The translations under genes were made by a program, and so were the position numbers. A stretch of DNA of 64,000 nucleotides from Pseudomonadota bacterium (GTDB lineage: Bacteria; Pseudomonadota; Gammaproteobacteria; Steroidobacterales; Steroidobacteraceae). How positions within the stretch are numbered: position 1 is the stretch's first letter; each line of letters opens with the position of its first letter. Under the pieces are notes generated by a model that did not search any database, was not told where the DNA came from, and was given only the letters and a program-made list of their open reading frames with translations. Shown here one piece after another: positions 1-64,000 of the stretch. The stretch spans positions 1-64,000 of the forward strand of contig JAJYLP010000002.1 of assembly GCA_021787615.1 (NCBI GenBank), written 5' to 3'.

Positions 1-471
1 GCTGGCTTCGTCAACGCGACCATCGTGCACGTGCCGCGCACCTTCTACGCGATGGTCGAGGACGGCGCGCTGCCGCGCGCCTTCATGCGTGTCAATGCGC
101 GAACTCAGGCGCAGGAGGCGGGGCTGCTGTTCTTCGGCGCCACCATGCTCGTGCCGGCGCTCCTGCTCGGCTCCTTCGCCAAACTGCTCGACTACGTCAT
201 TCTGGTCGACACCGTGACGCTGGCTGTCGTCGCATCGACCCTGTTCGTGCTGCGCCGCAGCGCGCAGGATGCGGGCGGCTTTGCGATGCGCGGCTATCCG
301 CTGCTGCCGGCGTTCTACATTCTGTGCCTGCTCACCGTGGCGGTGCGGGTCGCGATGCTGAAACCGGCGCTCGCGCTCGCCGGCGGCGCGATCCTTCTGA
401 CCGGCTGGCCGCTGTTTCGCTTCGGCCGGCGCCTTTTCGGGGCGCCCCGCGCGCCCGAGGCCGCGCCCTGA
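1..471 (+). CDS. APC-family amino acid permease, C-terminal part (5' end outside window)
   Basis: The reading frame is open from base 1 and ends at TGA 469-471, so only the last 156 or so residues of a larger permease are present. The visible part begins in a loop with a short motif (NATIVHVPRTFYAMVEDG) like the conserved segment between middle helices of amino acid-polyamine-organocation (APC) transporters. It continues with about four hydrophobic helices (around window residues 40-60, 65-85, 100-120 and 123-140) and a short basic tail. The role would be uptake of an amino acid across the inner membrane; the substrate cannot be told from this fragment. It is convergent with the Lrp/AsnC gene, with a 9-bp gap. 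Lying beside a branched-chain keto acid operon, it could supply amino acids to that pathway, which is inference only. Confidence 0.75.
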   Translation, partial: AGFVNATIVHVPRTFYAMVEDGALPRAFMRVNARTQAQEAGLLFFGATMLVPALLLGSFAKLLDYVILVDTVTLAVVASTLFVLRRSAQDAGGFAMRGYPLLPAFYILCLLTVAVRVAMLKPALALAGGAILLTGWPLFRFGRRLFGAPRAPEAAP

Positions 472-480
472 GCGGCACGC

Positions 481-948
481 TCAGCCGAGCGGCAGCTGCG
501 TGGTGAACTTCTTGGTGCGCAGCACGAAGCTTGTGTTCACGGAGCGCACCGCCGCAAGCTGCAGCAGGTGGGTGGAGAGGAAGCGCTCGTAGGCTTCCAT
601 GCTGGCGGCGACGATGCGCAGCAGGTAATCGTTCGTGCCGCTCATGGAGTGGCACTCGAGCACCTCGGGCCGCTCGCGCACGAGCTGATCGAAGGCCGCG
701 ACGGTGTCGGTGTGGTGATTCTCGAGCGACACCAGCGCGTAGGCCTGAATGGGCAGGCCGATCGAGGGCGCGGACAGCAGCGTCGCGTAGCCGGCGATCA
801 CCCCCTCGCTCTCCAGCCGCTTCAGCCGCCGCCAGCACGGCGCGGGCGAGAGCCCCACGCGCTTGGCCAGCTCCTGATTGGTGATGCGGGCCTCAAGCTG
901 CAGCGCCTCAAGGATGCGGCGGTCGAGTCGGTCGAGGGGGCGCACCAT
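481..948 (-). CDS. Lrp/AsnC-family transcriptional regulator, BkdR-like
   Basis: A 155-residue protein of the normal length for the Lrp/AsnC family. Residues 1-60 form the AsnC-type winged helix-turn-helix (LDRRILEALQLEARITNQELAKRVG region, then SPAPCWRRLKRLE as the recognition part). Residues 65-150 form the RAM/ligand-binding domain (GTNDYLLRI around residue 100). ATG at 946-948 has a GGAG eight bases upstream. The gene is divergent from a branched-chain 2-oxoacid dehydrogenase operon. That is the same arrangement as bkdR-bkdA1A2B of Pseudomonas, where the Lrp homologue activates the operon in response to branched-chain amino acids. The shared 118-bp gap holds several inverted repeats. Function is inferred from family and context; confidence in the family is high, in the BkdR role moderate. 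Confidence 0.88.
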   Translation of the reverse strand: MVRPLDRLDRRILEALQLEARITNQELAKRVGLSPAPCWRRLKRLESEGVIAGYATLLSAPSIGLPIQAYALVSLENHHTDTVAAFDQLVRERPEVLECHSMSGTNDYLLRIVAASMEAYERFLSTHLLQLAAVRSVNTSFVLRTKKFTTQLPLG

Positions 949-969
949 AGGCGGGCTCCAGGTGGCTCA

Positions 970-1040
970 ATTTAGCAATAATATTGCCAGATCTAGGCAA
1001 AAAAGAGCAATAAAGGCAAGCCTATTTCGCAAAATAGGGC
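970..1040. promoter_or_regulatory. Divergent regulatory region with three stacked inverted repeats (candidate Lrp/BkdR operators)
   Basis: Between the Lrp gene and the E1 gene the base composition drops to AT-rich and three dyads follow each other. GCAATA-A-TATTGC (975-987) is a perfect 13-bp palindrome. TTGCC-AGATCTA-GGCAA (984-1000) has perfect 5-bp arms. CCTATTT-CGCA-AAATAGG (1021-1038) has perfect 7-bp arms. A further half-site-like GCAATAAAGGC lies at 1007-1017. Lrp-family proteins bind as octamers to several phased sites, so this fits a wrapped operator controlling both genes. The dyads are seen directly; that the neighbouring Lrp protein binds them is inference. Confidence 0.6.
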
Positions 1041-1081
1041 ATACGCTCCGGTGACCAGCAGTTCATGTGCGGAGCGGTCCG

Positions 1082-3193
1082 ATGGCCTCGCCTGCCTCTT
1101 CGACAGCGCTTTCGGGGCGCGATGCCGATCCCGGCGCCCAGCCGGACTGGAATCGGGTGACCCGCCTGCTGCAGCGCTCGCGGGCGATCGATGACATCGA
1201 GGAGACCCGGCTCCTGCCGGCGCGGCAGGTGCTGTACCAGTTCTCGGCGCGCGGCCATGACCTGGCGCAGATCCTGCTCGGCCTCGAGCTGACCGATCCG
1301 CACGATGCCGTCACGGTCTACTACCGTTCCCGTCCGCTGATGCTCGCGGTCGGGGTGGATCTCGAGGAGGCCGCTGCGGGTCCGCTGGGACGCTCGGGCG
1401 GCTTCAGCGACGGCCGCGATATTGGAGTCGTGTTCAACAAGCCCGGGCGGGGCGGGACGAGCGTGCTGCCCGCCTGCGGCGGGGTCGGCGCGCAGTACAC
1501 CCCGGCGGCCGGCTGGGCCCAGGCAATCGGCTACCACGGCGAAACGCTCGCGGATGCGACCTACGCGCGCAGCATCGCGGTGGTGCTGGGCGGGGATGCC
1601 TCGGTGGCGACCGCCGGTTTCTGGTCGGCGCTGACGATGGCGACGACGCTGCAGCTGCCGATGCTCATCTACATCGAGGACAACGGGTTCGGCATTTCGG
1701 TGAGCTCGCGCCTGCAGACCCCTGACGGCAACATCGCGGCCAACCTGCGCTCGTTCTCGGGCCTGACAATCTTCGAGGGCGACGGGGCCGATCCGCAGGT
1801 GGCCGCCGCGCGCATCGGTGCGGCGGTGAGCTTTGTGCGCGAGCGGCGTGCCCCGGCGCTGCTGCGCCTGACGGTGCCGCGCCTCAGCGGGCACTCCGGC
1901 CAGGATACCCAGACGTACAAAACGCCCGGGACGATCGCCCGCGAGCGTGCCAGCGATCCGCTGCGGCGGCTGCACGGCTATCTCGTGCCGAAGCGCATGA
2001 GCGAGAGCGAATGGCGCCAGATCGAGCAGGAGGCGCGGCGCGATGTCGAGCAGGCCGTCGAGCGCGCGCTCGCCCGTGCGCTGCCCGATCCGGCCGGGAT
2101 CACCCGTCACGTCTTCACCGAGCACACGGCCGACGGGCGCGCCGAGCTGCAGGAGCAGGGCGGGCTCGCCCCGCTCGGCTTTGCGTTCGCGCCCGGATCC
2201 GGGCACGTCGAGCCCGAGCCGACACGCATCAACATGTTGACGGCCATCCGCCGCACCCTTGATGTGGAGCTCGCGCTCAATCCGCGCATGCTGATCTTCG
2301 GCGAGGACGTGGGACCGAAGGGCGGCGTGCACGGCGCGACGCTCGGGCTGCAGGAAAAGCACGGCGCATCGCGCGTGTTCGACACCAGTCTTTCGGAAGA
2401 GGGCATCATCGGCCGGGCCGTCGGCATGGCGCTCGCGGGCCTGCTGCCGGTGCCTGAGATCCAGTTCCGCAAGTACGCCGATCCGGCCACCGAGCAGTTG
2501 AACGACTGCGGCACCATGCGCTGGCGCACCGCCAACCGCTTCGCCGCGCCCATGGTGGTGCGCGTGCCCGGCGGCTTCTTCAAGTGCGGCGACCCGTGGC
2601 ACAGTCAGACGAACGAGGTCGCCTGGGTGCACGGCATCGGCTGGCGCCTCGCCGTGCCGTCCAATGCCGAGGATGCCGTCGGGCTGCTGCGAGCGGCGCT
2701 GCGCGGCAACGAGCCGACCATCTTCTTCGAGCACCGCGCGCTGCTCGATGGCGCCTGGGCGCGCCGCCCGTACCCGGGCGATGCCTACCTCGTTCCCTTC
2801 GGCGTGGCGCGCCGCGTGCGCGAGGGCTCGGAGCTGACGATCGTGACCTGGGGGGCCATGGTCGAGCGCTGCGAGCTCGCCGCCGACGCCTCGGGCGTGC
2901 AGGCGGAGATCCTGGATCTGCGCACCCTCTCGCCCTGGGACCGCGAGGCGGTGCTCGAGTCGGTGCGCAAGACCCGCCGCTGCCTGATCGTGCACGAGGA
3001 CAATCTCACCGCGGGCTTCGGCGCCGAGGTGGCCGCGGTGCTCGCCAAGGAGGCGTTCTTCAGCCTCGATGCGCCCATCGAGCGGCTGGCCATGCCCGAC
3101 ATCCCAAGCCCGCACGCGCCGGTGCTGCTCGAGGCGGTCGTGCCCGGTGTTGAATCGATCACGCGCGCCATCCGCGCGGTGGCGAGTGTGTAG
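1082..3193 (+). CDS. Branched-chain 2-oxoacid dehydrogenase E1, fused alpha and beta subunits
   Basis: This 703-residue protein carries the two thiamine-diphosphate E1 subunits in one chain. It would decarboxylate a branched-chain 2-oxo acid and reductively acylate the lipoyl group of the E2 encoded next. The alpha part (about 1-340) contains the TPP/Mg motif GGDASVATAGFWSAL ending in EDNGF (about 169-205). The beta part starts near 384 (INMLTAIRRTLDVEL) with FGEDVGPKGGVHGAT, the conserved EEGIIGRAVGMA stretch and a C-terminal transketolase domain. ATG 1082 is preferred over GTG 1067 because GGAG lies seven bases before it. Separate alpha and beta genes are usual in Pseudomonas; single-chain E1 proteins are known in other bacteria. 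The E2 gene follows after 2 bases; no E3 (lipoamide dehydrogenase) gene is in the window. An alternative substrate such as pyruvate or acetoin cannot be excluded. Confidence 0.88.
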   Translation: MASPASSTALSGRDADPGAQPDWNRVTRLLQRSRAIDDIEETRLLPARQVLYQFSARGHDLAQILLGLELTDPHDAVTVYYRSRPLMLAVGVDLEEAAAGPLGRSGGFSDGRDIGVVFNKPGRGGTSVLPACGGVGAQYTPAAGWAQAIGYHGETLADATYARSIAVVLGGDASVATAGFWSALTMATTLQLPMLIYIEDNGFGISVSSRLQTPDGNIAANLRSFSGLTIFEGDGADPQVAAARIGAAVSFVRERRAPALLRLTVPRLSGHSGQDTQTYKTPGTIARERASDPLRRLHGYLVPKRMSESEWRQIEQEARRDVEQAVERALARALPDPAGITRHVFTEHTADGRAELQEQGGLAPLGFAFAPGSGHVEPEPTRINMLTAIRRTLDVELALNPRMLIFGEDVGPKGGVHGATLGLQEKHGASRVFDTSLSEEGIIGRAVGMALAGLLPVPEIQFRKYADPATEQLNDCGTMRWRTANRFAAPMVVRVPGGFFKCGDPWHSQTNEVAWVHGIGWRLAVPSNAEDAVGLLRAALRGNEPTIFFEHRALLDGAWARRPYPGDAYLVPFGVARRVREGSELTIVTWGAMVERCELAADASGVQAEILDLRTLSPWDREAVLESVRKTRRCLIVHEDNLTAGFGAEVAAVLAKEAFFSLDAPIERLAMPDIPSPHAPVLLEAVVPGVESITRAIRAVASV

Positions 3194-3195
3194 TC

Positions 3196-4422
3196 ATGCC
3201 GCCGCCCCCGATCGACATTCGCGCTCCCGAGGAGCAGGAGGAAGGCACCCGCTCGCAGGTCCTGCGGTGGCTGAAGGCGGTCGGCGAGCCGGTGGGCGAG
3301 CACGAGCCGCTGATCGAGCTTGAGACCGACAAGGTCACCGTGGAGGTGGCCGCTCCGGGCTCGGGCGTGCTCGCCGAAATCGTCAAGGGCGAGGGCGAGG
3401 AAGTGGCCCCGGGGGAGGTGCTCGGACGGATCGCAGCGTCCGCCGAGCGCCCCGCCACCGCCGCCGAGGCGCCACCGCGCGCACAGGCGCCGGCCGCCGC
3501 CGCGGCGCCCGCCGAGCGCGCCAGTCACGCGCGGGCGCCCGATGGCCGGCAGAGCCCGGCGGTGCGCAGGCTGCTCACCGAGCGCGGTCTCGATCCCGGC
3601 CAGGTGCGCGGCACGGGCGAGAGCGGACGGATCACGGTAGACGACGTGCTGCGGCACGCGGCGGGCGCTCCGGGCGCGCGCAGCGTACCGGCAGCGGGCA
3701 CGGCGGCGCGCGCCGAGTCCGGCATCGCCGTGCGCCGCGTGCCGCACAGCGCAGTGCGCAAGCGCATTGCGGCACGCATGGTCGAGAGCCTGCTGCACAC
3801 CGCGCCGCATGTCACCACCGTGTTTGAAATCGACCTCTCCGCCGTGCTCGAGCATCGCGCGCGCCACCAGCAGGCATTTGCCGGCCGTGGCGTGGCGTTG
3901 ACGCTGACGGCGTATTTTGTGCGCGCGGCCATCGAGGCCATCGCGCAAGTGCCGGAGGCCAACAGCCGCTGGGGGGATGAGGCGCTCGAGATCTACGAAA
4001 CCGTGAATTTCGGCATCGGGACCGCCACGCCCGAGGGGCTGGTGGCACCGGTGCTGCGCGGCGCCGAGGCGTTGGATCTTGAGCGCACCGCCGCAGGAAT
4101 CGAGACTCTGGTGCGGCGCGCGCGCGAAGGGAAGCTGACGCCCGAGGACGTGCGCGGCGGGACGTTCACCCTGTCCAACCACGGGGTCAGCGGCAGTCTC
4201 ATTGCCGCGCCGATCATCCTGTACCCCGGGCAGGCTGCGATTCTCGGCATCGGGAAGCTGGAGCAACGCGCGGTGGTCATCGAGGAGGGGGGCGAGGCGC
4301 GCATCGAGATCCGGCCGCGCTGCTACGCCACCCTGACCATCGACCATCGCGTCATGGACGGAGAGCGCGCCAACCGGTTCATGCAGATCTTCGCCGAGCG
4401 GCTCACGCTCTGGCGAGAGTGA
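3196..4422 (+). CDS. bkdB: Dihydrolipoamide acyltransferase (E2) of the branched-chain 2-oxoacid dehydrogenase complex
   Basis: A 408-residue E2 core protein that transfers the acyl group from lipoyl-lysine to CoA. Domains in order: one lipoyl domain (about 8-80, lipoyl lysine K46 in ETDKVTVE), an Ala/Pro-rich linker (about 85-115), a peripheral E3-binding domain (about 118-152, SPAVRRLLTERG), a second linker, and the catalytic acyltransferase domain to the end. The active-site histidine is H384 in TIDHRVMDG. One lipoyl domain and a length near 400-430 are typical of BCKDH E2. It starts 2 bases after the E1 stop, so the two are one transcript. A GC-rich stem followed by TTTCG lies behind it. 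No lipoamide dehydrogenase gene follows, unlike the Pseudomonas bkd operon. Confidence 0.92.
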   Translation: MPPPPIDIRAPEEQEEGTRSQVLRWLKAVGEPVGEHEPLIELETDKVTVEVAAPGSGVLAEIVKGEGEEVAPGEVLGRIAASAERPATAAEAPPRAQAPAAAAAPAERASHARAPDGRQSPAVRRLLTERGLDPGQVRGTGESGRITVDDVLRHAAGAPGARSVPAAGTAARAESGIAVRRVPHSAVRKRIAARMVESLLHTAPHVTTVFEIDLSAVLEHRARHQQAFAGRGVALTLTAYFVRAAIEAIAQVPEANSRWGDEALEIYETVNFGIGTATPEGLVAPVLRGAEALDLERTAAGIETLVRRAREGKLTPEDVRGGTFTLSNHGVSGSLIAAPIILYPGQAAILGIGKLEQRAVVIEEGGEARIEIRPRCYATLTIDHRVMDGERANRFMQIFAERLTLWRE

Positions 4423-4433
4423 CGCCGTGCGCG

Positions 4434-4464
4434 CGCCGGCGCCTGCGCGCCCGCTGCGCCGGCG
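4434..4464 (+). terminator. Stem-loop after the bkd operon
   Basis: CGCCGGCGC (4434-4442) pairs perfectly with GCGCCGGCG (4456-4464) over a 13-base loop, and the stem is followed by TTTCGT. It sits 11 bases after the E2 stop, so it is a plausible rho-independent terminator, although the T run is short. Confidence 0.5.
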
Positions 4465-4539
4465 TTTCGTAAATCGCATAGTGACGGATCGGCCCGGCGG
4501 ATATACCATGCGTGCAGTACTCCAGCGGAGAACCTCAGC

Positions 4540-5205
4540 ATGACCGAGGGCACTACCACACTGCCTGGCCCGCCGAGCGATGCGTCCGAACCTGATCTGG
4601 CCCGCAGGCGCATGTTGACTGCGGCCACGGCGGCGGTCGGGGTGGTTGGCGTGGGTTTGGCCGCAATTCCCTTCGTCGAGACCATGGAGCCTAGCGAGAC
4701 CGCCCGCGCGCTCGGCGCGCCGTTGACCATCGACATCTCCAAGCTGAAGCCGAAGGAAATGCTGGTCGCCTCCTGGCGGCGCCGGCCGATCTATGTGCTG
4801 CGTCGCACCGAGGCGGAGCTGAAGCGGCTGCCGTCAATCAACGCCCAGCTCAAGGACCCTCTGTCGAAGGCGGATCAGCAGCCGGCGGACCTGCCCGGCT
4901 GGAACCCGATCCAGCGCTCCATCGTCCCGGAATACCTGGTGGTGGTGGGCATCTGCACCCACCTCGGCTGCATGCCGAAGCTGCACGCGCAGGTGGGCGA
5001 TCCGCTGCTCGGGGCGAGTTGGCCGGGCGGCTACTACTGCCCCTGCCACGGCTCGCGCTACGATCTGTCCGGCCGCGTGATGGACGGCTCGCCGGCGCCG
5101 CTGAACCTGCCCGTGCCGCCGCACTATTACAAGGACGCCACGACCATCGTGGCCGGCGAGCTGGCCAACGGCCGCGAGCAGAACTGGGAACCCAATACCT
5201 GGTGA
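4540..5205 (+). CDS. petA: Rieske iron-sulfur subunit of the ubiquinol-cytochrome c reductase (bc1) complex
   Basis: This 221-residue protein carries the [2Fe-2S] Rieske centre that takes an electron from ubiquinol. The two ligand loops are intact: CTHLGC (C139, H141, C144) and CPCHGS (C167, C169, H170), with cluster ligands C139/H141 and C167/H170. The N-terminus has RRRM followed by a hydrophobic stretch (about residues 23-48), a Tat-type signal anchor as in other Rieske proteins. It is about 20 residues longer than many proteobacterial PetA proteins, partly in the segment between anchor and head. Cytochrome b and c1 genes (petB, petC) normally follow directly. Here the next gene, paaX, is convergent after 10 bp, so this copy is solitary in the window. 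An upstream CGGAGA lies nine bases before ATG. Confidence 0.9.
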   Translation: MTEGTTTLPGPPSDASEPDLARRRMLTAATAAVGVVGVGLAAIPFVETMEPSETARALGAPLTIDISKLKPKEMLVASWRRRPIYVLRRTEAELKRLPSINAQLKDPLSKADQQPADLPGWNPIQRSIVPEYLVVVGICTHLGCMPKLHAQVGDPLLGASWPGGYYCPCHGSRYDLSGRVMDGSPAPLNLPVPPHYYKDATTIVAGELANGREQNWEPNTW

Positions 5206-5215
5206 GCCCGGCACG

Positions 5216-6142
5216 CTAGGGGCGTGTCAGCCCGCCGAAGCGGGCGAAGGCCTCGGGGCCTGCCGGCGGCAGGGCGTGCTCGAGCGTCGCGCCGTGCTGG
5301 CTCAGGTGCCGTTCGGCCGCGGTGAACACGGCGGCATAAAGACGCCGGCACAGGGCGTAGGCTTCATCACCCACCCAACCTTCGGGCAACAGGGCGGGCG
5401 GCAGCAGCGGATCGCGCAAATGGACCTTGCGGTACTCATGGATCAGCAGCGTACGCACCACGAAGGCCGATTCCGCAGACACCGTGGCGAGCGCGCCCGA
5501 GGCTTCAATCGGCGCGAACGCGTCGCGGAATCTGCGGTAGCGGCGCGCGGTTTGCGCTAGATCCCACGCCGCGGTGACGAGCCGCCGGTCGCTCGCGAGC
5601 CCCTCTGCCCGACTGCTGAACAGCCACCCGTCTTCGAGGCCCTCGGGGGCGAGCCAGCCGCGGGCCTGCTGCGGCGTGCAGGTCGGATGGGCGAATACCC
5701 CCGGGGCGGGCTGCCCGAACCCGAGCCAGCGCAGGCGCTCACGCAGGGTGCCGCGAGCGCCGCTGCGCGGCGGTATTACAAGCAGCGTCCAGCGGCCATC
5801 CCACGCACTGGGGTTGGCCGCGTAGATGCGCTGGGTGGCCTCGGCAAAGACCCCGTGGCCGGTGTCGGTGAGGCGGTACTCGCTGCGCCGGCCCCGCCGC
5901 GTGGCGGTGAGCCAGCCGTCGGCGGCGAGCCGCGCCACGCTGGTGCGCACCAGGCGCTCGGCGAGCCCGAAGGGCCGCGCCAGACGGATCAGGCTGCCCA
6001 GGCTCACGCACGCGCCGCGCGGGGCGATCGCATCGCCGAACAGCGTCATCAGGAGCGATCCGGCGCGCAGTGGCCTCTGGGCGCGGAAGCGCCGCAGCAG
6101 GGCTGCGACGGCGGGATGCGGGTCACGCGTGGCGGCGTCCAT
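5216..6142 (-). CDS. paaX: PaaX-family transcriptional repressor of phenylacetate catabolism
   Basis: From ATG 6140-6142 the product is 308 residues, the normal PaaX length; an upstream ATG at 6172 and farther in-frame codons would add a tail outside the family. Residues 10-90 form the PaaX N-terminal winged helix (AGSLLMTLFGDAI, then SLIRLARPFGLAERLVRTSVARL). The C-terminal part carries the PaaX-specific domains that sense phenylacetyl-CoA, ending in FARFGGL. In E. coli and Pseudomonas, PaaX represses the paa operons until phenylacetyl-CoA binds. Here it is divergent from paaA, and the gap contains a good promoter with an overlapping palindrome, which fits that role. Binding is inferred from family and position. 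Confidence 0.88.
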   Translation of the reverse strand: MDAATRDPHPAVAALLRRFRAQRPLRAGSLLMTLFGDAIAPRGACVSLGSLIRLARPFGLAERLVRTSVARLAADGWLTATRRGRRSEYRLTDTGHGVFAEATQRIYAANPSAWDGRWTLLVIPPRSGARGTLRERLRWLGFGQPAPGVFAHPTCTPQQARGWLAPEGLEDGWLFSSRAEGLASDRRLVTAAWDLAQTARRYRRFRDAFAPIEASGALATVSAESAFVVRTLLIHEYRKVHLRDPLLPPALLPEGWVGDEAYALCRRLYAAVFTAAERHLSQHGATLEHALPPAGPEAFARFGGLTRP

Positions 6143-6188
6143 CAGGCGATCGCAAGGGCCGGGGGGCGACATTCTGCCATGAATTTTC

Positions 6189-6216
6189 TTGACACAAAAA
6201 TCATGATGGTTATAGT
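6189..6216 (+). promoter_or_regulatory. Sigma70-type promoter of the paa operon with overlapping palindromic operator
   Basis: A consensus -35 box TTGACA (6189-6194) is followed after 16 bp by TATAGT (6211-6216), placing the transcription start near 6223, about 33 bases before the paaA ATG at 6256. The 8-bp palindrome ATCATGAT (6200-6207) lies in the spacer, where a bound repressor would block RNA polymerase. The gap is AT-rich in a GC-rich region. The boxes are read directly; PaaX binding to the palindrome is inferred. Confidence 0.65.
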
Positions 6217-6255
6217 TTTTATGTATCATGTCTAATTTTGGGTCGATCACAGCGC

Positions 6256-7251
6256 ATGTACACCCAAGCCTTGGATTCCCCTGCGGCCGCGGCGGCCGAC
6301 GCGCACGAGCGCGATCGCCTGGAGCGATTTCAGGAGCGCATCGACCGCGACGAGAAGATCGAGCCGAAGGACTGGATGCCGGAGGCCTACCGGCAGACCC
6401 TGATCCGCCAGATCGCCCAGCACGCCCACTCGGAGATCGTCGGCATGCTGCCCGAGGGCAATTGGATCACCCGCGCGCCATCGCTGCGCCGCAAGGCGGT
6501 CTTGATCGCCAAGGTGCAGGACGAGGGCGGCCACGGCATGTACCTTTACAGCGCGGCCGAGACGCTCGGCGTCTCGCGCGGTCAGCTCATCGAGCAGCTG
6601 CTCAGCGGGCGCGCCAAGTACTCGAGCATCTTCAACTACCCGACGCTCACCTGGGCGGACATCGGGGCGATCGGCTGGCTGGTCGACGGCGCGGCGATCA
6701 TGAATCAGATTCCGCTGTGCCGCTGCTCCTACGGGCCGTACGCGCGCGCCATGGTGCGCATCTGCAAGGAGGAGAGCTTCCATCAGCGCCAGGGCTACGA
6801 GATCATGCTCACCCTCTCGCGCGGCAGCGCCGCGCAGCGCGCGATGGCGCAGGATGCGCTCAACCGCTGGTGGTGGCCGTCGCTGATGATGTTCGGCCCG
6901 AGCGATGCGCACTCGGTGCACACCGCGCAATCGATGCGCTGGAAGATCAAGCGCTTCAGCAACGATGAGCTGCGCCAGAAATTCATCGACGTGACCGTGC
7001 CGCAGGCGGAGTTTCTCGGCCTCGCCGTGCCGGATCCCGATCTGCGCTGGGACGAGTCCGCCCAGCACTACGTGCCCGGTCCCATCGACTGGAGCGAGTT
7101 TCACGCGGTGCTGAAGGGCGAGGGCCCGTGCAACCGCGAGCGCCTCGAGGCGCGGCGTGCGGCGCACGAGACGGGCCGCTGGGTGCGCGAGGCCGCCGCC
7201 GCATTCGCTGAGAAGCATCAAGAGCCGCTGCGCGCCGCGCAGGCCGGCTGA
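6256..7251 (+). CDS. paaA: Phenylacetyl-CoA epoxidase catalytic subunit PaaA
   Basis: A 331-residue diiron carboxylate oxygenase subunit that epoxidises the ring of phenylacetyl-CoA with O2, within the PaaABCE complex in the cytoplasm. The ferritin-like fold is recognisable by Glu/His-bearing helices: [13 protein letters not shown] (about 62-75), [13 protein letters not shown] (about 85-98, EGGH ligand motif), and [13 protein letters not shown] (about 173-186, EExxH ligand motif). ATG 6256 is chosen over an upstream TTG at 6238 because it begins the family-like N-terminus and leaves a normal leader after the predicted transcription start. E. coli PaaA is about 20 residues shorter. It heads the operon paaABCDE-G-Z. 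Confidence 0.95.
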
Positions 7252-7263
7252 GGAGCGCAGGCC

Positions 7264-7548
7264 ATGAACGAAGACTGGGTGCTGTACGAGGTATTCATCC
7301 GCTCCCGCTCGGGGCTCGAGCACAAGCACGTCGGCAGCCTGCACGCGGCCGATGCGCGCATGGCCATCGAGCATGCGCGAGACACTTATACGCGCCGTCA
7401 GGAAGGGGTGAGCATCTGGGTGGTCCGCTCGAGCGACATCGTCGCCTCCGACCCGGCAGAGGCCGAGGAGCTGTTCGAGCCGGCGCGCGACAAGGTGTAC
7501 CGGCACCCGACCTTCTATGCCATTCCGGAGGACGTGAAGAATATATGA
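7264..7548 (+). CDS. paaB: Phenylacetyl-CoA epoxidase subunit PaaB
   Basis: A 94-residue protein of the expected size, with the family motifs WVLYEVFIRSRSGLEHKHVGSLHAAD at the N-terminus (given here only as a landmark in two parts: WVLYEVFIRSRSGLEHKHVG and the following SLHAAD) and VRSSDIVASDP in the middle. PaaB is a small structural subunit that bridges PaaAC heterodimers into the larger epoxidase assembly. The gene begins 12 bp after paaA, preceded by GAGGAGCG, and its stop overlaps the paaC start (ATGA), so translation is likely coupled. Confidence 0.94.
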   Translation: MNEDWVLYEVFIRSRSGLEHKHVGSLHAADARMAIEHARDTYTRRQEGVSIWVVRSSDIVASDPAEAEELFEPARDKVYRHPTFYAIPEDVKNI

Positions 7549-8333
7549 GCGCCGCATCCGAATCCGTGCGGCCCGAGCCCTCTGCCGAGGAGCGCTTCGA
7601 GTACGTGCTGCGCCTTGCGGACACCAGCCTCGTCGCTGGGCAGCGCCTCGCCGAGCTGCTCGGTCACGGTCCGACGCTGGAGGAGGATCTCGCCCTCGGC
7701 AACATGTCGCTCGATCTGATCGGCCAGGCGCGGCTGCTGCTCGCGCTCGCCGGGCGCATCGAGGGGCACGGCCGGGATGAGGATGCGCTGGCGTTTCTGC
7801 GCGATGCGCCGGATTTTCGCAATGTCGCGCTCGCCGAGCAGCCGAACGGAGATTTCGGCGAGACCCTCGTGCGCCAGTGCCTGCTCGATGCGTGGCAGCT
7901 CGAGAGCTACGAGTGTCTCACCGGCTCGAGCGACCGCGAGCTCGCCGATATTGCGCACAAGGCGGTCAAGGAGTGCCGCTATCACTGGCGCTTCAGCTCC
8001 GGGTGGCTGGCGCGTCTTGGTGACGGGACCGAAGAAAGTCATGCGCGGGTGAGCGCAGCGCTCGAGAGCCTCTGGCGCTTCACCGACGAGCTGCTCACAC
8101 CGGATGCGCTCGATGCGCGCATGGCGGTATGCGGCATCGGGCCGGCGCCGGCGCTGATTCGCGAGCGATGGGAGACGCGCATGGCCGCTGCGCTCGCGCA
8201 GGCGAAGCTCGAGCGGCCGGCACATCAGCACTATCCGTGGCACGGCAAGCGCGGCGTGCACACGGAGCATCTGGGCCACCTCCTGGCGGAGATGCAGTTT
8301 GTGCCACGCGCCTATCCGGGTGCGACATGGTGA
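7545..8333 (+). CDS. paaC: Phenylacetyl-CoA epoxidase structural subunit PaaC
   Basis: The 262-residue PaaC is a ferritin-like protein that pairs with PaaA and supports substrate binding and stability without its own active diiron site. Family stretches are clear: RLADTSLVAGQRLAELLGHGP (split: RLADTSLVAGQRLAE and LLGHGP) near residues 24-44, LEEDLALGNMSLDLIGQAR near 45-65, YHWRFSSGWLARLGDGTEES near 145-165, and the C-terminal GKRGVHTEHLGHLLAEMQ. Length agrees with the family (about 250). It overlaps paaB by 4 bp and paaD by 7 bp, typical of a tightly coupled operon. Confidence 0.94.
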   Translation: MSAASESVRPEPSAEERFEYVLRLADTSLVAGQRLAELLGHGPTLEEDLALGNMSLDLIGQARLLLALAGRIEGHGRDEDALAFLRDAPDFRNVALAEQPNGDFGETLVRQCLLDAWQLESYECLTGSSDRELADIAHKAVKECRYHWRFSSGWLARLGDGTEESHARVSAALESLWRFTDELLTPDALDARMAVCGIGPAPALIRERWETRMAAALAQAKLERPAHQHYPWHGKRGVHTEHLGHLLAEMQFVPRAYPGATW

Positions 8334-8818
8334 ATGACCCCCCCCAGGATGCCGCGCCGGCGATCCGAGTGCGACAGGTCTGGCAGACGCTCGAGTCGGT
8401 GATGGACCCGGAGATCCCGGTGGTGAGCGTGGTGGACCTCGGCATCGTGCGTCAGGTGCGCGCCGGCCAGGACGGTCAGCTGCGCGTCGGAATCACCCCG
8501 ACGTATTCCGGATGCCCTGCGACCGAAGTGATCACGCAGATGATCCGCACTGCGCTCGATCAGAGCGGATTCGCCGATGTGACGCTCGAGACGCTGCTCT
8601 GGCCGCCGTGGTCGAGTGAGTGGCTGAGTGAGGCCGGCCGGCGCAAGCTCGAGGCATACGGCATCGCTGTCGAGCGCAGCGAGCCGGGGACACTCGCCTG
8701 TCCGCGCTGCGCCAGTCGGCGCATCGAGCGGGTGAGCGAGTTCGGCTCCACCCCCTGCAAGGCCCATTACCGCTGCCTCGAGTGCCTCGAGCCCTTCGAT
8801 ACTTTCAAGTGCCTCTGA
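8327..8818 (+). CDS. paaD: PaaD, iron-sulfur assembly-type protein for the phenylacetyl-CoA epoxidase
   Basis: Taking the ATG at 8327, which overlaps the paaC stop, gives 163 residues, the normal size; the frame stays open farther upstream inside paaC but that part is not PaaD-like. The N-terminal two thirds are an MIP18/DUF59 domain (LESVMDPEIPVVSVVDLGIV about 18-38; TPTYSGCPATEVI about 58-70). The C-terminus has a four-cysteine cluster (CPRC and CLEC around a TPCK motif, about 125-160), like a zinc or Fe-S site. PaaD is thought to help mature the Fe-S centre of PaaE or the diiron oxygenase, though its exact role is less firm than that of the other subunits. Confidence 0.92.
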   Translation: MVNDPPQDAAPAIRVRQVWQTLESVMDPEIPVVSVVDLGIVRQVRAGQDGQLRVGITPTYSGCPATEVITQMIRTALDQSGFADVTLETLLWPPWSSEWLSEAGRRKLEAYGIAVERSEPGTLACPRCASRRIERVSEFGSTPCKAHYRCLECLEPFDTFKCL

Positions 8819-8819
8819 T

Positions 8820-9893
8820 ATGTTGAGATTTCATGCCCTGCGCGTCGCGGAGGTGCGGCCCGAGGCCGAAGATACGCTCGCCATCGCGCTGGCGGTTCCG
8901 CAGGAGCTGCAATGCGAGTATCGCGGCAGCCCCGGACAGCACGTCGTGCTGCGCACGCACGTGGACGGCGAGGAGCTGCGCCGCACGTATTCGCTGACCA
9001 ACGCCCCGGGCGCCGAGCGGCTGAGCCTCCTGGTTCGGTTGCAGCCGCACGGGCGCATGTCGGGCGCGCTGCAGCGGCTCGCGGCGGGAGATCGCCTTGA
9101 TCTGTTGCCGCCGAACGGCAGCTTCACGCCCCATGCCGCCGCGATCGGAGCGGGGCTGAGGGTGGCGTTCGCCGCCGGCAGCGGCATCACGCCGGTGCTG
9201 TCGGTCGCGCGCACGGTGCTCGCCGCAGGTGGCGCCATGATGATCTTCTACGGCAACCGCACCGCCGCGCGCGCGATGGGCCTCGAGGCCCTGCTGGCGC
9301 TGAAGGATCGCTACCCCGAGCGGCTCTCGCTGCACTTCATCATGAGCGGTGAGCCGCAGGAAGTGTTGCTCTACAACGGACGGCTGGAGGGCGCCAAGGT
9401 GCGCGAGCTGGCCAGGGCGTTCTTCGATCCGGCCGGCGTCAGCGAGTATTTCGTGTGCGGCCCCGGCGACATGGACCGCCAGGTGTGCGCGGTGCTCGCC
9501 GAGTTCGGCGTGCCGGCCGAACGCATCCGGGTCGAGCACTTCAGCATCGCTGCCGAGAGCGCTGCCGCCGCGCGCACCGCCGCGCCCGTGGAGGCGAAGC
9601 CGCCAGCCGGCATGGCGGAGGTCAGCGTGATTCTCGACGGGCGGCGCCGCTCCTTCGCCATGCCCATCGATGCGGACACGGTGCTCGATGCCGCCGAACG
9701 CGCCGGGCTCGAACTGCCCTTTTCCTGCCGCTCGGGGGTTTGTTCGACCTGCCGCACCAAGGTCGTGCGCGGGCAGGTGCGCATGGAACAGAACTACGCG
9801 CTCGAGGAGTGGGAGATCGAGCAAGGCTATGTGCTGGCCTGTCAGTCCAAATGTCTCAGCGGCGAGCTGGAACTCGACTACGACGAGAAGTGA
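8820..9893 (+). CDS. paaE: Phenylacetyl-CoA epoxidase reductase subunit PaaE
   Basis: A 357-residue flavin/iron-sulfur reductase that passes electrons from NADPH to the PaaA diiron site. Domains in order: an FAD-binding ferredoxin-reductase barrel (about 1-100, RRTYSLTNAP), an NAD(P)-binding domain (about 105-235, AFAAGSGITPVLSV and EYFVCGPGDMD), and a plant-type [2Fe-2S] ferredoxin domain (about 265-357). The ferredoxin loop has the four cysteines in CRSGVCSTCRTKV and the later LACQSKC. The start ATG follows the paaD stop by one base. Length and architecture match E. coli PaaE. Confidence 0.95.
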   Translation: MLRFHALRVAEVRPEAEDTLAIALAVPQELQCEYRGSPGQHVVLRTHVDGEELRRTYSLTNAPGAERLSLLVRLQPHGRMSGALQRLAAGDRLDLLPPNGSFTPHAAAIGAGLRVAFAAGSGITPVLSVARTVLAAGGAMMIFYGNRTAARAMGLEALLALKDRYPERLSLHFIMSGEPQEVLLYNGRLEGAKVRELARAFFDPAGVSEYFVCGPGDMDRQVCAVLAEFGVPAERIRVEHFSIAAESAAAARTAAPVEAKPPAGMAEVSVILDGRRRSFAMPIDADTVLDAAERAGLELPFSCRSGVCSTCRTKVVRGQVRMEQNYALEEWEIEQGYVLACQSKCLSGELELDYDEK

Positions 9894-9923
9894 GCGTGGC
9901 GGCGGCGCCGATGTGAGGTTCTC

Positions 9924-10715
9924 ATGAATTACCAGACAATTGTGTACACCGTCGCCGATGGTGTGGCGCGCCTGACGCTGAATCGACCGGAGCGGCTCAA
10001 CAGTATCAACGCGCGGATGCACGAGGAGCTGCGTCATGCGCTCGCGGCGCTCGAGTCTGACCCGGGCGCGCGCGTGCTGGTGCTCACCGGCGCGGGTCGC
10101 GCGTTCTGCGCCGGGCAGGACCTCGGCGAGCGGGGCGTGGCCCCCGGCGGCGCGGCGGTCGATCTCGGCGAGTCCATCGAGCGCAACTACAAGCCGCTGA
10201 TTCTGGGGCTGCGTCGCCTGCCGGTGCCGGTCATCGCCGCGGTCAACGGCGTGGCCGCAGGAGCCGGCGCCAACATCGCGCTCGCCTGCGATCTGGTGCT
10301 CGCCGCCCACTCGGCGAGCTTCGTGCAGGCCTTCGCGCGCATCGGGCTGGTGCCGGACTCGGGCGGGACCTGGTTCCTGCCGCGCCTCGTGGGCCCGGCG
10401 CGAGCGCTCGGGCTGGCGCTGCTCGGGGAGAAGCTGCCGGCGATCGAGGCCGCCGAGTGGGGTCTGATCTGGCGCTGCATCGATGACGATGACTTTGCCG
10501 CCGAAGTCGACTCGCTCGCCGGGCGGCTCGCCGAAGCGCCAACGCTCGCGCTGCGGCGCATCAAGCAGGCAATGGCAGACAGCTGGCGGCACACGCTCGA
10601 GCAGCAGCTCGATGTGGAGCGCGACCTGCAGCGCGAGCTCGGTTTCAGCGCCGACTATGCCGAAGGGGTCGCGGCCTTCATCGCCAAGCGCGAGCCGCGG
10701 TTCGGCGGCCGATAA
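9924..10715 (+). CDS. paaG: 1,2-epoxyphenylacetyl-CoA isomerase PaaG (crotonase family)
   Basis: A 263-residue crotonase-fold enzyme that isomerises the ring epoxide made by PaaABCE to the seven-membered oxepin-CoA. The oxyanion-hole segments AFCAGQDLGERG (about 61-72) and NGVAAGAGANIALACDLVLA (about 108-128) are intact. ARIGLVPDSGGTWFLPRLVG (about 134-155) carries the Asp expected for PaaG rather than the Glu pair of a hydratase. Close likeness to PaaG in these stretches separates it from PaaF. It starts 30 bp after paaE and ends 21 bp before paaZ, in the same operon. Confidence 0.92.
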   Translation: MNYQTIVYTVADGVARLTLNRPERLNSINARMHEELRHALAALESDPGARVLVLTGAGRAFCAGQDLGERGVAPGGAAVDLGESIERNYKPLILGLRRLPVPVIAAVNGVAAGAGANIALACDLVLAAHSASFVQAFARIGLVPDSGGTWFLPRLVGPARALGLALLGEKLPAIEAAEWGLIWRCIDDDDFAAEVDSLAGRLAEAPTLALRRIKQAMADSWRHTLEQQLDVERDLQRELGFSADYAEGVAAFIAKREPRFGGR

Positions 10716-10736
10716 CGCAAGCGGGTGAGGGGTCAG

Positions 10737-12788
10737 ATGCAACTGCAAAGCTTCATCGCGGGCCGCTGGGCAAGCGGCACGGGCAAGGCAACGGCGCTGC
10801 GGGACGCGAGCACCGGTGAGGTGGTCGCGAGCGCCACCAGCGAGGGACTCGATTTCGCCGCCATGCTCGAGCACGCACGCTCGGTGGGCGGCCCCAACCT
10901 GCGACGACTGACCTTTCACGAGCGCGCCGCGCGCTTGAAGGCGCTCGCCAAGCATCTCACCGAGAGAAAGGAGGCGCTGTATCAGCTCTCCTATGCGACC
11001 GGTGCGACCAAATCCGACTCGTTGATCGACATCGACGGCGGCATCGGCACGCTGTTCGTCTACGCCAGCAAGGGCATGAAAGAGCTTCCCGACAGCCGGG
11101 TTTACGTGGACGGCGCGGTGGAATTGCTGTCCAAGAGCGGCGGCTTCCTCGGCCAGCATATCTACCTGTCCCGGGAAGGGGCGGCGGTGCACATCAACGC
11201 CTTCAACTTCCCGGTGTGGGGCATGTTGGAGAAGCTCGCTCCGGCATTGCTCGCCGGCGTGCCGGCCATCGTCAAGCCGGCGACCGCCACCGCGTATCTC
11301 ACCGAGCTCGCGTTTCGGCAGATCATCGATTCGGGTCTGCTGCCCGAGGGGGCCGTGCAGCTGATCTGCGGCGGGGTCGGGGACCTCTTCGAGCATCTGA
11401 CCTGCCAGGACGTGATCGCCTTCACCGGCTCGGGCTCGACTGCGCGCAAGCTGCGCATGCACCCGCGGGTGGTGGATCAGTCGGTGCGCTTCACCGCGGA
11501 GACCGATTCGCTCAACTCGTGCATCCTCGCGCCCGATGCGCTCGCCGGGACGGCGGAGTTCGACCTGTTCGTGCGCGAAGTGGTGCGCGAGATGACCGTC
11601 AAGGCCGGCCAGAAATGCACCGCGATCCGCAAGGCCATCGTACCGGCCGCTCAGAGCGCGGCGGTGCTCGAGGCGCTGCGCGCTGCGCTCGCCAAGGTCG
11701 TGATCGGCGATCCGCGCGAGGAATCGGTGCGCATGGGGCCGGTGGCCTCGCTTGCGCAGCGGCGCGAGGTCCTGGAGCAGCTCGCGCGCCTCGAGCGCGA
11801 GACCGATGTGGTGTGCGGGCAGGGCGGCGAGCTGGCACTGGCCGGCGCGGATGCCGAGCGTGGCGCGTTCATCGCCCCGACCCTGCTGCACTGCCGGGAC
11901 GCGCTCAGCGCGCGGGCCATCCACGAAGTCGAGGCGTTCGGTCCGGTCAGCACGGTGGTGCCGTACCAGACTGTCGAGGAGGCGATCGAGCTTGCGCGCC
12001 GCGGGGCCGGCAGCCTCGTCGGCTCGGTGTTCAGCGCCGATGAGAACATCGCCGCGCAACTGGTGCTGGGGCTCGCGCCGTTTCACGGACGCATCCTGGT
12101 GGTCAATCGCCATTGCGCGAAGGAATCGACCGGCCACGGCTCGCCGCTGCCGCATCTTGTGCACGGCGGCCCGGGCCGGGCCGGGGGCGGGGAGGAGATG
12201 GGTGGCATCCGCGGCGTGCTGCACTACATGCAGCGCACCGCCGTGCAGGGCACGCCCGATGTGCTGAGCGCGGTCACCGGATGCTGGATCAAAGGATCCC
12301 GCGAGCTCGATCCGGGCGTGCATCCCTTCCGCAAGCCTTTCGGTACGCTGCGCATCGGCGATACGTTCCGTTCCGGGGAGCGGGAAGTGACCCTGGAGGA
12401 CATTGAGCGTTTCGCGGCGCTCTCGGGCGATCATTTCTACGCGCACATGGACGAGGCGGCCGCGCGGCGCAATCCGATCTTTGGCGGGCGCGTCGCCCAC
12501 GGGTATTTCCTGATCTCGGCGGCCGCCGGGCTGTTCGTCGATGCGCCGCTCGGCCCGGTGCTCGCCAACTACGGTATCGATGGCCTGCGCTTCACTCAGC
12601 CCGTCAAGCCGGGCGAGCGCATTCGCGTGCGCCTGACCTGCAAGGAGAAGTCGCTGCGTATCGGCCAGGGATACGGCGAGGTGCGCTGGGACACACAGAT
12701 CACCAACCAGAGCGGCGAGACGGTTGCCCAGTACGACGTGCTGACGATGGTGAGCGAGCACGAGATGCCCGACGCCGCTGCGCCATGA
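10737..12788 (+). CDS. paaZ: PaaZ, bifunctional oxepin-CoA hydrolase / 3-oxo-5,6-dehydrosuberyl-CoA semialdehyde dehydrogenase
   Basis: A 683-residue fusion. The N-terminal aldehyde dehydrogenase (about 1-520) has the catalytic cysteine in [12 protein letters not shown] (about 288) and the cofactor-binding stretch [13 protein letters not shown]. The C-terminal MaoC hydratase domain (about 535-683) has the hot-dog motif [20 protein letters not shown]. It opens the oxepin-CoA ring by hydrolysis and oxidises the aldehyde. ATG 10737 is preferred to GTG 10725: it is preceded by GAGGGG and begins [11 protein letters not shown] as family members do. This is the last paa gene here. Genes for PaaF, PaaH, PaaJ, the PaaK ligase and the PaaI thioesterase are not in the window, so the lower pathway must be encoded elsewhere. 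Confidence 0.94.
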
Positions 12789-12817
12789 GCAGACAGCTGC
12801 GCGCCATGCGCAGGTGA

Positions 12818-13243
12818 GTGGCCGAGGTCATTGCCTTCTATCTGTTCAGGCGGGTGAATCCGCTCATTGCGACCATCGCGCTGTGCCGCGCCGTGGTCGG
12901 CGCCGCGACGGAAAGTCTCGACATGCGCGGATCGATACTGCCGCTGCAGATCGGCGGGGCAGGCGCGTTGGCAGCATTCAGCGCCGCGCAGAGCGATGCG
13001 CTGTCGTATGTGTCGCTGCGGCTGCAACATACAAGATCGCTGATCTCATTCCTGTTCTGCGGGCTGGATGAGCTGCTGGCCGGCCATTTGATGTTCCGCT
13101 GCGCTTTCCTGCCGCGCATCCTCGGTGTTCTGCTCGGCATCTCCGGCTTCGTCTCTCTGGCCGATCCGCTCTTGACCTTCGCAGCGCCCGCCCTTGCGGC
13201 GCTCGTTTTCCCGTGCCGGCTCGCGCTGTGCCTGTCCGGGTAG
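12818..13243 (+). pseudogene. Remnant of a DUF4386-family membrane protein
   Basis: The 141-residue frame opens directly after an in-frame TGA (12815-12817) and resembles the middle and end of DUF4386 proteins. It keeps a helix with RRVNPLIATIALCRAVVGA, and then MFRCAFLPRILGVLLGISGF and LLTFAAPALAALVFP, which are characteristic. Full members have about 60-80 further N-terminal residues with two helices, and a final helix after this point; both are missing. GTG 12818 has AGGTGA touching it, too close for a normal ribosome site. It lies 29 bp after paaZ. I read it as a decayed gene; a short expressed membrane protein is possible but less likely. Confidence 0.55.
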
Positions 13244-13408
13244 TGTCTGAGGGAGTTGTGGATGGCCGCCGTGGGACTCAATGCGCACAGGCGGCGGGCC
13301 TGGTGCGAGCCGCGGAGCACCGCTCAATCAGTGTAAGCGCTGGGGCGACTGTTCCCAACGGCGCGGAGGGCGTATGCTGCGCGCTGACGTCCTGAGGGGG
13401 AGACCGCC

Positions 13409-16400
13409 ATGCTGAAACGGTTTGGGACGGTGTTGGCGCTGCTCGCGTGCGGCTGCGTGCCCGCGCTTGGCGCCAACAGGCTGCTGCTGCGTTACCCGAC
13501 GATGTCGCGCACGCAGATCGTGTTCGAGTACGGCGGTGAGCTCTGGAGCGTCCCGCGCGCGGGTGGCCAGGCGCATGTGCTCGCCAGCGGCATTGACCTG
13601 CTCACCAAGCCGATCTTCTCGCCGAACGGTCGCTGGGTCGCCTTCTCCGGAACCTTTCAGAAGAATACCGATGTGTACGTCGTGCGCGCCGGCGGCGGGC
13701 CGCTGCATCGCCTGACGTACTATCCCGGGCCGGACGTCGCGGTGGGTTGGACTCCGGACGGCAAGAGCGTGCTGTTCCGCTCACACCGCTACAGTTTCTC
13801 CGATCCCGATCAGCTCTACACCGTGGCTGTCACCGGCGGCTTCCCGAGCGAGCTGCCCCTGCCGGCCGCGGAGATGGGGTCGTATTCGCCAGACGGCACG
13901 CACATCGCCTACGTGCCCGGCTTTCAGTGGGAGAAGTTCTGGCAGGGCTACAAGGGCGGCCAGCATACCCAGGTGTGGATCGCGCGCCTGTCGGACACGA
14001 GCGTGGTGCGCATTGCGCGTCACGATGCGAACGAGACCGATCCGATGTGGGTCGGAGATATCGTCTATTTCCTCTCCGACCGCGACGGCCCGACCACGCT
14101 GTTCGCCTATGACACCAAGAGCGGCACGGTCAAGCGCCTGATCGACAACACCGGTTTTGACATTACCTCCGCATCCGCCGGACCGGGAGGCATCATTTAT
14201 TCGCAGTTCGGCGAGCTGCATATCTATGATTTCGCCACCGGCGCGACGCATCCGGTGCGCGTGAGCGTCGCGGGGGATCTGCCGCAACTGCGCCCGTATT
14301 ACAAGCGGGTCGGCAAGGATGTCGTGCACGGCGGGATCTCTCCGAGCGGGGTGCGTGCGCTGTTCCAGGCGCACGGGGACATTCTCACCGTGCCGGTCGA
14401 GCACGGCAGCATCGTCAATCTCACTCACAGCCCGGGCGCGATGGACCGCGATCCGGCCTGGTCGCCGAACGGCCGGTGGATTGCCTACTTCTCCGATCGG
14501 GCCGGCGAGTACGACCTCTACATCCGCCGCCAGGACGGCACGGGCGCCGTGCGGCGCGTGCCGCTGGGTCAGGATGACGCATTCTACGGCCACCTGACCT
14601 GGGCGCCGGACAGCAAGCGCGTCGTGTTCAGCGATCAGAAGCTCAATCTCTGGTACGTCGATCTCGCGCAGGCGCACCCGCGGTCGGTCAGGATCGCCAC
14701 CGACGAGTTCGACTCGCCGCTGCACATGTTCGCCGCCCGCTGGTCCCCGGACAGCGAGTGGATTGCCTTTACGAGGCTGCTGCCCAACAATCTGCACGCG
14801 ATCGACATCTATTCGGTCAAGAGCGGCGCCACCCACCAGGTCACCCATGGCGGCAGTGACTGCCTCTTCCCGGTGTTCGATGCGAGCGGAAAGTATCTCT
14901 ATTTCATGTCCAGCACCAACACGGCCCTCGGCCAGGGCTGGCTCGACATGTCCTCGTTCGAGCGCCCGATGACCAGTCATGTCTACGTGACGACGCTGCG
15001 GGCGGCGCTCGCTTCGCCGCTTGCGCCGCGCGCGGGCTTCGAGACTGCGGCTCACCCGAAGAAGAAGCCGCCGCATCCGAGCCGTGCGGGTAAGCACGGC
15101 GCTTCGGGCTCAACGCCGCAGGTCACCATCGATTTCCATGGCCTGCGCGCCCGTGCGGTGCCGCTTCCCATCCCGCCCGCGAATTATCGCGCTCTGTACG
15201 CCGGCCCGGCGGGGACGCTGTTCCTGCTGCGCGCGCCGCTCGTGTTTATGCCGAGCATCGGCGGACGCAACGGCGTGCCGCTTGCGCTGCTGCGCTTCGA
15301 TCTGAAGAGCCGCAAGGCCCAGCCCCTCCTGCAAGGCGTCACGAACGTCGCGATTGCCGCCAAGGGCGGCAAGGTGCTCTATCGGCAGGGCCCGCATTGG
15401 TTCGTGGCCGCGACGCAGCCCAAAGCCAAGCCGACGCGGCTGCACCTCGCCCACATGCGCGTGTACGTGGTGCCGCGCGAGCAGTGGGCCGAGATGTACC
15501 GCGACGCGTGGCGCATCGAGAAGGCCTTCTTCTACAACCCGAAGTTCGACGGTCTCGACATCAACGCGGCCGAGAAGGAATTCGCGCACTATCTGCCCGG
15601 TATCGCGAGCCGCGACGACCTCTCGTTCCTGTTCCGGGAAATGATGAGTTACCTGTCGGTCGGCCACATGTTCATCTACGGCGGCTACCAGCCGAAGATG
15701 CAGGACATCAAAGTCGGGCTGCTCGGGGCGAATTACCGCATCGAGCACGGTCACTACCGCATCACGCGCATCTTGCGCGGCGGCCGCTGGAACCCGGGAG
15801 TCTATGCGCCGCTCGCCCAGCCGGGCCTGAAGGTGAAGGTGGGGGATTATCTGCTGGCGGTCAACGGCGTTGCGCTCGATGGCTCGATGAATCTTTACGG
15901 CGCGTTCCAGGACCTGGCGAACAAGACCGTGACGCTCACGGTCGGACCGAATCCGAGTTCGAAGGGGGCGTACCGGCTCATCGTCAAGACCATCCCCAGC
16001 GAGGCGGCGCTGCGCCATATCGCCTGGGTCGATCACAACATGCGCCTCGTGAACCGCCTCAGCGGCGGGAAGCTCGGCTATGTTTACCTGCCGGACACCG
16101 GCTGGGGCGGCTATCAGAACTTCAACCGGTACTACTTCTCGCAGATCGACAAGCAAGGCGTGATCCTCGATGAGCGCTACAACCACGGCGGGGCGCTCTC
16201 CGACTACATCATCGACAATCTGCTGCACCGGCCGATGGCCCTCATCGTCACCCGCTGGGGAAAGCCGCAGGTCGCGCCCTATGAGGCGCTGTTCGGCCCC
16301 AAGGTGATGCTCATCAATCAGTACGCCGGCTCCGGCGGCGATGCGCTGCCGTGGTATTTCAAGATGGATCACATCGGGCCGCTGGTCGGCGAGCGGACCT

Positions 16401-16717
16401 GGGGCGGGCTGGTCGGAATCTACGGCTACCCGACGCTCATGGACGGCGGCCACATTACGGCGCCGCGCGTCGCGGTCGAGGGCCTGAATGGCACGTTCCC
16501 CGTGGAGAACCACGGCGTCAGCCCCACCGTGCAGGTCTGGCAGAACCCCAAGCTGGTGCGCGAAGGGCAGGATCCGCAGCTGCAGCGCGCCGTTGCAGTC
16601 GCGCTGCAGGAGCTCAAGGCGCATCCGCCGCAGCATTACCAGCGCCCGCCGTGGCGCGATTACCATCCGAAGCTTCCGCCGCTGCCGCAGCCGCCGACCA
16701 GCGTGGGTGCTCAGTGA
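13409..16717 (+). CDS. Tricorn-like S41-family protease with beta-propeller and PDZ domains, exported
   Basis: A 1102-residue protein resembling the archaeal tricorn core protease and its bacterial homologues. Residues 1-22 form a signal peptide (basic MLKR, hydrophobic core, cleavage near LGA). Residues about 25-560 are WD/TolB-like propeller blades with repeated SPNGRWVAF, TPDGKSVLF, SPDGTHIAY and SPDSEWIAF motifs. A tricorn C1-type segment and PDZ domain (about 780-870, KVGDYLLAVNGVALDG) follow. The S41 peptidase core carries the likely nucleophile S975 in YAGSGGDALPW and a histidine H753 in SVGHMFIYGG. GGGGGAGA precedes the ATG. It probably degrades peptides in the periplasm or outer envelope. 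It is monocistronic, with a large palindrome behind it. Confidence 0.88.
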   Translation: MLKRFGTVLALLACGCVPALGANRLLLRYPTMSRTQIVFEYGGELWSVPRAGGQAHVLASGIDLLTKPIFSPNGRWVAFSGTFQKNTDVYVVRAGGGPLHRLTYYPGPDVAVGWTPDGKSVLFRSHRYSFSDPDQLYTVAVTGGFPSELPLPAAEMGSYSPDGTHIAYVPGFQWEKFWQGYKGGQHTQVWIARLSDTSVVRIARHDANETDPMWVGDIVYFLSDRDGPTTLFAYDTKSGTVKRLIDNTGFDITSASAGPGGIIYSQFGELHIYDFATGATHPVRVSVAGDLPQLRPYYKRVGKDVVHGGISPSGVRALFQAHGDILTVPVEHGSIVNLTHSPGAMDRDPAWSPNGRWIAYFSDRAGEYDLYIRRQDGTGAVRRVPLGQDDAFYGHLTWAPDSKRVVFSDQKLNLWYVDLAQAHPRSVRIATDEFDSPLHMFAARWSPDSEWIAFTRLLPNNLHAIDIYSVKSGATHQVTHGGSDCLFPVFDASGKYLYFMSSTNTALGQGWLDMSSFERPMTSHVYVTTLRAALASPLAPRAGFETAAHPKKKPPHPSRAGKHGASGSTPQVTIDFHGLRARAVPLPIPPANYRALYAGPAGTLFLLRAPLVFMPSIGGRNGVPLALLRFDLKSRKAQPLLQGVTNVAIAAKGGKVLYRQGPHWFVAATQPKAKPTRLHLAHMRVYVVPREQWAEMYRDAWRIEKAFFYNPKFDGLDINAAEKEFAHYLPGIASRDDLSFLFREMMSYLSVGHMFIYGGYQPKMQDIKVGLLGANYRIEHGHYRITRILRGGRWNPGVYAPLAQPGLKVKVGDYLLAVNGVALDGSMNLYGAFQDLANKTVTLTVGPNPSSKGAYRLIVKTIPSEAALRHIAWVDHNMRLVNRLSGGKLGYVYLPDTGWGGYQNFNRYYFSQIDKQGVILDERYNHGGALSDYIIDNLLHRPMALIVTRWGKPQVAPYEALFGPKVMLINQYAGSGGDALPWYFKMDHIGPLVGERTWGGLVGIYGYPTLMDGGHITAPRVAVEGLNGTFPVENHGVSPTVQVWQNPKLVREGQDPQLQRAVAVALQELKAHPPQHYQRPPWRDYHPKLPPLPQPPTSVGAQ

Positions 16718-16728
16718 TCGTGACTTCG

Positions 16729-16760
16729 CGCATGGCCGGCCGGCACCGGCCGGCCATGCG
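16729..16760. terminator. Long palindrome between convergent protease and wrbA genes
   Basis: CGCATGGCCGGCCGG (16729-16743) and CCGGCCGGCCATGCG (16746-16760) are perfectly complementary with only CA between them. The hairpin lies between the stops of two convergent genes, the usual place of a bidirectional terminator. There is no T run on either side, so it may act with Rho or as an mRNA-stabilising stem. Confidence 0.55.
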
Positions 16761-16772
16761 TCTCGCGTCGGG

Positions 16773-17441
16773 TCAGCGCGGCCCAGTGGTCTCCGTGGGG
16801 TTTTGCATGTCCGCCGGCGCCGCTCCGCGCTCGCCGGCGCCGCGCTCCAGCCGCGCAGCGATTTCGGCGACGTGACGACCCTGGAAGCGCGCGCCGGCCA
16901 GTTCGTTCTCGCTCGGGTGCCGGGAGCCGTCGGCGCTCGCGAGCGTTGAGGCGCCGTAGGGGCTGCCTCCCGTGACCTCATCCATGCGGGTCAGCCCGGC
17001 GAACGAGTAGGGCAGGCCGACGATGACCATGCCGTGATGGATCAGCGTGTGGTGGAAACTGGTGATGGTCGTCTCCTGGCCGCCGTGCTGGGTCGCCGTC
17101 GAGACGAACACGCTCCCCACCTTGCCCACGAGCGCGCCCTTGACCCACAGTCCGCCGGTCTGATCGAGAAAATTGCGCATCTGCGCGGCCATGTTGCCGA
17201 AGCGCGTCGGTGTGCCGAAGAGGATCGCGTCGTAGTGTGTGAGCTCATCAACGGTCGCGACCGGCGCCTTCTGCTCGGTTTTCATGCCGGCCTTGCGGGC
17301 GATGTCCTCGGGAACCAGCTCGGGCACCCGCTTGATGGTCACCGCAGTGCCGGCCAGGGAGGCGGCCCCTTCCGCGATCGCCTGCGCCATGCGCTCGACG
17401 TGGCCGTAGGAGGAGTAGTAGAGAACGAGGACTTTTGCCAT
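16773..17441 (-). CDS. wrbA: NAD(P)H:quinone oxidoreductase, WrbA type
   Basis: A 222-residue flavodoxin-fold protein. It carries the FMN-phosphate loop [19 protein letters not shown] at the start, the WrbA motif [21 protein letters not shown] (split: [11 protein letters not shown] and [10 protein letters not shown]) around residues 76-97, and [14 protein letters not shown] around 112-125. WrbA proteins are tetrameric and reduce quinones by two electrons, limiting redox cycling. ATG 17439-17441 is chosen because GGAG lies upstream and it starts [11 protein letters not shown] as in the family; ATG 17456 would add five residues. A C-terminal tail of about 20 residues ([18 protein letters not shown]) exceeds the usual 198-residue length and looks disordered. 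Confidence 0.93.
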
Positions 17442-17553
17442 GCGACCGATCTCCATGAACGGATCAGCGTCCAGTATACGACCGTCGGGGCGCACGGGGT
17501 GGGCAGCGGCCCGGTGCGGAGCCCGAGCGCGCCGATGGTAGACTGCCACCGGA

Positions 17554-18960
17554 ATGGAACCGAACCCGAAGCTGGAGGATTCCAGGCAGCCCGAGGGCGC
17601 ACCCCGGCCCCTCGCGCTGAAAGTCACCACCGTATCCTGGTCGGACCTGGCGCACACGCTCATTCCGATCCTGCTGCTGAGTGCGGCGGCGATCTGGCTG
17701 ACGCTGCATTTCGTGCGGCCGGCGCCCCCGCATACCCTGGTGATGAGCGCAGGCCCGCCGGGCAGCTCGTTTGATCTGGCGGCCGAGCGCTTCCGCACCC
17801 TGCTGGCGCGCAACGGGATCACGCTGAAGATCCTGCCCTCGGAGGGCTCGGCGCAGAATCTCGAGCGCCTGAACCGGCCGCATTCACGCGTGGACATCGC
17901 GCTCGTGCAGTCCGGGACGAGCGTCACCGGCGGAGTCGGCGCCGCGCCGACTCATGACCAGGACGATGACGGACAAGGGCTGGTCTCGCTCGGCAGCATG
18001 TTCTATCAGCCGGTGACCATCTTCTATCGGGGGCCGCGCGTGGCCCGCCTCTCGCAGCTGCGCGGCGAGCGAATCGCCATCGGCAAGCCGGGCAGCGGCA
18101 CGCGCACCCTGGCGTTGGCGCTGCTGAAGGCCAATGGCATCACCCCGGGCGGACCGACCCAGCTGCTCGATCTGGACGGCGCGGCGGCGCGCGATGCATT
18201 GCTTGCCGGGCGGGTCAACGCGATCTTCCTCACCGGAGATTCGACGCCGCCGGCGGTGATCATCAAGATGGTGCATACCTCGGGTATCCGCCTGTTCGAC
18301 TTCACCCAGGCGGCGGCCTACGTCAGGCGTTTCCCCTACCTGCATAAGCTCGACATTCCCGCCGGCGCCTTCGACCTCGGCGCGAATCTGCCGCACCGGC
18401 CTCTGGTGCTGCTCGGCCCCGCGGTGGAACTGCTCGCCCACGCGAACCTGCACCCGGCGCTGTGCGACCTGCTGATTCAGGCAGCGCAGCAGGTGTACGG
18501 GCGGGCGACGGTGTTGCACGCGGCCCACGAGTTTCCGAACACCGAGACCTACTCCTATCCGCTCGATTCGGAGGCGGCGAACTTCTACAAGACCGGGTCC
18601 AAGAGCTTCACCTACCGGTACCTGCCGTTCTGGGTGGCGAGCCTGGTGAACCGCATCCTCGTGGTGCTCGTGCCGATCATCGTCGTGCTGGTGCCCGGCC
18701 TGCGCTTTCTGCCGCAGCTGTACGGCTGGCGGGTGAAAAGCCGCATTCACCGGCGCTACGGGGAGCTGATGGCGCTCGAGCGCGAGTCGATCGGGCCGCT
18801 CTCGCGCGAGCGCCGCGCCGCGCTCCTCGACCGTCTGCACCAGATCGAGCGCGGCGTGATCCTGCGCAAGATGCCGGGCTCACACGCCGAGCAGATCTAT
18901 CTGCTGCGCGAGCACATCGAGTTCGTGCGCAACAATCTCTCCCGTGCCGTCTCCGACTGA
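17554..18960 (+). CDS. TAXI-family TRAP solute-binding-like protein with two membrane anchors
   Basis: The 468-residue protein has an NMT1/TAXI-type periplasmic binding domain (about 60-330, [20 protein letters not shown], then [11 protein letters not shown] and [14 protein letters not shown]). A hydrophobic segment at about 33-53 acts as anchor. A second membrane segment at about 359-385 ([20 protein letters not shown]) is followed by a basic, helical cytoplasmic tail with the [13 protein letters not shown] motif. Ordinary TAXI proteins lack the second helix and tail and work with TRAP permease genes, none of which is nearby. The ligand is unknown. The shape suggests a sensor or an anchored scavenger, but this is inference. 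The gene is 112 bp from divergent wrbA. Confidence 0.8.
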
Positions 18961-18968
18961 TTGGCTGC

Positions 18969-20201
18969 TCAGTGCGCGGGACTCGGCGCCGCTCGCCCGC
19001 CGCCGCGCCACAGCGGCGCGATCTGTGTACGGAGCCAATCAAACAGATGCTGCAGCGCCGGCATGTGAAAGCCGAGCACCCACAGCAGCAGCGCGAGCAG
19101 CACCAGACCGATGATCGCGTCCGCGAGCGCGTGAGCGCGGTAGCGATACGCGTAAAAATAGGGCGAGTGCGCGTAGCGCAGCGCGCGCAGCGGCGAGACC
19201 ACCAGCTGATAGAGCACGATGAGCACGATGACGGCGGCCCACAGCGGCAGGTGGCCAATGGACCAGCCGAACACCGCGCCGGTGGCGAGCACGGACAGCA
19301 GTGCGAACAGCCATGCGAGTGTGACCAGGGCGACCAGGATGCCGAGCACCGCCCATCCCAGACCCGAGAGAAACGCCGCGAGCGGCGGCAGCGGCGGGGC
19401 CGGCGGCATGGGATTCGCGCCCCAGGCGCTGAAGCGGTACGGCCCCCAGCGGCGGGCGCGCCACTCGGCGCGGCTTCTGCGCCACTCCTGCTTCCACTGC
19501 CAACGCGCCCGGCGCCACTCGGCGCGCCAGCGCGCGCGCTCGGCGGTCGAGCCGTCGATCCGGGCGGCGTGCGCGGCCGCATCGGCGAACTGCGCCGCCT
19601 TGCGCTTCCATTGCTCGACGAGAACGCGCGCATTGAAGGGTACCCCGCCGGCGGCGGCGACTTCCTCAGGGGTCTGCGCATAGGGGACGACGAACATCAT
19701 CACGATGTAGGCGAGGATTGCGGCCCCGCCGGTGAGGATCGCGGCGAGGATGAACAACAGGCGCACCACGGTCACATCCATGTCGAAATAGACTGCAATC
19801 CCCTTGCACACCCCGCTCAGCAGCGCCCCCTCGCTGATCTGATAGAGCCGCTTCGGCGCCGCCGGTGCCGCGCCGGCGGCAAATCCGGCGCCGGCCGTCT
19901 GCTCGTGCGCCGCCGCCGCGCCGGCACGAGCGGTCTGGGGTCCGCCGCCGCCCTCGACCGGGCCCATCTCGCCGATCACCTGTTCGATCTCCGCCTGTGT
20001 CAGCACGGTCTTGTGCGTACCGAGGCAGCGCTCGCACTTGTCGGCGATCGCCTGCTCGAGATCGGCGAGGATCTCCGCGCGATCCGGATTGCCCTCGAGC
20101 GCGCGCTCGGCGGTGGCCAGATACTGTGCCAGGGCGGCGTGCGCGTCATCCTCCAGCTGGTAGGCGCGGCCATTGAGACTGACGGCGATCACCGCTCGCA
20201 T
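18969..20201 (-). CDS. PspC-domain membrane protein
   Basis: A 410-residue protein in an operon with the PadR regulator upstream (3 bp apart). Residues 1-95 are a soluble region with a CxxC (KCERCLG) and a helical segment LTQAEIEQVIGEMGP. A PspC domain spans about 135-205 (KRLYQISEGALLSGVCKGIAVYFDMD split: LYQISEGALLSGVC and KGIAVYFDMD), with its membrane helix VVRLLFILAAILTGGAAILAYIV (about 175-198). An Arg/Trp-rich stretch follows (about 240-275). Two or three more hydrophobic segments toward the C-terminus complete it. PspC-domain proteins respond to envelope stress or regulate such responses. PadR-PspC pairs of this layout are known in proteobacteria, but the signal is not established. 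Precise function is unknown. Confidence 0.8.
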   Translation of the reverse strand: MRAVIAVSLNGRAYQLEDDAHAALAQYLATAERALEGNPDRAEILADLEQAIADKCERCLGTHKTVLTQAEIEQVIGEMGPVEGGGGPQTARAGAAAAHEQTAGAGFAAGAAPAAPKRLYQISEGALLSGVCKGIAVYFDMDVTVVRLLFILAAILTGGAAILAYIVMMFVVPYAQTPEEVAAAGGVPFNARVLVEQWKRKAAQFADAAAHAARIDGSTAERARWRAEWRRARWQWKQEWRRSRAEWRARRWGPYRFSAWGANPMPPAPPLPPLAAFLSGLGWAVLGILVALVTLAWLFALLSVLATGAVFGWSIGHLPLWAAVIVLIVLYQLVVSPLRALRYAHSPYFYAYRYRAHALADAIIGLVLLALLLWVLGFHMPALQHLFDWLRTQIAPLWRGGGRAAPSPAH

Positions 20202-20204
20202 GCA

Positions 20205-20528
20205 TCAACCCCCGAGTGACTGGATGGTCTGATTGATGCGGGCCCAGTAGGCCGAGAACTCGGCCAGGCGCGCAGCGCCGGCGGCCGTGAGCCGGTAATA
20301 CTTGCGCGGCGGGCCGCTGGCCGATTCCTGCCACTCGTAATCCAGGAGCCCTTCGCGCCGCAGGCGGCTGAGCAGCGGATAGAGCGTGCCTTCCTGAGTG
20401 GCGAATTCGGTCATCGCCAATGTCTTGAGAATGTCGGCCGCGTAGACGCTGGCGCCGCTGATGATGCGCAGCACCAGGAATTCCAGGAATCCCTTGCGCA
20501 GCACCCCGAGCTTCTGTTCGTCCAGCAT
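20205..20528 (-). CDS. PadR-family transcriptional regulator
   Basis: A 107-residue winged-helix protein typical of short PadR regulators. It carries KGFLEFLVLRIISGASVYAADI at the N-terminus (landmark FLEFLVLRII about 14-23), the recognition part EFATQEGTLYPLLSRLRREG (about 41-60), and the wing DYEWQESASGPPRKYYRLT. The C-terminal helix (AEFSAYWARINQTIQSL) dimerises. It is transcribed first in a two-gene operon with the PspC protein. A 6-bp dyad lies 14 bp upstream of its start, so autoregulation is likely, as is common in the family. Ligand unknown. Confidence 0.9.
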   Translation of the reverse strand: MLDEQKLGVLRKGFLEFLVLRIISGASVYAADILKTLAMTEFATQEGTLYPLLSRLRREGLLDYEWQESASGPPRKYYRLTAAGAARLAEFSAYWARINQTIQSLGG

Positions 20529-20541
20529 TTCAATAGAATGC

Positions 20542-20561
20542 TACCTTTTCATGGCAAGGTA
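20542..20561. promoter_or_regulatory. Dyad upstream of padR, candidate operator
   Basis: TACCTT (20542-20547) and AAGGTA (20556-20561) are perfect inverted repeats with an 8-bp spacer, the geometry usual for PadR operators. It overlaps the presumed promoter 14 bp before the padR start codon. Binding by the adjacent PadR protein is inferred from position and spacing. Confidence 0.5.
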
Positions 20562-20671
20562 TGCTCGAGATGCTGCGGCGTCAATCCCGGTGAGATCTGG
20601 GCGCTCGGCGGCCTCAGGCGCAGAATGAGCGAGTCCGAGCACACTGTTGCGCGCAGCGTTCGGGTCAGCCC

Positions 20672-21048
20672 ATGAACGAACGGAGGGGTTTGCGGGTGCT
20701 CTCCATCGCCGGGTTCGGTCCGATCGTGCGGGGTCAGGCGGCCCGCCAGCGATTCTACGGCGAGGACCTCGGCGTGCAGTTCAAGGAGGAGCCGGGCGGC
20801 TACCAGCAGACGGAGCCTGTCGCGGGCGCGAAGGCGTTTTGCGCTGTGGCCGCTCTCGCAGGCGGCCGAATCGTGCGTCCGCACCCAGGAGTGGCCGTCC
20901 GGGATCCCCGCACCGCAGGCTGCGCGGGTATCGCATGCTGGTGCGCAACAAGACCGAGCCGTGGGGGCAACAGGTGAGCCGCTTCCTCTCACCCGAAGGT
21001 CTGTTGCTTGGCGTTACCGGCACGCCCTGGATGCGAGGGCCCGGCTGA
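20672..21048 (+). pseudogene. VOC (glyoxalase/bleomycin-resistance) family protein, frameshifted and internally deleted
   Basis: Three successive reading frames each encode part of one VOC protein. Frame of 20672: IAGFGPIVRGQAARQRFYGEDLG and KEEPGGYQQTE (N-terminal beta-alpha part). From the TTTT at 20837-20840 the match continues one base out of phase as FALWPLSQAAES then TQEWPSGIPAPQA. Near 20920 it jumps again to a third frame with LRGYRMLVRNKTEPWGQ then SRFLSPEGLLLGVT and TPWMR, ending at TGA 21046-21048. The last junction also lacks about 20 residues that intact members have between PQA and RGYRM. Two shifts plus a deletion argue for a dead gene rather than a sequencing error. Confidence 0.7.
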
Positions 21049-21088
21049 CTTGCGGCGCGACCGGGCAGTCACCCCAGGGGCGGCGACA

Positions 21089-21595
21089 TCAGCGCGGCTT
21101 GCGCGCGCCGGTGTCCCGGCGGTGCCGCAGCGGCAGCGCCGCCAGATCGAGCACGACGAATATGCCGGTGAGGAGCCAGGCGGTCGAGGCGCCGATGCCG
21201 AGCGGACGGGCCAGCACGAGCAGCGGCACGAGCGCCTCGGGAATCTGATCCAACCCCGGCACCTCCCGGCCGGGGGCCAGGTTGAGGCGGCGCTTGAGCA
21301 AACTCGTCGCCAGGTCCGCTCCCATGGCGAGTGCCGCCAGCTGCAGAGCGAGCCGTGCGCCGTAGCCAACGAGCGGCGCCACCGCCGCGCAGAGCAGCTC
21401 CGCGACGAGCAGGCCGCGCCAGGTCTTGTGCTCGCCGAACAGCCGCCGTCCATCCCACAAGGTCGCGCCTGCGTCGACCGGGGCCGGCCACCGACCCAAA
21501 AAGAGGCGGCCCGACGCCCAGGCGCCGACATGCGCGGCCGCGAGCAGAACGAAGGCGGCGAGCCAGCGCGGCAGAGCGGGGATGATCACGATCAT
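21089..21595 (-). CDS. CDP-archaeol synthase (CarS)-like integral membrane protein
   Basis: The 168-residue protein has the length and motifs of the CarS/DUF46 family. These include LFGEHKTWRGLLVAELLCA (about 53-71), a Lys/Arg-bearing loop at GADLATSLLKRRLNL (about 92-106), and GREVPGLDQIPEALVPLLV (about 109-127). There are four or five hydrophobic helices. Archaeal CarS joins CTP to unsaturated archaeol phosphate; the fold is related to bacterial CdsA (CDP-diacylglycerol synthase). Bacterial homologues exist but their substrate is not generally known. It is 73 bp downstream of cysK on the same strand, with no lipid gene beside it. The family call is fairly firm; the reaction in this organism is unknown. 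Confidence 0.72.
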   Translation of the reverse strand: MIVIIPALPRWLAAFVLLAAAHVGAWASGRLFLGRWPAPVDAGATLWDGRRLFGEHKTWRGLLVAELLCAAVAPLVGYGARLALQLAALAMGADLATSLLKRRLNLAPGREVPGLDQIPEALVPLLVLARPLGIGASTAWLLTGIFVVLDLAALPLRHRRDTGARKPR

Positions 21596-21668
21596 GTTGG
21601 CGCGCCTGCGAGGGTGTCACACAGGGCCGCGGCGTCGCAAGCGCGCACTGCAGGCGAGCGCCGGTGGC

Positions 21669-22700
21669 CTACGCCACCATCACCGTGTGCACGTCGAGCG
21701 GCTCATCGCGGCATGGGTGCGAGGCGTCCTTGTCGAGGCCCTTCTCTGCGAGCCAGTCGCGGTTGAACAGCCGCGACTGATACTTCGCGCCGCCGTCGCA
21801 CAGGATCGTCACCACAGTATGGCCCGGACCGAGTTCGCGAGCCACACCGGCGGCGGCGGCCACATTGATGCCGCTCGTGCTGCCGAGGAACAGGCCTTCC
21901 TCGTACAACAGCCGGTAGACGTAACGGACCGTCGCGGCATCGGTGATGTGCACCGCCTCGTCGATGGGAGCATCGCGCAGGTTGGCCGTGACCCGTCCGA
22001 TGCCGATGCCCTCGGTGATCGAGCCGGAGCCGGTGGCCTTGAGAGTGCCGCTGCGGACGTATTCGTAGAGAGCGCTGCCGGGCGGATCAGCGAGCACACA
22101 GCGCACGCTCCTGCGCTTGGACTTCAGGTAATGCGACACCCCGGCGAAGGTGCCGCCGGTGCCCGCGGCGCAGGTGAAGGCATCCACGCGGCCATCGGTC
22201 TGCGCCCAGATCTCCGGTCCCGTGGTGTCGATGTGCGCCTGGCGGTTCACCGTGTTGTCGAACTGATTGGCCCAGAGGGCGTTTGGCAGGCTGCGCGCGA
22301 GCCGCTCGGCAACCTTCTGATACTGGTTGGGGTTGCTGTAGGGTACGGCCGGCACCCGATGCACCTCGGCGCCGAGGGTCTCGAGCAGCCGGTATTTCTC
22401 CGGCGACTGGTTGTCGGGCATCACGATGACGCAGCGGTAGCCGCGCGCGTTGCACACGTGAGCGAGCCCGATGCCGGTGTTGCCCGCGGTACCCTCGACC
22501 ACCGTGCCGCCCGGGGCGAGTGCGCCGCTGCGCTCGGCCTCGAGCACGATCGCCCGGGCGGCGCGGTCCTTGACCGAACCGCCGGGGTTGAGGAACTCGG
22601 CCTTGCCGAGCACCTCGCAGCCGGTCTCCTCGCTCACGCGGCGCAGCCGGATCAGTGGCGTGTGACCGACCGTGCCCACAAAGCCTTCAGTCGTGCTCAT
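21669..22700 (-). CDS. PLP-dependent cysteine synthase family protein
   Basis: From ATG 22698-22700 the product is 343 residues. It has the PLP lysine in NPGGSVKDRAA (about residue 43), the phosphate-binding AGTGGTFAGVSHYLK, the substrate loop EGTAGNTGIGLAHVC (TSGNT-like, here AGNT) and STSGINVAAAAGVA near the end. These are features of O-acetylserine sulfhydrylase. It forms cysteine from O-acetylserine and sulfide. The usual TSGNTG reads EGTAGNTG here, as in a branch of somewhat longer bacterial/fungal cysteine synthase-like proteins. Its start overlaps the end of cysG by 14 bp, so it is the third gene of a cysH-cysG-cysK transcript. A cystathionine beta-synthase-like side role cannot be excluded. 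Confidence 0.87.
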   Translation of the reverse strand: MSTTEGFVGTVGHTPLIRLRRVSEETGCEVLGKAEFLNPGGSVKDRAARAIVLEAERSGALAPGGTVVEGTAGNTGIGLAHVCNARGYRCVIVMPDNQSPEKYRLLETLGAEVHRVPAVPYSNPNQYQKVAERLARSLPNALWANQFDNTVNRQAHIDTTGPEIWAQTDGRVDAFTCAAGTGGTFAGVSHYLKSKRRSVRCVLADPPGSALYEYVRSGTLKATGSGSITEGIGIGRVTANLRDAPIDEAVHITDAATVRYVYRLLYEEGLFLGSTSGINVAAAAGVARELGPGHTVVTILCDGGAKYQSRLFNRDWLAEKGLDKDASHPCRDEPLDVHTVMVA

Positions 22701-24162
22701 ACCGGGCCTCTCTCGCGCGCATCGCGCGGCGCATCGGTGGCGCCAGCGTGCCCGCAGTGTCGCACTCGGCGCAGCAATGCGCGAGAGCGGCGACTTCGCC
22801 CACCACCAGCAGCGCCGGCGGCGCGATTGCCGCCTGGTGCGCGAGCGCCGCGATGCTCGCGAGCGTGCCGCGCACCAGACGCTGGCCGGGCAGGGTGGCG
22901 CGCTCGATGAGGGCGGCCGGCAGGTCCGGGTCGGCGCCGGCGGCCCGCAGTCGCGCGCAGATGCGATCCAGGTGGGCGACTCCCATGTAGAACACCACGG
23001 TCTGGCGCCTGCGCGCGAGCGCACTCCAGTCGAGCGCCTCATCCTCCAGCGGATGCCCGGTGACCAGAGTGACACTCTGCGCCAGCTGACGATGCGTGAG
23101 CGGAATACCGGTCGCGGCCGCGGCACCGAGCGCTGCGGTGATGCCGGGAATGACGAGGTACGGGATGCCGTGGCGAGCGAGGTACTCGACTTCCTCACCG
23201 CCGCGCCCGAAGACGAACGGGTCGCCGCCCTTGAGCCGCGCGACGCGCAGACCGGCGCGCGCATAGCGCACCATCAGTTCGTGGATCTGCTCCTGCTGCG
23301 TGTGGGCGCCGCGCACGCCGTGGGCCGCGCCCTTGCCGACGAACACGCGCTCGGCATCGCGACGGGCGCGCTCCAGCACCGCTGCCGGCACGAGCCGATC
23401 GTGCAGCACGACGTCGGCCTGCTGCAGCAGCTGCAGCGCGCGCAGCGTCAGAAGGTCCGCATCGCCCGGGCCGGCGCCGATCAGATAGACCTCCCCGAGA
23501 CTGCCCGATCCGGTGGCAGGCGATGCGGTGAGCCGCGCGGTGCACAGCTCGCGCTCATAGGCGCGCTCGGCGCCCGGTGTGTCGCCCGAGAGCGTGCAAG
23601 AGCCCGCGGGACCGCGCACGATCCGTTCCCAGAACGCGCGACGTGCTCTCGGCGCGAGCGCCTGCTGTACGGCCTTGCGCCGCTCGCCGATGAAGCGTGC
23701 GAGCGTTCCGAGCGTGCCGGGCAGCAGCGCCTCGATCTGCTCGCGCACCCAGCGGGTGAGAACCGGAGCCTGGGCGTGTGATCCGATCGCCACGGTGAGA
23801 GGCGAGCGATCGACGATCGCGGGGAAATAAAACGTCGAGAGTTCGGGATCGTCGACGACGTTGACCGGGACGGCGCGCAGACGCGCGGCCGCCGAGACCG
23901 CCGCGTTCAGCGCCTTGAGGTTCGTGGCGGCGATCACCAGCTGCGCCCCCTCGAGATGCGAGGGACCGAAGTGCGCGTTGCGGTGCGCGATCTCACCGGC
24001 GGCGGCCCGCCGCGCGAGTGCCTCGCTGAGCTCGGGTGCGACCACGGTGATGCGCGCCCCCACACGCAGCAGCAGTTCGATTTTGCGCTGCGCAATGCGC
24101 CCGCCGCCGACCACGACGGCCGGCACGTCGCGCAGCTGCAGGAAGATCGGCAGATGATCCAT
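22687..24162 (-). CDS. cysG: Siroheme synthase CysG (dehydrogenase/ferrochelatase and uroporphyrinogen-III methyltransferase)
   Basis: A 491-residue multifunctional enzyme making siroheme for the sulfite/nitrite reductase encoded 3 kb away. The N-terminal NAD-dependent precorrin-2 dehydrogenase/ferrochelatase (about 1-210) starts MDHLPIFLQLRDVPAVVVGGG with the Rossmann glycines. The C-terminal SAM-dependent methyltransferase (about 222-470) has VYLIGAGPGDADLLTLRAL, the RLKGGDPFVFGRGGEE motif and GITAALGAAAATGIPLTHR. ATG 24160-24162 gives this N-terminus; the frame is open upstream but lies within cysH. It is 16 bp after cysH and overlaps the cysteine synthase start. It is slightly longer than E. 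coli CysG (457) with an extra C-terminal tail. Confidence 0.94.
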   Translation of the reverse strand: MDHLPIFLQLRDVPAVVVGGGRIAQRKIELLLRVGARITVVAPELSEALARRAAAGEIAHRNAHFGPSHLEGAQLVIAATNLKALNAAVSAAARLRAVPVNVVDDPELSTFYFPAIVDRSPLTVAIGSHAQAPVLTRWVREQIEALLPGTLGTLARFIGERRKAVQQALAPRARRAFWERIVRGPAGSCTLSGDTPGAERAYERELCTARLTASPATGSGSLGEVYLIGAGPGDADLLTLRALQLLQQADVVLHDRLVPAAVLERARRDAERVFVGKGAAHGVRGAHTQQEQIHELMVRYARAGLRVARLKGGDPFVFGRGGEEVEYLARHGIPYLVIPGITAALGAAAATGIPLTHRQLAQSVTLVTGHPLEDEALDWSALARRRQTVVFYMGVAHLDRICARLRAAGADPDLPAALIERATLPGQRLVRGTLASIAALAHQAAIAPPALLVVGEVAALAHCCAECDTAGTLAPPMRRAMRAREARYEHD

Positions 24163-24178
24163 GCGCGGACCGAGTCTC

Positions 24179-24895
24179 TTACGCTTCGGCCGCCGCGTGG
24201 CCGGCCCCGGGATGCAGACCGCATTCGCGCGATTCGGGCTGCTCCCACCACCACCGCCCGGCGCGGCGGCTCTCTCCGGGCTGGATGGCGCGGGTGCACG
24301 GGGCGCAGCCGATGCTCGGAAACTGCCTGTCGTGCAGCACGTTGTAGGGCAGCTTGCGGTCGCGGATGTACTGCCACACCTCGGCCTCGCTCCACTCGAG
24401 CAGCGGACTGACCTTGTAGAGGCCATGCTGCACATCCCACTCGATCGGCCGGGCGCGCGCGCGCGCGGCCGACTGCTCGCGGCGCACGCCGGTGACCCAG
24501 GCGCCAAAGCCGGCGACGGCGCGCTTGAAGGGCTCGATCTTGCGCACCTGGCAGCACGCGAGGCGCGCCTCCAGGCTGTGATAGAAGCCGTTCACGCCGC
24601 GCGCGCCGATCAGCCGCTCGAGCGCGGCGGCATCCGGGTGCACCAGGCGCAGCGTGCGCCGGTAGCGCCACTGCAGCCGCTCCATCAGGTCGTAGGTCTC
24701 CTGGTGCAGCCGGCCGGTGTCGATGCTGAAGATTTCGATCTCCGGCAGGTGCGTCCAGATGATGTCGGTGAGCACCATCGCCTCGGCGCCGAGGCTGTTG
24801 GCGTAGGTGACGCGCCGATGCGCATGCACCGCCGCCGCGAGCGCCGCGCGGACGGCATCGGCCTTCTCCTCGATGAGGGTCAACACTGCACCCAT
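24179..24895 (-). CDS. cysH: Phosphoadenylyl-/adenylyl-sulfate reductase CysH, [4Fe-4S] type
   Basis: A 238-residue assimilatory enzyme reducing APS or PAPS to sulfite with thioredoxin or glutaredoxin. The PP-loop-like fold shows NSLGAEAMVLTDII at the N-terminus and SIDTGRLHQETYDLM. Cysteines in CC (ARLACCQVRK, about 130) and CxxC (GCAPCTRA, about 206) are the four ligands of the [4Fe-4S] cluster found in APS-type reductases. ECGLH near the end holds the catalytic cysteine. The cluster cysteines therefore predict APS as substrate, not PAPS. ATG 24893-24895 is preferred over GTG 24916. It is first in the cysHGK operon and divergent from cysB. A (GC)7 run (24453-24466) lies in its coding sequence. 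Confidence 0.92.
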   Translation of the reverse strand: MGAVLTLIEEKADAVRAALAAAVHAHRRVTYANSLGAEAMVLTDIIWTHLPEIEIFSIDTGRLHQETYDLMERLQWRYRRTLRLVHPDAAALERLIGARGVNGFYHSLEARLACCQVRKIEPFKRAVAGFGAWVTGVRREQSAARARARPIEWDVQHGLYKVSPLLEWSEAEVWQYIRDRKLPYNVLHDRQFPSIGCAPCTRAIQPGESRRAGRWWWEQPESRECGLHPGAGHAAAEA

Positions 24896-25006
24896 GGTGC
24901 GGGCCACTATAGCCACGCGCGCCGCGGCCCTAGAACGAAGGATTGCTTCTGAGGCCGTGCGCGTCGGTTATGGATGCACTGCGGGCGTTGCGCTACGCTT
25001 CAGCGC

Positions 25007-25978
25007 ATGAAGCTGCATCAACTGCGCTATCTGGCGGCGATCGCCCAGAGCGGCCTGAACATCACCGCCGCGGCCCAGAAGCTGCATACCTCCCAACCCG
25101 GGGTGAGCAAGCAGATCAAGCTGCTCGAGGACGAGCTGGGCTTTCAGATCTTCGTGCGCGAGGGGCGCACCCTGAGGCGCATCACCCCGGCGGGACAGCA
25201 GGTGATCGATCGGGCGCTGCGGGTGCTGCAGGAGGTGCAGGGCATCCGGGGGCTGTCGACGGAGCTGCGGGACGAGGGCCGCGGGAGCCTCTCGATCGGC
25301 ACCACCCATACCCAGGCGCGTTACGTGCTGCCGGCGGTCATCCGGGAGTTCCGCGCGCGGTACCCGAACGTGCGCCTGAACCTGCATCAGGGCACCTCGG
25401 AGCAGATCGCCGAGATGGTGGCCCAGGACCGGATCGACTGCGCCATCGCCACCGGCTCCGAGCAGCGCTTCGCCGGACTGACTCTGCTGCCGTGCTACCG
25501 CTGGAGCCGGGTGGTGATCGTACCGCGCGAGCATCCGCTGGCGCGGCTGGAGCGGCTCACCTATCGGGCGCTCTCGAGCCACCCGATCATCACCTATACG
25601 TTCAGTTTCACCGGACCGTCCTCCCTCAACGACGCTTTCGCCAAGGCCGGCTATACCCCGAATGTGGCCATCACCGCTCAGGATGCCGATGTCATCGTGA
25701 CCTATGTGCGCCTCGGCCTCGGCGTTGGCATCGTCGCGCCGATGGCGGTAGCCGAAGGCGCCGAGGACCTCGCGGTGCTCGCCGCCTCGCATCTGCTGCC
25801 CGAACACACCACCTGGATCGGTTTCCGCCGCGGTACGCTGCTACGCAAGTTCATGTACGAGTTCGCGCAGCTGCTGGCGCCGCACCTGGAGCGACGCCTG
25901 ATCGAGCGCGCGCATCGGGCGACGAGCCCGGGGGAAGTGGCCACGGTGTTTGCCGGCGTGGCGCTGCCGCAGCGTTAG
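25007..25978 (+). CDS. cysB: LysR-family regulator of sulfur assimilation, CysB
   Basis: The 323-residue protein matches CysB in length (324 in enterobacteria). It has the N-terminal winged HTH MKLHQLRYLAAIAQSGLNIT then AAAQKLHTSQPGVSKQIKLL, which is distinctive for CysB/Cbl. The effector domain includes GTTHTQARYVLPAVIREF (about 100-117) and TGSEQRF, the site of inducer (N-acetylserine) binding. ATG 25007 gives this N-terminus; the frame extends upstream to GTG/ATG codons inside the intergenic. It is divergent from cysHGK across 111 bp, where it would be expected to bind. In CysB-regulated genera it activates sulfate assimilation when cysteine is low. Confidence 0.93.
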   Translation: MKLHQLRYLAAIAQSGLNITAAAQKLHTSQPGVSKQIKLLEDELGFQIFVREGRTLRRITPAGQQVIDRALRVLQEVQGIRGLSTELRDEGRGSLSIGTTHTQARYVLPAVIREFRARYPNVRLNLHQGTSEQIAEMVAQDRIDCAIATGSEQRFAGLTLLPCYRWSRVVIVPREHPLARLERLTYRALSSHPIITYTFSFTGPSSLNDAFAKAGYTPNVAITAQDADVIVTYVRLGLGVGIVAPMAVAEGAEDLAVLAASHLLPEHTTWIGFRRGTLLRKFMYEFAQLLAPHLERRLIERAHRATSPGEVATVFAGVALPQR

Positions 25979-26003
25979 GTCACCGGCCCCGAGGGAGACA
26001 AAT

Positions 26004-27362
26004 CTGACTGTCGAGTGCCTGCCCGTGTTCGATCGGCGCCGCGCCGGGGTGCTGCTGCATCTGGCCTCGCTCGAGGCCCCCCTGGGACGCGGCGGCCGGG
26101 CCTTCATCGATTGGCTGGCCGAGGCGGGATTCAGCGTCTGGCAGTTCCTGCCGCTCGGCCCGACCGGGCCGGACCGCTCGCCGTATTTCGCCCGCTCGGA
26201 TTTCGCCGGCAACCCGGCGCTGCTCGATCCGGCCGGACCCGCCGGCGATGCGGCGCAGCGGGCGGCGTTCGAGGCCGCGACGCTCCCGTGGCTCGAGGAC
26301 TACGCGCAGTTCGAGGCGATCAGCGAGCGCTTCGCCGGCTCGCCCTGGTGGCAGTGGCCGGCGCCACTGGCCCGGCGCGACGGCGGCGCACTCGCGCTCA
26401 TTCGGCGCGAGTGCGCCGCCGAGCTCGAGCGCATCCGCGCCGAGCAGTTCGCCTTTTTCGTCCAATGGCGAAAGCTGTGCCGCTACGCGCACGCGCGCGG
26501 CGTGCGCCTCTTCGGCGATCTGCCGTTTTATGTCGGCCCGATGTCCGCGGAGACCTGGGCGGACCGCCGGCAGTTTCAGCTCGATGAGACCGGCCGCCCG
26601 GCGGCCGTCGCCGGTGTGCCGCCGGATTACTTCTCCGAGGACGGCCAAGTCTGGGGCAATCCGCTCTACGACTGGCCCGCGATGCAGCGCGATGGGTTCG
26701 CATTCTGGCGCGCGCGCCTCGGCGCGCAGCTCGCACGGCTCGATGTGCTGCGCATCGATCATTTCCGCGCATTCGCCTCGCACTGGGCCGTGCCCGCGGG
26801 GGCGCGCGATGCGCGTGGCGGGCAATGGCGCCCGACCCCCGGACGCGAGCTGCTCGAGCGGCTGCGCGAACAGTGCGGCGCGCTGCCCATCGTGGCCGAG
26901 GATCTCGGCCTGATCACCCCGGAGGTGACGGCGCTGCGCAAGGATTTCGCGCTGGCGGGCATGCGCGTGCTGCAGTTCGCCTTCGACGGCTCGCCGGACA
27001 ATCCGCATCTGCCCTCGCGCATCGAGACCGACTGCGTCGTCTACACCGGCACACACGACAACGACACCGCCCTCGGCTGGTATCTCGGTCTCGATGAGCG
27101 CACGCGCGGTTATGTCGATCGGACCCTCGGCGTCACGCGCGAGTCGATGCCCGAAGCGATGGCGCGGGCGGCGCTCGCGACGGCAGGGCAGCTTGCCGTC
27201 ATTCCGGCGCAGGATCTGCTCGGCCTCGGCAGCGAGGCGCGGCTGAATACTCCGGGGACGCAGAACGCACGCAACTGGAGCTGGCAGCTGCCGGCCGGGG
27301 CGCTGACGCCGCAGCTCGCGGATCACTGGCGGCCGATCGTCCGCAGCTGCGATCGAGCGTGA
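26004..27362 (+). CDS. malQ: 4-alpha-glucanotransferase (amylomaltase, GH77)
   Basis: A roughly 452-residue GH77 enzyme that moves maltosyl units between malto-oligosaccharides. Intact motifs: RAGVLLHLASL at the start, FLPLGPTGPDRSPY (about 48-62), DLPFYVG, the nucleophile Asp in LRIDHFRAF, acid/base Glu in VAEDLGLITPEV, and GTHDNDTALGWYL for the third carboxylate. No ATG is available near the N-terminus. The only Shine-Dalgarno-like stretch (GGGAGA, 25990-25996) sits seven bases before CTG 26004; GTG 26025 and TTG 25950 are alternatives, the latter overlapping cysB. Start is therefore uncertain, the stop certain. It follows cysB closely although unrelated in function. No glycogen genes are in the window. 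Confidence 0.85.
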   Translation: MTVECLPVFDRRRAGVLLHLASLEAPLGRGGRAFIDWLAEAGFSVWQFLPLGPTGPDRSPYFARSDFAGNPALLDPAGPAGDAAQRAAFEAATLPWLEDYAQFEAISERFAGSPWWQWPAPLARRDGGALALIRRECAAELERIRAEQFAFFVQWRKLCRYAHARGVRLFGDLPFYVGPMSAETWADRRQFQLDETGRPAAVAGVPPDYFSEDGQVWGNPLYDWPAMQRDGFAFWRARLGAQLARLDVLRIDHFRAFASHWAVPAGARDARGGQWRPTPGRELLERLREQCGALPIVAEDLGLITPEVTALRKDFALAGMRVLQFAFDGSPDNPHLPSRIETDCVVYTGTHDNDTALGWYLGLDERTRGYVDRTLGVTRESMPEAMARAALATAGQLAVIPAQDLLGLGSEARLNTPGTQNARNWSWQLPAGALTPQLADHWRPIVRSCDRA

Positions 27363-27385
27363 GCGGCCCCGCGCGCTGGCGCCGG

Positions 27386-27892
27386 TCAGCCGGCCGCCCG
27401 AGCCCGTCTGCGCACCCACACCGGGTCATGCGCATCGGCAGCGGGCTGGTACGCGACGAGGATCTCATCGAGGGCCTGGCGGCACGCTTGCAGGTCCTGG
27501 TCGGGACGCGGCACGAGGGCATCGAAGCCGCAGCGAGCGAGCCAGAATGCGAGGTCGCGGACCACATCACCGAGGGCGCGCAGCTCCCCGGTGTAGCCGA
27601 GCCGGTTGCGCAGCAGCACCGCCTGGGTGAGCGCGCGGCCGTCGGCGAACGTCGGAAACTGCAGCGCGATCAGCGGGCGGTCGGCAAGCAGCGGGTAGAC
27701 GGCCTCGACGTCCTCGGTGTTGGGCAGCAGCACGCCTACCGCAGCGGCGCTGGCGAGGAGCGCCGCGCGCTCGGCGCGCCAGCGGGCGAGGGGGACGATC
27801 AGCTTGCCGGCGGCGGCGCTCCTCGCCGGCGCCTCCACGGCCAACGTCCAGTCATCCTCGACGATGGCGCGTCCGCGTATGACTCGGCTCAT
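27386..27892 (-). CDS. DUF934 family protein (partner of sulfite/nitrite reductase)
   Basis: A 168-residue protein placed directly after the siroheme reductase gene, whose stop overlaps its ATG by 4 bp (27889-27892). This is the usual place of DUF934 proteins in proteobacteria. The middle has LPNTEDVEAVYPLL and FPTFADGRALTQAVLLRNRLGY (landmark FPTFADGRALTQ about 88-99), then the conserved GELRALGDVVRD. No transmembrane segment, signal peptide or known cofactor site is visible. The family's activity is not established; by conserved neighbourhood it probably helps sulfite or nitrite reduction. Confidence 0.85.
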   Translation of the reverse strand: MSRVIRGRAIVEDDWTLAVEAPARSAAAGKLIVPLARWRAERAALLASAAAVGVLLPNTEDVEAVYPLLADRPLIALQFPTFADGRALTQAVLLRNRLGYTGELRALGDVVRDLAFWLARCGFDALVPRPDQDLQACRQALDEILVAYQPAADAHDPVWVRRRARAAG

Positions 27893-29580
27893 GCCGCGAC
27901 CGTCTCGGAATCGCTCTCGCTCCCGTAGAGAGCCGATTTGAACGGGGCGATGCCGGCTCGCCGGTAGCACTCGATGAAGGTCTCATCATCGTCGCTGCGC
28001 AGCGTCAGGTAGGCGCGCATCAGGCGCTCGACGCCATCGGCGATCTCATTGCGCGCAAGCGCGCGTCCGACGCGCTCGCCGATCGCGGCGTCATGGCCAG
28101 GGCTGCCGCCGAGGGTCACCTGGTACCACTCCTCGCCGTGCTTGGCGACGCCGAGAATGCCGATGTGTCCGACGCTGTGATGGCCGCACCCGTTCACGCA
28201 GCCGCTCATCGTGATGCGGATGGGCCCGATTTCGTACTGCGCATCGAGCGAGTCGAAGCGCCGGTAGATGTCCTGGGTCACGCCGATGGTGCCGGCGTTC
28301 GCCAGGCCGCAGAAATCTAGCCCCGGGCAGGCGGTGATGTCGGTGGTCAGACCGATGTTCGGTGTGGCGAGCTGCGCCGCATCGAGCCGACCCCAGAGCG
28401 CATACAGGGTGCGCTCGGCGACGTCGGCGAGCACCAGGTTCTGATCGTAGGTGGAGCGCAGCTCGCCGAAGCTGTAGGTATCGCATAGCTCGGCCAGCGC
28501 CTCGAACTGCGCGGCGGTGCAGTCGCCCGGAGCCCGCTGCGGCGCCTTCAGCGACACGAACACCACGCGGTAGCCCGGCATCCTGTGGGCGCGCACGTTG
28601 CGCTTGAGCCAGGCGGCGAAGCGCGGGTCGCGGGCCGCCTGCCCCGTCACGTCCGCGGCGACTTCACTCGCGGGACGATAGGGCGGGGCGCTGAAGTGCC
28701 CGCGCATGCGCTCGATGTCCTCGGGCAGCAGCCTGAGGCGCTCACCCTCGGCGCTCGAGCGGATCTTCGCGTATTCCTCCTCGATCGCGGCGCGGAAGCG
28801 CTCGATGCCCCACTCGCGCAGCACGATCTTGATGCGCGCCTTGTGGATGTTGTCGCGTCGCCCGAAGCGGTTGAAGGTGCGCAGGATGGCGCAGGCGTAC
28901 ATCAGCAGGTCCGGCTCGGGCACGAAGGCGTTCATCTCCTGCCCGAGCAGCGGCAGCCGGCCGAGCCCGCCGCCGACGAAGCAGCGGTAGCCGACGGCCC
29001 CGTCGCGGCGCAACACGTGCACCGCCGCGTCGTTGGTGCGCGTGGCGGCGCGATCCACCGTGGCGCCGGTGAAGCCGAACTTGAACTTGCGCGGCAGCCA
29101 GTAGAACTCCGGGTGCAGCGTGACGAACTGGCGCAGCAGCTCGCAGTACGGCCGCGGATCGACGATTTCATCGTCCGCCACGCCCGCCAGGTAGTCGCTG
29201 GTGATGTTGCGGGTGTCATTGCCGCAGGCCTGGATGCTGTGCAGCTGCACTTCGGCGAGCTCGGCCAGCAGGTCCGGCACCTGCTCGAGCCGCGGCCAGT
29301 TGAGCTGGATGTTCTGCCGTGTGGTGAAGTGCCCGTAGCCCCTGTCGTAGGTGCGCACGATGCGCGCCATGCGGCGCAGCTGTGCGGACTCGAGCAGTCC
29401 GTAGGGCACGGAGATGCGCAGCATGGGCGCATGGCGCTGCTGGTACAGGCCGTTGCGCAGGCGCAGTTGCCGGAAATCGTCTTCCGGGAGCTGCCCGGCC
29501 AGATAGCGCCGGGTCTGGTCGCGGAACTGCTCGGTGCGCTGCCTCAGCAGCTCCCGATCGGTGGCATCGTAGCGATACAT
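27889..29580 (-). CDS. Siroheme/[4Fe-4S] sulfite (or nitrite) reductase hemoprotein
   Basis: A 563-residue reductase making six-electron transfers to sulfite or nitrite. The [4Fe-4S]-siroheme cysteines are in TACPGLDFCGLA (about 425-435) and SGCVNGCGHHSVGHIG (about 468-483). Siroheme/substrate residues lie in the two ferredoxin-like half domains (YGHFTTRQNIQLNW about 83-96). A flavoprotein partner (CysJ) is absent nearby, and the downstream DUF934 partner points to a ferredoxin-linked sulfite reductase. Sulfite is more likely than nitrite because cysH, cysG and cysK surround it. It is 4 bp coupled to the DUF934 gene and divergent from the MaoC-type gene. Confidence 0.9.
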   Translation of the reverse strand: MYRYDATDRELLRQRTEQFRDQTRRYLAGQLPEDDFRQLRLRNGLYQQRHAPMLRISVPYGLLESAQLRRMARIVRTYDRGYGHFTTRQNIQLNWPRLEQVPDLLAELAEVQLHSIQACGNDTRNITSDYLAGVADDEIVDPRPYCELLRQFVTLHPEFYWLPRKFKFGFTGATVDRAATRTNDAAVHVLRRDGAVGYRCFVGGGLGRLPLLGQEMNAFVPEPDLLMYACAILRTFNRFGRRDNIHKARIKIVLREWGIERFRAAIEEEYAKIRSSAEGERLRLLPEDIERMRGHFSAPPYRPASEVAADVTGQAARDPRFAAWLKRNVRAHRMPGYRVVFVSLKAPQRAPGDCTAAQFEALAELCDTYSFGELRSTYDQNLVLADVAERTLYALWGRLDAAQLATPNIGLTTDITACPGLDFCGLANAGTIGVTQDIYRRFDSLDAQYEIGPIRITMSGCVNGCGHHSVGHIGILGVAKHGEEWYQVTLGGSPGHDAAIGERVGRALARNEIADGVERLMRAYLTLRSDDDETFIECYRRAGIAPFKSALYGSESDSETVAA

Positions 29581-29714
29581 GCCGCCCGACTATAGGCACG
29601 AGCCGCCGGGGCGCTAAATACCGAGTGGTTTGGCATGCGGACGCGCCGGTTATGAGCTCGGGGCCGCGGATGCGATAATGCGCCCGTCGCTGGGCACCCC
29701 GGGAGAGAGGCACG

Positions 29715-30164
29715 ATGGGTCTGTATTTCGAGGAGTTCACCGTGGGACAGCGGTTCGAGCACCGCGTGCACCGCACGGTCACCGAAACCGACAATCTGCT
29801 GTTCAGCGCGCTCACCATGAACCCCGCGGCGATTCATCTCGACGCCGAGTACTGCCGCGATACGCCCTTCGGCGAGCGCATCGTCAACAGCGTCTTCACG
29901 CTCGGCCTGCTGGTCGGGCTGTCGGTCTACGACACCACCTACGGCACCACGATCGGCAATCTCGGCTGGGACGAGGTGAAGTTCCCCCGCCCGGTGCGCA
30001 TCGGCGACACGCTGCGGGCGGTCACCACCGTGCACTCGGTGCGCGAGAGCCACTCGCGGGCGGATTCGGGAATCGTCGTGTTCGATCACCGCGCGTACAA
30101 CCAGCGCGATGAGGAGGTTGCCTCGTGCCGCCGCGCCGCGCTGATGCTGAAGCGGCCCACATGA
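29715..30164 (+). CDS. MaoC-family dehydratase/hydratase
   Basis: The 149-residue protein is a hot-dog-fold enoyl-CoA hydratase-like enzyme. The hydratase motif TMNPAAIHLDAEYCRDTPF (about 34-52) has the catalytic Asp/His pattern in the form NPxxIHLDxEY seen in MaoC-like enzymes acting on branched dicarboxyl-CoA substrates. GERIVNSVFTLGLLVGLS follows. Good GGGAGAG precedes ATG 29715. Its stop overlaps the start of a CitE-like lyase (ATGA), so hydration and carbon-carbon cleavage of one CoA ester are probably sequential, as in itaconate/mesaconate routes (itaconyl- or mesaconyl-CoA hydratase with citramalyl-CoA lyase). Substrate not proved. Confidence 0.85.
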   Translation: MGLYFEEFTVGQRFEHRVHRTVTETDNLLFSALTMNPAAIHLDAEYCRDTPFGERIVNSVFTLGLLVGLSVYDTTYGTTIGNLGWDEVKFPRPVRIGDTLRAVTTVHSVRESHSRADSGIVVFDHRAYNQRDEEVASCRRAALMLKRPT

Positions 30165-31084
30165 GCGCCGCGCCGCTGCGCTCGCTGCTGTTCGTGCCCG
30201 GCGACAGCGAGCGCAAGCTCGCCAAGGGCCTGCAGTGCCCCGCCGATGCGCTGATCCTCGATCTGGAGGACTCGGTTGACCCGCAGCGCTTGCCGCATGC
30301 GCGCGGGCTGGTGCTGGAGGTCCTGCAGGCCCATGGCGCCGCGACGTGCGCGCAGCTGTGGGTGCGCGTGAACGCGCTCTCCAGCGGACGGCTCTACGAG
30401 GATGCCACCGCGGTGATCGCCGGCAGGCCCGCAGGACTCGTGCTGCCCAAGGTCGACAGCTACGCCGACATCGAGCGCATTGCGCTCACGCTCGAGGCGA
30501 TCGAGGCCGGACACGGGATCGCCGTCGGCTCGACCGCGCTCGTGGTGATCGGCACCGAAACCCCTGCGGGCCTCCTGGCGCTGCCGTCCTATCCCCAGGC
30601 CGCCGCCGTGCACCGGGCCTCCGCCCGGCGCCTGGCGGGGCTCACCTGGGGCATGGAGGATCTCGCGGCGGCCCTCGGCGCGCGCGTCCAATACGGGTCC
30701 GATGGCTCGCTGCGCCCGGCGTTCGAGCAGGCGCGCACCACCTGTCTGCTCACCGCCGCCGCGCTCGGCATCCACGCCATCGACGGGGTGCACGTGGATT
30801 TGCGCGATGCCGAGGGGCTGCGCCGTGAGGCCGAGCGCGCACGCGACGACGGGTTCGGCGGCAAGCTCGCCATTCATCCCGATCAGGTCGCGGTCATCAA
30901 CACGGTGTTCACCCCGAGCGCCGAGGAGCTCGATTGGGCGCGCCGGGTGGTGGCCGCATTCGAGGCGGCCGGAGGGGCGGGGGTGACCTCGCTCGACGGG
31001 CGGATGATCGATCGGCCGCACTGGCGACTCGCCCGGCGTATGCTGGCCGCTGGCGCGGCCATCGCGCCGGAGATGAAACCATGA
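30161..31084 (+). CDS. CitE-like (HpcH/HpaI family) CoA ester lyase
   Basis: A 307-residue TIM-barrel lyase. It shows FVPGDSERKLAKGLQCPADA at the start (CoA/phosphate binding), LILDLEDSV (Mg-binding Glu), GTETPAGLLALPSY (Glu at about 130), LTWGMEDLAAALGA with the second metal Asp, and KLAIHPDQVAVIN toward the end. These features match malyl-CoA/citramalyl-CoA lyases and related CitE-like enzymes, which split a beta-hydroxyacyl-CoA to acetyl-CoA and a keto acid. ATG 30161 overlaps the MaoC stop and its own stop overlaps the next start, giving three coupled genes. The exact substrate, (S)-citramalyl-CoA or similar, is inferred from the MaoC partner. Confidence 0.87.
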   Translation: MSAAPLRSLLFVPGDSERKLAKGLQCPADALILDLEDSVDPQRLPHARGLVLEVLQAHGAATCAQLWVRVNALSSGRLYEDATAVIAGRPAGLVLPKVDSYADIERIALTLEAIEAGHGIAVGSTALVVIGTETPAGLLALPSYPQAAAVHRASARRLAGLTWGMEDLAAALGARVQYGSDGSLRPAFEQARTTCLLTAAALGIHAIDGVHVDLRDAEGLRREAERARDDGFGGKLAIHPDQVAVINTVFTPSAEELDWARRVVAAFEAAGGAGVTSLDGRMIDRPHWRLARRMLAAGAAIAPEMKP

Positions 31085-31467
31085 AGCTGCGAATCAAGGG
31101 CAATGCGCTGCGCCTGCGCCTGACGCAGGGGGAGATCCGGGCGCTCGCCGACACGGGACAGGTGCAGGAGCGCACGGAGTTTCCCGGCGGCGGCCAGCTG
31201 ATCTATCGTCTGCGCTCAGACGACAAAATTAGCGAATTATCAGTTGGTTATAGCGGAAATATCATCGAGTTCAGAGTTCCGTCGGCGCTCGCCCAGCGCT
31301 GGTGCGGCACCGATCTGGTGACGCTGAGCGCAGCGCCACGGGTCGGTGCGGACACCGTGCAGCTGGTCCTGGAGAAGGATTACGCCTGCCGGGTGCCGCG
31401 GGTGGGCGAGGATGAGCGCGATCAGTTTTCGCATCCGGGCGCGGCGCAGGGGCGGCGCGAGTGCTGA
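31081..31467 (+). CDS. Small conserved protein, DUF7009-like
   Basis: From ATG 31081, overlapping the CitE-like stop (ATGA), the product is 128 residues. The beginning MKLRIKGNALRLRLTQGEIR is a conserved signature of a small uncharacterised proteobacterial family (I believe the one called DUF7009). No signal peptide, helix or cofactor motif is seen. Beta-rich sequence follows; two cysteines are present (RWCGTD and ACRVP). Bases 31221-31278, within the gene, are strikingly AT-rich against the neighbourhood. Function unknown; coupled expression with acyl-CoA enzymes suggests an accessory role. Confidence 0.65.
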   Translation: MKLRIKGNALRLRLTQGEIRALADTGQVQERTEFPGGGQLIYRLRSDDKISELSVGYSGNIIEFRVPSALAQRWCGTDLVTLSAAPRVGADTVQLVLEKDYACRVPRVGEDERDQFSHPGAAQGRREC

Positions 31468-31474
31468 GCGCGCT

Positions 31475-32041
31475 CTAGCGCCCGGGGGCGCCGAGCAGTG
31501 TGATGCCCGCGGGCAGGTGCGCGGCCACCTGCGCGTAGCGCCTGCGCTCCTCGAGGATCGAGTCGGCATCGATTGCGCACACCGCTCGCGCGCTGGCGAT
31601 GCGCGGCAGGCGGGCGAGGTGGCGCTCGATGGCTTCCCGCCGCTCGCACCACAGCGTGTCGAAGAATTGCCCGAAGGCCTGCCAGCCCGCCCGAGCCGCC
31701 TCGGGTGCGGCCGCGGCGAGCGCGTTTTCCAGGCGGGTGAGCGCCTGGCGGCTGGTGCCGTCGCGGGCGGCGAGCTCGCCGAGCTCAGGCGGCACGGTGC
31801 CCTCGCGCTCCCCGGCGCCCGAGCCGCTTCGCTCGATCAGTTCGGCGAGCAGCTGATCGCGCTGCTCGAAACGGCTGAGGACCCACACGAGGTAGCTGAC
31901 GCCCGCCTCACGAAACGCAGCCGGCGCTTCGGCCGCGACGTCGCGCTCGGCCCCGAATGCCGCGACACAGGCGTTCGCCACCTGCGCAGCGTGGATGCGC
32001 TCCGTGGCGAGCTGCCCGCGGATGATCTCGCTCTCGTTCAT
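31475..32041 (-). CDS. Hypothetical protein, helical
   Basis: I do not recognise this 188-residue product. It is predicted mostly alpha-helical and soluble. It starts MNESEIIRGQLATERIH, has a Trp-containing segment GVSYLVWVLSRFEQRDQ (about 48-64), an internal PPELGELAA, and WQAFGQFFDTLWCERREAIE (about 120-139), and carries many Arg and Glu residues. Its helical pattern and a spread of His/Glu could fit a four-helix protein such as a hemerythrin-like one, but no ligand set is clear. It is convergent with the small DUF gene (7 bp between stops) and divergent from thrA. Codon use is like its neighbours, supporting a real gene. Confidence 0.6.
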   Translation of the reverse strand: MNESEIIRGQLATERIHAAQVANACVAAFGAERDVAAEAPAAFREAGVSYLVWVLSRFEQRDQLLAELIERSGSGAGEREGTVPPELGELAARDGTSRQALTRLENALAAAAPEAARAGWQAFGQFFDTLWCERREAIERHLARLPRIASARAVCAIDADSILEERRRYAQVAAHLPAGITLLGAPGR

Positions 32042-32156
32042 GCGTCCATTCTACCGGCGCGCCGACCGCGCTGGGGCGGTCCGTCGGTTGATCCATTGCG
32101 CGCGCAGGTGCGCATCAGTAGAGTCGCACGGCTTCCCCTCAGGTGATCTGCAACCG

Positions 32157-34640
32157 ATGTCGAATTCCGCACCCTGGGTCGTGCACAAATTCGGCGGCTC
32201 GAGCGTCGCCGATGCCGCCTGCTTCGAGCGCGTGGCGGCCATCCTCGACGCCTCGCCGGCCGGGCGCCTTGCCGTGGTGCTCTCGGCCTGCAAGGGGGTC
32301 ACCGATGCGCTGCTCGGCCTGATCCGCCTCGCCGAGGCGCAGGATGAGACCTATCGGGCCGAGATCACCGTGCTGCGCGCGCGCCACGCGGCGATCGCCG
32401 AGGCGCTGCTCAGCGCGGATGTGATGCGCCTGTACATGGCCGGATTCGACCGGGATTGCCGCGACCTGGAGGGGATTCTGCAGACGGTCAGGCTGACCCG
32501 CTCGGCCGCTGACAATGTGCGCGACCTGATCGCGGGGTACGGGGAGATCTGGTCGACCAAACTCTTCCATCGCTTCCTCGAGTCGCGTCCGCAGCGCCGG
32601 GGGCCGGTGCAATGGCTCGATGCGCGGCGCGTGGTCGTGGTCGAGTGGGGCCCGCTCGGGCCCGCCGTGCAGTGGGAGGCCTCGCGCGCACAGCTCACCG
32701 ACCTGGTGGATGGCGATTTCAAAGGCACGCTGGTCATCACCGGCTTCATCGCCGCCGACCGGCGCGGGGTGCAGACCACGCTCGGGCGCAACGGGAGCGA
32801 CTTCTCCGCCTCGATCTTCGGGGCGCTGCTCGGGGCGGCGCAGATCCACATCTGGACCGACGTTGACGGGGTGCTCTCGGCCGATCCGCGCCGCGTCCCG
32901 GATGCCACGGTGATCGACTCGCTCTCCTACAGCGAGGCGATGGAGCTGGCCTACTTCGGCGCCAAGGTGATCCATCCGCAGACCATGGCCCCGGCGGTGG
33001 GCGATGCCATCCCGATCTGGATCCGCAATACCTTCGCGCCCGAGAAGCCCGGCACGCTGATCTGCGCCGAGCCGCACTCGCAGCTGCCGGTCAAGGGCAT
33101 CGCCAGCATCGATCAGGTGGCGCTGGTGAACCTCGAGGGCGCCGGCATGATCGGCGTGCCCGGCACGGCGCACCGGCTGTTCGGTGCGCTGCGCGAGGAG
33201 GGGATCTCGGTCATTCTGATCTCGCAGGGCAGCTCCGAGCACTCGATCTGCTGCGCCATTCCGCAGAGCGAGGGCGAGCGGGCCGCCGCGGTGATCCGCC
33301 GGGCCTTCGAGCGGGAACTGCTCGAGGGGCAGATTCAGAGCGTCGAGATCGATCCGGACCTGGCAATCCTCGCCATCGTCGGGGACGGCATGGCCGGCAC
33401 GCCGGGGGTGGCGGCCAAGGTCTTCAACGCGCTTGGCACCGCGGCGGTGAACGTGCGTGCCATCGCGCAGGGCGCCTCGGAGCGCAATATTTCCGTGGTG
33501 ATCGAGGGCCGCTCGGCAACGCGCGCGCTGCGCGCCGCGCACGCCGGGCTGTACCTCTCGCCGCACACCCTGTCGGTCGGTATCATCGGCCCGGGCACCG
33601 TCGGGCAGGTGCTGCTCGAGCAGATCGCCTCGCAGAGCGAGCGGCTGCGCGGGCAGTTCAATCTCGATCTGCGCGTGCGTGGCATCCTCGGCTCCCAACG
33701 CATGGTGCTCGCCGACACCGGCATCGGGCTCGCCTCGTGGCGCGAGCAGTACGAGCACAGCGGCACACCGGCCGATCTGGAGCGCTTCATCGAGCACGTG
33801 CGGGTCGATTACCTGCCGCACACCGTGCTCATCGACTGCACCGCGAGCAGCGAGATCGCCGGGCGCTACGCCGAGTGGCTGCGCGGCGGCATCCACGTGG
33901 TCACGCCGAACAAGAAGGCCAACAGCGCCGAGCTCTCCTATTACCGCGAGCTGCAGGCGGCGCGGCGCGCCGGCCAGGCGCACTACCTGTACGAGGCGAC
34001 CGTGGGGGCGGGCCTGCCGGTGGTGCACACGCTGCGCGATCTGCGCGAGACCGGGGATGAGGTCGCGAGCATCGAGGGCATCTTCTCCGGCACGCTCGCC
34101 TATCTTTTCAATGTCTACGACGGCGGCACGCCGTTCTCGGACATCGTGCGCGAGGCGCGCCAGCGCGGCTACACCGAGCCCGACCCGCGCGATGACCTCT
34201 CCGGAATGGACGTGGCGCGCAAGCTGATCATCCTCGGGCGCGAGATGGGCCTGGAGCTCGAGCTCGCCGACGTGCAGGTGGAGAGCCTGGTGCCGGCGGG
34301 GCTGGAGCGCGGCTCCATCGAGGAGTTCATGGGCCGCCTGCCGCGCTCGGATGCGGCGATGCGCGAGCGGTTCGAGAAGGCGCGCAGCGCCGGCCGTGTG
34401 CTGCGCTACGTCGGGCGTCTGCGCGCCGACGGGCAGGCTACGGTCGGACTCGTCGAGTTCGACTCGCAGCATGCCTTTGCCAACATCGCGCTCACCGACA
34501 ACGTCGTGCGCTTCGCGACCCACCGCTACTGCGACAACCCGCTCATCGTGCAGGGTCCGGGCGCCGGCCCCGAGGTCACCGCCGCAGGGGTGTTCGCCGA
34601 TCTGCTGCGCCTCTCGGCCTACCTGGGGGCGCGGCTTTGA
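32157..34640 (+). CDS. thrA: Bifunctional aspartate kinase / homoserine dehydrogenase I
   Basis: An 827-residue fusion catalysing the first and third steps from aspartate to threonine. The aspartokinase domain (about 1-300) begins WVVHKFGGSSVADAACFERV and includes ITGFIAADRRGVQTTLGRNGSD then FSASIFGALL. Two ACT domains follow: VALVNLEGAGMIGVPGTAHRL (landmark VNLEGAGMIG about 322) and AILAIVGDGMAGTPG, which bind threonine for feedback inhibition. The homoserine dehydrogenase part (about 470-827) shows VGIIGPGTVGQVLLEQ, the Rossmann loop, and GIFSGTLAYLFNVYDGG. ATG 32157 gives the family N-terminus. It leads the thrABC operon; no attenuator-like leader peptide is evident in the 115-bp upstream gap. 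Confidence 0.95.
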   Translation: MSNSAPWVVHKFGGSSVADAACFERVAAILDASPAGRLAVVLSACKGVTDALLGLIRLAEAQDETYRAEITVLRARHAAIAEALLSADVMRLYMAGFDRDCRDLEGILQTVRLTRSAADNVRDLIAGYGEIWSTKLFHRFLESRPQRRGPVQWLDARRVVVVEWGPLGPAVQWEASRAQLTDLVDGDFKGTLVITGFIAADRRGVQTTLGRNGSDFSASIFGALLGAAQIHIWTDVDGVLSADPRRVPDATVIDSLSYSEAMELAYFGAKVIHPQTMAPAVGDAIPIWIRNTFAPEKPGTLICAEPHSQLPVKGIASIDQVALVNLEGAGMIGVPGTAHRLFGALREEGISVILISQGSSEHSICCAIPQSEGERAAAVIRRAFERELLEGQIQSVEIDPDLAILAIVGDGMAGTPGVAAKVFNALGTAAVNVRAIAQGASERNISVVIEGRSATRALRAAHAGLYLSPHTLSVGIIGPGTVGQVLLEQIASQSERLRGQFNLDLRVRGILGSQRMVLADTGIGLASWREQYEHSGTPADLERFIEHVRVDYLPHTVLIDCTASSEIAGRYAEWLRGGIHVVTPNKKANSAELSYYRELQAARRAGQAHYLYEATVGAGLPVVHTLRDLRETGDEVASIEGIFSGTLAYLFNVYDGGTPFSDIVREARQRGYTEPDPRDDLSGMDVARKLIILGREMGLELELADVQVESLVPAGLERGSIEEFMGRLPRSDAAMRERFEKARSAGRVLRYVGRLRADGQATVGLVEFDSQHAFANIALTDNVVRFATHRYCDNPLIVQGPGAGPEVTAAGVFADLLRLSAYLGARL

Positions 34641-35578
34641 GCGCGCTGCAATGGGCGACGGCGTTCGCCCCGGCCTCGGTCGGCAACGTCGCCATCGGCT
34701 TCGACATTCTCGGCTTCGCGGTGGATGCGCTCGGGGACCGGGTGAGCGTGAGCCGCAGCGGGCAGCCGGGCGTGAGGATCTCGGCGGTGAGCGGCATCGC
34801 AGGGGAGCTGCCAACCGATCCGGCGCAGAATACCGCCGGCCGTGCGCTGCTGGCGCTGCACGAGGCGCTCGCCCCGGGCTGCGGGTTCGAGATGCGCATC
34901 GAGAAGGGCATCCCGCTCGGTTCCGGGCTCGGCGGCTCGGCCGCCTCGGCCGTCGGGGCGGTGGTCGCGGCGAATGCGCTGCTCGGCTCGCCGTGCGAGA
35001 AGCTCGAGCTATTGAAGTTCGCGATGCAGGGCGAAGCGGTGGCGAGCGGCTCGCTGCACGTGGACAATATCTCACCCTCGCTCTTTGGCGGACTGGTGCT
35101 CACCGTGGGCATCGACCACCCGCGCGTGAAGCGCATTCCGGTGCCGCAAGGGGTGTGCGCGGTCATCGTCCATCCGCACATGTTCCTCGCGACGCGCCAG
35201 GCGCGCGCCATTCTCAAGCGCGAGGTGCCGCTGTCGGATTTCGTGTGGCAGACCGCCAATCTCGCCGGCTTCATCTCCGGCTGCTACACCAACGATCTGG
35301 ACATGATCCGCGCCTCGTTCGAGGACGTGGTCATCGAGCCGCAGCGCCAGGCACTGATTCCCGGATTCGCCGCGGTGCGCTCGGCGGCGCTCGCCGCCGG
35401 CGCGCTCGGCTGCTCGATTTCCGGGGCAGGGCCCACGCTGTTCGCCTGGGCGCTCGAGGCGCAGGCGCAGACGGTGCTCGCGGCGATGCGCGCTCCGCTC
35501 ATCGCCGGCGGAGCGGCCATCGATGAGTGGGTGGTCGATCTCGACCGGGAAGGGGCCCGCGTGGTGGCGAGCGGCTGA
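34637..35578 (+). CDS. thrB: Homoserine kinase
   Basis: This 313-residue GHMP-family kinase phosphorylates homoserine. It has the N-terminal GHMP start FAPASVGNVAIGFDILGFA, the ATP-binding IPLGSGLGGSAASAVGAVV (about 88-107), and the C-terminal ISGAGPTLFAWAL. The only start that fits is TTG 34637-34639, overlapping the thrA stop by 4 bp (TTGA), with GGGGG upstream in thrA. Such TTG starts are common in translationally coupled thr operons. It is followed by thrC after a 16-bp gap. Confidence 0.94.
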   Translation: MSALQWATAFAPASVGNVAIGFDILGFAVDALGDRVSVSRSGQPGVRISAVSGIAGELPTDPAQNTAGRALLALHEALAPGCGFEMRIEKGIPLGSGLGGSAASAVGAVVAANALLGSPCEKLELLKFAMQGEAVASGSLHVDNISPSLFGGLVLTVGIDHPRVKRIPVPQGVCAVIVHPHMFLATRQARAILKREVPLSDFVWQTANLAGFISGCYTNDLDMIRASFEDVVIEPQRQALIPGFAAVRSAALAAGALGCSISGAGPTLFAWALEAQAQTVLAAMRAPLIAGGAAIDEWVVDLDREGARVVASG

Positions 35579-35594
35579 CGGGTCAGGCGCGGCA

Positions 35595-36908
35595 ATGAGA
35601 GGCATGCGGTATCAAAGCACCCGCGATGAGCGGCTCACGGCGGGGTTCAGCGAGGCGCTCGTGCAGGGGCTCGCGCCGGATGGCGGGCTGTACGTGCCGC
35701 AGCACTGGCCTGAGCTCTCCCCTGCCACGCTCGGGGGCTCACGCGGCCTTGCAGAGCTTGCCGAGCGCCTGATCGGGCCGTTCGCGGCGGGCGATGCGCT
35801 CGAGGCGGCGATGCCGCCGATCAGCGCCGAGGCATTTAATTTCCCGGCACCGCTGGTGCCCCTCGAGGGCGAGCGGCTCAGCGTGCTCGAGCTGTTTCAC
35901 GGCCCGACGGCGGCCTTCAAGGACTTCGGCGCGCGCTTCCTTGCCGCGTGCCTCACCCGCCTGCGCGGGGGCGAGAGCCGTGCGCTCACCATCCTCGTGG
36001 CGACCTCGGGGGACACCGGCGGGGCGGTGGCGGCGGCCTTCCACGGCCGGCCGGGCATCGAGGTGGCGGTGCTGTTCCCGAAGGGTCTCGTATCCCCCAC
36101 CCAGCAGCAGCAGCTGACTTGCTGGGGCGGCAATGTGCGCTCGTTTGCGGTCCGCGGCACCTTCGATGACTGTCAGAAGCTGGTCAAGCAGGCGTTTCTC
36201 GACGAGCGGCTGCGCCGCTCCCGCACGCTTTCCTCGGCCAACAGCATCAATCTCGGCCGTCTGCTGCCGCAGACGGTGTATTACGCGGCGAGCAGCCTGG
36301 CGCTCGCCGGCGCGCACGGCGAGCCGGTGTCTTTCATCATCCCGAGCGGTAATCTCGGCAACGCAGTGGCCTGCATCTGGGCGCGCCGTCTCGGGTTGCC
36401 GATCGGGGAGGTGGTGCTGGCGCACAACGCCAACCGCACCGTTGCGGATTTTCTCGCCGACGGCCGCTGGCAGCCCCGCCCGAGCATCGCCACGCTCGCC
36501 TCGGCCATGGACGTCGGCGACCCGAGCAACATGGAGAGGCTGCGGGCGCTGTATCCGCAGCTGGACTCAATGCGCGCCGCGCTGAGCGCCTGCAGCGTCG
36601 AGGACGAGGCGATCCGCGCGCGTATCGCGAGCGATTACCGGCGGCTCGGGCGGATCTGGTGTCCGCACACGGCGGTGGCGGCCGAGGCCTATGCGCGCCT
36701 CAGCGAGGAGCGCCGGCGCGGCGGCCGCTGGGTGCTGGTGGCAACGGCCCATCCGGCGAAATTCCGTGAGATCATTGAGCCGTTGATCGGACAAGAGGTG
36801 CCGGTGCCGCCGGCGCTCGCTGCGCTCTACGCGCGTGCGAGTGAATACCAGGAAATCGACGCCGACCTCGGCGCGCTGCGTGCGGCGCTCGCGAGCGGGT
36901 CGGGCTAG
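35595..36908 (+). CDS. thrC: Threonine synthase
   Basis: A 437-residue PLP enzyme converting O-phosphohomoserine to threonine. The PLP lysine is in HGPTAAFKDFGARFLA (about residue 105), and ILVATSGDTGGAVAAAFHGR and FIIPSGNLGNAVACIWAR hold the phosphate cup. This agrees with the gammaproteobacterial (class II) threonine synthase of about 430 residues. ATG 35595 is used; ATG 35604 is a close alternative. It follows thrB in one operon. Confidence 0.95.
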   Translation: MRGMRYQSTRDERLTAGFSEALVQGLAPDGGLYVPQHWPELSPATLGGSRGLAELAERLIGPFAAGDALEAAMPPISAEAFNFPAPLVPLEGERLSVLELFHGPTAAFKDFGARFLAACLTRLRGGESRALTILVATSGDTGGAVAAAFHGRPGIEVAVLFPKGLVSPTQQQQLTCWGGNVRSFAVRGTFDDCQKLVKQAFLDERLRRSRTLSSANSINLGRLLPQTVYYAASSLALAGAHGEPVSFIIPSGNLGNAVACIWARRLGLPIGEVVLAHNANRTVADFLADGRWQPRPSIATLASAMDVGDPSNMERLRALYPQLDSMRAALSACSVEDEAIRARIASDYRRLGRIWCPHTAVAAEAYARLSEERRRGGRWVLVATAHPAKFREIIEPLIGQEVPVPPALAALYARASEYQEIDADLGALRAALASGSG

Positions 36909-36917
36909 GGGGAGGCA

Positions 36918-37514
36918 GTGAGGCAGATCCTGAGCCAGCCATTCGTTCCGTGGGCGCTGATCGCGCTCGGTGTGCTGTTGATCGTCGCGATCGTCTGGTC
37001 CGCGACCTGGTACCGCCGGAGCCGCTCGCGCAAGGCGCTGCGCACGGCAGTCACTGCGGTCGGCAGCGAGCATCTGATCGACATATCGGTGCCCGACGGC
37101 ATGGGCGGCGGATATCATGTCGATTTTCTGCTGTTGAGTGCGCACGGCATTCTGATCATCGATGTGCGCCAGGTGCAGGGCAACATCTTCGGCAGCGATC
37201 AGATGGCCGAGTGGACCGTAATGGACGGGGCGCGGCGCTTCACCTTCGTCAATCCACAAAGCGGTCTGTACGATCGCATCGCGGCCGTGAAGGCGATCGC
37301 CGGCGAAGTGCCGATCGAGGGTCGGGTGGTGTTCACGCGCGAGGGGCGCTTCCCGAAGGGGCTGCCGAAGTGGACGCTGATGCTCGATGCGCTGGGCACG
37401 GAGTTTCCGCCGCTCGATGCGGATGCGGCGAACGGCATGCTCTCGCACTACCGCGATGCGTGGGAGCGGCTGCGCGCGGCCGTGCGCCCGAGCAATCTGG
37501 CGCACATGGGCTGA
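36918..37514 (+). CDS. Membrane-anchored NERD-domain protein with altered active site
   Basis: A 198-residue protein. One transmembrane helix at residues about 9-30 (FVPWALIALGVLLIVAIVW) is followed by a basic RRSRSRK stretch and a NERD (nuclease-related) domain. In that domain the usual Asp...Glu-x-Lys residues appear as VDFLLLSAHGILIIDVRQVQG (Asp at 71; IIDVR where most members have E-V-K). The catalytic Lys is thus replaced by Arg and the Glu by Asp, so nuclease activity is doubtful. GTG 36918 follows thrC by 9 bp with GGGGGAGG upstream. It may be co-transcribed with thrABC by chance. Function unknown. Confidence 0.78.
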   Translation: MRQILSQPFVPWALIALGVLLIVAIVWSATWYRRSRSRKALRTAVTAVGSEHLIDISVPDGMGGGYHVDFLLLSAHGILIIDVRQVQGNIFGSDQMAEWTVMDGARRFTFVNPQSGLYDRIAAVKAIAGEVPIEGRVVFTREGRFPKGLPKWTLMLDALGTEFPPLDADAANGMLSHYRDAWERLRAAVRPSNLAHMG

Positions 37515-37529
37515 ATCAGCGCGCGCCGC

Positions 37530-38945
37530 TCAGCGGCGCGGCGCGCGGGCGTGGTCGGCGAGCACGAGCGACACGCAGGCGGTGAGTTGCTCGGCGTAAT
37601 CGAGGTGCAGGAATTCGTTCGGGCCGTGGGCATTGGCGTGCGGGCCGAGCACGCCGGTGATGAAGAACTGCGTGTGCGGGAAGCGCTCCCCGAGCATGGC
37701 CATGAAGGGAATGGTCCCGCCGCAGCCGACGTGCGCCGCGCCCGCACCGTAGATCTGCCGCGACGCCTCATCGATCGAGTTCTCGAGCCACGGCGCGAAG
37801 GTCGGCGCGTTCCAACCTGCGGTGGGCGCCCCCGGCGTGAAGCGCACCTGTGCACCGTAAGGCGGATCGCGCTCGAGCACATCCTTCACCGCCCGCGCGG
37901 CGCGCAGCGGGTCGCAGGTCGGTGGCAGGCGCAGCGAGAGTTTGAGCGTGAGTGCCGGCAGCAGCACGTTGCCGGCCGAGAGCGTCGGCGGCAGCCCGTC
38001 GGCGCCGGTCACCGAGAGCGTGGCCCTCCAGGTACTGTTGATCAGCAGCTCCACCGGGTCATCGCTCACGGCACGCGCGCCCTGGGTCCAGGGAAGCTTG
38101 CCGGCCACCGACTCCCCGAGCACCTGTGCGGCGGTGCGCGCCTGCGCGATCCGGTCCTCGGGAATGCTGACCGCGAGCTCCGCGGGTTTGAGGCTGCCGT
38201 CGAGCGGGTCCTCCAGCCGCGCGAGCAGCTGCTCGACGATGCGGAACGGGTTCGGCGCGATGCCGCTCGCCATGCCCGAATGAACCCCTTCCTCGAGCAC
38301 GCGCACGCTGAGCTCACCGACCAGATTGCCGCGCAGCGAAGTCGTGCACCAGAGCTGATCGTAATTGCCGCACTCGGCATCGAGGCACACCACGAGCGAG
38401 GGCTCCCCGAGGGCGTCCCCGAGGGTCTCGAGATGTGCTGGCAGATCGACGCTGCCGCTTTCCTCGGAGGCCTCGATCAGCACCACGCATCGCGCGAGCG
38501 CCACGCGCTGCGCCTTGAGCGCCGCGATCGCGGCAAGCGAGCTGAACACCGCATAACCATCGTCCGCGGCGCCGCGCCCGTAGAGCTTGCCCTCGCGCAG
38601 CACCGGCTCCCACGGGCCGAGGCCCGCGTGCCAGCCGGTGAATTCCGGCTGCTTGTCCATGTGGCCGTAGAGCAGCACGCAGCCGGGCAGCTCCCCGGGG
38701 ACGTCGATGAGCAATACCGGTGTGCGTCCGGGCAGACGCTTCACCTCGACCGTCATCCCGGGAATGCGCTGCGCGCGGCACCACTCGGCCATCAGCTGCG
38801 CCGCCGCCTCCATGTGTCCGTTCTTTTCCCAGTCCGGGTCGAACAGCGGCGACTTGTTCGGAATGCGTACGTACGCGGCCAGGCGCTCGACGATCGAGTC
38901 CCGCCAGGCGGTGGCAATGTGCTCACGCAGAGATTTCAGGTCCAC
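37530..38945 (-). CDS. M20-family metallopeptidase (dipeptidase)
   Basis: A 471-residue zinc peptidase. Metal-binding elements are visible: LLYGHMDKQPEFTGW with the zinc His at about 80 and GRGAADDGYAVFS with the bridging Asp at about 116; EASEESGSVDLPAHL supplies the catalytic Glu and metal Glu at about 150. A C-terminal GCGGTIPFMAML region has the second metal-binding His nearby. The inserted dimerisation domain lies between about 200 and 320. GTG 38943-38945 starts MDLKSLREH. It is likely a cytoplasmic dipeptide hydrolase of the carnosinase-like M20 branch; the specific peptide is unknown. It is convergent with the NERD gene. Confidence 0.88.
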   Translation of the reverse strand: MDLKSLREHIATAWRDSIVERLAAYVRIPNKSPLFDPDWEKNGHMEAAAQLMAEWCRAQRIPGMTVEVKRLPGRTPVLLIDVPGELPGCVLLYGHMDKQPEFTGWHAGLGPWEPVLREGKLYGRGAADDGYAVFSSLAAIAALKAQRVALARCVVLIEASEESGSVDLPAHLETLGDALGEPSLVVCLDAECGNYDQLWCTTSLRGNLVGELSVRVLEEGVHSGMASGIAPNPFRIVEQLLARLEDPLDGSLKPAELAVSIPEDRIAQARTAAQVLGESVAGKLPWTQGARAVSDDPVELLINSTWRATLSVTGADGLPPTLSAGNVLLPALTLKLSLRLPPTCDPLRAARAVKDVLERDPPYGAQVRFTPGAPTAGWNAPTFAPWLENSIDEASRQIYGAGAAHVGCGGTIPFMAMLGERFPHTQFFITGVLGPHANAHGPNEFLHLDYAEQLTACVSLVLADHARAPRR

Positions 38946-39402
38946 CAGATCTCTCCCGACAGCCGAGGGCGGCGGACGCGTTCATCACGGCCCGAGAGGG
39001 CCGCAGGGCGGCGTGCGCTGTGGCGTAATTATCGTAATCCGCCGGACTGCGCGCAAGGCGCGTTCGCTGTGGCGCGCTGCGTGTCCGTCAATGCACCGAC
39101 GCGCTAAGAGGCGTGCGGACTGACGATTTCACTGGCGCTCAGACGGACGCTTTTTTACGTCGTCAGCTGATGTCGTGTCAAACAGCGTCTGCGCGCGATG
39201 GTCAACGCGCAGCTGTGCGCGGACGCAATTCGGGATGGCTGGGGTGTTGAAAAGTGATCCCAGGATGTTGATTTAGGCTGTGATCTGGAGATAATTCAAA
39301 CACGCGTACGTTGCCCGCCATGGGCGCGCGAATCGCGGTTCACGGCATTCAACATCGCATCAGCGAGGGTTGCCGCCGACGCCTGACGGCCGCATGCGGC
39401 CG
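38946..39402. other. Gene-poor spacer (457 bp) between M20 peptidase and tatD
   Basis: No convincing coding frame fills this stretch. It holds a 10-bp direct repeat CGCTGTGGCG (39016-39025 and 39065-39074). A later AT-richer part (39225-39310) has two TGTTGA motifs (39245-39250, 39266-39271) spaced 21 bp, each followed by a TGATC element, reminiscent of the ends of IS21-type elements. The final part is the 30-bp palindrome overlapping the tatD stop. Apart from these I see nothing that explains it; upstream control for the M20 gene must lie at its left edge. Confidence 0.4.
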
Positions 39403-39409
39403 TCAGGCG
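39380..39409. repeat. Perfect 30-bp palindrome across the tatD stop codon
   Basis: CGCCTGACGGCCGCA (39380-39394) and TGCGGCCGTCAGGCG (39395-39409) are perfectly complementary with no loop. The tatD stop TGA (39403-39405 on the reverse strand) lies in the stem. It may act as a hairpin terminator, but no T run follows on the reverse strand. Confidence 0.7.
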
Positions 39410-40230
39410 CGGAGCTCGTCGGGCGTAGGCGGCAGATTGAAAAGGTTCCGTGCCGCGGCTGTGCTGGAGCGCGCGAGCGATTCGAGCGTCTCGCCTCGGG
39501 CGCGCGCAATGACGGCGGCGATGTGCGGCAGGTACTGGGGCTCATTGCGTCTGGAGGCAGGTCTGGGTTTGAGGTCGCGCGGCAGAAGATAGGGTCCGTC
39601 GGTTTCGACGAGCAGCCGGTCGCCGGGGATCCGCGGCATCAGCGAGAGCAGGTGCGCGCCACGGCGCTCGTCGCAGATCCAGCCGGTGATGCCGATCGCA
39701 AGGCCGAGCTCGAGGTAGCTGTGGAGCTCGTGTGTGCCGGACGTGAAGCAGTGGGCCACTCCACCGGCGAGCGTCGGGCGGTGCTCGCGCAGGATGGCGA
39801 GGAAATCGCTGTGCGCGTCCCGCTGATGCAGGAAGACCGGCTTGCCGATGCGCGCGGCGAGATCGAGCTGGCGGTGCAAGGCGCTCTGCTGCGCGGCTTG
39901 GGGGGAGAAGTTGCGGAAGTAATCGAGGCCGCACTCGCCGATCGCAACCACTTCGGGGGCGCGCGCGAGCTCGGCGAGCTCGGCGAGCAGGTCCGCGGTC
40001 AGGTCCGTCGCGTGATGCGGATGCACACCGGCGGTGGCGAAAAGGCGTGCGGGATGAGCTCGCGCCAACTCGATGGCTTTGCGGGTGCTCGGGCCGCAGG
40101 AGCCGGTGACGATCAGTTGCGCAACACCGGCGGCGTGCGCACGGCCGAGGACCTCCTCGCGGTCGCGATCGTAGCTGTCGTGGGCGAGGTTGATCCCGAT
40201 ATCGATGAGGGTCGGCGGAGCAGGGAGCAT
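39403..40230 (-). CDS. tatD: TatD-family deoxyribonuclease/metal hydrolase
   Basis: The 275-residue protein has the TatD TIM-barrel signatures: IDIGINLAHDSYDRD (about 9-23), GVHPHHATDLTAD with metal-binding histidines (about 64-76), AIGECGLDYFRNFSPQ (about 92-107), VFLHQRDAHSDFLA, GVAHCFTSG, and ETDGPYLLPRDLKP near the end. TatD proteins are metal-dependent 3'-5' exonucleases and hydrolases in DNA repair or degradation. ATG 40228-40230 fits the family start. The gene ends inside a 30-bp palindrome. The next gene, an antitoxin, is divergent and 105 bp away. Confidence 0.9.
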   Translation of the reverse strand: MLPAPPTLIDIGINLAHDSYDRDREEVLGRAHAAGVAQLIVTGSCGPSTRKAIELARAHPARLFATAGVHPHHATDLTADLLAELAELARAPEVVAIGECGLDYFRNFSPQAAQQSALHRQLDLAARIGKPVFLHQRDAHSDFLAILREHRPTLAGGVAHCFTSGTHELHSYLELGLAIGITGWICDERRGAHLLSLMPRIPGDRLLVETDGPYLLPRDLKPRPASRRNEPQYLPHIAAVIARARGETLESLARSSTAAARNLFNLPPTPDELRA

Positions 40231-40301
40231 GTTTCGGCCGGGCCACGGAGAACTAAGGATGCAGTATGTCCGAATTGCCTGCGCCAGTCACGGAAAAATC
40301 C

Positions 40302-40329
40302 TTGATTGTTTCCTTGCTATGCGCATAAT
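40302..40329 (+). promoter_or_regulatory. Promoter of the toxin-antitoxin pair with overlapping palindrome
   Basis: TTGATT (40302-40307), a 16-bp spacer, and CATAAT (40324-40329) form a promoter. The transcription start would fall near 40336, exactly at the antitoxin ATG, suggesting a leaderless message. ATGCGCAT (40319-40326), an 8-bp palindrome, overlaps the -10 box and could be the autoregulatory site used by AbrB-type antitoxins. The start site is predicted only. Confidence 0.5.
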
Positions 40330-40335
40330 GCGGTC

Positions 40336-40620
40336 ATGACTCGTGTCACCGGCAAATTCCAGATCACGCTGCCTAAGCGGCTGGTCGACGTCTATGACAT
40401 TCGCGTCGGCGACGAGGTCGAGCTGGTGTCGGCCGGGGAGTCCATCGCCATCGTGCCCGCTCGCTCGCGCCGGCCAGAACTCTCCACCGAGGAGCGTCTG
40501 CGGCTTTTCGATCAGGCGACCCAGCGGCAGGCCAAGCGTGATCGGGATCAGCCGCGTACTGCGAGCAGCGATCGGGGCTGGACACGCGAGGAGCTGTATA
40601 CGCGTGGCCGCCCTCGTTGA
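40336..40620 (+). CDS. AbrB/SpoVT-type antitoxin of a VapBC-like module
   Basis: A 94-residue protein. The AbrB/SpoVT swapped-hairpin domain (about 1-45) shows TRVTGKFQITLPKRLVDVYD and IRVGDEVELVSAGESIAIVP. The remainder is a charged, flexible tail (about 50-94, RPELSTEERLRLFDQ) that would occlude the PIN toxin. ATG 40336 matches the domain start. The toxin gene overlaps its end by 17 bp. Such pairs form autoregulating complexes; the 8-bp palindrome overlapping the promoter is a plausible operator. Confidence 0.82.
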   Translation: MTRVTGKFQITLPKRLVDVYDIRVGDEVELVSAGESIAIVPARSRRPELSTEERLRLFDQATQRQAKRDRDQPRTASSDRGWTREELYTRGRPR

Positions 40621-41068
40621 CACCAACGTCCTGGTGTACCGGCACGATCCTCGCTCGCCTCGCAAGCAGGCGCAAGCGGAGGCGTTCCTGCGTGACGGTA
40701 TCGCGGAGCGCTCGCTGGTGCTGCCCCATCAGGCGCTCGTGGAATTTGTGTCAGTGGTGACCCGACCCATGGCGGGCGAATCGCCTCTGTTGACGCTCGA
40801 TGAGGCGCATCGCGAAGCCGAAGATCTGCTCAGCGTATTTCCAGTGATCTATCCGACGGATACTACGTTTCGCACCGCTTTGCGCGGTGCGGCTCTGTAT
40901 AAGTTGTCGTGGTACGACGCGCACCTGTGGGCGTACGCCGACGAGCGCGGTCTTGAGACGATCTGGTCGGAAGAATTCGAGGATGGGCGCTGGTATGGCC
41001 GGGTCCAGGTGCGCAACCCGTTCCGCGCGGCCGTGCATGAGCCCCCGCCACCCGCCTATCGCGATTGA
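40604..41068 (+). CDS. PIN-domain ribonuclease toxin (VapC family)
   Basis: From GTG 40604, which overlaps the antitoxin by 17 bp, the product is 154 residues. PIN-domain acidic residues are visible: VDTNVLVYRHD (Asp about 6), ALVEFVSVVT (Glu about 46), YKLSWYDAHLWAYA (Asp about 106) and WSEEFEDGRWY toward the end. These four positions make the Mg-dependent RNase site. The paired antitoxin makes a class II toxin-antitoxin module. Length is slightly above typical VapC (130-145). Target RNA unknown. Confidence 0.82.
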   Translation: MAALVDTNVLVYRHDPRSPRKQAQAEAFLRDGIAERSLVLPHQALVEFVSVVTRPMAGESPLLTLDEAHREAEDLLSVFPVIYPTDTTFRTALRGAALYKLSWYDAHLWAYADERGLETIWSEEFEDGRWYGRVQVRNPFRAAVHEPPPPAYRD

Positions 41069-41070
41069 TT

Positions 41071-41909
41071 TCAGCCGGGTGTCGCTGGGGCGCCCGCACT
41101 CGTATCATTGCCCGGCGGTGCACGGGGCGGCGAACGATTGCTCTGGCGCCGGTGCCGCAGTAGGAAGACCCTTGCGCTGAGCGGAACCGAAACCGCGAAT
41201 ATCCACGGACCGTAGGGCGCGGAGAACGCCGAAGCGCTGAACAACTGCGCGGCGAGAACCTGCACGCCCCAGCGGCCGCTGGTCCAGTTCACCATGAACT
41301 TGCCGGCACCGACGGGGATGAAGAGGATCCATGGCCACTTGCGGCGTAGCGCGGGGGGTTCGCGCACACAAGCTCAGGGCGTAGACCGTGAGCGCGAACG
41401 CAAACGCCATCGGCGCCAGGGTCGCATAGCGCAGTGGCGATTTGCTCATGAGCGTGAAGCGATTGAGCGACTCGAGCGAGCGTCGCATGCGATAGACGTG
41501 CATGCCGGTCAGCGTGAGCGAGCGGCCGTGCGGGCGGGTTGCCACGTTGATGAGCACCCATTGACCGCGGAAGTCGAGCTCGTAGGTCAGATTTCGCTCA
41601 GTGACGCCAATTTCGCTGTTGCGGTGTGCACCGACCAGCTTGGCTGAATTGGCCTTCCCCGGCGGGATCAGCGCAGCCGTGTGCGCGAGGCTCGTGCCGA
41701 GTCTCGGGTCGTGAATGCGCCGGCTGGCCCGCCGGGCGATCCAATCAAACTGCCTCGCACAGGTGCGCGATGAACGCGTGGACTGCGGTCCGCGCCTGGG
41801 CCGGCGCGAACTCGCGCAGCGGGCGCTGCGGGCTGCATCCGGCGAGAGCGGCGCAGGCGAGCCGCGCGAGCCGCGCGAGCCGCGCGCCGCGTCTACGGTT
41901 TGCGGTCAC
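41071..41909 (-). pseudogene. Membrane lipoprotein gene broken by two frameshifts
   Basis: Reading the reverse strand, three frames join into one protein. The N-terminus (GTG 41909, overlapping the thioredoxin-like stop) encodes MTANRRRG then a hydrophobic stretch to the lipobox LAGC (Cys about 25) and continues to HAFIAHLCE. There a one-base shift near 41755 moves to the frame with QFDWIARRASRRIHDPRLGT and NLTYELDFRGQWVLINVATR and MHVYRMRRSLESL, then a membrane helix (APMAFAFALTVYALSLCA). A second shift in the G6/C6 run 41353-41358 leads to LRRKWPWILFIPVGAGKFMV and AQLFSASAFSAPYGPWIF with another helix, ending at TGA 41071-41073. Removing one base at each site restores a roughly 280-residue lipoprotein. 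Family not identified. The homopolymer site could be a sequencing error. Confidence 0.55.
41857..41883. repeat. Three tandem copies of GCGAGCCGC
   Basis: Three perfect 9-bp units (41857-41865, 41866-41874, 41875-41883) encode repeated Leu-Ala-Arg in the signal sequence of the broken lipoprotein gene. Unit length is a multiple of three, so copy changes would not shift the frame. Confidence 0.8.
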
Positions 41910-42478
41910 GCCCACTCGGGCGCGTTGCCGGGCTTCCACTTGATGCTGCAGCCGATGCTGGCGGTCTGCGCGCCGATCGGACGGCCGGCGAGCAGCGCAT
42001 CGACCGCATCGCGCAGCTCATTGCCGGTGACCGGAGTCTTGTTGCCGGGCGAGCTGGCATCGAAGCGCCCGCGGTATGCGAGCCGCCGATTGCCGTCGAA
42101 GAGGAAGAAGTCCGGCGTGCAGATCGCCTCGTAGGCGCGTGCCGTGCGCTGCGTGGCATCGATCAGATAGGGAAATGGAAAACCCTTCTCGGCAGCGACC
42201 CGTGCCATGTGCTCGGGCGCATCGTCGAGGTAGGCGTTCGAGTCGTTGGGATTGATCGCTGCGACCGCCAGACCCTTCGGGCCGTACTCACGCGCGAACG
42301 CGACGAACCCGTCGAGCACGTGCTTCACGTACGGGCAGTGATTGCAGAGAAAGGCGATGAGCAGCGCACGCGAGCCGCTGAAGGACTCGAGGCTCCAGAG
42401 CTTGCCCGCCGGATCGGGCAGGGAGAACTCGGGCGCCGGCGTGCCGAGCGGCAGCATGCGGGAGTGTCGGGCGACCAT
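41906..42478 (-). CDS. Thioredoxin-like peroxiredoxin-family protein
   Basis: A 190-residue AhpC/TSA-thioredoxin-fold protein. It shows LGTPAPEFSLPDPAGKLWSL at the start, a CxxC redox pair in FLCNHCPYVKHV (about 49-52), NPNDSNAYLDDAPEHM, and the cis-proline region ICTPDFFLFDG (about 123-133). The family is commonly annotated thioredoxin or redoxin and reduces disulfides or peroxides. ATG 42476-42478 is used. It is close upstream of the broken lipoprotein gene and downstream of the threonine aldolase. Confidence 0.85.
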   Translation of the reverse strand: MVARHSRMLPLGTPAPEFSLPDPAGKLWSLESFSGSRALLIAFLCNHCPYVKHVLDGFVAFAREYGPKGLAVAAINPNDSNAYLDDAPEHMARVAAEKGFPFPYLIDATQRTARAYEAICTPDFFLFDGNRRLAYRGRFDASSPGNKTPVTGNELRDAVDALLAGRPIGAQTASIGCSIKWKPGNAPEWA

Positions 42479-42497
42479 GATGACCTCCTTCGCATCC

Positions 42498-43535
42498 TCA
42501 GTGTTCGGGCAGTCTCGCGAGCGCGGCGCACAGCGCCTCGACGTGGGTCTCATTCTGATCCCAGGCGGCCACGAGGCGCGCCGTGCCCGCGCTCTCGGCG
42601 CCCCAGTCGTAGAACTCGAAGCCCGCCGCGCGCAGAACGCGCTTGCCCTCGGTGCCGAGCTGCACGAACACCTCGTTCGCTTCGACCGGTGCGATGAGCC
42701 GCCGCCCAGCCGCCGCGCCGATGCGGCGGGCGAGCCCATTGGCGCGCGTCGCGTTGCGCCGCCACAGGTCGTTCTCGAGGTAGGCCAGCAGCTGCGCCGC
42801 GACGAAGCGGGATTTCGAGAGCAGATGCCCGGCGCGCTTGCGCCGCAGCTCGAAGTCCCGCACCAGGCTCGTGTCGAAGAACACCACGGCTTCCGCCGCG
42901 AGCGCCCCGTTCTTGGTGGCGCCGAGGGACAGCACGTCGATGCCCGCTCGCCAGGTGACATCGCCCGGATGGCAGTCGAGGAAGGTCACCGCATTGGCGA
43001 AGCGCGCGCCATCCATGTGCACCTTGAGGCCGTGTGCATGCGCGACCTTGCACAGCCGCGCGAGCTCATCGGGCCGGTAGGCCGCGCCGAGCTCGCTCGC
43101 CTGGCTCACCGAGACCGCCGCCGGCTGCACGGTGTGCACGGAGACCGGGTGCGAGTCGAGCGCCGCGGCGAGCGTTTCGGCGGTGAGTTTCGCGTGCTCA
43201 CCCTCGAGCAGCATCAGCTGCGCGCCGCCGGTGTAGAACGCCGGTGCCCCGCACTCGTCGCAGGCGATGTGCGCCTCGTGGTGGGCAAAGACGGCCCCGT
43301 AGGGCGGGGCCAGCGTTGCGAGCGAGAGCGCGTTGGCCGCAGTGCCGGTGGCCACGGCGAAGGCGCGCAGCGGCGTGCCGAAGAACGCCTCGAGTGCCGC
43401 ATCGAGGCGGGCGGTCCACGGATCGTCTCCGTAGGCGACCTCCAGCCCGTGATTCGCCGCAGCCAGCGCCGCGAGCATCTCGGGGCAGGCGGTGGCCGTG
43501 TTGTCGCTCATGAAGCGCATGGTCTGCTTGATCAT
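42498..43535 (-). CDS. Low-specificity L-threonine aldolase / beta-eliminating lyase family
   Basis: A 345-residue PLP enzyme that cleaves threonine or allo-threonine to glycine and acetaldehyde. The PLP-binding lysine is in LSLGATKNGALAAEAVVFF (about residue 201). HMDGARFANAVTF supplies the PLP-ring Asp and ATGTAANALSLATLAPPYGAV the phosphate cup. ATG 43533-43535 is chosen; ATG 43562 would add nine residues and overlap the ABC permease end. With an AT-free GC-rich gap of only 14 bp to the permease stop, it could be the third gene of that transcript. Related gene names are ltaE/ltaA; the exact stereospecificity is unknown. Confidence 0.87.
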   Translation of the reverse strand: MIKQTMRFMSDNTATACPEMLAALAAANHGLEVAYGDDPWTARLDAALEAFFGTPLRAFAVATGTAANALSLATLAPPYGAVFAHHEAHIACDECGAPAFYTGGAQLMLLEGEHAKLTAETLAAALDSHPVSVHTVQPAAVSVSQASELGAAYRPDELARLCKVAHAHGLKVHMDGARFANAVTFLDCHPGDVTWRAGIDVLSLGATKNGALAAEAVVFFDTSLVRDFELRRKRAGHLLSKSRFVAAQLLAYLENDLWRRNATRANGLARRIGAAAGRRLIAPVEANEVFVQLGTEGKRVLRAAGFEFYDWGAESAGTARLVAAWDQNETHVEALCAALARLPEH

Positions 43536-43549
43536 GTGCGTATTGTCCC

Positions 43550-44554
43550 CTAAATCCTCCATTTGAACGACCAGGCGCCGAATCCGAGAAACACCAGCGT
43601 CACGAGCGCGAGGTAGATGAGGTTCGGGGCGACCGCGCCGATGCCCGCCCCGTAGAGCATCACCTCACGGGCGGCGTGCAGGAATTGCGTCAGCGGCAGC
43701 GCATCGGCCGCCCACTGCACCCATTTGGGCGAGCCGGCGAGCGAGAACCACACTCCCGAGAGCAGCATCATCGGCCAGGTGAGCAGATTCAGCAGGCCGT
43801 TGACCAGCTCCTCGCTTGCGAAGCGCGCCGCGACGGTCAGGCCGAGCGCGATCATCGAGAGCGCCCCGAGCACGGTGATCAGCAGCAGCAGGGCAATGCT
43901 GCCGGCGCTGTGGAAATGAATCATCGTCGCGATGACCAGGTACAGCCCCGTCGTGACGATCAGGATGATGGTCAGGCGCGAGAGCACCTGGGCGCTCAGG
44001 AACTCGAATGCGGACAGAGGCGTGGCATGCAGGCGCTTGAGGAAGCCGCTCTGGCGGTAGCGCAGCACCACGTAGCCGACGCCGAACAGGCAGCTGAACA
44101 TGACGTTCATCCCGAGGATCCCGGGGAAGAGCCAGTCGAGGTAGGGCACCGCTTTGCCGCTGACCGGCAGGCGCAGGGCGTGCGGGTCGGCCGCGAGCAG
44201 CAGCTTCTCGGTGATGTAGCCCTTGGGCGAGTCGGTGTTGACCCAGTAGCGCGGCGGCGCGCCCGGCTCAAGGAGCAGGTCAATGCGCTGGTGGCGCACC
44301 TCGTGCAGTCCCGCGGCGGCGCTCGGCACCGCCAGGAATTGTACGTAGCGGGTATGGAAGAACGCATCCGCGCGCGCCGCGGCCGCACTGCCCACCACGC
44401 CCACCTTGAACAGCGGCCGCGGCGGGCCGCCGAATATGAAACCCATCCCGACGATGATCGACAGCGGCAGCAGCAGCGTGAACACCAGCGTGCCGCGGTC
44501 GCGGATGAACTCGAGGTTGCGGGCGTGCCAGACCGAGAGCAGGCGGCGCATCAT
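43550..44554 (-). CDS. ABC-2 type transporter permease
   Basis: This 334-residue protein has one N-terminal helix (LVFTLLLPLSIIVGMGFIFG, about 23-42), a large external loop (about 50-145) and five C-terminal helices (about 150-330). The loop begins FKVGVVGSAAA, and the LLSGVWFSLAGSPKWVQWA motif lies near helix five, as in ABC-2 exporters related to daunorubicin/Nod permeases. Its ATG overlaps the ATPase stop by 4 bp. With the ATPase it forms an exporter of an unknown compound. A membrane segment set with large ectoloop is typical of YhhJ/YadH-like permeases. Confidence 0.88.
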   Translation of the reverse strand: MMRRLLSVWHARNLEFIRDRGTLVFTLLLPLSIIVGMGFIFGGPPRPLFKVGVVGSAAAARADAFFHTRYVQFLAVPSAAAGLHEVRHQRIDLLLEPGAPPRYWVNTDSPKGYITEKLLLAADPHALRLPVSGKAVPYLDWLFPGILGMNVMFSCLFGVGYVVLRYRQSGFLKRLHATPLSAFEFLSAQVLSRLTIILIVTTGLYLVIATMIHFHSAGSIALLLLITVLGALSMIALGLTVAARFASEELVNGLLNLLTWPMMLLSGVWFSLAGSPKWVQWAADALPLTQFLHAAREVMLYGAGIGAVAPNLIYLALVTLVFLGFGAWSFKWRI

Positions 44555-45438
44555 GCGCGCAGCTCCCGGCCGGTGAGCTCGAGGAACAGGTCCTCGAGAT
44601 TCGCGGGGCGGATACGCAGGTTCTTCAGCGGCACCTCGGCGTCGATCAGCGTGCGCAGCGTGGCGTCCAGATCGTCCGTGGTGATCTCGACCCGATCATC
44701 GGCGTCGATCCGCTGCAGCGGCAGCTGGCGCGCGCCGTCCGGGAAGTCCGCGCGCGGCAGCTCGAGCAGCACCGCCGCGAAGTGCTCGCGCAGCAGCGCT
44801 CGCGGGGCGCCCTGGGCGATGATGCGGCCGCGGTCGACGATGGCGACCTCATCGCACAGCAGCTCCGCCTCCTCCATGTAATGGGTGGTGAGGATGATGG
44901 TCTTGCGCTGCGCCTTGATCGACTCGACCAGCGCCCAGAAGTTGCGCCGCGCCTGCGGATCGAGCCCGGTGGTCGGCTCATCGAGGAACAGCACCGCCGG
45001 GTCGTTCACCAGCGCGATTGCGAGCAGCAGCCGCTGCAGCTGCCCGCCGGAGAGCTTGCGGTTGTCCCGCTCGGCGAGCGCCTCGAGCGAGCAGAGCTTG
45101 AGCAGCTCATCGATGTCGCGCCCGTGCGCGTAGAGCCCGTGGAACATCGCCAGACTCTGTCGCACGGTGAGGAAGTTCTGCAGCGCCGTCGCCTGAAAGA
45201 GAATGCCCGCCGCCTCGCGGAAGCGCTCCCCGAGTGGCTCACCGCGGTAGCGCACCTCGCCGGCGGTCGGCGTGAGGATCCCTTCCATGATCTCGATGGT
45301 GGTGGTCTTGCCCGCCCCGTTCGGACCGAGCAGTCCGAAGCACATCCCCTCCGGCACGCTGAAGGAGATCCCGTTCACGGCCGTCACGCCCGGGTATTGC
45401 TTCAGGAGTTCGCGGACTTCGAGAATCGGTGCGCGCAT
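44551..45438 (-). CDS. ABC transporter ATP-binding protein
   Basis: The 295-residue ATPase has Walker A GPNGAGKTTTIE (about 42-53), the Q-loop at GILFQATALQN, signature LSGGQLQRLLLAIAL (about 137-151), Walker B VLFLDEPTTGLD (about 158-169) and the switch His in ILTTHYMEEAELLCDE. A C-terminal DUF4162-like extension (about 225-295) is typical of ABC-2 exporter ATPases. ATG 45438 (MRAPILEVRELLKQY) is preferred to ATG 45468. It pairs with the permease through a 4-bp overlap. Neither has a strong Shine-Dalgarno. Confidence 0.9.
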   Translation of the reverse strand: MRAPILEVRELLKQYPGVTAVNGISFSVPEGMCFGLLGPNGAGKTTTIEIMEGILTPTAGEVRYRGEPLGERFREAAGILFQATALQNFLTVRQSLAMFHGLYAHGRDIDELLKLCSLEALAERDNRKLSGGQLQRLLLAIALVNDPAVLFLDEPTTGLDPQARRNFWALVESIKAQRKTIILTTHYMEEAELLCDEVAIVDRGRIIAQGAPRALLREHFAAVLLELPRADFPDGARQLPLQRIDADDRVEITTDDLDATLRTLIDAEVPLKNLRIRPANLEDLFLELTGRELRA

Positions 45439-45564
45439 CGCGTATCGGGTCGTTGCTGAATGGAGCATCGTAGCCGATCGCGGGCAGGCGCGTCTGCCCG
45501 GTACGCCGCTCTGGCGCGCTGGTAGAATGAAGCCGGTTACGGTGTGGCGCGCGGCGGAGCTGAT

Positions 45565-46314
45565 GTGATTTCCGAAGGGGCGGCAGTGCAGTTGCCGCTT
45601 TGGTCCGAGCAGGATGTGACGTGGAGCGTTCGCGAGAGCGAGCGCGCGCGGCGCATGGTCGTGCGCGTGTTTCACTCCGGGCGGGTGGAAGTGGTCGTGC
45701 CGGTGAGGACCCCGCCGCGGCTGATCGCGACGTTTCTCGAGCGGCACCGGCAATGGATCGAGCGCAAGCGCGCCGAGGCGCGCCGCACGGCGGTCGCGCC
45801 CGAGCCGTTTCCACCCGCGGGCATCGATCTGCCCGCCTGCGCCGAGCGCTGGCGGGTGCACCTGGCCGGCGGCATCGGCCGGCTGCGCCTCGCAAGCGGC
45901 GAGGGGCTGATCACCGTCCGGGGCGATGCCGCGGATCGTGCGGCGCTGCGCCAAGCGCTGCGTCACTGGCTGCTCGAGCGGGCGCGCGAAGTGCTCGAGC
46001 CGGCCCTTGCGGACTGCGCGCGAGAGTTTGGCTTCAGCTACCAGCAGATGGTGATCCGCCGCCAGCGCACGCGCTGGGGCAGCTGCTCGGTGCGCGGCAC
46101 CATCAGCTTGAATGCCTGCCTGCTGTTCCTGCCGCCGCCCGTGGTGCGTTACCTCCTGATCCACGAGCTCGCGCACACGCGCCACATGAATCACTCCCGC
46201 CGCTTCTGGCAGTGCGTGGCGAGCTTCTGTCCGGAGTACCAGCGGCTCGATCGCCTGCTCATCGAGGGCTGGCGCAGCGTGCCGGCGTGGGTGTTCGGCG
46301 ACGGCGAGCCATGA
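45565..46314 (+). CDS. YgjP/DUF45-type zinc metallohydrolase
   Basis: A 249-residue protein with a SprT-like metallopeptidase domain of the YgjP-like family. The zinc motif HELAHTRHMNHSRRFW (HExxH) lies at about 206-221, and RWGSCSVRGTISLN (about 170-183) is the conserved element before it. The N-terminal part is a beta-rich domain (SERARRMVVRVFHSGRVEVVV). GTG 45565 has GGAG ten bases before it; ATG is not available. Its stop overlaps the dioxygenase start by 4 bp, an unusual pairing. Activity unknown; the family may be proteases. Confidence 0.85.
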   Translation: MISEGAAVQLPLWSEQDVTWSVRESERARRMVVRVFHSGRVEVVVPVRTPPRLIATFLERHRQWIERKRAEARRTAVAPEPFPPAGIDLPACAERWRVHLAGGIGRLRLASGEGLITVRGDAADRAALRQALRHWLLERAREVLEPALADCAREFGFSYQQMVIRRQRTRWGSCSVRGTISLNACLLFLPPPVVRYLLIHELAHTRHMNHSRRFWQCVASFCPEYQRLDRLLIEGWRSVPAWVFGDGEP

Positions 46315-47168
46315 GAGCGCGCCGCCCCGCCAAGAGCGAGCGCGTTGACCTCAAGGGCGAGGCGATCCATTGGGATCTCGGTGGCTCGCTCTCCTACGGG
46401 CAGTACCTGCAGCTCGACAAGGTGCTCGGGGCGCAGAAGCCGCTCACGGGCGAGCGCGACGAGATGCTGTTCATCATCGTCCACCAGGCCTCGGAGCTGT
46501 GGATGCGGCTGATGCTGGACGAGCTCGGCGGCGTGCTCGAGTGCGTGCGCCGCGATGAGCTTGCGCCATCGTTCAAGCGCCTGACGCGCATCTCCTCGGT
46601 GCAGTCGCAGCTGCTCTCGGCCTGGGAAGTGCTCTCGACGCTCACCCCGGCGGATTACTCAGCGTTCCGCAACGCGCTCGGACGCGCCTCGGGCTTTCAG
46701 TCGTATCAGTACCGGCAGCTCGAATTCCTGCTCGGCAACAAGAACGCCGAGATGATCGAGGTGCATCGGCGTGATGCGGCGGTGTACGCGCGCCTCGAGC
46801 GCGTCCTCACGGCGCCGTCACTGTACGATGAGGCGCTCAGGCTCCTCAGCCGCCGCGGCTACGGCGTTCCCGAGGAGTGCCTCAACAGGGACTTCAGCGA
46901 GCCGTACCGCCCGAGCAAACAAGTCGCCGGCGCCTGGCTCGGCGTGTACCACAACGCCGAGAAGGACTGGGATCTCTACGAGCTCGCCGAGCGGCTGATC
47001 GACCTCGATTACAAGTTCCAGCTCTGGCGCTTCCATCACCTGAAGACCGTCGAGCGCATCATCGGCTACAAGAGCGGCACGGGCGGCACCGGCGGGGTGT
47101 CCTATCTTGCCAAGGCGCTCGAGCTGAAGTTCTTCCCCGAGCTCTGGCAGGTGCGCACCTCGATGTAA
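46311..47168 (+). CDS. kynA: Tryptophan 2,3-dioxygenase
   Basis: This 285-residue heme enzyme opens the indole ring of tryptophan to N-formylkynurenine. Substrate/heme residues are seen in MLFIIVHQASELWMRLML (about 47-64, His base), SYQYRQLEFLLGNK (about 124-137), and LWRFHHLKTVERIIGYK with the heme-ligand His (about 236-252), then the GTGGTGGVSYL loop. Length agrees with bacterial KynA (280-300). No kynureninase or formamidase is in the window. ATG 46311 overlaps the YgjP-like stop (ATGA), so translation is coupled to it. Confidence 0.94.
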   Translation: MRARRPAKSERVDLKGEAIHWDLGGSLSYGQYLQLDKVLGAQKPLTGERDEMLFIIVHQASELWMRLMLDELGGVLECVRRDELAPSFKRLTRISSVQSQLLSAWEVLSTLTPADYSAFRNALGRASGFQSYQYRQLEFLLGNKNAEMIEVHRRDAAVYARLERVLTAPSLYDEALRLLSRRGYGVPEECLNRDFSEPYRPSKQVAGAWLGVYHNAEKDWDLYELAERLIDLDYKFQLWRFHHLKTVERIIGYKSGTGGTGGVSYLAKALELKFFPELWQVRTSM

Positions 47169-47182
47169 GGCCGCGTGGCGAC

Positions 47183-47827
47183 TCAGCGCCAGCGCACGCA
47201 GTCGATGCCGGCGAGCCGCGCCGCGCGCCGTGCGCGGGCGCCGCCGTTGACCAGGACGCCGTGCTCGACGAGCGCGAGGTGCGCGATGTCGGACAGGGAG
47301 TTACCGTAGGCGCTCGCCTCGCCGGGCAACCGCTCGCGCAGCTGGCGCAGGCAGCGGACTTTTTCCTCGCCCCGCCGGTTCGAGGTGGCGAGGCGCCCGT
47401 CGAGCCGCTCCCCGCGCCAGCGCACGCCGGTGCAGATCGACTCGCCAAAGCCAAGCGCCCGGGCGATCGCCGGCACGTACAGGTCGGGGCTCGCGCTCAT
47501 CAGCACCAGATGATCGCCGGCTCGCGCGTGTGCCGCGATGCTCTCTCTGGCATCGGCGAACGTTCCGCGCGCGAGCAGCCGGCTGACGAAGCACTCCGTC
47601 CAGCGCTCAAGGTCCTGGCGCCTCACGCGGCCGAGCGCCGAGCGCATCAGCGCCGCCTTGAGCGTGCCGCGCCCGCAGATCCCGAGCCCGAACCCGAGCA
47701 GCGCCGGAACCACCCCCAGCGCGCGCGGCATGCGCCAGGGATGGCGCAGCAGGAAGCCGCACACGTAGGGGGCGAGAGTGTCGTGGCGGGTGATCGTTCC
47801 GTCGAGATCGAAGACCGCGAGCCGCAT
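47183..47827 (-). CDS. HAD-superfamily IB phosphatase (PSPase-like)
   Basis: The 214-residue hydrolase has the nucleophile motif FDLDGTITRHDT at residues 5-16, the Ser motif VLMSASPDLYV (about 109-119), a Lys in NRRGEEKVRCLRQL, and the acidic motif AYGNSLSDIAHL (about 174-185). These make HAD subfamily IB, as phosphoserine phosphatase and its relatives. The cap region contains a hydrophobic PRALGVVPALLGFGLGI stretch. Its substrate is unknown; a lysophosphatidate- or phosphoserine-type activity is possible. It is convergent with kynA (14 bp). Confidence 0.85.
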   Translation of the reverse strand: MRLAVFDLDGTITRHDTLAPYVCGFLLRHPWRMPRALGVVPALLGFGLGICGRGTLKAALMRSALGRVRRQDLERWTECFVSRLLARGTFADARESIAAHARAGDHLVLMSASPDLYVPAIARALGFGESICTGVRWRGERLDGRLATSNRRGEEKVRCLRQLRERLPGEASAYGNSLSDIAHLALVEHGVLVNGGARARRAARLAGIDCVRWR

Positions 47828-47848
47828 GCGCCTGAACCGCAGAGGGCT

Positions 47849-47892
47849 GCCGGGAGCGCACTGCCGGGCCGGGCAGGCACCGCGCTCCCGGC
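47849..47892. terminator. Inverted repeat behind acnA
   Basis: GCCGGGAGCGC (47849-47859) and GCGCTCCCGGC (47882-47892) are perfect 11-bp arms separated by 22 bp that contains a smaller CTGCC/GGCAG pair. The repeat follows the acnA stop on the reverse strand, so it probably forms a terminator-like stem; a T run is missing. Confidence 0.5.
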
Positions 47893-47898
47893 GGCCGA

Positions 47899-50589
<2,691 letters not shown>

Positions 50590-50705
50590 GAGTGGAGCTC
50601 TCCGGGAGGGCGAGAAAAAGGCGGCGCGGATTATAGTCGCTCTCACGGCCGCCCGCTGAGTGTCGCCCGCACGCGAGGCGCGCGGCCGCAATTCCTAATA
50701 CAAAT

Positions 50706-51803
50706 TCAGGCCGGTCCGGTTCCGGTCGCGCGGGCCACGGATTCGATCACGCCGCCTCCGAGGCAGCGCTCGCCCTCGTACACCACGGCGTACTGGCCGG
50801 GCGTGACCGCCCGCTGCGGCCGCTCGAACACGATCCGGGCCGCCCCGTCCGGGAGCGGCTCGAGCCTCGCGCGCTGGTCGGCCTGGCGGTAGCGCACCTT
50901 GACGGTGCAGGCGAAGGGCTCGGCGCGCGGGCGCGAGAGCCAGTGCAGCGGGCCGGTGGTGAGCGCGGCGCCGAGGAGCAGAGGATGATCTTGTCCCTGC
51001 ACGACGATGAGCGCATTGCGCCCGGGGTCCTTGGCCGCCACGTACCAGGGGAGCTCCGGCCGCCGCGGGCGCCCGCCGATGTTGAGCCCGGTGCGCTGAC
51101 CGAGGGTATAGAAGGCGAGCCCGCGATGCTCACCGAGCGCCTCGCCGTCGTCGCTCTCGATCGGGCCGGGCCGCTGCTCGAGAAATCGGCCGAGGAACTC
51201 GCGGAACGGGCGCTCGCCGATGAAGCAGATCCCGGTGCTGTCGGGCTTGTCGAACACCGGCAGACCCGCTGCGCGCGCGCGCGCGCGCACCTCGGATTTC
51301 TCGAGTTCGCCGATCGGCATCAGCGTGCGCGCCAGCTCGCGCCGCTCGACGGCGTGCAGGAAATAGCTCTGGTCCTTGGCCGCATCGCGCGCCTTGTGCA
51401 GCTCCGGGCCCCCGGCGCCGCTGAGGAGGCGCGCATAGTGTCCGGTGGCGAAGTACTCCGCCCCGAGACGCTCGGCATAGCGCAGCGCCACGCCGAATTT
51501 GATCTCGCGGTTGCATAGCACATCGGGATTGGGGGTGCGCCCGGCGCGGTGCTCGGAGAGGAAATGCTCAAAGACGCGCTCGCGGTACTCGGCCGCGAAG
51601 CTCACGCGGTGCAGCGGGATGCCGAGCTCTTGGGCCACCGCGCGCGCGTCCTGAAAGTCCTCGGCGGCCGTGCAGTATCCGTCCTCGTCCTCTTCCCAGT
51701 TGCTCATGAACAGACCCTGCACCTCCCAGCCCTGTTCCTGCAGGCACAGCGCGGCGACCGCCGAGTCGACACCGCCCGAGAGGCCGACGATGGCGCGCTT
51801 CAT
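50706..51803 (-). CDS. mnmA: tRNA-specific 2-thiouridylase MnmA
   Basis: A 365-residue enzyme that puts sulfur on U34 of tRNA Lys, Glu and Gln. It has the PP-loop GLSGGVDSAVAALCL at the start, the catalytic Cys in TPNPDVLCNREIKFG (about 98-112) and the second Cys in STGICFIGERPF (about 196-207), followed by the C-terminal beta-barrel. ATG overlaps the nudJ stop by 4 bp, so the two are coupled as in E. coli. Within the gene a (GC)9 dinucleotide run (51271-51288) encodes Arg-Ala repeats in the linker; copy changes would shift the frame. Confidence 0.95.
   Translation of the reverse strand: MKRAIVGLSGGVDSAVAALCLQEQGWEVQGLFMSNWEEDEDGYCTAAEDFQDARAVAQELGIPLHRVSFAAEYRERVFEHFLSEHRAGRTPNPDVLCNREIKFGVALRYAERLGAEYFATGHYARLLSGAGGPELHKARDAAKDQSYFLHAVERRELARTLMPIGELEKSEVRARARAAGLPVFDKPDSTGICFIGERPFREFLGRFLEQRPGPIESDDGEALGEHRGLAFYTLGQRTGLNIGGRPRRPELPWYVAAKDPGRNALIVVQGQDHPLLLGAALTTGPLHWLSRPRAEPFACTVKVRYRQADQRARLEPLPDGAARIVFERPQRAVTPGQYAVVYEGERCLGGGVIESVARATGTGPA
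51271..51288. repeat. (GC)9 dinucleotide run inside mnmA
   Basis: Nine GC units within the mnmA coding sequence. A change of one unit would shift the frame, so this is a slippage-prone site. A shorter (GC)7 run occurs in cysH at 24453-24466. Confidence 0.8.
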
Positions 51804-52279
51804 ACTTCCTCGGCGGGCACGGCGAGCGCCCCGTCGAATTGCAGTTGCGCGATCGGCTCGAGCGGCACGCGCACGCCGGCGAGGTAATCCTCGAGGCAGC
51901 GCAGCACGAGCGGGCTGCGCAGCTTCTCGTGCCGCGCACGAATCTCATTCGGCGTCAGCCAGCGTGCGGCCACGATGCCGCTGTCGAGTTTCTGGTGCGC
52001 CTGGTGATCGCTCACGGTGCCGGTGAAGGTGAAGCGCTTGTAGAGTCGCTGCGTGCGCGGGTGGCGCCACAGGTACACCCCGAGCAGCCGCTCGGGGGTG
52101 AACTTCCAGGCGCTCTCCTCGCGCACCTCGCGCACGACCGCCTCGAGGAGCGTCTCGCCGCGCTCCAGGTGACCGGCCGGCTGATTGAGCACGAGCCGCC
52201 CGTCGATGTTCTCCTCGACGAGCAGGAAGCGGCCCTCGGCCTCGGCGAGCGCCGCCACGGTGATCTCGGGGATGGACAT
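51800..52279 (-). CDS. nudJ: Nudix hydrolase, NudJ type (phosphatase)
   Basis: The 159-residue protein carries the Nudix box GHLERGETLLEAVVREVREE (about 37-56, GX5EX7REVxEE), then SAWKFTPERLLGVYLWRHP. Beginning MSIPEITVAALAEAEGRFLL is like NudJ, a pyrophosphohydrolase of HMP-PP and NTPs encoded upstream of mnmA in E. coli. The same order, nudJ then mnmA with a 4-bp overlap, supports the assignment. ATG 52277-52279 gives this start. Confidence 0.88.
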   Translation of the reverse strand: MSIPEITVAALAEAEGRFLLVEENIDGRLVLNQPAGHLERGETLLEAVVREVREESAWKFTPERLLGVYLWRHPRTQRLYKRFTFTGTVSDHQAHQKLDSGIVAARWLTPNEIRARHEKLRSPLVLRCLEDYLAGVRVPLEPIAQLQFDGALAVPAEEV

Positions 52280-52310
52280 GGGCGGATTATATCCGCCCGG
52301 GTGCCGCGGC

Positions 52311-52892
52311 TCAGGCGGGGCGCGCGAGGCGCAGGCTCTCCGGCGGCGTGCAGGTGTCCCAGAGCTGGTCGAACTCGTGCAGGTATAGCCGCGCCACCGG
52401 CGCGTTGTCGAGATCGGCGATGCCGTCCCAGCAGTCGGCCCGCAGCCGGTACATGATGGCGCGCTCATCGGCGATCAGATAGGCGCAGTGCGGCGCACCG
52501 TTGCGCGCCGGGAGGTTGCGCACATCGATGCAGCTCGAGAGGCGCCGTGCCATGGCGAGGAAGCGGTGACCATCGGCGCTCGAGCGCCCCGGCTCACCGA
52601 TCAGCACGCGCACCTTGGCGAAGGGGCGCGCGAGCACCAAGCGCTTGACCACCTCGAGAAACTCGCTCTGATCGTACAGCTCTGGCTCGAGGTTCGGTGT
52701 GTAGATCGACAGCAGCCGCTGGGCCCGGGCGGCGACCTGATTCACCGCGGTGCGCGCCTCGTTGAGCGAGATCAGCACCGTCAGCGCCTCGAGGTTGCAG
52801 GTGTCCTCGCAGGGGTCGGACTCCGGCGCGTAGCGCGCATGCGCCAGCCCCGCGAGCACGTTGTATTCGGCGATCTCGACACCTGGAGACAT
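52311..52892 (-). CDS. Uncharacterised conserved protein between purB and nudJ (DUF7931-like)
   Basis: A 193-residue soluble protein. The conserved region includes LLSIYTPNLEPELYDQSEFL (about 82-101), LVLARPFAKVRVLIGEPG (about 108-125), DGHRFLAMARRLSSCIDVR (about 131-149), and DNAPVARLYLHEFDQLWDTC toward the end. This resembles a proteobacterial family I believe is listed as DUF7931, with a PLD-like alpha/beta pattern but no HKD motif. It sits where other gammaproteobacteria often have hflD beside purB and mnmA. Function unknown. Its start is 119 bp downstream of purB, after a terminator-like stem. Confidence 0.65.
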   Translation of the reverse strand: MSPGVEIAEYNVLAGLAHARYAPESDPCEDTCNLEALTVLISLNEARTAVNQVAARAQRLLSIYTPNLEPELYDQSEFLEVVKRLVLARPFAKVRVLIGEPGRSSADGHRFLAMARRLSSCIDVRNLPARNGAPHCAYLIADERAIMYRLRADCWDGIADLDNAPVARLYLHEFDQLWDTCTPPESLRLARPA

Positions 52893-52982
52893 TGTTGCGG
52901 TCCGTCAACCACGTCTGCTGCGCAGACAGCGACCGCAATTTTAGAGAAACCGGGGCACCGCACCGTGCCGAGCCGGTCACAG

Positions 52983-53009
52983 AATCGCCCGCGTGCGCCG
53001 CGGGCGATT
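52983..53009 (-). terminator. Stem-loop after purB
   Basis: AATCGCCCGCG (52983-52993) pairs perfectly with CGCGGGCGATT (52999-53009) over a 5-base loop. It starts two bases after the purB stop on the reverse strand. The 11-bp stem is followed only by a weak T-containing stretch, so it could be a Rho-aided terminator. Confidence 0.6.
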
Positions 53010-53011
53010 TG

Positions 53012-54394
53012 TCATATTTCCCCGGCCAACTCCGCAGCCCAGCCGATGTAGTCGGCCGGGTGCAGGCCGCGCAGCCGGCGCTTCTCATCTGCCGGCAGGG
53101 GCAGCGTGTCGATGAATTCCGCGAGCGAGCGCTCATCGATGCAGCGTCCGCGGGTGAAGGCCTTCAGCCGCTCGTAGCCCCCGGGGATGCCCGCCGCGCG
53201 CAGCACCGTTTGCACCGCCTCGCCGAGCACCTCCCAGGCGCCATCGAGATCCTCGCGCATGCGGGCCGGATCCGCCTCGACCTTGCCGAGCCCCCGCGCG
53301 AGCGCGCGCCAGGCGATCAACGTATGGCCGAGCGCGACGCCGAGGTTGCGCAGCACGGTCGAGTCGGTCAGGTCGCGCTGCCAGCGCGACACCGGCAGCT
53401 TCTCGGCGAAGTGGCGCAGCAGCGCGTTGGCGATACCGAGGTTGCCTTCGGCGTTCTCGAAGTCGATCGGATTGATCTTGTGCGGCATGGTCGATGAGCC
53501 GACCTCGCCGGCGAGCACGCGCTGTTTCAGATACCCGAGCGAGATATAACCCCAGAAGTCGCGGCTCATGTCGAGCAGCACGACATTCAATCCTGCGAGC
53601 GCATCGCAGTACTCACCGATCCAGTCGTGCGGCTCGATCTGCGTGGTGTAGGCGTTGCGCTCGAGGCCGAGCGACTCGATGAACGCGCCGCTCACGGCGC
53701 GCCAGTCCACCCCGGGGAGCGCGGCGCGATGCGCGTTGAAATTGCCGACCGCGCCGTTCCACTTGCCGAGGATGGCGACGGCTGCCCAGCGTCGCTCGGC
53801 GCGGCGCAACCGCGCCACGAAGTTCGCCACTTCCTTGCCGAGGGTGGTCGGGCTCGCCGGCTGTCCGTGGGTGCGTGCGAGCATGGCGTAGCGGGCTGCG
53901 TGGTGCGCCAGCGCGGTGAGTGCGCCGAGGAGCGTTGCAAGCGGCGCGCGCAGCTGCTCGCGGGCGGCGCGCAGCAGCAGTGCGTAACTGACGTTGTTGA
54001 TGTCCTCGGAGGTGCAGCCGAAGTGAACGAGCTCCAGGGTGGCGGGCGCGGCGCCCGCCGCGGCGAGCTCGTCGCGCACGTAATACTCGACCGCCTTCAC
54101 ATCGTGATTGATGCGCGCTTCGATCGCCTTGACCGCCGCAGCGCAACCGCTATCGGGGCCTGCGGCGAGCCGGCGTGCGCGCTCGCGGACCGGGGCGTCC
54201 AGTCGGGCTCCGGGAAGCTGCGGCACCGCGGCTGCGAGGTGCTCGAGCCATGCCGCCTCGACGCGCACGCGCTGGCGGATGAGCCCGGCCTCCGAGAGCA
54301 GCTCGCGCAGCGGCTCGGTGGCGGCTCGGTAGCGGCCGTCGACCGGCGAGAGGGCGAGGATGGCGGGCAGTTCGTCGCGGGGCGTTTCGCTCAT
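53012..54394 (-). CDS. purB: Adenylosuccinate lyase
   Basis: This 460-residue fumarase/aspartase-superfamily enzyme splits adenylosuccinate and SAICAR in purine synthesis. It has SPVDGRYRAATEPLRELLSE at the start, HFGCTSEDINNVSYALLL with the catalytic His region (about 125-142), RTHGQPASPTTLGKEVAN (about 175-192), and the catalytic-Ser loop GSSTMPHKINPIDFENAEGN (about 301-320). This is the 455-460 residue class typical of E. coli PurB. ATG 54392-54394 starts MSETPRDELPAIL. It is divergent from fumC. Confidence 0.95.
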   Translation of the reverse strand: MSETPRDELPAILALSPVDGRYRAATEPLRELLSEAGLIRQRVRVEAAWLEHLAAAVPQLPGARLDAPVRERARRLAAGPDSGCAAAVKAIEARINHDVKAVEYYVRDELAAAGAAPATLELVHFGCTSEDINNVSYALLLRAAREQLRAPLATLLGALTALAHHAARYAMLARTHGQPASPTTLGKEVANFVARLRRAERRWAAVAILGKWNGAVGNFNAHRAALPGVDWRAVSGAFIESLGLERNAYTTQIEPHDWIGEYCDALAGLNVVLLDMSRDFWGYISLGYLKQRVLAGEVGSSTMPHKINPIDFENAEGNLGIANALLRHFAEKLPVSRWQRDLTDSTVLRNLGVALGHTLIAWRALARGLGKVEADPARMREDLDGAWEVLGEAVQTVLRAAGIPGGYERLKAFTRGRCIDERSLAEFIDTLPLPADEKRRLRGLHPADYIGWAAELAGEI

Positions 54395-54515
54395 GCGCTG
54401 CAGGAGTAAGGAGAAGGGGAAGGGCTCGGATGCATTATGATAGCCCATACCGTAGCGCGCCCGCAGGCGGTCCTGAGCGGCACGGCGAACCGTTCGCGGG
54501 CCATGGAGCCATTGC

Positions 54516-55919
54516 ATGACGAAATCCTTTCGAACCGAGCACGACAGCATGGGCGAGCTGCAGGTGCCCCAGGATGCGCTCTGGGGCGCGCAGACGCAGC
54601 GGGCGGTGGAGAACTTCCGGGTGAGCGGGCGGCCCATGCCGCGGGCCTTCATCGGCGCGCTGGGCCTGGTCAAACAGGCGGCCGCCCGGGCCAACAGCCG
54701 CCTCGGGCTGCTCGATCGGGACGTGGCCGAGGCGATCGAGGCGGCCGCCGCCGAGGTCGCCGACGGCCGGCACGATGCGCACTTTCCCATCGATGTGTTT
54801 CAGACCGGCTCCGGGACCAGCACGAACATGAACGCCAACGAGGTGATTGGCGCGCTCGCCACGCGCCGCCTCGGCAGGCCGGTGCATCCGAACGATCACG
54901 TCAACATGGGCCAGAGCAGCAACGATGTGATTCCGACCACCCTGCACGTGAGCGCCGCGCTCGCGGTGCGGCGTGACCTCGCCCCGGCGCTCGATGAGCT
55001 GTGCCGCACGCTGCGCGCCAAGGAGGCCGAGGTGGGCGCGGTGGTCAAGACCGGCCGGACCCATCTGATGGATGCGATGCCGGTGACGCTCGGGCAGGAG
55101 TTGTCCGGCTGGCGCGCGCAGATCGAGAGCGGCATGGAGCGCCTCGCGGCCACCGCCCCGCGGCTGCATCGTCTTGCCCAGGGCGGCACGGCGGTGGGCA
55201 CGGGCATCAACGCCCATCCGGACTTCGGCGCGCGCTTCTGCCAGGCGCTCGCGGAGCTCACCGGCTGCCCCTTCGAGCCGGCGCACAACTATTTCGAGGC
55301 GCTCTCGAGCCAGGACACGGCGGTCGAGCTGTCGGGGCAGCTGAAGGTGATCGCCGTCAGCCTGATGAAGATCGCCAACGATCTGCGCTGGATGAACAGC
55401 GGTCCGCTCGCCGGCCTCGGGGAGATCGCCCTGCCGGCGCTGCAGCCCGGCAGCAGCATCATGCCGGGCAAGGTCAACCCGGTGATCCCGGAGGCGACCG
55501 CCATGGTGTGTGCGCAGGTGATCGGCCACGATGCCACCATCACCGTGGCCGGCCAGTCGGGCAATTTCCAGCTCAATGTCATGCTGCCGGTCATCGCCTA
55601 CAACCTGCTCGAGAGCATCCGCCTGCTCGCCAACGTCGCGCGGCTCCTCGGCGCCCGGGCGATCGCCGGCTTCACGGTCAATCCGGCGCGTCTCGCCGAG
55701 GCGCTCGAGCGCAATCCCATTCTGGTGACGGCGCTGAACCCGGTGATCGGCTACGAGAAGGGCGCGGCGATCGCCAAGAAGGCGTATGCCGAGGGACGGC
55801 CGATCCGGGAGATGGCCGAGAAGATGACCAGTCTGTCCCGCGCGGACCTCGAGCGGCTGCTTGATCCGCAAGCGCTCACCCGCGGGGGCATCAAGGGCGG
55901 CGCGGGCGGCGGTGGTTGA
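54516..55919 (+). CDS. fumC: Class II fumarate hydratase
   Basis: The 467-residue enzyme hydrates fumarate to malate and is iron-independent. Signatures are [20 protein letters not shown] at the start, the substrate loop [15 protein letters not shown] (about 98-112), the [17 protein letters not shown] site (about 185-201), and the signature [20 protein letters not shown] (about 318-337) with the catalytic Ser. ATG 54516 lies 121 bp from divergent purB. A final Gly-rich tail ([11 protein letters not shown]) is extra. Confidence 0.95.
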
Positions 55920-55965
55920 GGGCAGCGGCAGCGCGCGTTCGGCGCCTCGGCTCGAAGGGGCCGTG

Positions 55966-56607
55966 ATGTTGGCGAGGATCGAGGCGCGCCTCGCCGGCAG
56001 CCGGCCGCGCCACGCGCCCGAGGACTGGCTGGTGCCGGGCCAGAGCCTTGAGCGCAGCCGTGAGCTGCGCCGCTACTTTCCCGCCAACCCGGCGCCGGCG
56101 GCGGTGCTGGTGCCCCTGGTGGATCATCCGCAGGGGCCCACGGTGCTGCTGACACGCCGCGGGCGCGACCTGCGCAATCACGCGGGGCAGGTCAGCTTTC
56201 CTGGCGGGCAGATCGATGCCGAGGACGCAGATCCGGCGGCCGCGGCGCTGCGCGAGGCGCACGAGGAGATCGGGCTCGAGGCTCGCTATGTGAGCGTGAT
56301 CGGCTACCTGCCCGACCATGTGGTCAACAGCGGCTTTCGAGTGACGCCGGTGGTTGCCCGCATCGCCCCGGGGTTCGAGCTGCACATCGAGCGCCAGGAG
56401 GTGGACGAGGTGTTCGAGGCGCCCCTCGCCTATGTGTTCGATGCGCGCAATCAGCGGCCGCGGCGGCACCGCTTCCGCGGCACCCGCGTCGAGATCGAAC
56501 TGCCGGACATCCCCTACGGGGAACACAACATCTGGGGCGCCACGGCCGGAATGCTCGTGACGCTTCAGCGGCTGTGCTGCGGCGAGCTCGGCGATGGACC
56601 GGCCTGA
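55966..56607 (+). CDS. Nudix CoA pyrophosphatase
   Basis: A 213-residue NudL/YeaB-type enzyme that splits CoA to 3'-phosphoadenosine phosphate and phosphopantetheine. The family motif LLTRRGRDLRNHAGQVSFPG (about 60-80) precedes the Nudix box GGQIDAEDADPAAAALREAH then EEIGLEA. ATG 55966 has GAAGGGG before it. Its end overlaps the mazG start by 14 bp. It lies 46 bp after fumC on the same strand. Confidence 0.88.
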   Translation: MLARIEARLAGSRPRHAPEDWLVPGQSLERSRELRRYFPANPAPAAVLVPLVDHPQGPTVLLTRRGRDLRNHAGQVSFPGGQIDAEDADPAAAALREAHEEIGLEARYVSVIGYLPDHVVNSGFRVTPVVARIAPGFELHIERQEVDEVFEAPLAYVFDARNQRPRRHRFRGTRVEIELPDIPYGEHNIWGATAGMLVTLQRLCCGELGDGPA

Positions 56608-57463
56608 GCCGGCCGCAGCGCTCGCGGCGCTGCTGGCGCTCATGGCGCGCCTGCGCGACCCCGAGAGCGGCTGTCCCTGGGACCGGGCGCAGGATTTGCG
56701 CACCATCGCCCCGTACACCATCGAGGAGGCCTACGAGGTCCGCGACGCCATCGAGCGGGACGATGCGCCAAAGCTGCGCGAGGAGCTCGGCGATCTGCTC
56801 TTCCAGGTCGTCTTCCACGCGCGCATGGCCGAGGAGCGCGGCTGGTTTGATTTCGCCGACGTGGCGGCGGGAATTCACGCCAAGCTGGTGCGGCGCCACC
56901 CGCACGTGTTCGGCGCCGGCGCGCCGCGGGCCGAGGAGCCGCAGGGGGCCTCGGGGGGGCTTGCCCGCAATGAGTCCGGCACGCCCCTGAACGAGGCCGA
57001 GCAGTCCCTGCAGTGGGACGAGATCAAGGCGCGCGAGCGCGCCGCCTCGGGCGCCCCGGACCGCAGCACGCTCGCGGATGTGCCGCAGGGGCTGCCGGCG
57101 CTGCTGCGCGCGAGCAAGCTCGGCCGGCGCGCCGCGCGGGTGGGCTTTGACTGGCAGCGGCCCGAGGAGGTGCGCGCCAAGGTGCTCGAGGAGCTCGGCG
57201 AACTCGACGCGGCGCTCGCGGCGAGCGGCGGCGTGGCCGATGCGCATGGCGTCGAGGAGTTCGGCGATGTGCTCTTCGCGCTCGTGAACTGGAGCCGCCA
57301 CCTGGGGCTCGATGCCGAGGAGGCGCTGCGCCGCGCCAGCGACAAGTTCGAGCGGCGCTTCCGGCGCATGGAGCGGCTGGCCGGCGGGCGAGGACTGGCG
57401 CCCGCGGCGCTCGGCGCCGAGGCGTGGGATGCCCTGTGGCGCGAGGCCAAAGCGTCGGATTGA
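56594..57463 (+). CDS. mazG: Nucleoside triphosphate pyrophosphohydrolase MazG
   Basis: A 289-residue protein with two MazG domains. Each has the ExxE12-28ExxD metal pattern: TIEEAYEVRDAIERDD and REELGDLLFQVVFHAR in the first half, and EELGELDAAL then EEFGDVLFALVNWSRH in the second. LRDPESGCPWDRAQDLRTIA marks the family start. It hydrolyses NTPs to NMPs and may limit misincorporation or (p)ppGpp. It overlaps the CoA pyrophosphatase by 14 bp, so both nucleotide-sanitising genes are coupled. Confidence 0.92.
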   Translation: MDRPEPAAALAALLALMARLRDPESGCPWDRAQDLRTIAPYTIEEAYEVRDAIERDDAPKLREELGDLLFQVVFHARMAEERGWFDFADVAAGIHAKLVRRHPHVFGAGAPRAEEPQGASGGLARNESGTPLNEAEQSLQWDEIKARERAASGAPDRSTLADVPQGLPALLRASKLGRRAARVGFDWQRPEEVRAKVLEELGELDAALAASGGVADAHGVEEFGDVLFALVNWSRHLGLDAEEALRRASDKFERRFRRMERLAGGRGLAPAALGAEAWDALWREAKASD

Positions 57464-57572
57464 GGGCGCGCGCAGGCGCCTGCGGCGTATTCAGCGCCGA
57501 TTCACGGGTGGTAGTCTAGGGTGCCGGACGCCGGGTCAGCCCCCTCTTGGGCGGCCTCCGGCATCGGAACAG

Positions 57573-57890
57573 ATGCTCCAAGTGCGACCCTTCACACAAG
57601 CAAGCTTGCGCCTGGCGATCGTGACGGCAGCGGCGTTGATCGCGGCCGGGCCCTGGCCGGCTCGGGCGCAGACCGCCATGGCGCGGGCCGCACTCGCCGG
57701 CTCCATCACGCAGGTGCGCATCTCGATGGCTCAGGCCGTCCGGATGGTCGAGCAGCGCTTCAAGGCGCGCGTGGTGCGGGCCGAGACGCGCAAGGACGGC
57801 GGCCGCACGGTGTACGTGCTGCGGCTGCTCGACAAGTCCGGCCGGGTGTTCACCGTGCGGGTCGACGCTGCGAGCGGCCAGATCCTCTGA
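57573..57890 (+). CDS. Exported PepSY-domain protein
   Basis: A 105-residue protein with a signal peptide (about 1-32, hydrophobic core LAIVTAAALIAAG, cleavage after ARA) and a PepSY domain (about 45-105; MAQAVRMVEQRFKARVVRAE and GRTVYVLRLLDKSGRVFTVR). ATG 57573 gives the signal; the upstream frame runs inside mazG. It is 19 bp before a PhoP-like response regulator, and PepSY proteins of this kind are often encoded beside PhoP/PhoQ-like kinases in proteobacteria. It may be a periplasmic modulator of that system, which is inference. Confidence 0.82.
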   Translation: MLQVRPFTQASLRLAIVTAAALIAAGPWPARAQTAMARAALAGSITQVRISMAQAVRMVEQRFKARVVRAETRKDGGRTVYVLRLLDKSGRVFTVRVDAASGQIL

Positions 57891-57909
57891 AGCTGCCTCG
57901 GGAGGGGCC

Positions 57910-58596
57910 ATGCGGGCATTGGTGGTTGAAGATGAGACGGCGCTGCGCGAGAGCCTGAAGGCTCAGCTTGCCGGGACCGGCTTCACCGTCGATGTGGCCC
58001 AGGATGGCCAGGAGGGACTCTTTGCGGGCCTGGAATACCCGCTCGATGTGGCGGTGATCGACCTCGGCCTGCCGAAGGTCTCGGGGCTGGAGGTGATCCG
58101 CAAGTTGCGCGCCGCGGGCAAGACCTATCCGATCCTCATCCTCACCGCGCGCGACAACTGGCAGGACAAGGTCGAGGGCCTGCAGGCCGGCGCCGACGAT
58201 TACGTCTCCAAGCCTTTTCACTTCGAGGAGCTGCTCGCGCGATTGCAGGCGCTGCTGCGCCGCGCCGGCGGCTGGGCGAGCCCGCAGCTCAAGTGCGGCC
58301 CCGTCACCCTCGACACGCGCGCCCAGACCGTCGCCGTCGATGGAGCGCTCGTGGAGCTCACCACCTTCGAGTACCGCATACTCGAGCACCTGATGCTGCG
58401 GGCGGGCGAGGTGATCTCCAAGGCCGAACTCACCGAGCGGCTCTACGATCAGGACTTCGAGCGCGACAGCAACGTCATCGAAGTGCTGGTCGGCCGGCTG
58501 CGCCGCAAGCTCGATCCGCACGATCGGCTGAAGCCCATCGAGACGCTGCGCGGCCGCGGCTACCGCTTCTCGCTGGCGCGTCAGGCGACTGTCTAG
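57910..58596 (+). CDS. OmpR/PhoB-family response regulator, PhoP-like
   Basis: This 228-residue regulator has a receiver domain (about 1-120) with D51 (VIDLGLP) as phosphorylation site, E7/D8 in VVEDE and Lys in YVSKPF at about 104. A winged-helix DNA-binding domain follows (about 130-225, VELTTFEYRILEHLMLRAG, and NVIEVLVGRLRRKLD). The family is PhoP/QseB. It is followed by its kinase gene after 20 bp and preceded by the PepSY protein gene. Signal unknown; low Mg2+ or antimicrobial peptides would be guesses from the closest named members. Confidence 0.92.
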   Translation: MRALVVEDETALRESLKAQLAGTGFTVDVAQDGQEGLFAGLEYPLDVAVIDLGLPKVSGLEVIRKLRAAGKTYPILILTARDNWQDKVEGLQAGADDYVSKPFHFEELLARLQALLRRAGGWASPQLKCGPVTLDTRAQTVAVDGALVELTTFEYRILEHLMLRAGEVISKAELTERLYDQDFERDSNVIEVLVGRLRRKLDPHDRLKPIETLRGRGYRFSLARQATV

Positions 58597-58616
58597 GCGC
58601 TGCGCGCGGGGACGGC

Positions 58617-59963
58617 GTGCACTCACTCAGTCAACGACTGCTGTTGTCTGTGGCGGTGCCCCTGGTGCTGTTCTTTGGCTTCATGACGTGGGTGCTCGAT
58701 CACGGCTTTCGCACCCTCTCGGATCACTCGCTGCACGAGCTGCTCGACTCGCAGATCATCGCGCTCATCGCCGCCGCCGAGCACGAGAAGGGCGGCGGGT
58801 ATGGCGCGCCGCTGACGGCCCTCGACTCGCGCTTCGCGACGCCGCGCTCGGGCTTGTACGCCGAGATCCGCTCGGCCCATCATCAGTGGCGCTCGCCCTC
58901 GACGGTCGGCGCGCAGGTCGATTTCGGGCCGCTGCTCACGCAGGGCGCGCGCACCTTCTTCCACACGATGGCCGGGCACAGCCGCCTCGCCGTCGAGAGC
59001 CGCGGCGTGGCGTTCGCCGATAACCCCGGCGATGGGGGCCCAGTGACCTTCAGCGTCGCGGTGAGCCTGACGCCCTACGAGGAGCAGCTGTGGGAATTCC
59101 GCCGCCGCATGGTGCTGTGGTTCAGCGCCCTGATGCTGCTGCTGCTGGCGACGCTCGCGGTGCTGCTGCGCGCGGTGCTCGCCCCGGTGCGCCGGCTGGA
59201 GCGCGAGATCCACGAGGTCGAGGAGGGCCGCAGCGAGGTGCTCGGCGCCGGTTATCCGCGCGAGCTGAAGGGCGTGGCGCGCCATCTCAATGCGCTGCTC
59301 ATCGGCGAGCGCAAGCGGGTCGCGCGCTACCGCGACACCCTCGGCAATCTCGCGCACAGCCTGAAGACGCCGCTCGCCGTGATGCGCACGGCGCTGCCGG
59401 CCGCGGGCGATGCGCCGAGCGCGATCGGCCAGGAAATCGACCGCATGAGCGACATCATCGAGCATCAGCTGAAGCGTGCGGCCGCCTCGGGCGGGGCGCT
59501 GCTCGGACAGGCGCCCGTTGCGGTGGCGCCGGTGGCGGCCGATCTGCGCGCGGCGCTGCTGAAGGTCTATCGCCACAAGGATCTCTCGCTCGAGCTTGCC
59601 GTCCAGCCCGATAGTCAGTTCGTGGGCGACCGCGCCGACCTGATGGAGATGCTCGGCAACCTCCTGGAGAACGCGTGCAAGTGGTGCCATCAGCGTGTGC
59701 GAATGACCGTGACGGTCGATCCCGATGCGGCCGTTCACGAGAACATGACAGTGACCGTGGAGGATGACGGCCCGGGGATCTCCGAGGAGAACCGCGCACG
59801 CGTGCTCGAGCGCGGTGTGAGGACCGATGAGACCGTCCCCGGTCACGGGCTGGGGCTCGCCATGGTGCGCGAGACGGTCGAGCTCTACGGCGGCCGCCTC
59901 GCGGTGGACACCTCGCCGCTCGGCGGGGCGCGCTTCGAGGTGCGCCTGCCGGGCCGAACTTAA
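58617..59963 (+). CDS. Sensor histidine kinase, PhoQ-like
   Basis: A 448-residue inner-membrane kinase. Two membrane helices (about 7-26 and 168-188) flank a periplasmic sensor domain (about 30-165) with EHEKGGGYGAPLTALDSRF. A HAMP-like linker follows (VLAPVRRLEREIHEVEEGRS). The dimerisation helix carries H247 in NLAHSLKTPLAVM. The ATPase domain has N-box ENACKWC, G1 VEDDGPGISEENRARVLERG, and GHGLGLAMVRETVELYGG. GTG 58617 gives the family N-terminus with GGGGAC upstream; no ATG is available. Pairs with the response regulator. Confidence 0.9.
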   Translation: MHSLSQRLLLSVAVPLVLFFGFMTWVLDHGFRTLSDHSLHELLDSQIIALIAAAEHEKGGGYGAPLTALDSRFATPRSGLYAEIRSAHHQWRSPSTVGAQVDFGPLLTQGARTFFHTMAGHSRLAVESRGVAFADNPGDGGPVTFSVAVSLTPYEEQLWEFRRRMVLWFSALMLLLLATLAVLLRAVLAPVRRLEREIHEVEEGRSEVLGAGYPRELKGVARHLNALLIGERKRVARYRDTLGNLAHSLKTPLAVMRTALPAAGDAPSAIGQEIDRMSDIIEHQLKRAAASGGALLGQAPVAVAPVAADLRAALLKVYRHKDLSLELAVQPDSQFVGDRADLMEMLGNLLENACKWCHQRVRMTVTVDPDAAVHENMTVTVEDDGPGISEENRARVLERGVRTDETVPGHGLGLAMVRETVELYGGRLAVDTSPLGGARFEVRLPGRT

Positions 59964-59990
59964 GTCCAGCTCCGGCTCCGGTGCGCGCGG

Positions 59991-60006
59991 TCCGCATAAC
60001 TGCGGA
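59991..60006 (+). terminator. Short hairpin after the two-component genes
   Basis: TCCGCA (59991-59996) pairs with TGCGGA (60001-60006) over the loop TAAC, followed by TTGCC. Possibly a weak terminator between the kinase gene and the P-type ATPase, or a processing site. Confidence 0.35.
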
Positions 60007-60072
60007 TTGCCGGGGGTGCAGCGGATCGGCGAAGTTGTTCCTCTTGCGGCTCAGCCCGCGTCGCGGACGGCT

Positions 60073-60106
60073 CTCCTCTGCGCGTACGCGGCGTCGCGCA
60101 GAGGAG
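60073..60106 (+). promoter_or_regulatory. Hairpin hiding the Shine-Dalgarno of the P-type ATPase
   Basis: CTCCTCTGCGCG (60073-60084) and CGCGCAGAGGAG (60095-60106) are perfectly complementary over a 10-base spacer (which itself could add a small pairing). The right arm ends with GAGGAG (60101-60106), the Shine-Dalgarno six bases before ATG 60112. In the folded mRNA the ribosome site would be fully base-paired. This looks like a translational switch, such as a thermometer, pH- or ion-sensitive element, or an occlusion relieved by coupling or a factor. The 148-bp leader (59964-60111) contains no obvious leader peptide or known riboswitch. Confidence 0.7.
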
Positions 60107-60111
60107 CGCAC

Positions 60112-62589
60112 ATGAATAATAAGTCGACCGAGACAGGTCCCGCGGCGGTCACCGCTGCGACGCTCGCGGTCTCAACTGAGGGGCTCAGCGAAGCGGAGGC
60201 GAGGCGCCGGCTGGATCAGTACGGGGAGAACGTCCTGCGCGAGCACCACGTCGGCATCGCACAGCGCATTCTCGGGTTCTTCTGGGGGCCGATTCCCTGG
60301 ATGATCGAGGCGGCCGCGATCCTCTCGGCGGTGCTCGGCCATTGGGATGACCTCACGGTCATCGCGCTGATGCTCTTCATCAACGCCGGCGTCGGCTTCT
60401 GGCAGGAATACAAGGCCGATACGGCCATCGAGGCGCTCAAGCAGCGCCTGGCGCTCTCGGCGCACGTCAGACGCGACGGCGTGTGGCGCGAGATCGCAGC
60501 GCGGCTGCTGGTGCCGGGTGACCTGATCGCCATCCAGATCGGCAACATCGTGCCGGCCGATGCCACGTTGGCGGACGGGGAGTACCTGAGCGTAGATCAA
60601 TCCGCGCTCACCGGGGAGTCACTGCCGGTCGACAAGAAACGCGGCGACACGGCCTATTCGGGCTCGATCGTGCGCCAGGGCGGGATGAACGCGGTGGTGA
60701 GCGCCACCGGCATGAACACCTACTTCGGGCGCACGGCGCAGCTCGTGGAGCAGGCCGGGGCCGTCTCGCACTTCCAGCGTGCGGTGCTGCGCATCGGCAA
60801 CTTCCTGATTCTCACCACCGCCGCTCTGGTGCTGGTCATCGTGATCGCGGGGCTGTTTCAGCACAACGCGCTGCTCGAGATGGTGCAGTTCGCGCTCATT
60901 CTGGCAGTCGCCTCCATCCCGGTGGCGCTGCCAGCGGTGCTCTCGGTCACCCTTGCGGTCGGGGCCGAGCGCCTGGCGCGCCTGAAGGCCATCGTCTCGC
61001 GCCTGGTGTCGATCGAGGAGCTGGCTGGCATGAATACGCTGTGCTCGGACAAGACGGGCACGCTGACTCGCAACGAGCTGACGCTCGGTGCCACGCTGCC
61101 GGCTCCCGGCGTCGAGACAACGCAGCTGCTGACGGCCGCGGCGCTCGCTTCGCGCCGAGAGGCGCCGGATGCAATCGACAGTGCAATCCTCGCCGCAGCC
61201 CCGCCGGCGAAGCAGCTCGAGGACTACCGGTTGAAGACCTTCCGGCCGTTCGACCCGGTGGTCAAGCGCACCGAGGCGGAGCTTGAGCACCTCGGCAAGG
61301 TGCTCAAGGTGACCAAAGGCGCCCCGCAGGTGATCGTCGAGCTGTGCCAGCCGGATGCGCAGCAGCGCGCCGCGGTCCTCGCGCAGGTGGATCAGGCCGC
61401 CGCCAAGGGTTACCGGACGCTCGCGGTGGCGCGCGACGAGGGCGCCGGCTGGCGCTATCTCGGCCTGCTGCCGCTGTTCGACCCGCCTCGAGAGGACAGC
61501 GCCGAGACCATTCGAGCGACGCGCGCGATGGGCATCGACATCAAGATGGTCACTGGCGATCACGAGGCGATCGCCCGGCAGATTGCCGCCGAGCTCGATC
61601 TCGGGCGCAACATCGTCGTGGCGGATGCAGTATTCGGCAAGCAGTCCCCGCCGCAGGCGCTCAAGCAGGTGCTCACGGCCGACGGGTTCGCGCGGGTGTT
61701 CCCCGAACACAAATTCCAGATTGTCAAGGCACTGCAGTCGAGCGGGCGGATCGTCGGCATGACCGGCGATGGCGTCAACGACGCACCGGCACTAAAGCAG
61801 GCCGACGTCGGCATCGCGGTGAGCGGTGCCACGGATGCCGCGCGCGCCGCCGCGGCGCTCATCCTGACAGCACCGGGCCTCTCGGTCATCACGACCGCAA
61901 TCCAGGAGGCGCGCCGGATATTCGAACGGATGACGAGCTACGGGACGTACCGCATCGCCGAGACGATCCGTCTCATTCTGTTCATGACGGCGACGATCCT
62001 GATCTACAACTTCTATCCGGTCACCACGCTCATGGTGGTGCTGCTCGCCCTGCTCAATGACATTCCGATCATGATGATCGCCTACGACAATGCGCCCGTC
62101 GCGCCCGCTCCGGTGCGCTGGGACATGCCGCGGGTGCTCACGGTCGCATCGTCCCTTGGGCTCTACGGCGTGTTCGAGAGCTTCGTGCTGTACTGGATCG
62201 CCAGGGACCTGTTGCATCTTCCCGTGCCGGTGCTGCAGGCCGTGATCTTCCTGAAGCTCCTCGTGTCGGGTCACATGACCATCTATCTGAGCCGCAACCG
62301 GGGCTGGGCCTGGCAACGGCCATGGCCGCGGTGGCTGCTGGTGGTGCCGTGCGAGTTGACTCAGCTGCTCGGCACCCTGATCGTGGTGTACGGTGTGGCC
62401 ATGGCGCCCATCGGCTGGGGGCTCGCGCTGCTCGTGTGGGCCTACACGATCGCGTCCTTCTTCGTCGCGAACGCCGTCAAGATCGCCGCTCACGGCCTGA
62501 TCGATCACCGGATGGGCTCGCATGCGCGCCATTTGCGACGCGTCGAGGGCGCCCTCGGCTGCGGGCCGCAGCCACTCGTGCATCGCTAG
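60112..62589 (+). CDS. Plasma-membrane-type P3A P-type ATPase (proton-exporting)
   Basis: An 825-residue pump. Order: actuator domain with TGES (LTGESLPVDKKRGD, about 165-178), phosphorylation aspartate D313 in CSDKTGTLTRNELT, TGDH and the hinge motif MTGDGVNDAPALKQADVGIAV (about 549-569). About ten membrane helices complete it (for example FFWGPIPWMIEAAAILSAVL about 50-70 and the PVALPAVLSVTLAV about 275-288). Such P3A enzymes pump H+ out of the cytoplasm; bacterial homologues are known, and related Mg2+ importers are alternatives. The protein lacks the autoinhibitory C-terminal extension of plant and fungal H+-ATPases. Expression is probably gated by the hairpin upstream. Confidence 0.88.
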   Translation: MNNKSTETGPAAVTAATLAVSTEGLSEAEARRRLDQYGENVLREHHVGIAQRILGFFWGPIPWMIEAAAILSAVLGHWDDLTVIALMLFINAGVGFWQEYKADTAIEALKQRLALSAHVRRDGVWREIAARLLVPGDLIAIQIGNIVPADATLADGEYLSVDQSALTGESLPVDKKRGDTAYSGSIVRQGGMNAVVSATGMNTYFGRTAQLVEQAGAVSHFQRAVLRIGNFLILTTAALVLVIVIAGLFQHNALLEMVQFALILAVASIPVALPAVLSVTLAVGAERLARLKAIVSRLVSIEELAGMNTLCSDKTGTLTRNELTLGATLPAPGVETTQLLTAAALASRREAPDAIDSAILAAAPPAKQLEDYRLKTFRPFDPVVKRTEAELEHLGKVLKVTKGAPQVIVELCQPDAQQRAAVLAQVDQAAAKGYRTLAVARDEGAGWRYLGLLPLFDPPREDSAETIRATRAMGIDIKMVTGDHEAIARQIAAELDLGRNIVVADAVFGKQSPPQALKQVLTADGFARVFPEHKFQIVKALQSSGRIVGMTGDGVNDAPALKQADVGIAVSGATDAARAAAALILTAPGLSVITTAIQEARRIFERMTSYGTYRIAETIRLILFMTATILIYNFYPVTTLMVVLLALLNDIPIMMIAYDNAPVAPAPVRWDMPRVLTVASSLGLYGVFESFVLYWIARDLLHLPVPVLQAVIFLKLLVSGHMTIYLSRNRGWAWQRPWPRWLLVVPCELTQLLGTLIVVYGVAMAPIGWGLALLVWAYTIASFFVANAVKIAAHGLIDHRMGSHARHLRRVEGALGCGPQPLVHR

Positions 62590-62620
62590 GCGGCCGAGGA
62601 TCGCTGCATCGCTGCGACGA

Positions 62621-63412
62621 TCACTGGGGCGGCTGGCGGGGGCGGATGCGCGAGTGGGCGAATCCGGGCGCTTCGCGCGGCTCGGGCCGCAGGCGCCGCT
62701 TGAGGATGGCGAGCGCATCCTCCGGCCGCTCGGCGAATTCGAACAGCTTGAGGTCCTCCCGGTCGATCACGCCGTGGCGTGCGAGCGCCTCGAAGTCGAT
62801 GATCTCGTTCCAGTACTGCGGCCCGTAGAGGATCACCGGAATGTCCCGCGCGAGCTTTCGGGTCTGCGCCAGTGTGAGGATCTCGGTGAGCTCATCGAGC
62901 GTGCCGAGCCCGCCGGGGAAGGCGATGAGCGCGCGCGCCAGGTGCGCAAACCACAGTTTGCGCATGAAGAAGTAGTGGAACTCGAACGTCAGCTCGCTCG
63001 AGAGGTAGGGGTTGGGGTGCTGTTCGTGCGGCAGGCTGATGTTGAGCCCGACCGTCTTGCCGCCGGCCTCCGCGGCGCCGCGGTTGGCCGCTTCCATGAT
63101 GCCGCCGCCGCCGCCCGAGCAGATCACGTAGCGATGCGTGTGCTCCGGAAGCGAGGCCGACCAGCGCGTGATCAGGCCGGCGAGCTCGCGCGCGTGCTCA
63201 TAGTAGCGGCCGAGCGGCCCCTCGGGGCGCAGCCGGGCGGAGCCGAAGAAGACGATGGTGGCGTGCACGCCGGCGCGCCTGAAGCGCTCGAGCGGCTCGA
63301 GATACTCGGCGAGAATGCGCAGCGGTCGCGCCGCATCACTCTCGAGGAAGCCGGGCTCCTCGTAGGCGAGCTGCGGGCCTGTCCGGTTCTCGGTTGACGG
63401 GTTCTTGTCCAT
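62621..63412 (-). CDS. LOG-family protein (cytokinin-type nucleoside 5'-monophosphate phosphoribohydrolase)
   Basis: A 263-residue Rossmann-fold protein. The ligand-binding motif GGGGGIMEAANRGAAEAGGK (about 101-120) and the catalytic PGGLGTLDELTEILTLAQ (about 169-186) are the LOG family hallmarks. The family cuts nucleoside monophosphates such as AMP to base and ribose 5-phosphate. The N-terminus STENRTGPQLAYEEPGFLES is longer than in short LOG proteins and resembles the larger TIGR00730-type members. Its ATG overlaps the RNB gene stop by one base. The physiological role in bacteria is not settled. Confidence 0.88.
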   Translation of the reverse strand: MDKNPSTENRTGPQLAYEEPGFLESDAARPLRILAEYLEPLERFRRAGVHATIVFFGSARLRPEGPLGRYYEHARELAGLITRWSASLPEHTHRYVICSGGGGGIMEAANRGAAEAGGKTVGLNISLPHEQHPNPYLSSELTFEFHYFFMRKLWFAHLARALIAFPGGLGTLDELTEILTLAQTRKLARDIPVILYGPQYWNEIIDFEALARHGVIDREDLKLFEFAERPEDALAILKRRLRPEPREAPGFAHSRIRPRQPPQ

Positions 63413-64000
63413 CAGCGCACTCGCTCGAAGTCGATGAAGCCACGCTCTACGTCGACCCGCACCAGCCGCACGCGCAGCCGGTGGCCGATGTCGGCCCCTT
63501 CAACGCCGCGCACCAGGCGGCCCTCGATCGCCGGGCGCAGGATCCGCACCCAGGTGCCCTTGGCGGCCGCGCCGGTCACGAGCGCCTCGAACGGCTCGCC
63601 GATGCGGCCGGCGAGCAGCAGCGCGGCGGCGGACTTGGCCACCCGCCGCTCCACTTTGGCCGCCTTGTCCTCCTGCTCGGTGCAGTGCTGGGCGAGCGCG
63701 GTGAGCACCTCGTACGGGTAGGGCGCGGCCGCACCGGCGAGCACCGCCTTGACCAGACGCTGACTGATCAGGTCGGGAAAGCGGCGGTTCGGGGCGCTGG
63801 AGTGGGTGTAGTTGCTCACCGCGAGCCCGAAGTGCCCGGAGGCGCTTTGTCCGGCCGCCTGCGCCAGGTACTCGCCGCGGCCGAGCGACTTGACCACCGC
63901 GAGCGAGAGGTCCGCGAAGCGCTCCGGATCGGCGTCGCGGCGGCGCGCAAGAAATGCGTTCAGCGCGAGCGCATCCGGCACGGAGGGCAGATGCTCTCCG
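63412..64000 (-). CDS. RNB-domain ribonuclease, C-terminal part (5' end outside window)
   Basis: The reverse-strand frame is open to the last base and ends at TGA 63412-63414. The visible part, about 196 residues, belongs to the C-terminal half of an RNase II/R-type exoribonuclease. It shows FADLSLAVVKSLGRGEYLAQ, the RNB signature HFGLAVSNYTHSSAPNRRFPDLISQRLV (landmarks HFGLAVSNYTHSSAPNRRFPD in two parts: HFGLAVSNYTH and SSAPNRRFPD), and an S1-like or cap end (VRILRPAIEGRLVRG...). GTG 63981 is internal and not the start. The gene continues beyond the window. It is followed by the LOG gene, coupled by a 1-base overlap. Confidence 0.85.
   Translation of the reverse strand, partial: GEHLPSVPDALALNAFLARRRDADPERFADLSLAVVKSLGRGEYLAQAAGQSASGHFGLAVSNYTHSSAPNRRFPDLISQRLVKAVLAGAAAPYPYEVLTALAQHCTEQEDKAAKVERRVAKSAAALLLAGRIGEPFEALVTGAAAKGTWVRILRPAIEGRLVRGVEGADIGHRLRVRLVRVDVERGFIDFERVR

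Follow-up and report, generated by a model that had tools for sequence, protein, structure and literature searches.

A perfect hairpin over the ribosome site of a proton-efflux ATPase gene is probably a local translational brake and not a conserved sensor of temperature or acidity

Does a hairpin that buries the Shine–Dalgarno (SD) sequence of a gene mark its translation as switched by a signal? The question arises in the window analysed here, a 64,000-nucleotide stretch of a Steroidobacteraceae genome, for which an earlier note had described a perfect 12-bp hairpin ahead of a proton-pump P-type ATPase gene and proposed that translation of the pump is conditional, with pH or temperature as a natural signal. 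The identity of the predicted pump is well supported, since it matches the type IIIA family TIGR01647 (NCBIfam) over its full length and above the curated cut-off (Table 1). Its start codon is credible, since close orthologues, once aligned, begin at ATG 60112 or directly beside it. The pump gene follows genes for a response regulator and a sensor kinase, with 148 bases between the end of the kinase gene (59963) and the pump ATG. When the 58 genus genomes were searched with the kinase sequence (58638-59960), 51 gave a match (E up to 1e-100). Ahead of the PepSY–regulator–kinase genes, at 57490-57517, lies a conserved TTCAGCGCCGATTCAC, a direct repeat with an 11-base period that we take to be PhoP-box-like; TTCAGCGCCGATTCAC followed by six bases and TAGTCT is common to the four genomes aligned.

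Table 1. Features of the pump locus, in window coordinates
Feature	Position	Strand	Basis
OmpR/PhoP-type response regulator	57910..58596	+	sequence searches
PhoQ-like sensor kinase	58617..59963	+	GTG 58617 start inferred by eye
Palindrome TCCGCA-TAAC-TGCGGA	59991..60006	+	leader alignment, pattern search
Inferred promoter: -35-like TTGCCG, 17 bases, -10-like CGAAGT	60007-60012, 60030-60035	+	by eye, seven leaders
TTGCGG	60044..60049	+	67-69 bases before the start codon in 6/7 leaders
Possible upstream ORF, 23 codons, TTG start, TGA overlapping the pump ATG	60044..60115	+	reading-frame inspection
Left (5′) arm CTCCTCTGCGCG	60073..60084	+	sequence; complements the SD arm
Loop, 10 bases	60085..60094	+	sequence; three more pairs predicted inside by folding
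Right (3′) arm CGCGCAGAGGAG, holding SD GAGGAG at 60101-60106	60095..60106	+	sequence, folding
Proton-efflux P-type ATPase, 825 aa	60112..62589	+	TIGR01647, 945.4 bits vs cut-off 615.5

We confirmed the hairpin as described: the two arms form 12 of 12 Watson–Crick pairs, with 22 bases between arm centres, and the right arm does contain GAGGAG. The spacing needs correction, as five bases rather than the six counted earlier separate GAGGAG from the ATG. An identical hairpin is present in G029, a separately assembled genome, which speaks against an assembly error in the window. A search of the whole 3.73 Mb genome for the exact arm-gap-arm pattern gave this one copy, and on this ground a repeat element was dropped as a candidate. 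A scan of 59900-60200 found no intrinsic terminator. Folding predictions back the occlusion of the SD. All 12 pairs were predicted at a probability of at least 0.99 for transcripts starting at 59964, 60000, 60042 or 60060, and no competing fold was seen in the equilibrium ensemble of these four transcripts. The lowest pair probability was 0.94 for a transcript from 60073 and 0.43 (mean 0.95) for one from 59827. Before the 3′ arm is completed, predicted folding intermediates pair the left arm elsewhere.

How unusual such a stem is depends on what it is compared with. We drew the inverted-repeat and start backgrounds from 389,911 of the genome's 3,734,033 bases. Perfect inverted repeats of at least 12 bp with a loop of 3-30 were found 17 times in these 389,911 bases, five of them inside the window, against a first-order Markov expectation of 4.0 on average (24 runs, range 0-7). 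Inverted repeats of this length as such are not uncommon here; one sitting on an SD is rare. We scored 606 candidate starts, each with an SD and 150 open codons (a heuristic set that includes misplaced starts), and a perfect stem of at least 10 bp over the SD was seen at one, namely the pump hairpin. The predicted fold of positions -45 to -1 scored -30.7, compared with -17.7 ± 2.5 for shuffled sequences (z = -5.1; none of 300 as low). Positions -60 to -1 were less extreme (z = -2.88; 3 of 300 as low), and 60063-60140 gave z = -3.50 (1 of 200 as low). The longer segment that the earlier note had singled out for folding, 59964-60140, gave z = -2.35 (2 of 200 as low), with the SD arm paired. Opening positions -16 to +4 was predicted to cost 19.0 kcal/mol, compared with 11.7 ± 3.8 kcal/mol for 137 SD-bearing starts, a rough heuristic background in which some starts are surely misplaced; six of the 137 reach 19.0.

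We compared the leader with those of pump orthologues. Orthologues of about 79% identity or higher are present in nine of the 58 genus genomes: G000 (the window's genome), G018, G019, G025, G026, G027, G029, G033 and G046, the last cut by a contig end with residues 13-422 matched. They provide seven distinct leaders, G018 and G029 being near-identical to the window and not counted as independent. Among these seven, the hairpin is present in G000 and G027 only. Strong DNA matches to 60040-60115 in the 58 genomes came, among the matches listed, from one locus in G000, G018, G029 and G027, with G000, G018 and G029 also giving an inverted self-match; beyond these four, the matches listed are weak and short (E ≥ 0.002). 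The hairpin-bearing G018 sequence (L004, G018:C130) is a 3.4 kb contig with a near-identical pump and the kinase end. Since G018 has its own sensor-kinase copy (83%) on another contig, mis-binning of the 3.4 kb contig is possible. At the end of one G029 contig (L121, G029:C152), TTG stands in place of the window pump's ATG, probably a contig-end error; G029:C217 has ATG.

G027 is the nearest relative (92% protein identity) and keeps 10 of the 12 pairs. Its arms differ by six substitutions: one pair changed on both sides from U-A to C-G, one became U-G, two were broken, and the helix gained two pairs beside the loop. Random substitution retained as many pairs in 7.8% of trials, and both the SD pairing and the stability of G027 in 1.85%. 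The level of SD-upstream pairing in this leader was reached by 2%, 1% and 8% of background starts in three contexts. This retention hints at constraint between the two species, short of proof. At 9.8 kcal/mol, a value that about 64% of the 137 background starts reach, the predicted opening cost in this leader is ordinary, and its fold falls within the range of shuffled sequences (34 of 300 and 165 of 300 as low at two lengths), predictions that speak against a working brake in that species.

None of the other five leaders had a fold clearly better than shuffles (z from -1.61 to +1.42 at two lengths), the closest being G019 (20 of 300 as low at 45 bases). G019, G033 and G026 retain GAGGAG, with the complementary arm lost or largely rebuilt, a pattern that the earlier note had named as refuting its proposal. 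In G026, the right arm CGCGCAGAGGAG is wholly intact and the left side rebuilt; eight pairs with a bulge can form in a 50-base context, and in a 95-base context the left side is predicted to pair into the coding region, leaving the SD about 70% free. The SD-facing sequence of this leader (L009) can pair with nine bases inside the pump coding start, a possible two-state arrangement. Taken together, the six other leaders did not differ from the 137 starts in SD-upstream pairing (Mann–Whitney p = 0.39, 0.40 and 0.74 in three contexts). Comparison for covariation, which the earlier note had put forward as a check, likewise gave no support to its proposal: across the seven leaders, 64.3% of cells were paired compared with 64.6% in shuffled columns, and the covariation score was 0.198 compared with 0.211. 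Slid versions of the helix paired fewer cells (38-54%), as expected because the structure derives from one of the aligned sequences, and two of six exceeded it on covariation. The RNAalifold consensus of the seven leaders lacked the hairpin helix. On these pair counts and this consensus fold, we ruled out a conserved RNA structure. With the helix in one of the six other distinct leaders (G027) and pair counts equal to those of shuffled columns, conditional translation of the pump is not supported.

The search was also extended to the family. Among 217 genomes searched (E up to 1e-250), 15 had a match, those outside the genus being pumps of 52-74% identity. We collected 80 loci from the public genome collection and, for the ones ranking under the genus orthologues, inspected the sequence by eye as far as 62% identity. 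No comparable leader was found upstream of the pumps outside the genus at L149 and L150 or of the 53% relatives at L010 and L011.

A different element of the leader is conserved. The pattern CGCA-N4-TGCGGATTGC (59993-60010), which takes in most of a palindrome, stands before the pump in all nine close-orthologue genomes (seven distinct leaders). It occurs at 17 places in 15 of the 58 genomes overall, compared with one match for a reversed control pattern; a looser palindrome pattern occurs at 13 places in 8 of 11 genomes, several of them away from the pump. From this conserved block to the ATG the leaders diverge, with 8 of 77 columns invariant. Read by eye across the leaders, the palindrome is joined by a -35-like TTGCC(G/T) or TTGCAG, followed after 17-18 bases by CANNNT (five leaders) or CGARGT (two); a strict sigma-70 scan of 59900-60200 returned no site. 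From this promoter-like block we infer a transcript start near 60042, which would place the stem within the leader. Nothing in the data points to transcription beginning downstream of 60084, the other case that the earlier note had named as refuting its proposal. Given a kinase match in 51 of the 58 genomes and a close pump in nine, we associate the palindrome with the pump and not with the two-component system. When the neighbouring response regulator was considered as a possible regulator of the palindrome, the conserved block before the PepSY–regulator–kinase genes, with its direct repeat, proved to be a different one. Upstream of a 53%-identical pump in G045 (L011) stands TCCGTAGTTTTGCGTATTCCCG, then 17 bases and CATTCT, about 130-176 bases before the point aligned to the window pump's first codon. 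Its likeness to the palindrome and promoter-like sequence seen in close orthologues is of promoter-like character only. Judged from sequence conservation, the control shared among these pumps most likely acts on transcription, with the palindrome (59991-60006) next to the -35-like element as its site.

We therefore favour, with reasonable though limited confidence, a lineage-restricted and essentially static stem that lowers translation of the pump, or a chance GC-rich inverted repeat tolerated in this species, with the conserved control being transcriptional. The hairpin is probably a local translational brake rather than a conserved sensor of temperature or acidity. In a leader starting near 60042, the SD is predicted to be fully paired once the 3′ arm has been made. 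This should strongly reduce initiation at ATG 60112, and would do so at any ordinary temperature. The stem would then set a low level of translation in the window's species, and perhaps act more weakly in its nearest relative. The palindrome, whose conservation is observed, would carry the transcriptional control. Counting against this explanation, a stem so stable placed exactly on the SD is unlikely by chance, as the single case among the 606 candidate starts illustrates.

The two signals proposed in the earlier note fare differently. The window hairpin shares with ROSE-like RNA thermometers the pairing of the SD in the hairpin closest to the start codon. Those thermometers have imperfect helices that melt on a temperature upshift; when the SD of the Pseudomonas ibpA element was perfectly paired, the resulting variant was judged too stable for melting and reporter activity was lost (PMC3669281). 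The pump helix is by contrast a perfect, GC-rich 12-bp helix and is predicted not to melt: the open share of the SD rises from 0.1% at 37 °C through 0.5% (55 °C) and 1.5% (65 °C) to 12.6% at 85 °C. With 98.5% of the SD still paired at 65 °C in prediction, temperature as the signal is contradicted, and on this predicted melting a thermometer is ruled out for the window hairpin; we give the reading next to no probability. The ROSE-like U(U/C)GCU motif with imperfect SD pairing is absent, the pairing arm being CUCCUCUGCGCG and perfectly paired, and no Rfam thermometer matched up to E 5 in 57000-63000. A thermometer is least excluded in G027, whose weaker helix is predicted to open more with heat (3% at 37 °C, 8.9% at 45 °C and 23% at 55 °C). 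As for pH, the one pointer to it is the family of the pump. The pH-responsive alx leader of E. coli likewise belongs to a putative transporter gene and can adopt a translationally inactive fold; it depends on two pause sites together with an alternative, active fold under alkali (PMC3874183). The pump leader, unlike alx, shows a single fold at equilibrium, and for a proton-efflux pump the expected cue would be acid. A switch confined to the G000 and G027 lineage might nevertheless be opened by a small RNA, an RNA-binding protein, a helicase or alx-like cotranscriptional pausing. The strong occlusion in the window and the uncommon SD-upstream pairing in G027 argue for it. Against it stand the single, near-complete fold from all four transcript starts, the absence of the structure from five of six relatives and the ordinary opening cost in G027. 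The earlier note had recognised no known riboswitch family, and we agree: no Rfam family matched at gathering score in 57000-63000, and the two sub-threshold matches found there with E up to 5 lie away from the hairpin. We regard such a switch as improbable.

A brake might instead be opened by translation of the leader. MgtB is a P-type ATPase regulated by PhoP. In the Salmonella mgtCBRU operon, the ribosome site of mgtB, a Mg2+ transporter gene, lies in an inhibitory stem-loop and is freed by the upstream ORF mgtQ (PMC8092293). The pump leader has the same ingredients, namely a cation-transporter gene, a ribosome site in a stem-loop and a possible short ORF upstream, and ribosomes starting at TTG 60044 would traverse the stem and stop at TGA 60113-60115, coupling the pump to leader translation. 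The frame is open for its 23 codons and ends in ATGA, G019 likewise ends in GTGA, and the position of TTGCGG is widely held (Table 1). In mgtQ, however, alternative stems (1:2, 2:3 and 3:4) were tested by mutation (PMC8092293), and in the pump leader no competing stem was found; nor is the pump's upstream ORF conserved, and the pump belongs to the proton-efflux family. G027 also has the hairpin, yet its frame lacks a stop and reads into that of the pump. The stop lies elsewhere in G025 (+8) and G033 (-12), and G046 has none within 60 bases past the start, so that the overlap of stop and start is retained in one of the five other TTGCGG leaders. A TGA overlap, in one frame or another, comes with any ATGA or GTGA start, and the remaining frames are about as open (+1 for at least 18 codons in six of six leaders, +2 for at least 22 codons in five of six). 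TTG 60044 would also lie at or near the 5′ end of the transcript, with no room for an SD, and the ordinary opening cost in G027 tells against this mechanism as well. We find it distinctly unlikely. The inverted repeat might also act as DNA, as the operator of a dimeric regulator downstream of the promoter. The perfect dyad and its arm spacing fit such a role, and a place past the likely transcript start would suit a repressor; the pattern is, however, single-copy in the genome and, in contrast to the palindrome at 59991, is absent from five of six relatives, and we consider this reading very improbable. Doubtful too, at about the level of the lineage-confined switch, is a near-unmeltable stem that acts in this species, and perhaps in its sister, as a recent second lock over an older, conserved transcriptional control, and that is opened by ribosomes or by a trans-acting factor. 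Literature searches on SD hairpins at proton P-type ATPases, and on links between PhoP, PepSY, P-type ATPases and acid, found nothing, although the print record may still hold some cases of either.

As it stands, the static, lineage-restricted stem is mostly a matter for caution: this is a perfect ribosome-site hairpin, in a genome of 68% G+C, that is missing from five of six other leaders, and a hairpin covering an SD should not be called a sensor without comparison among relatives. If the stem is functional, it would show how, among only a few species, an SD-occluding structure can come to cover a gene already controlled at its promoter, and would raise the question of how such a gene gets translated at all. 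The better lead on control of the pump is the upstream palindrome, present in every one of the close-orthologue genomes.
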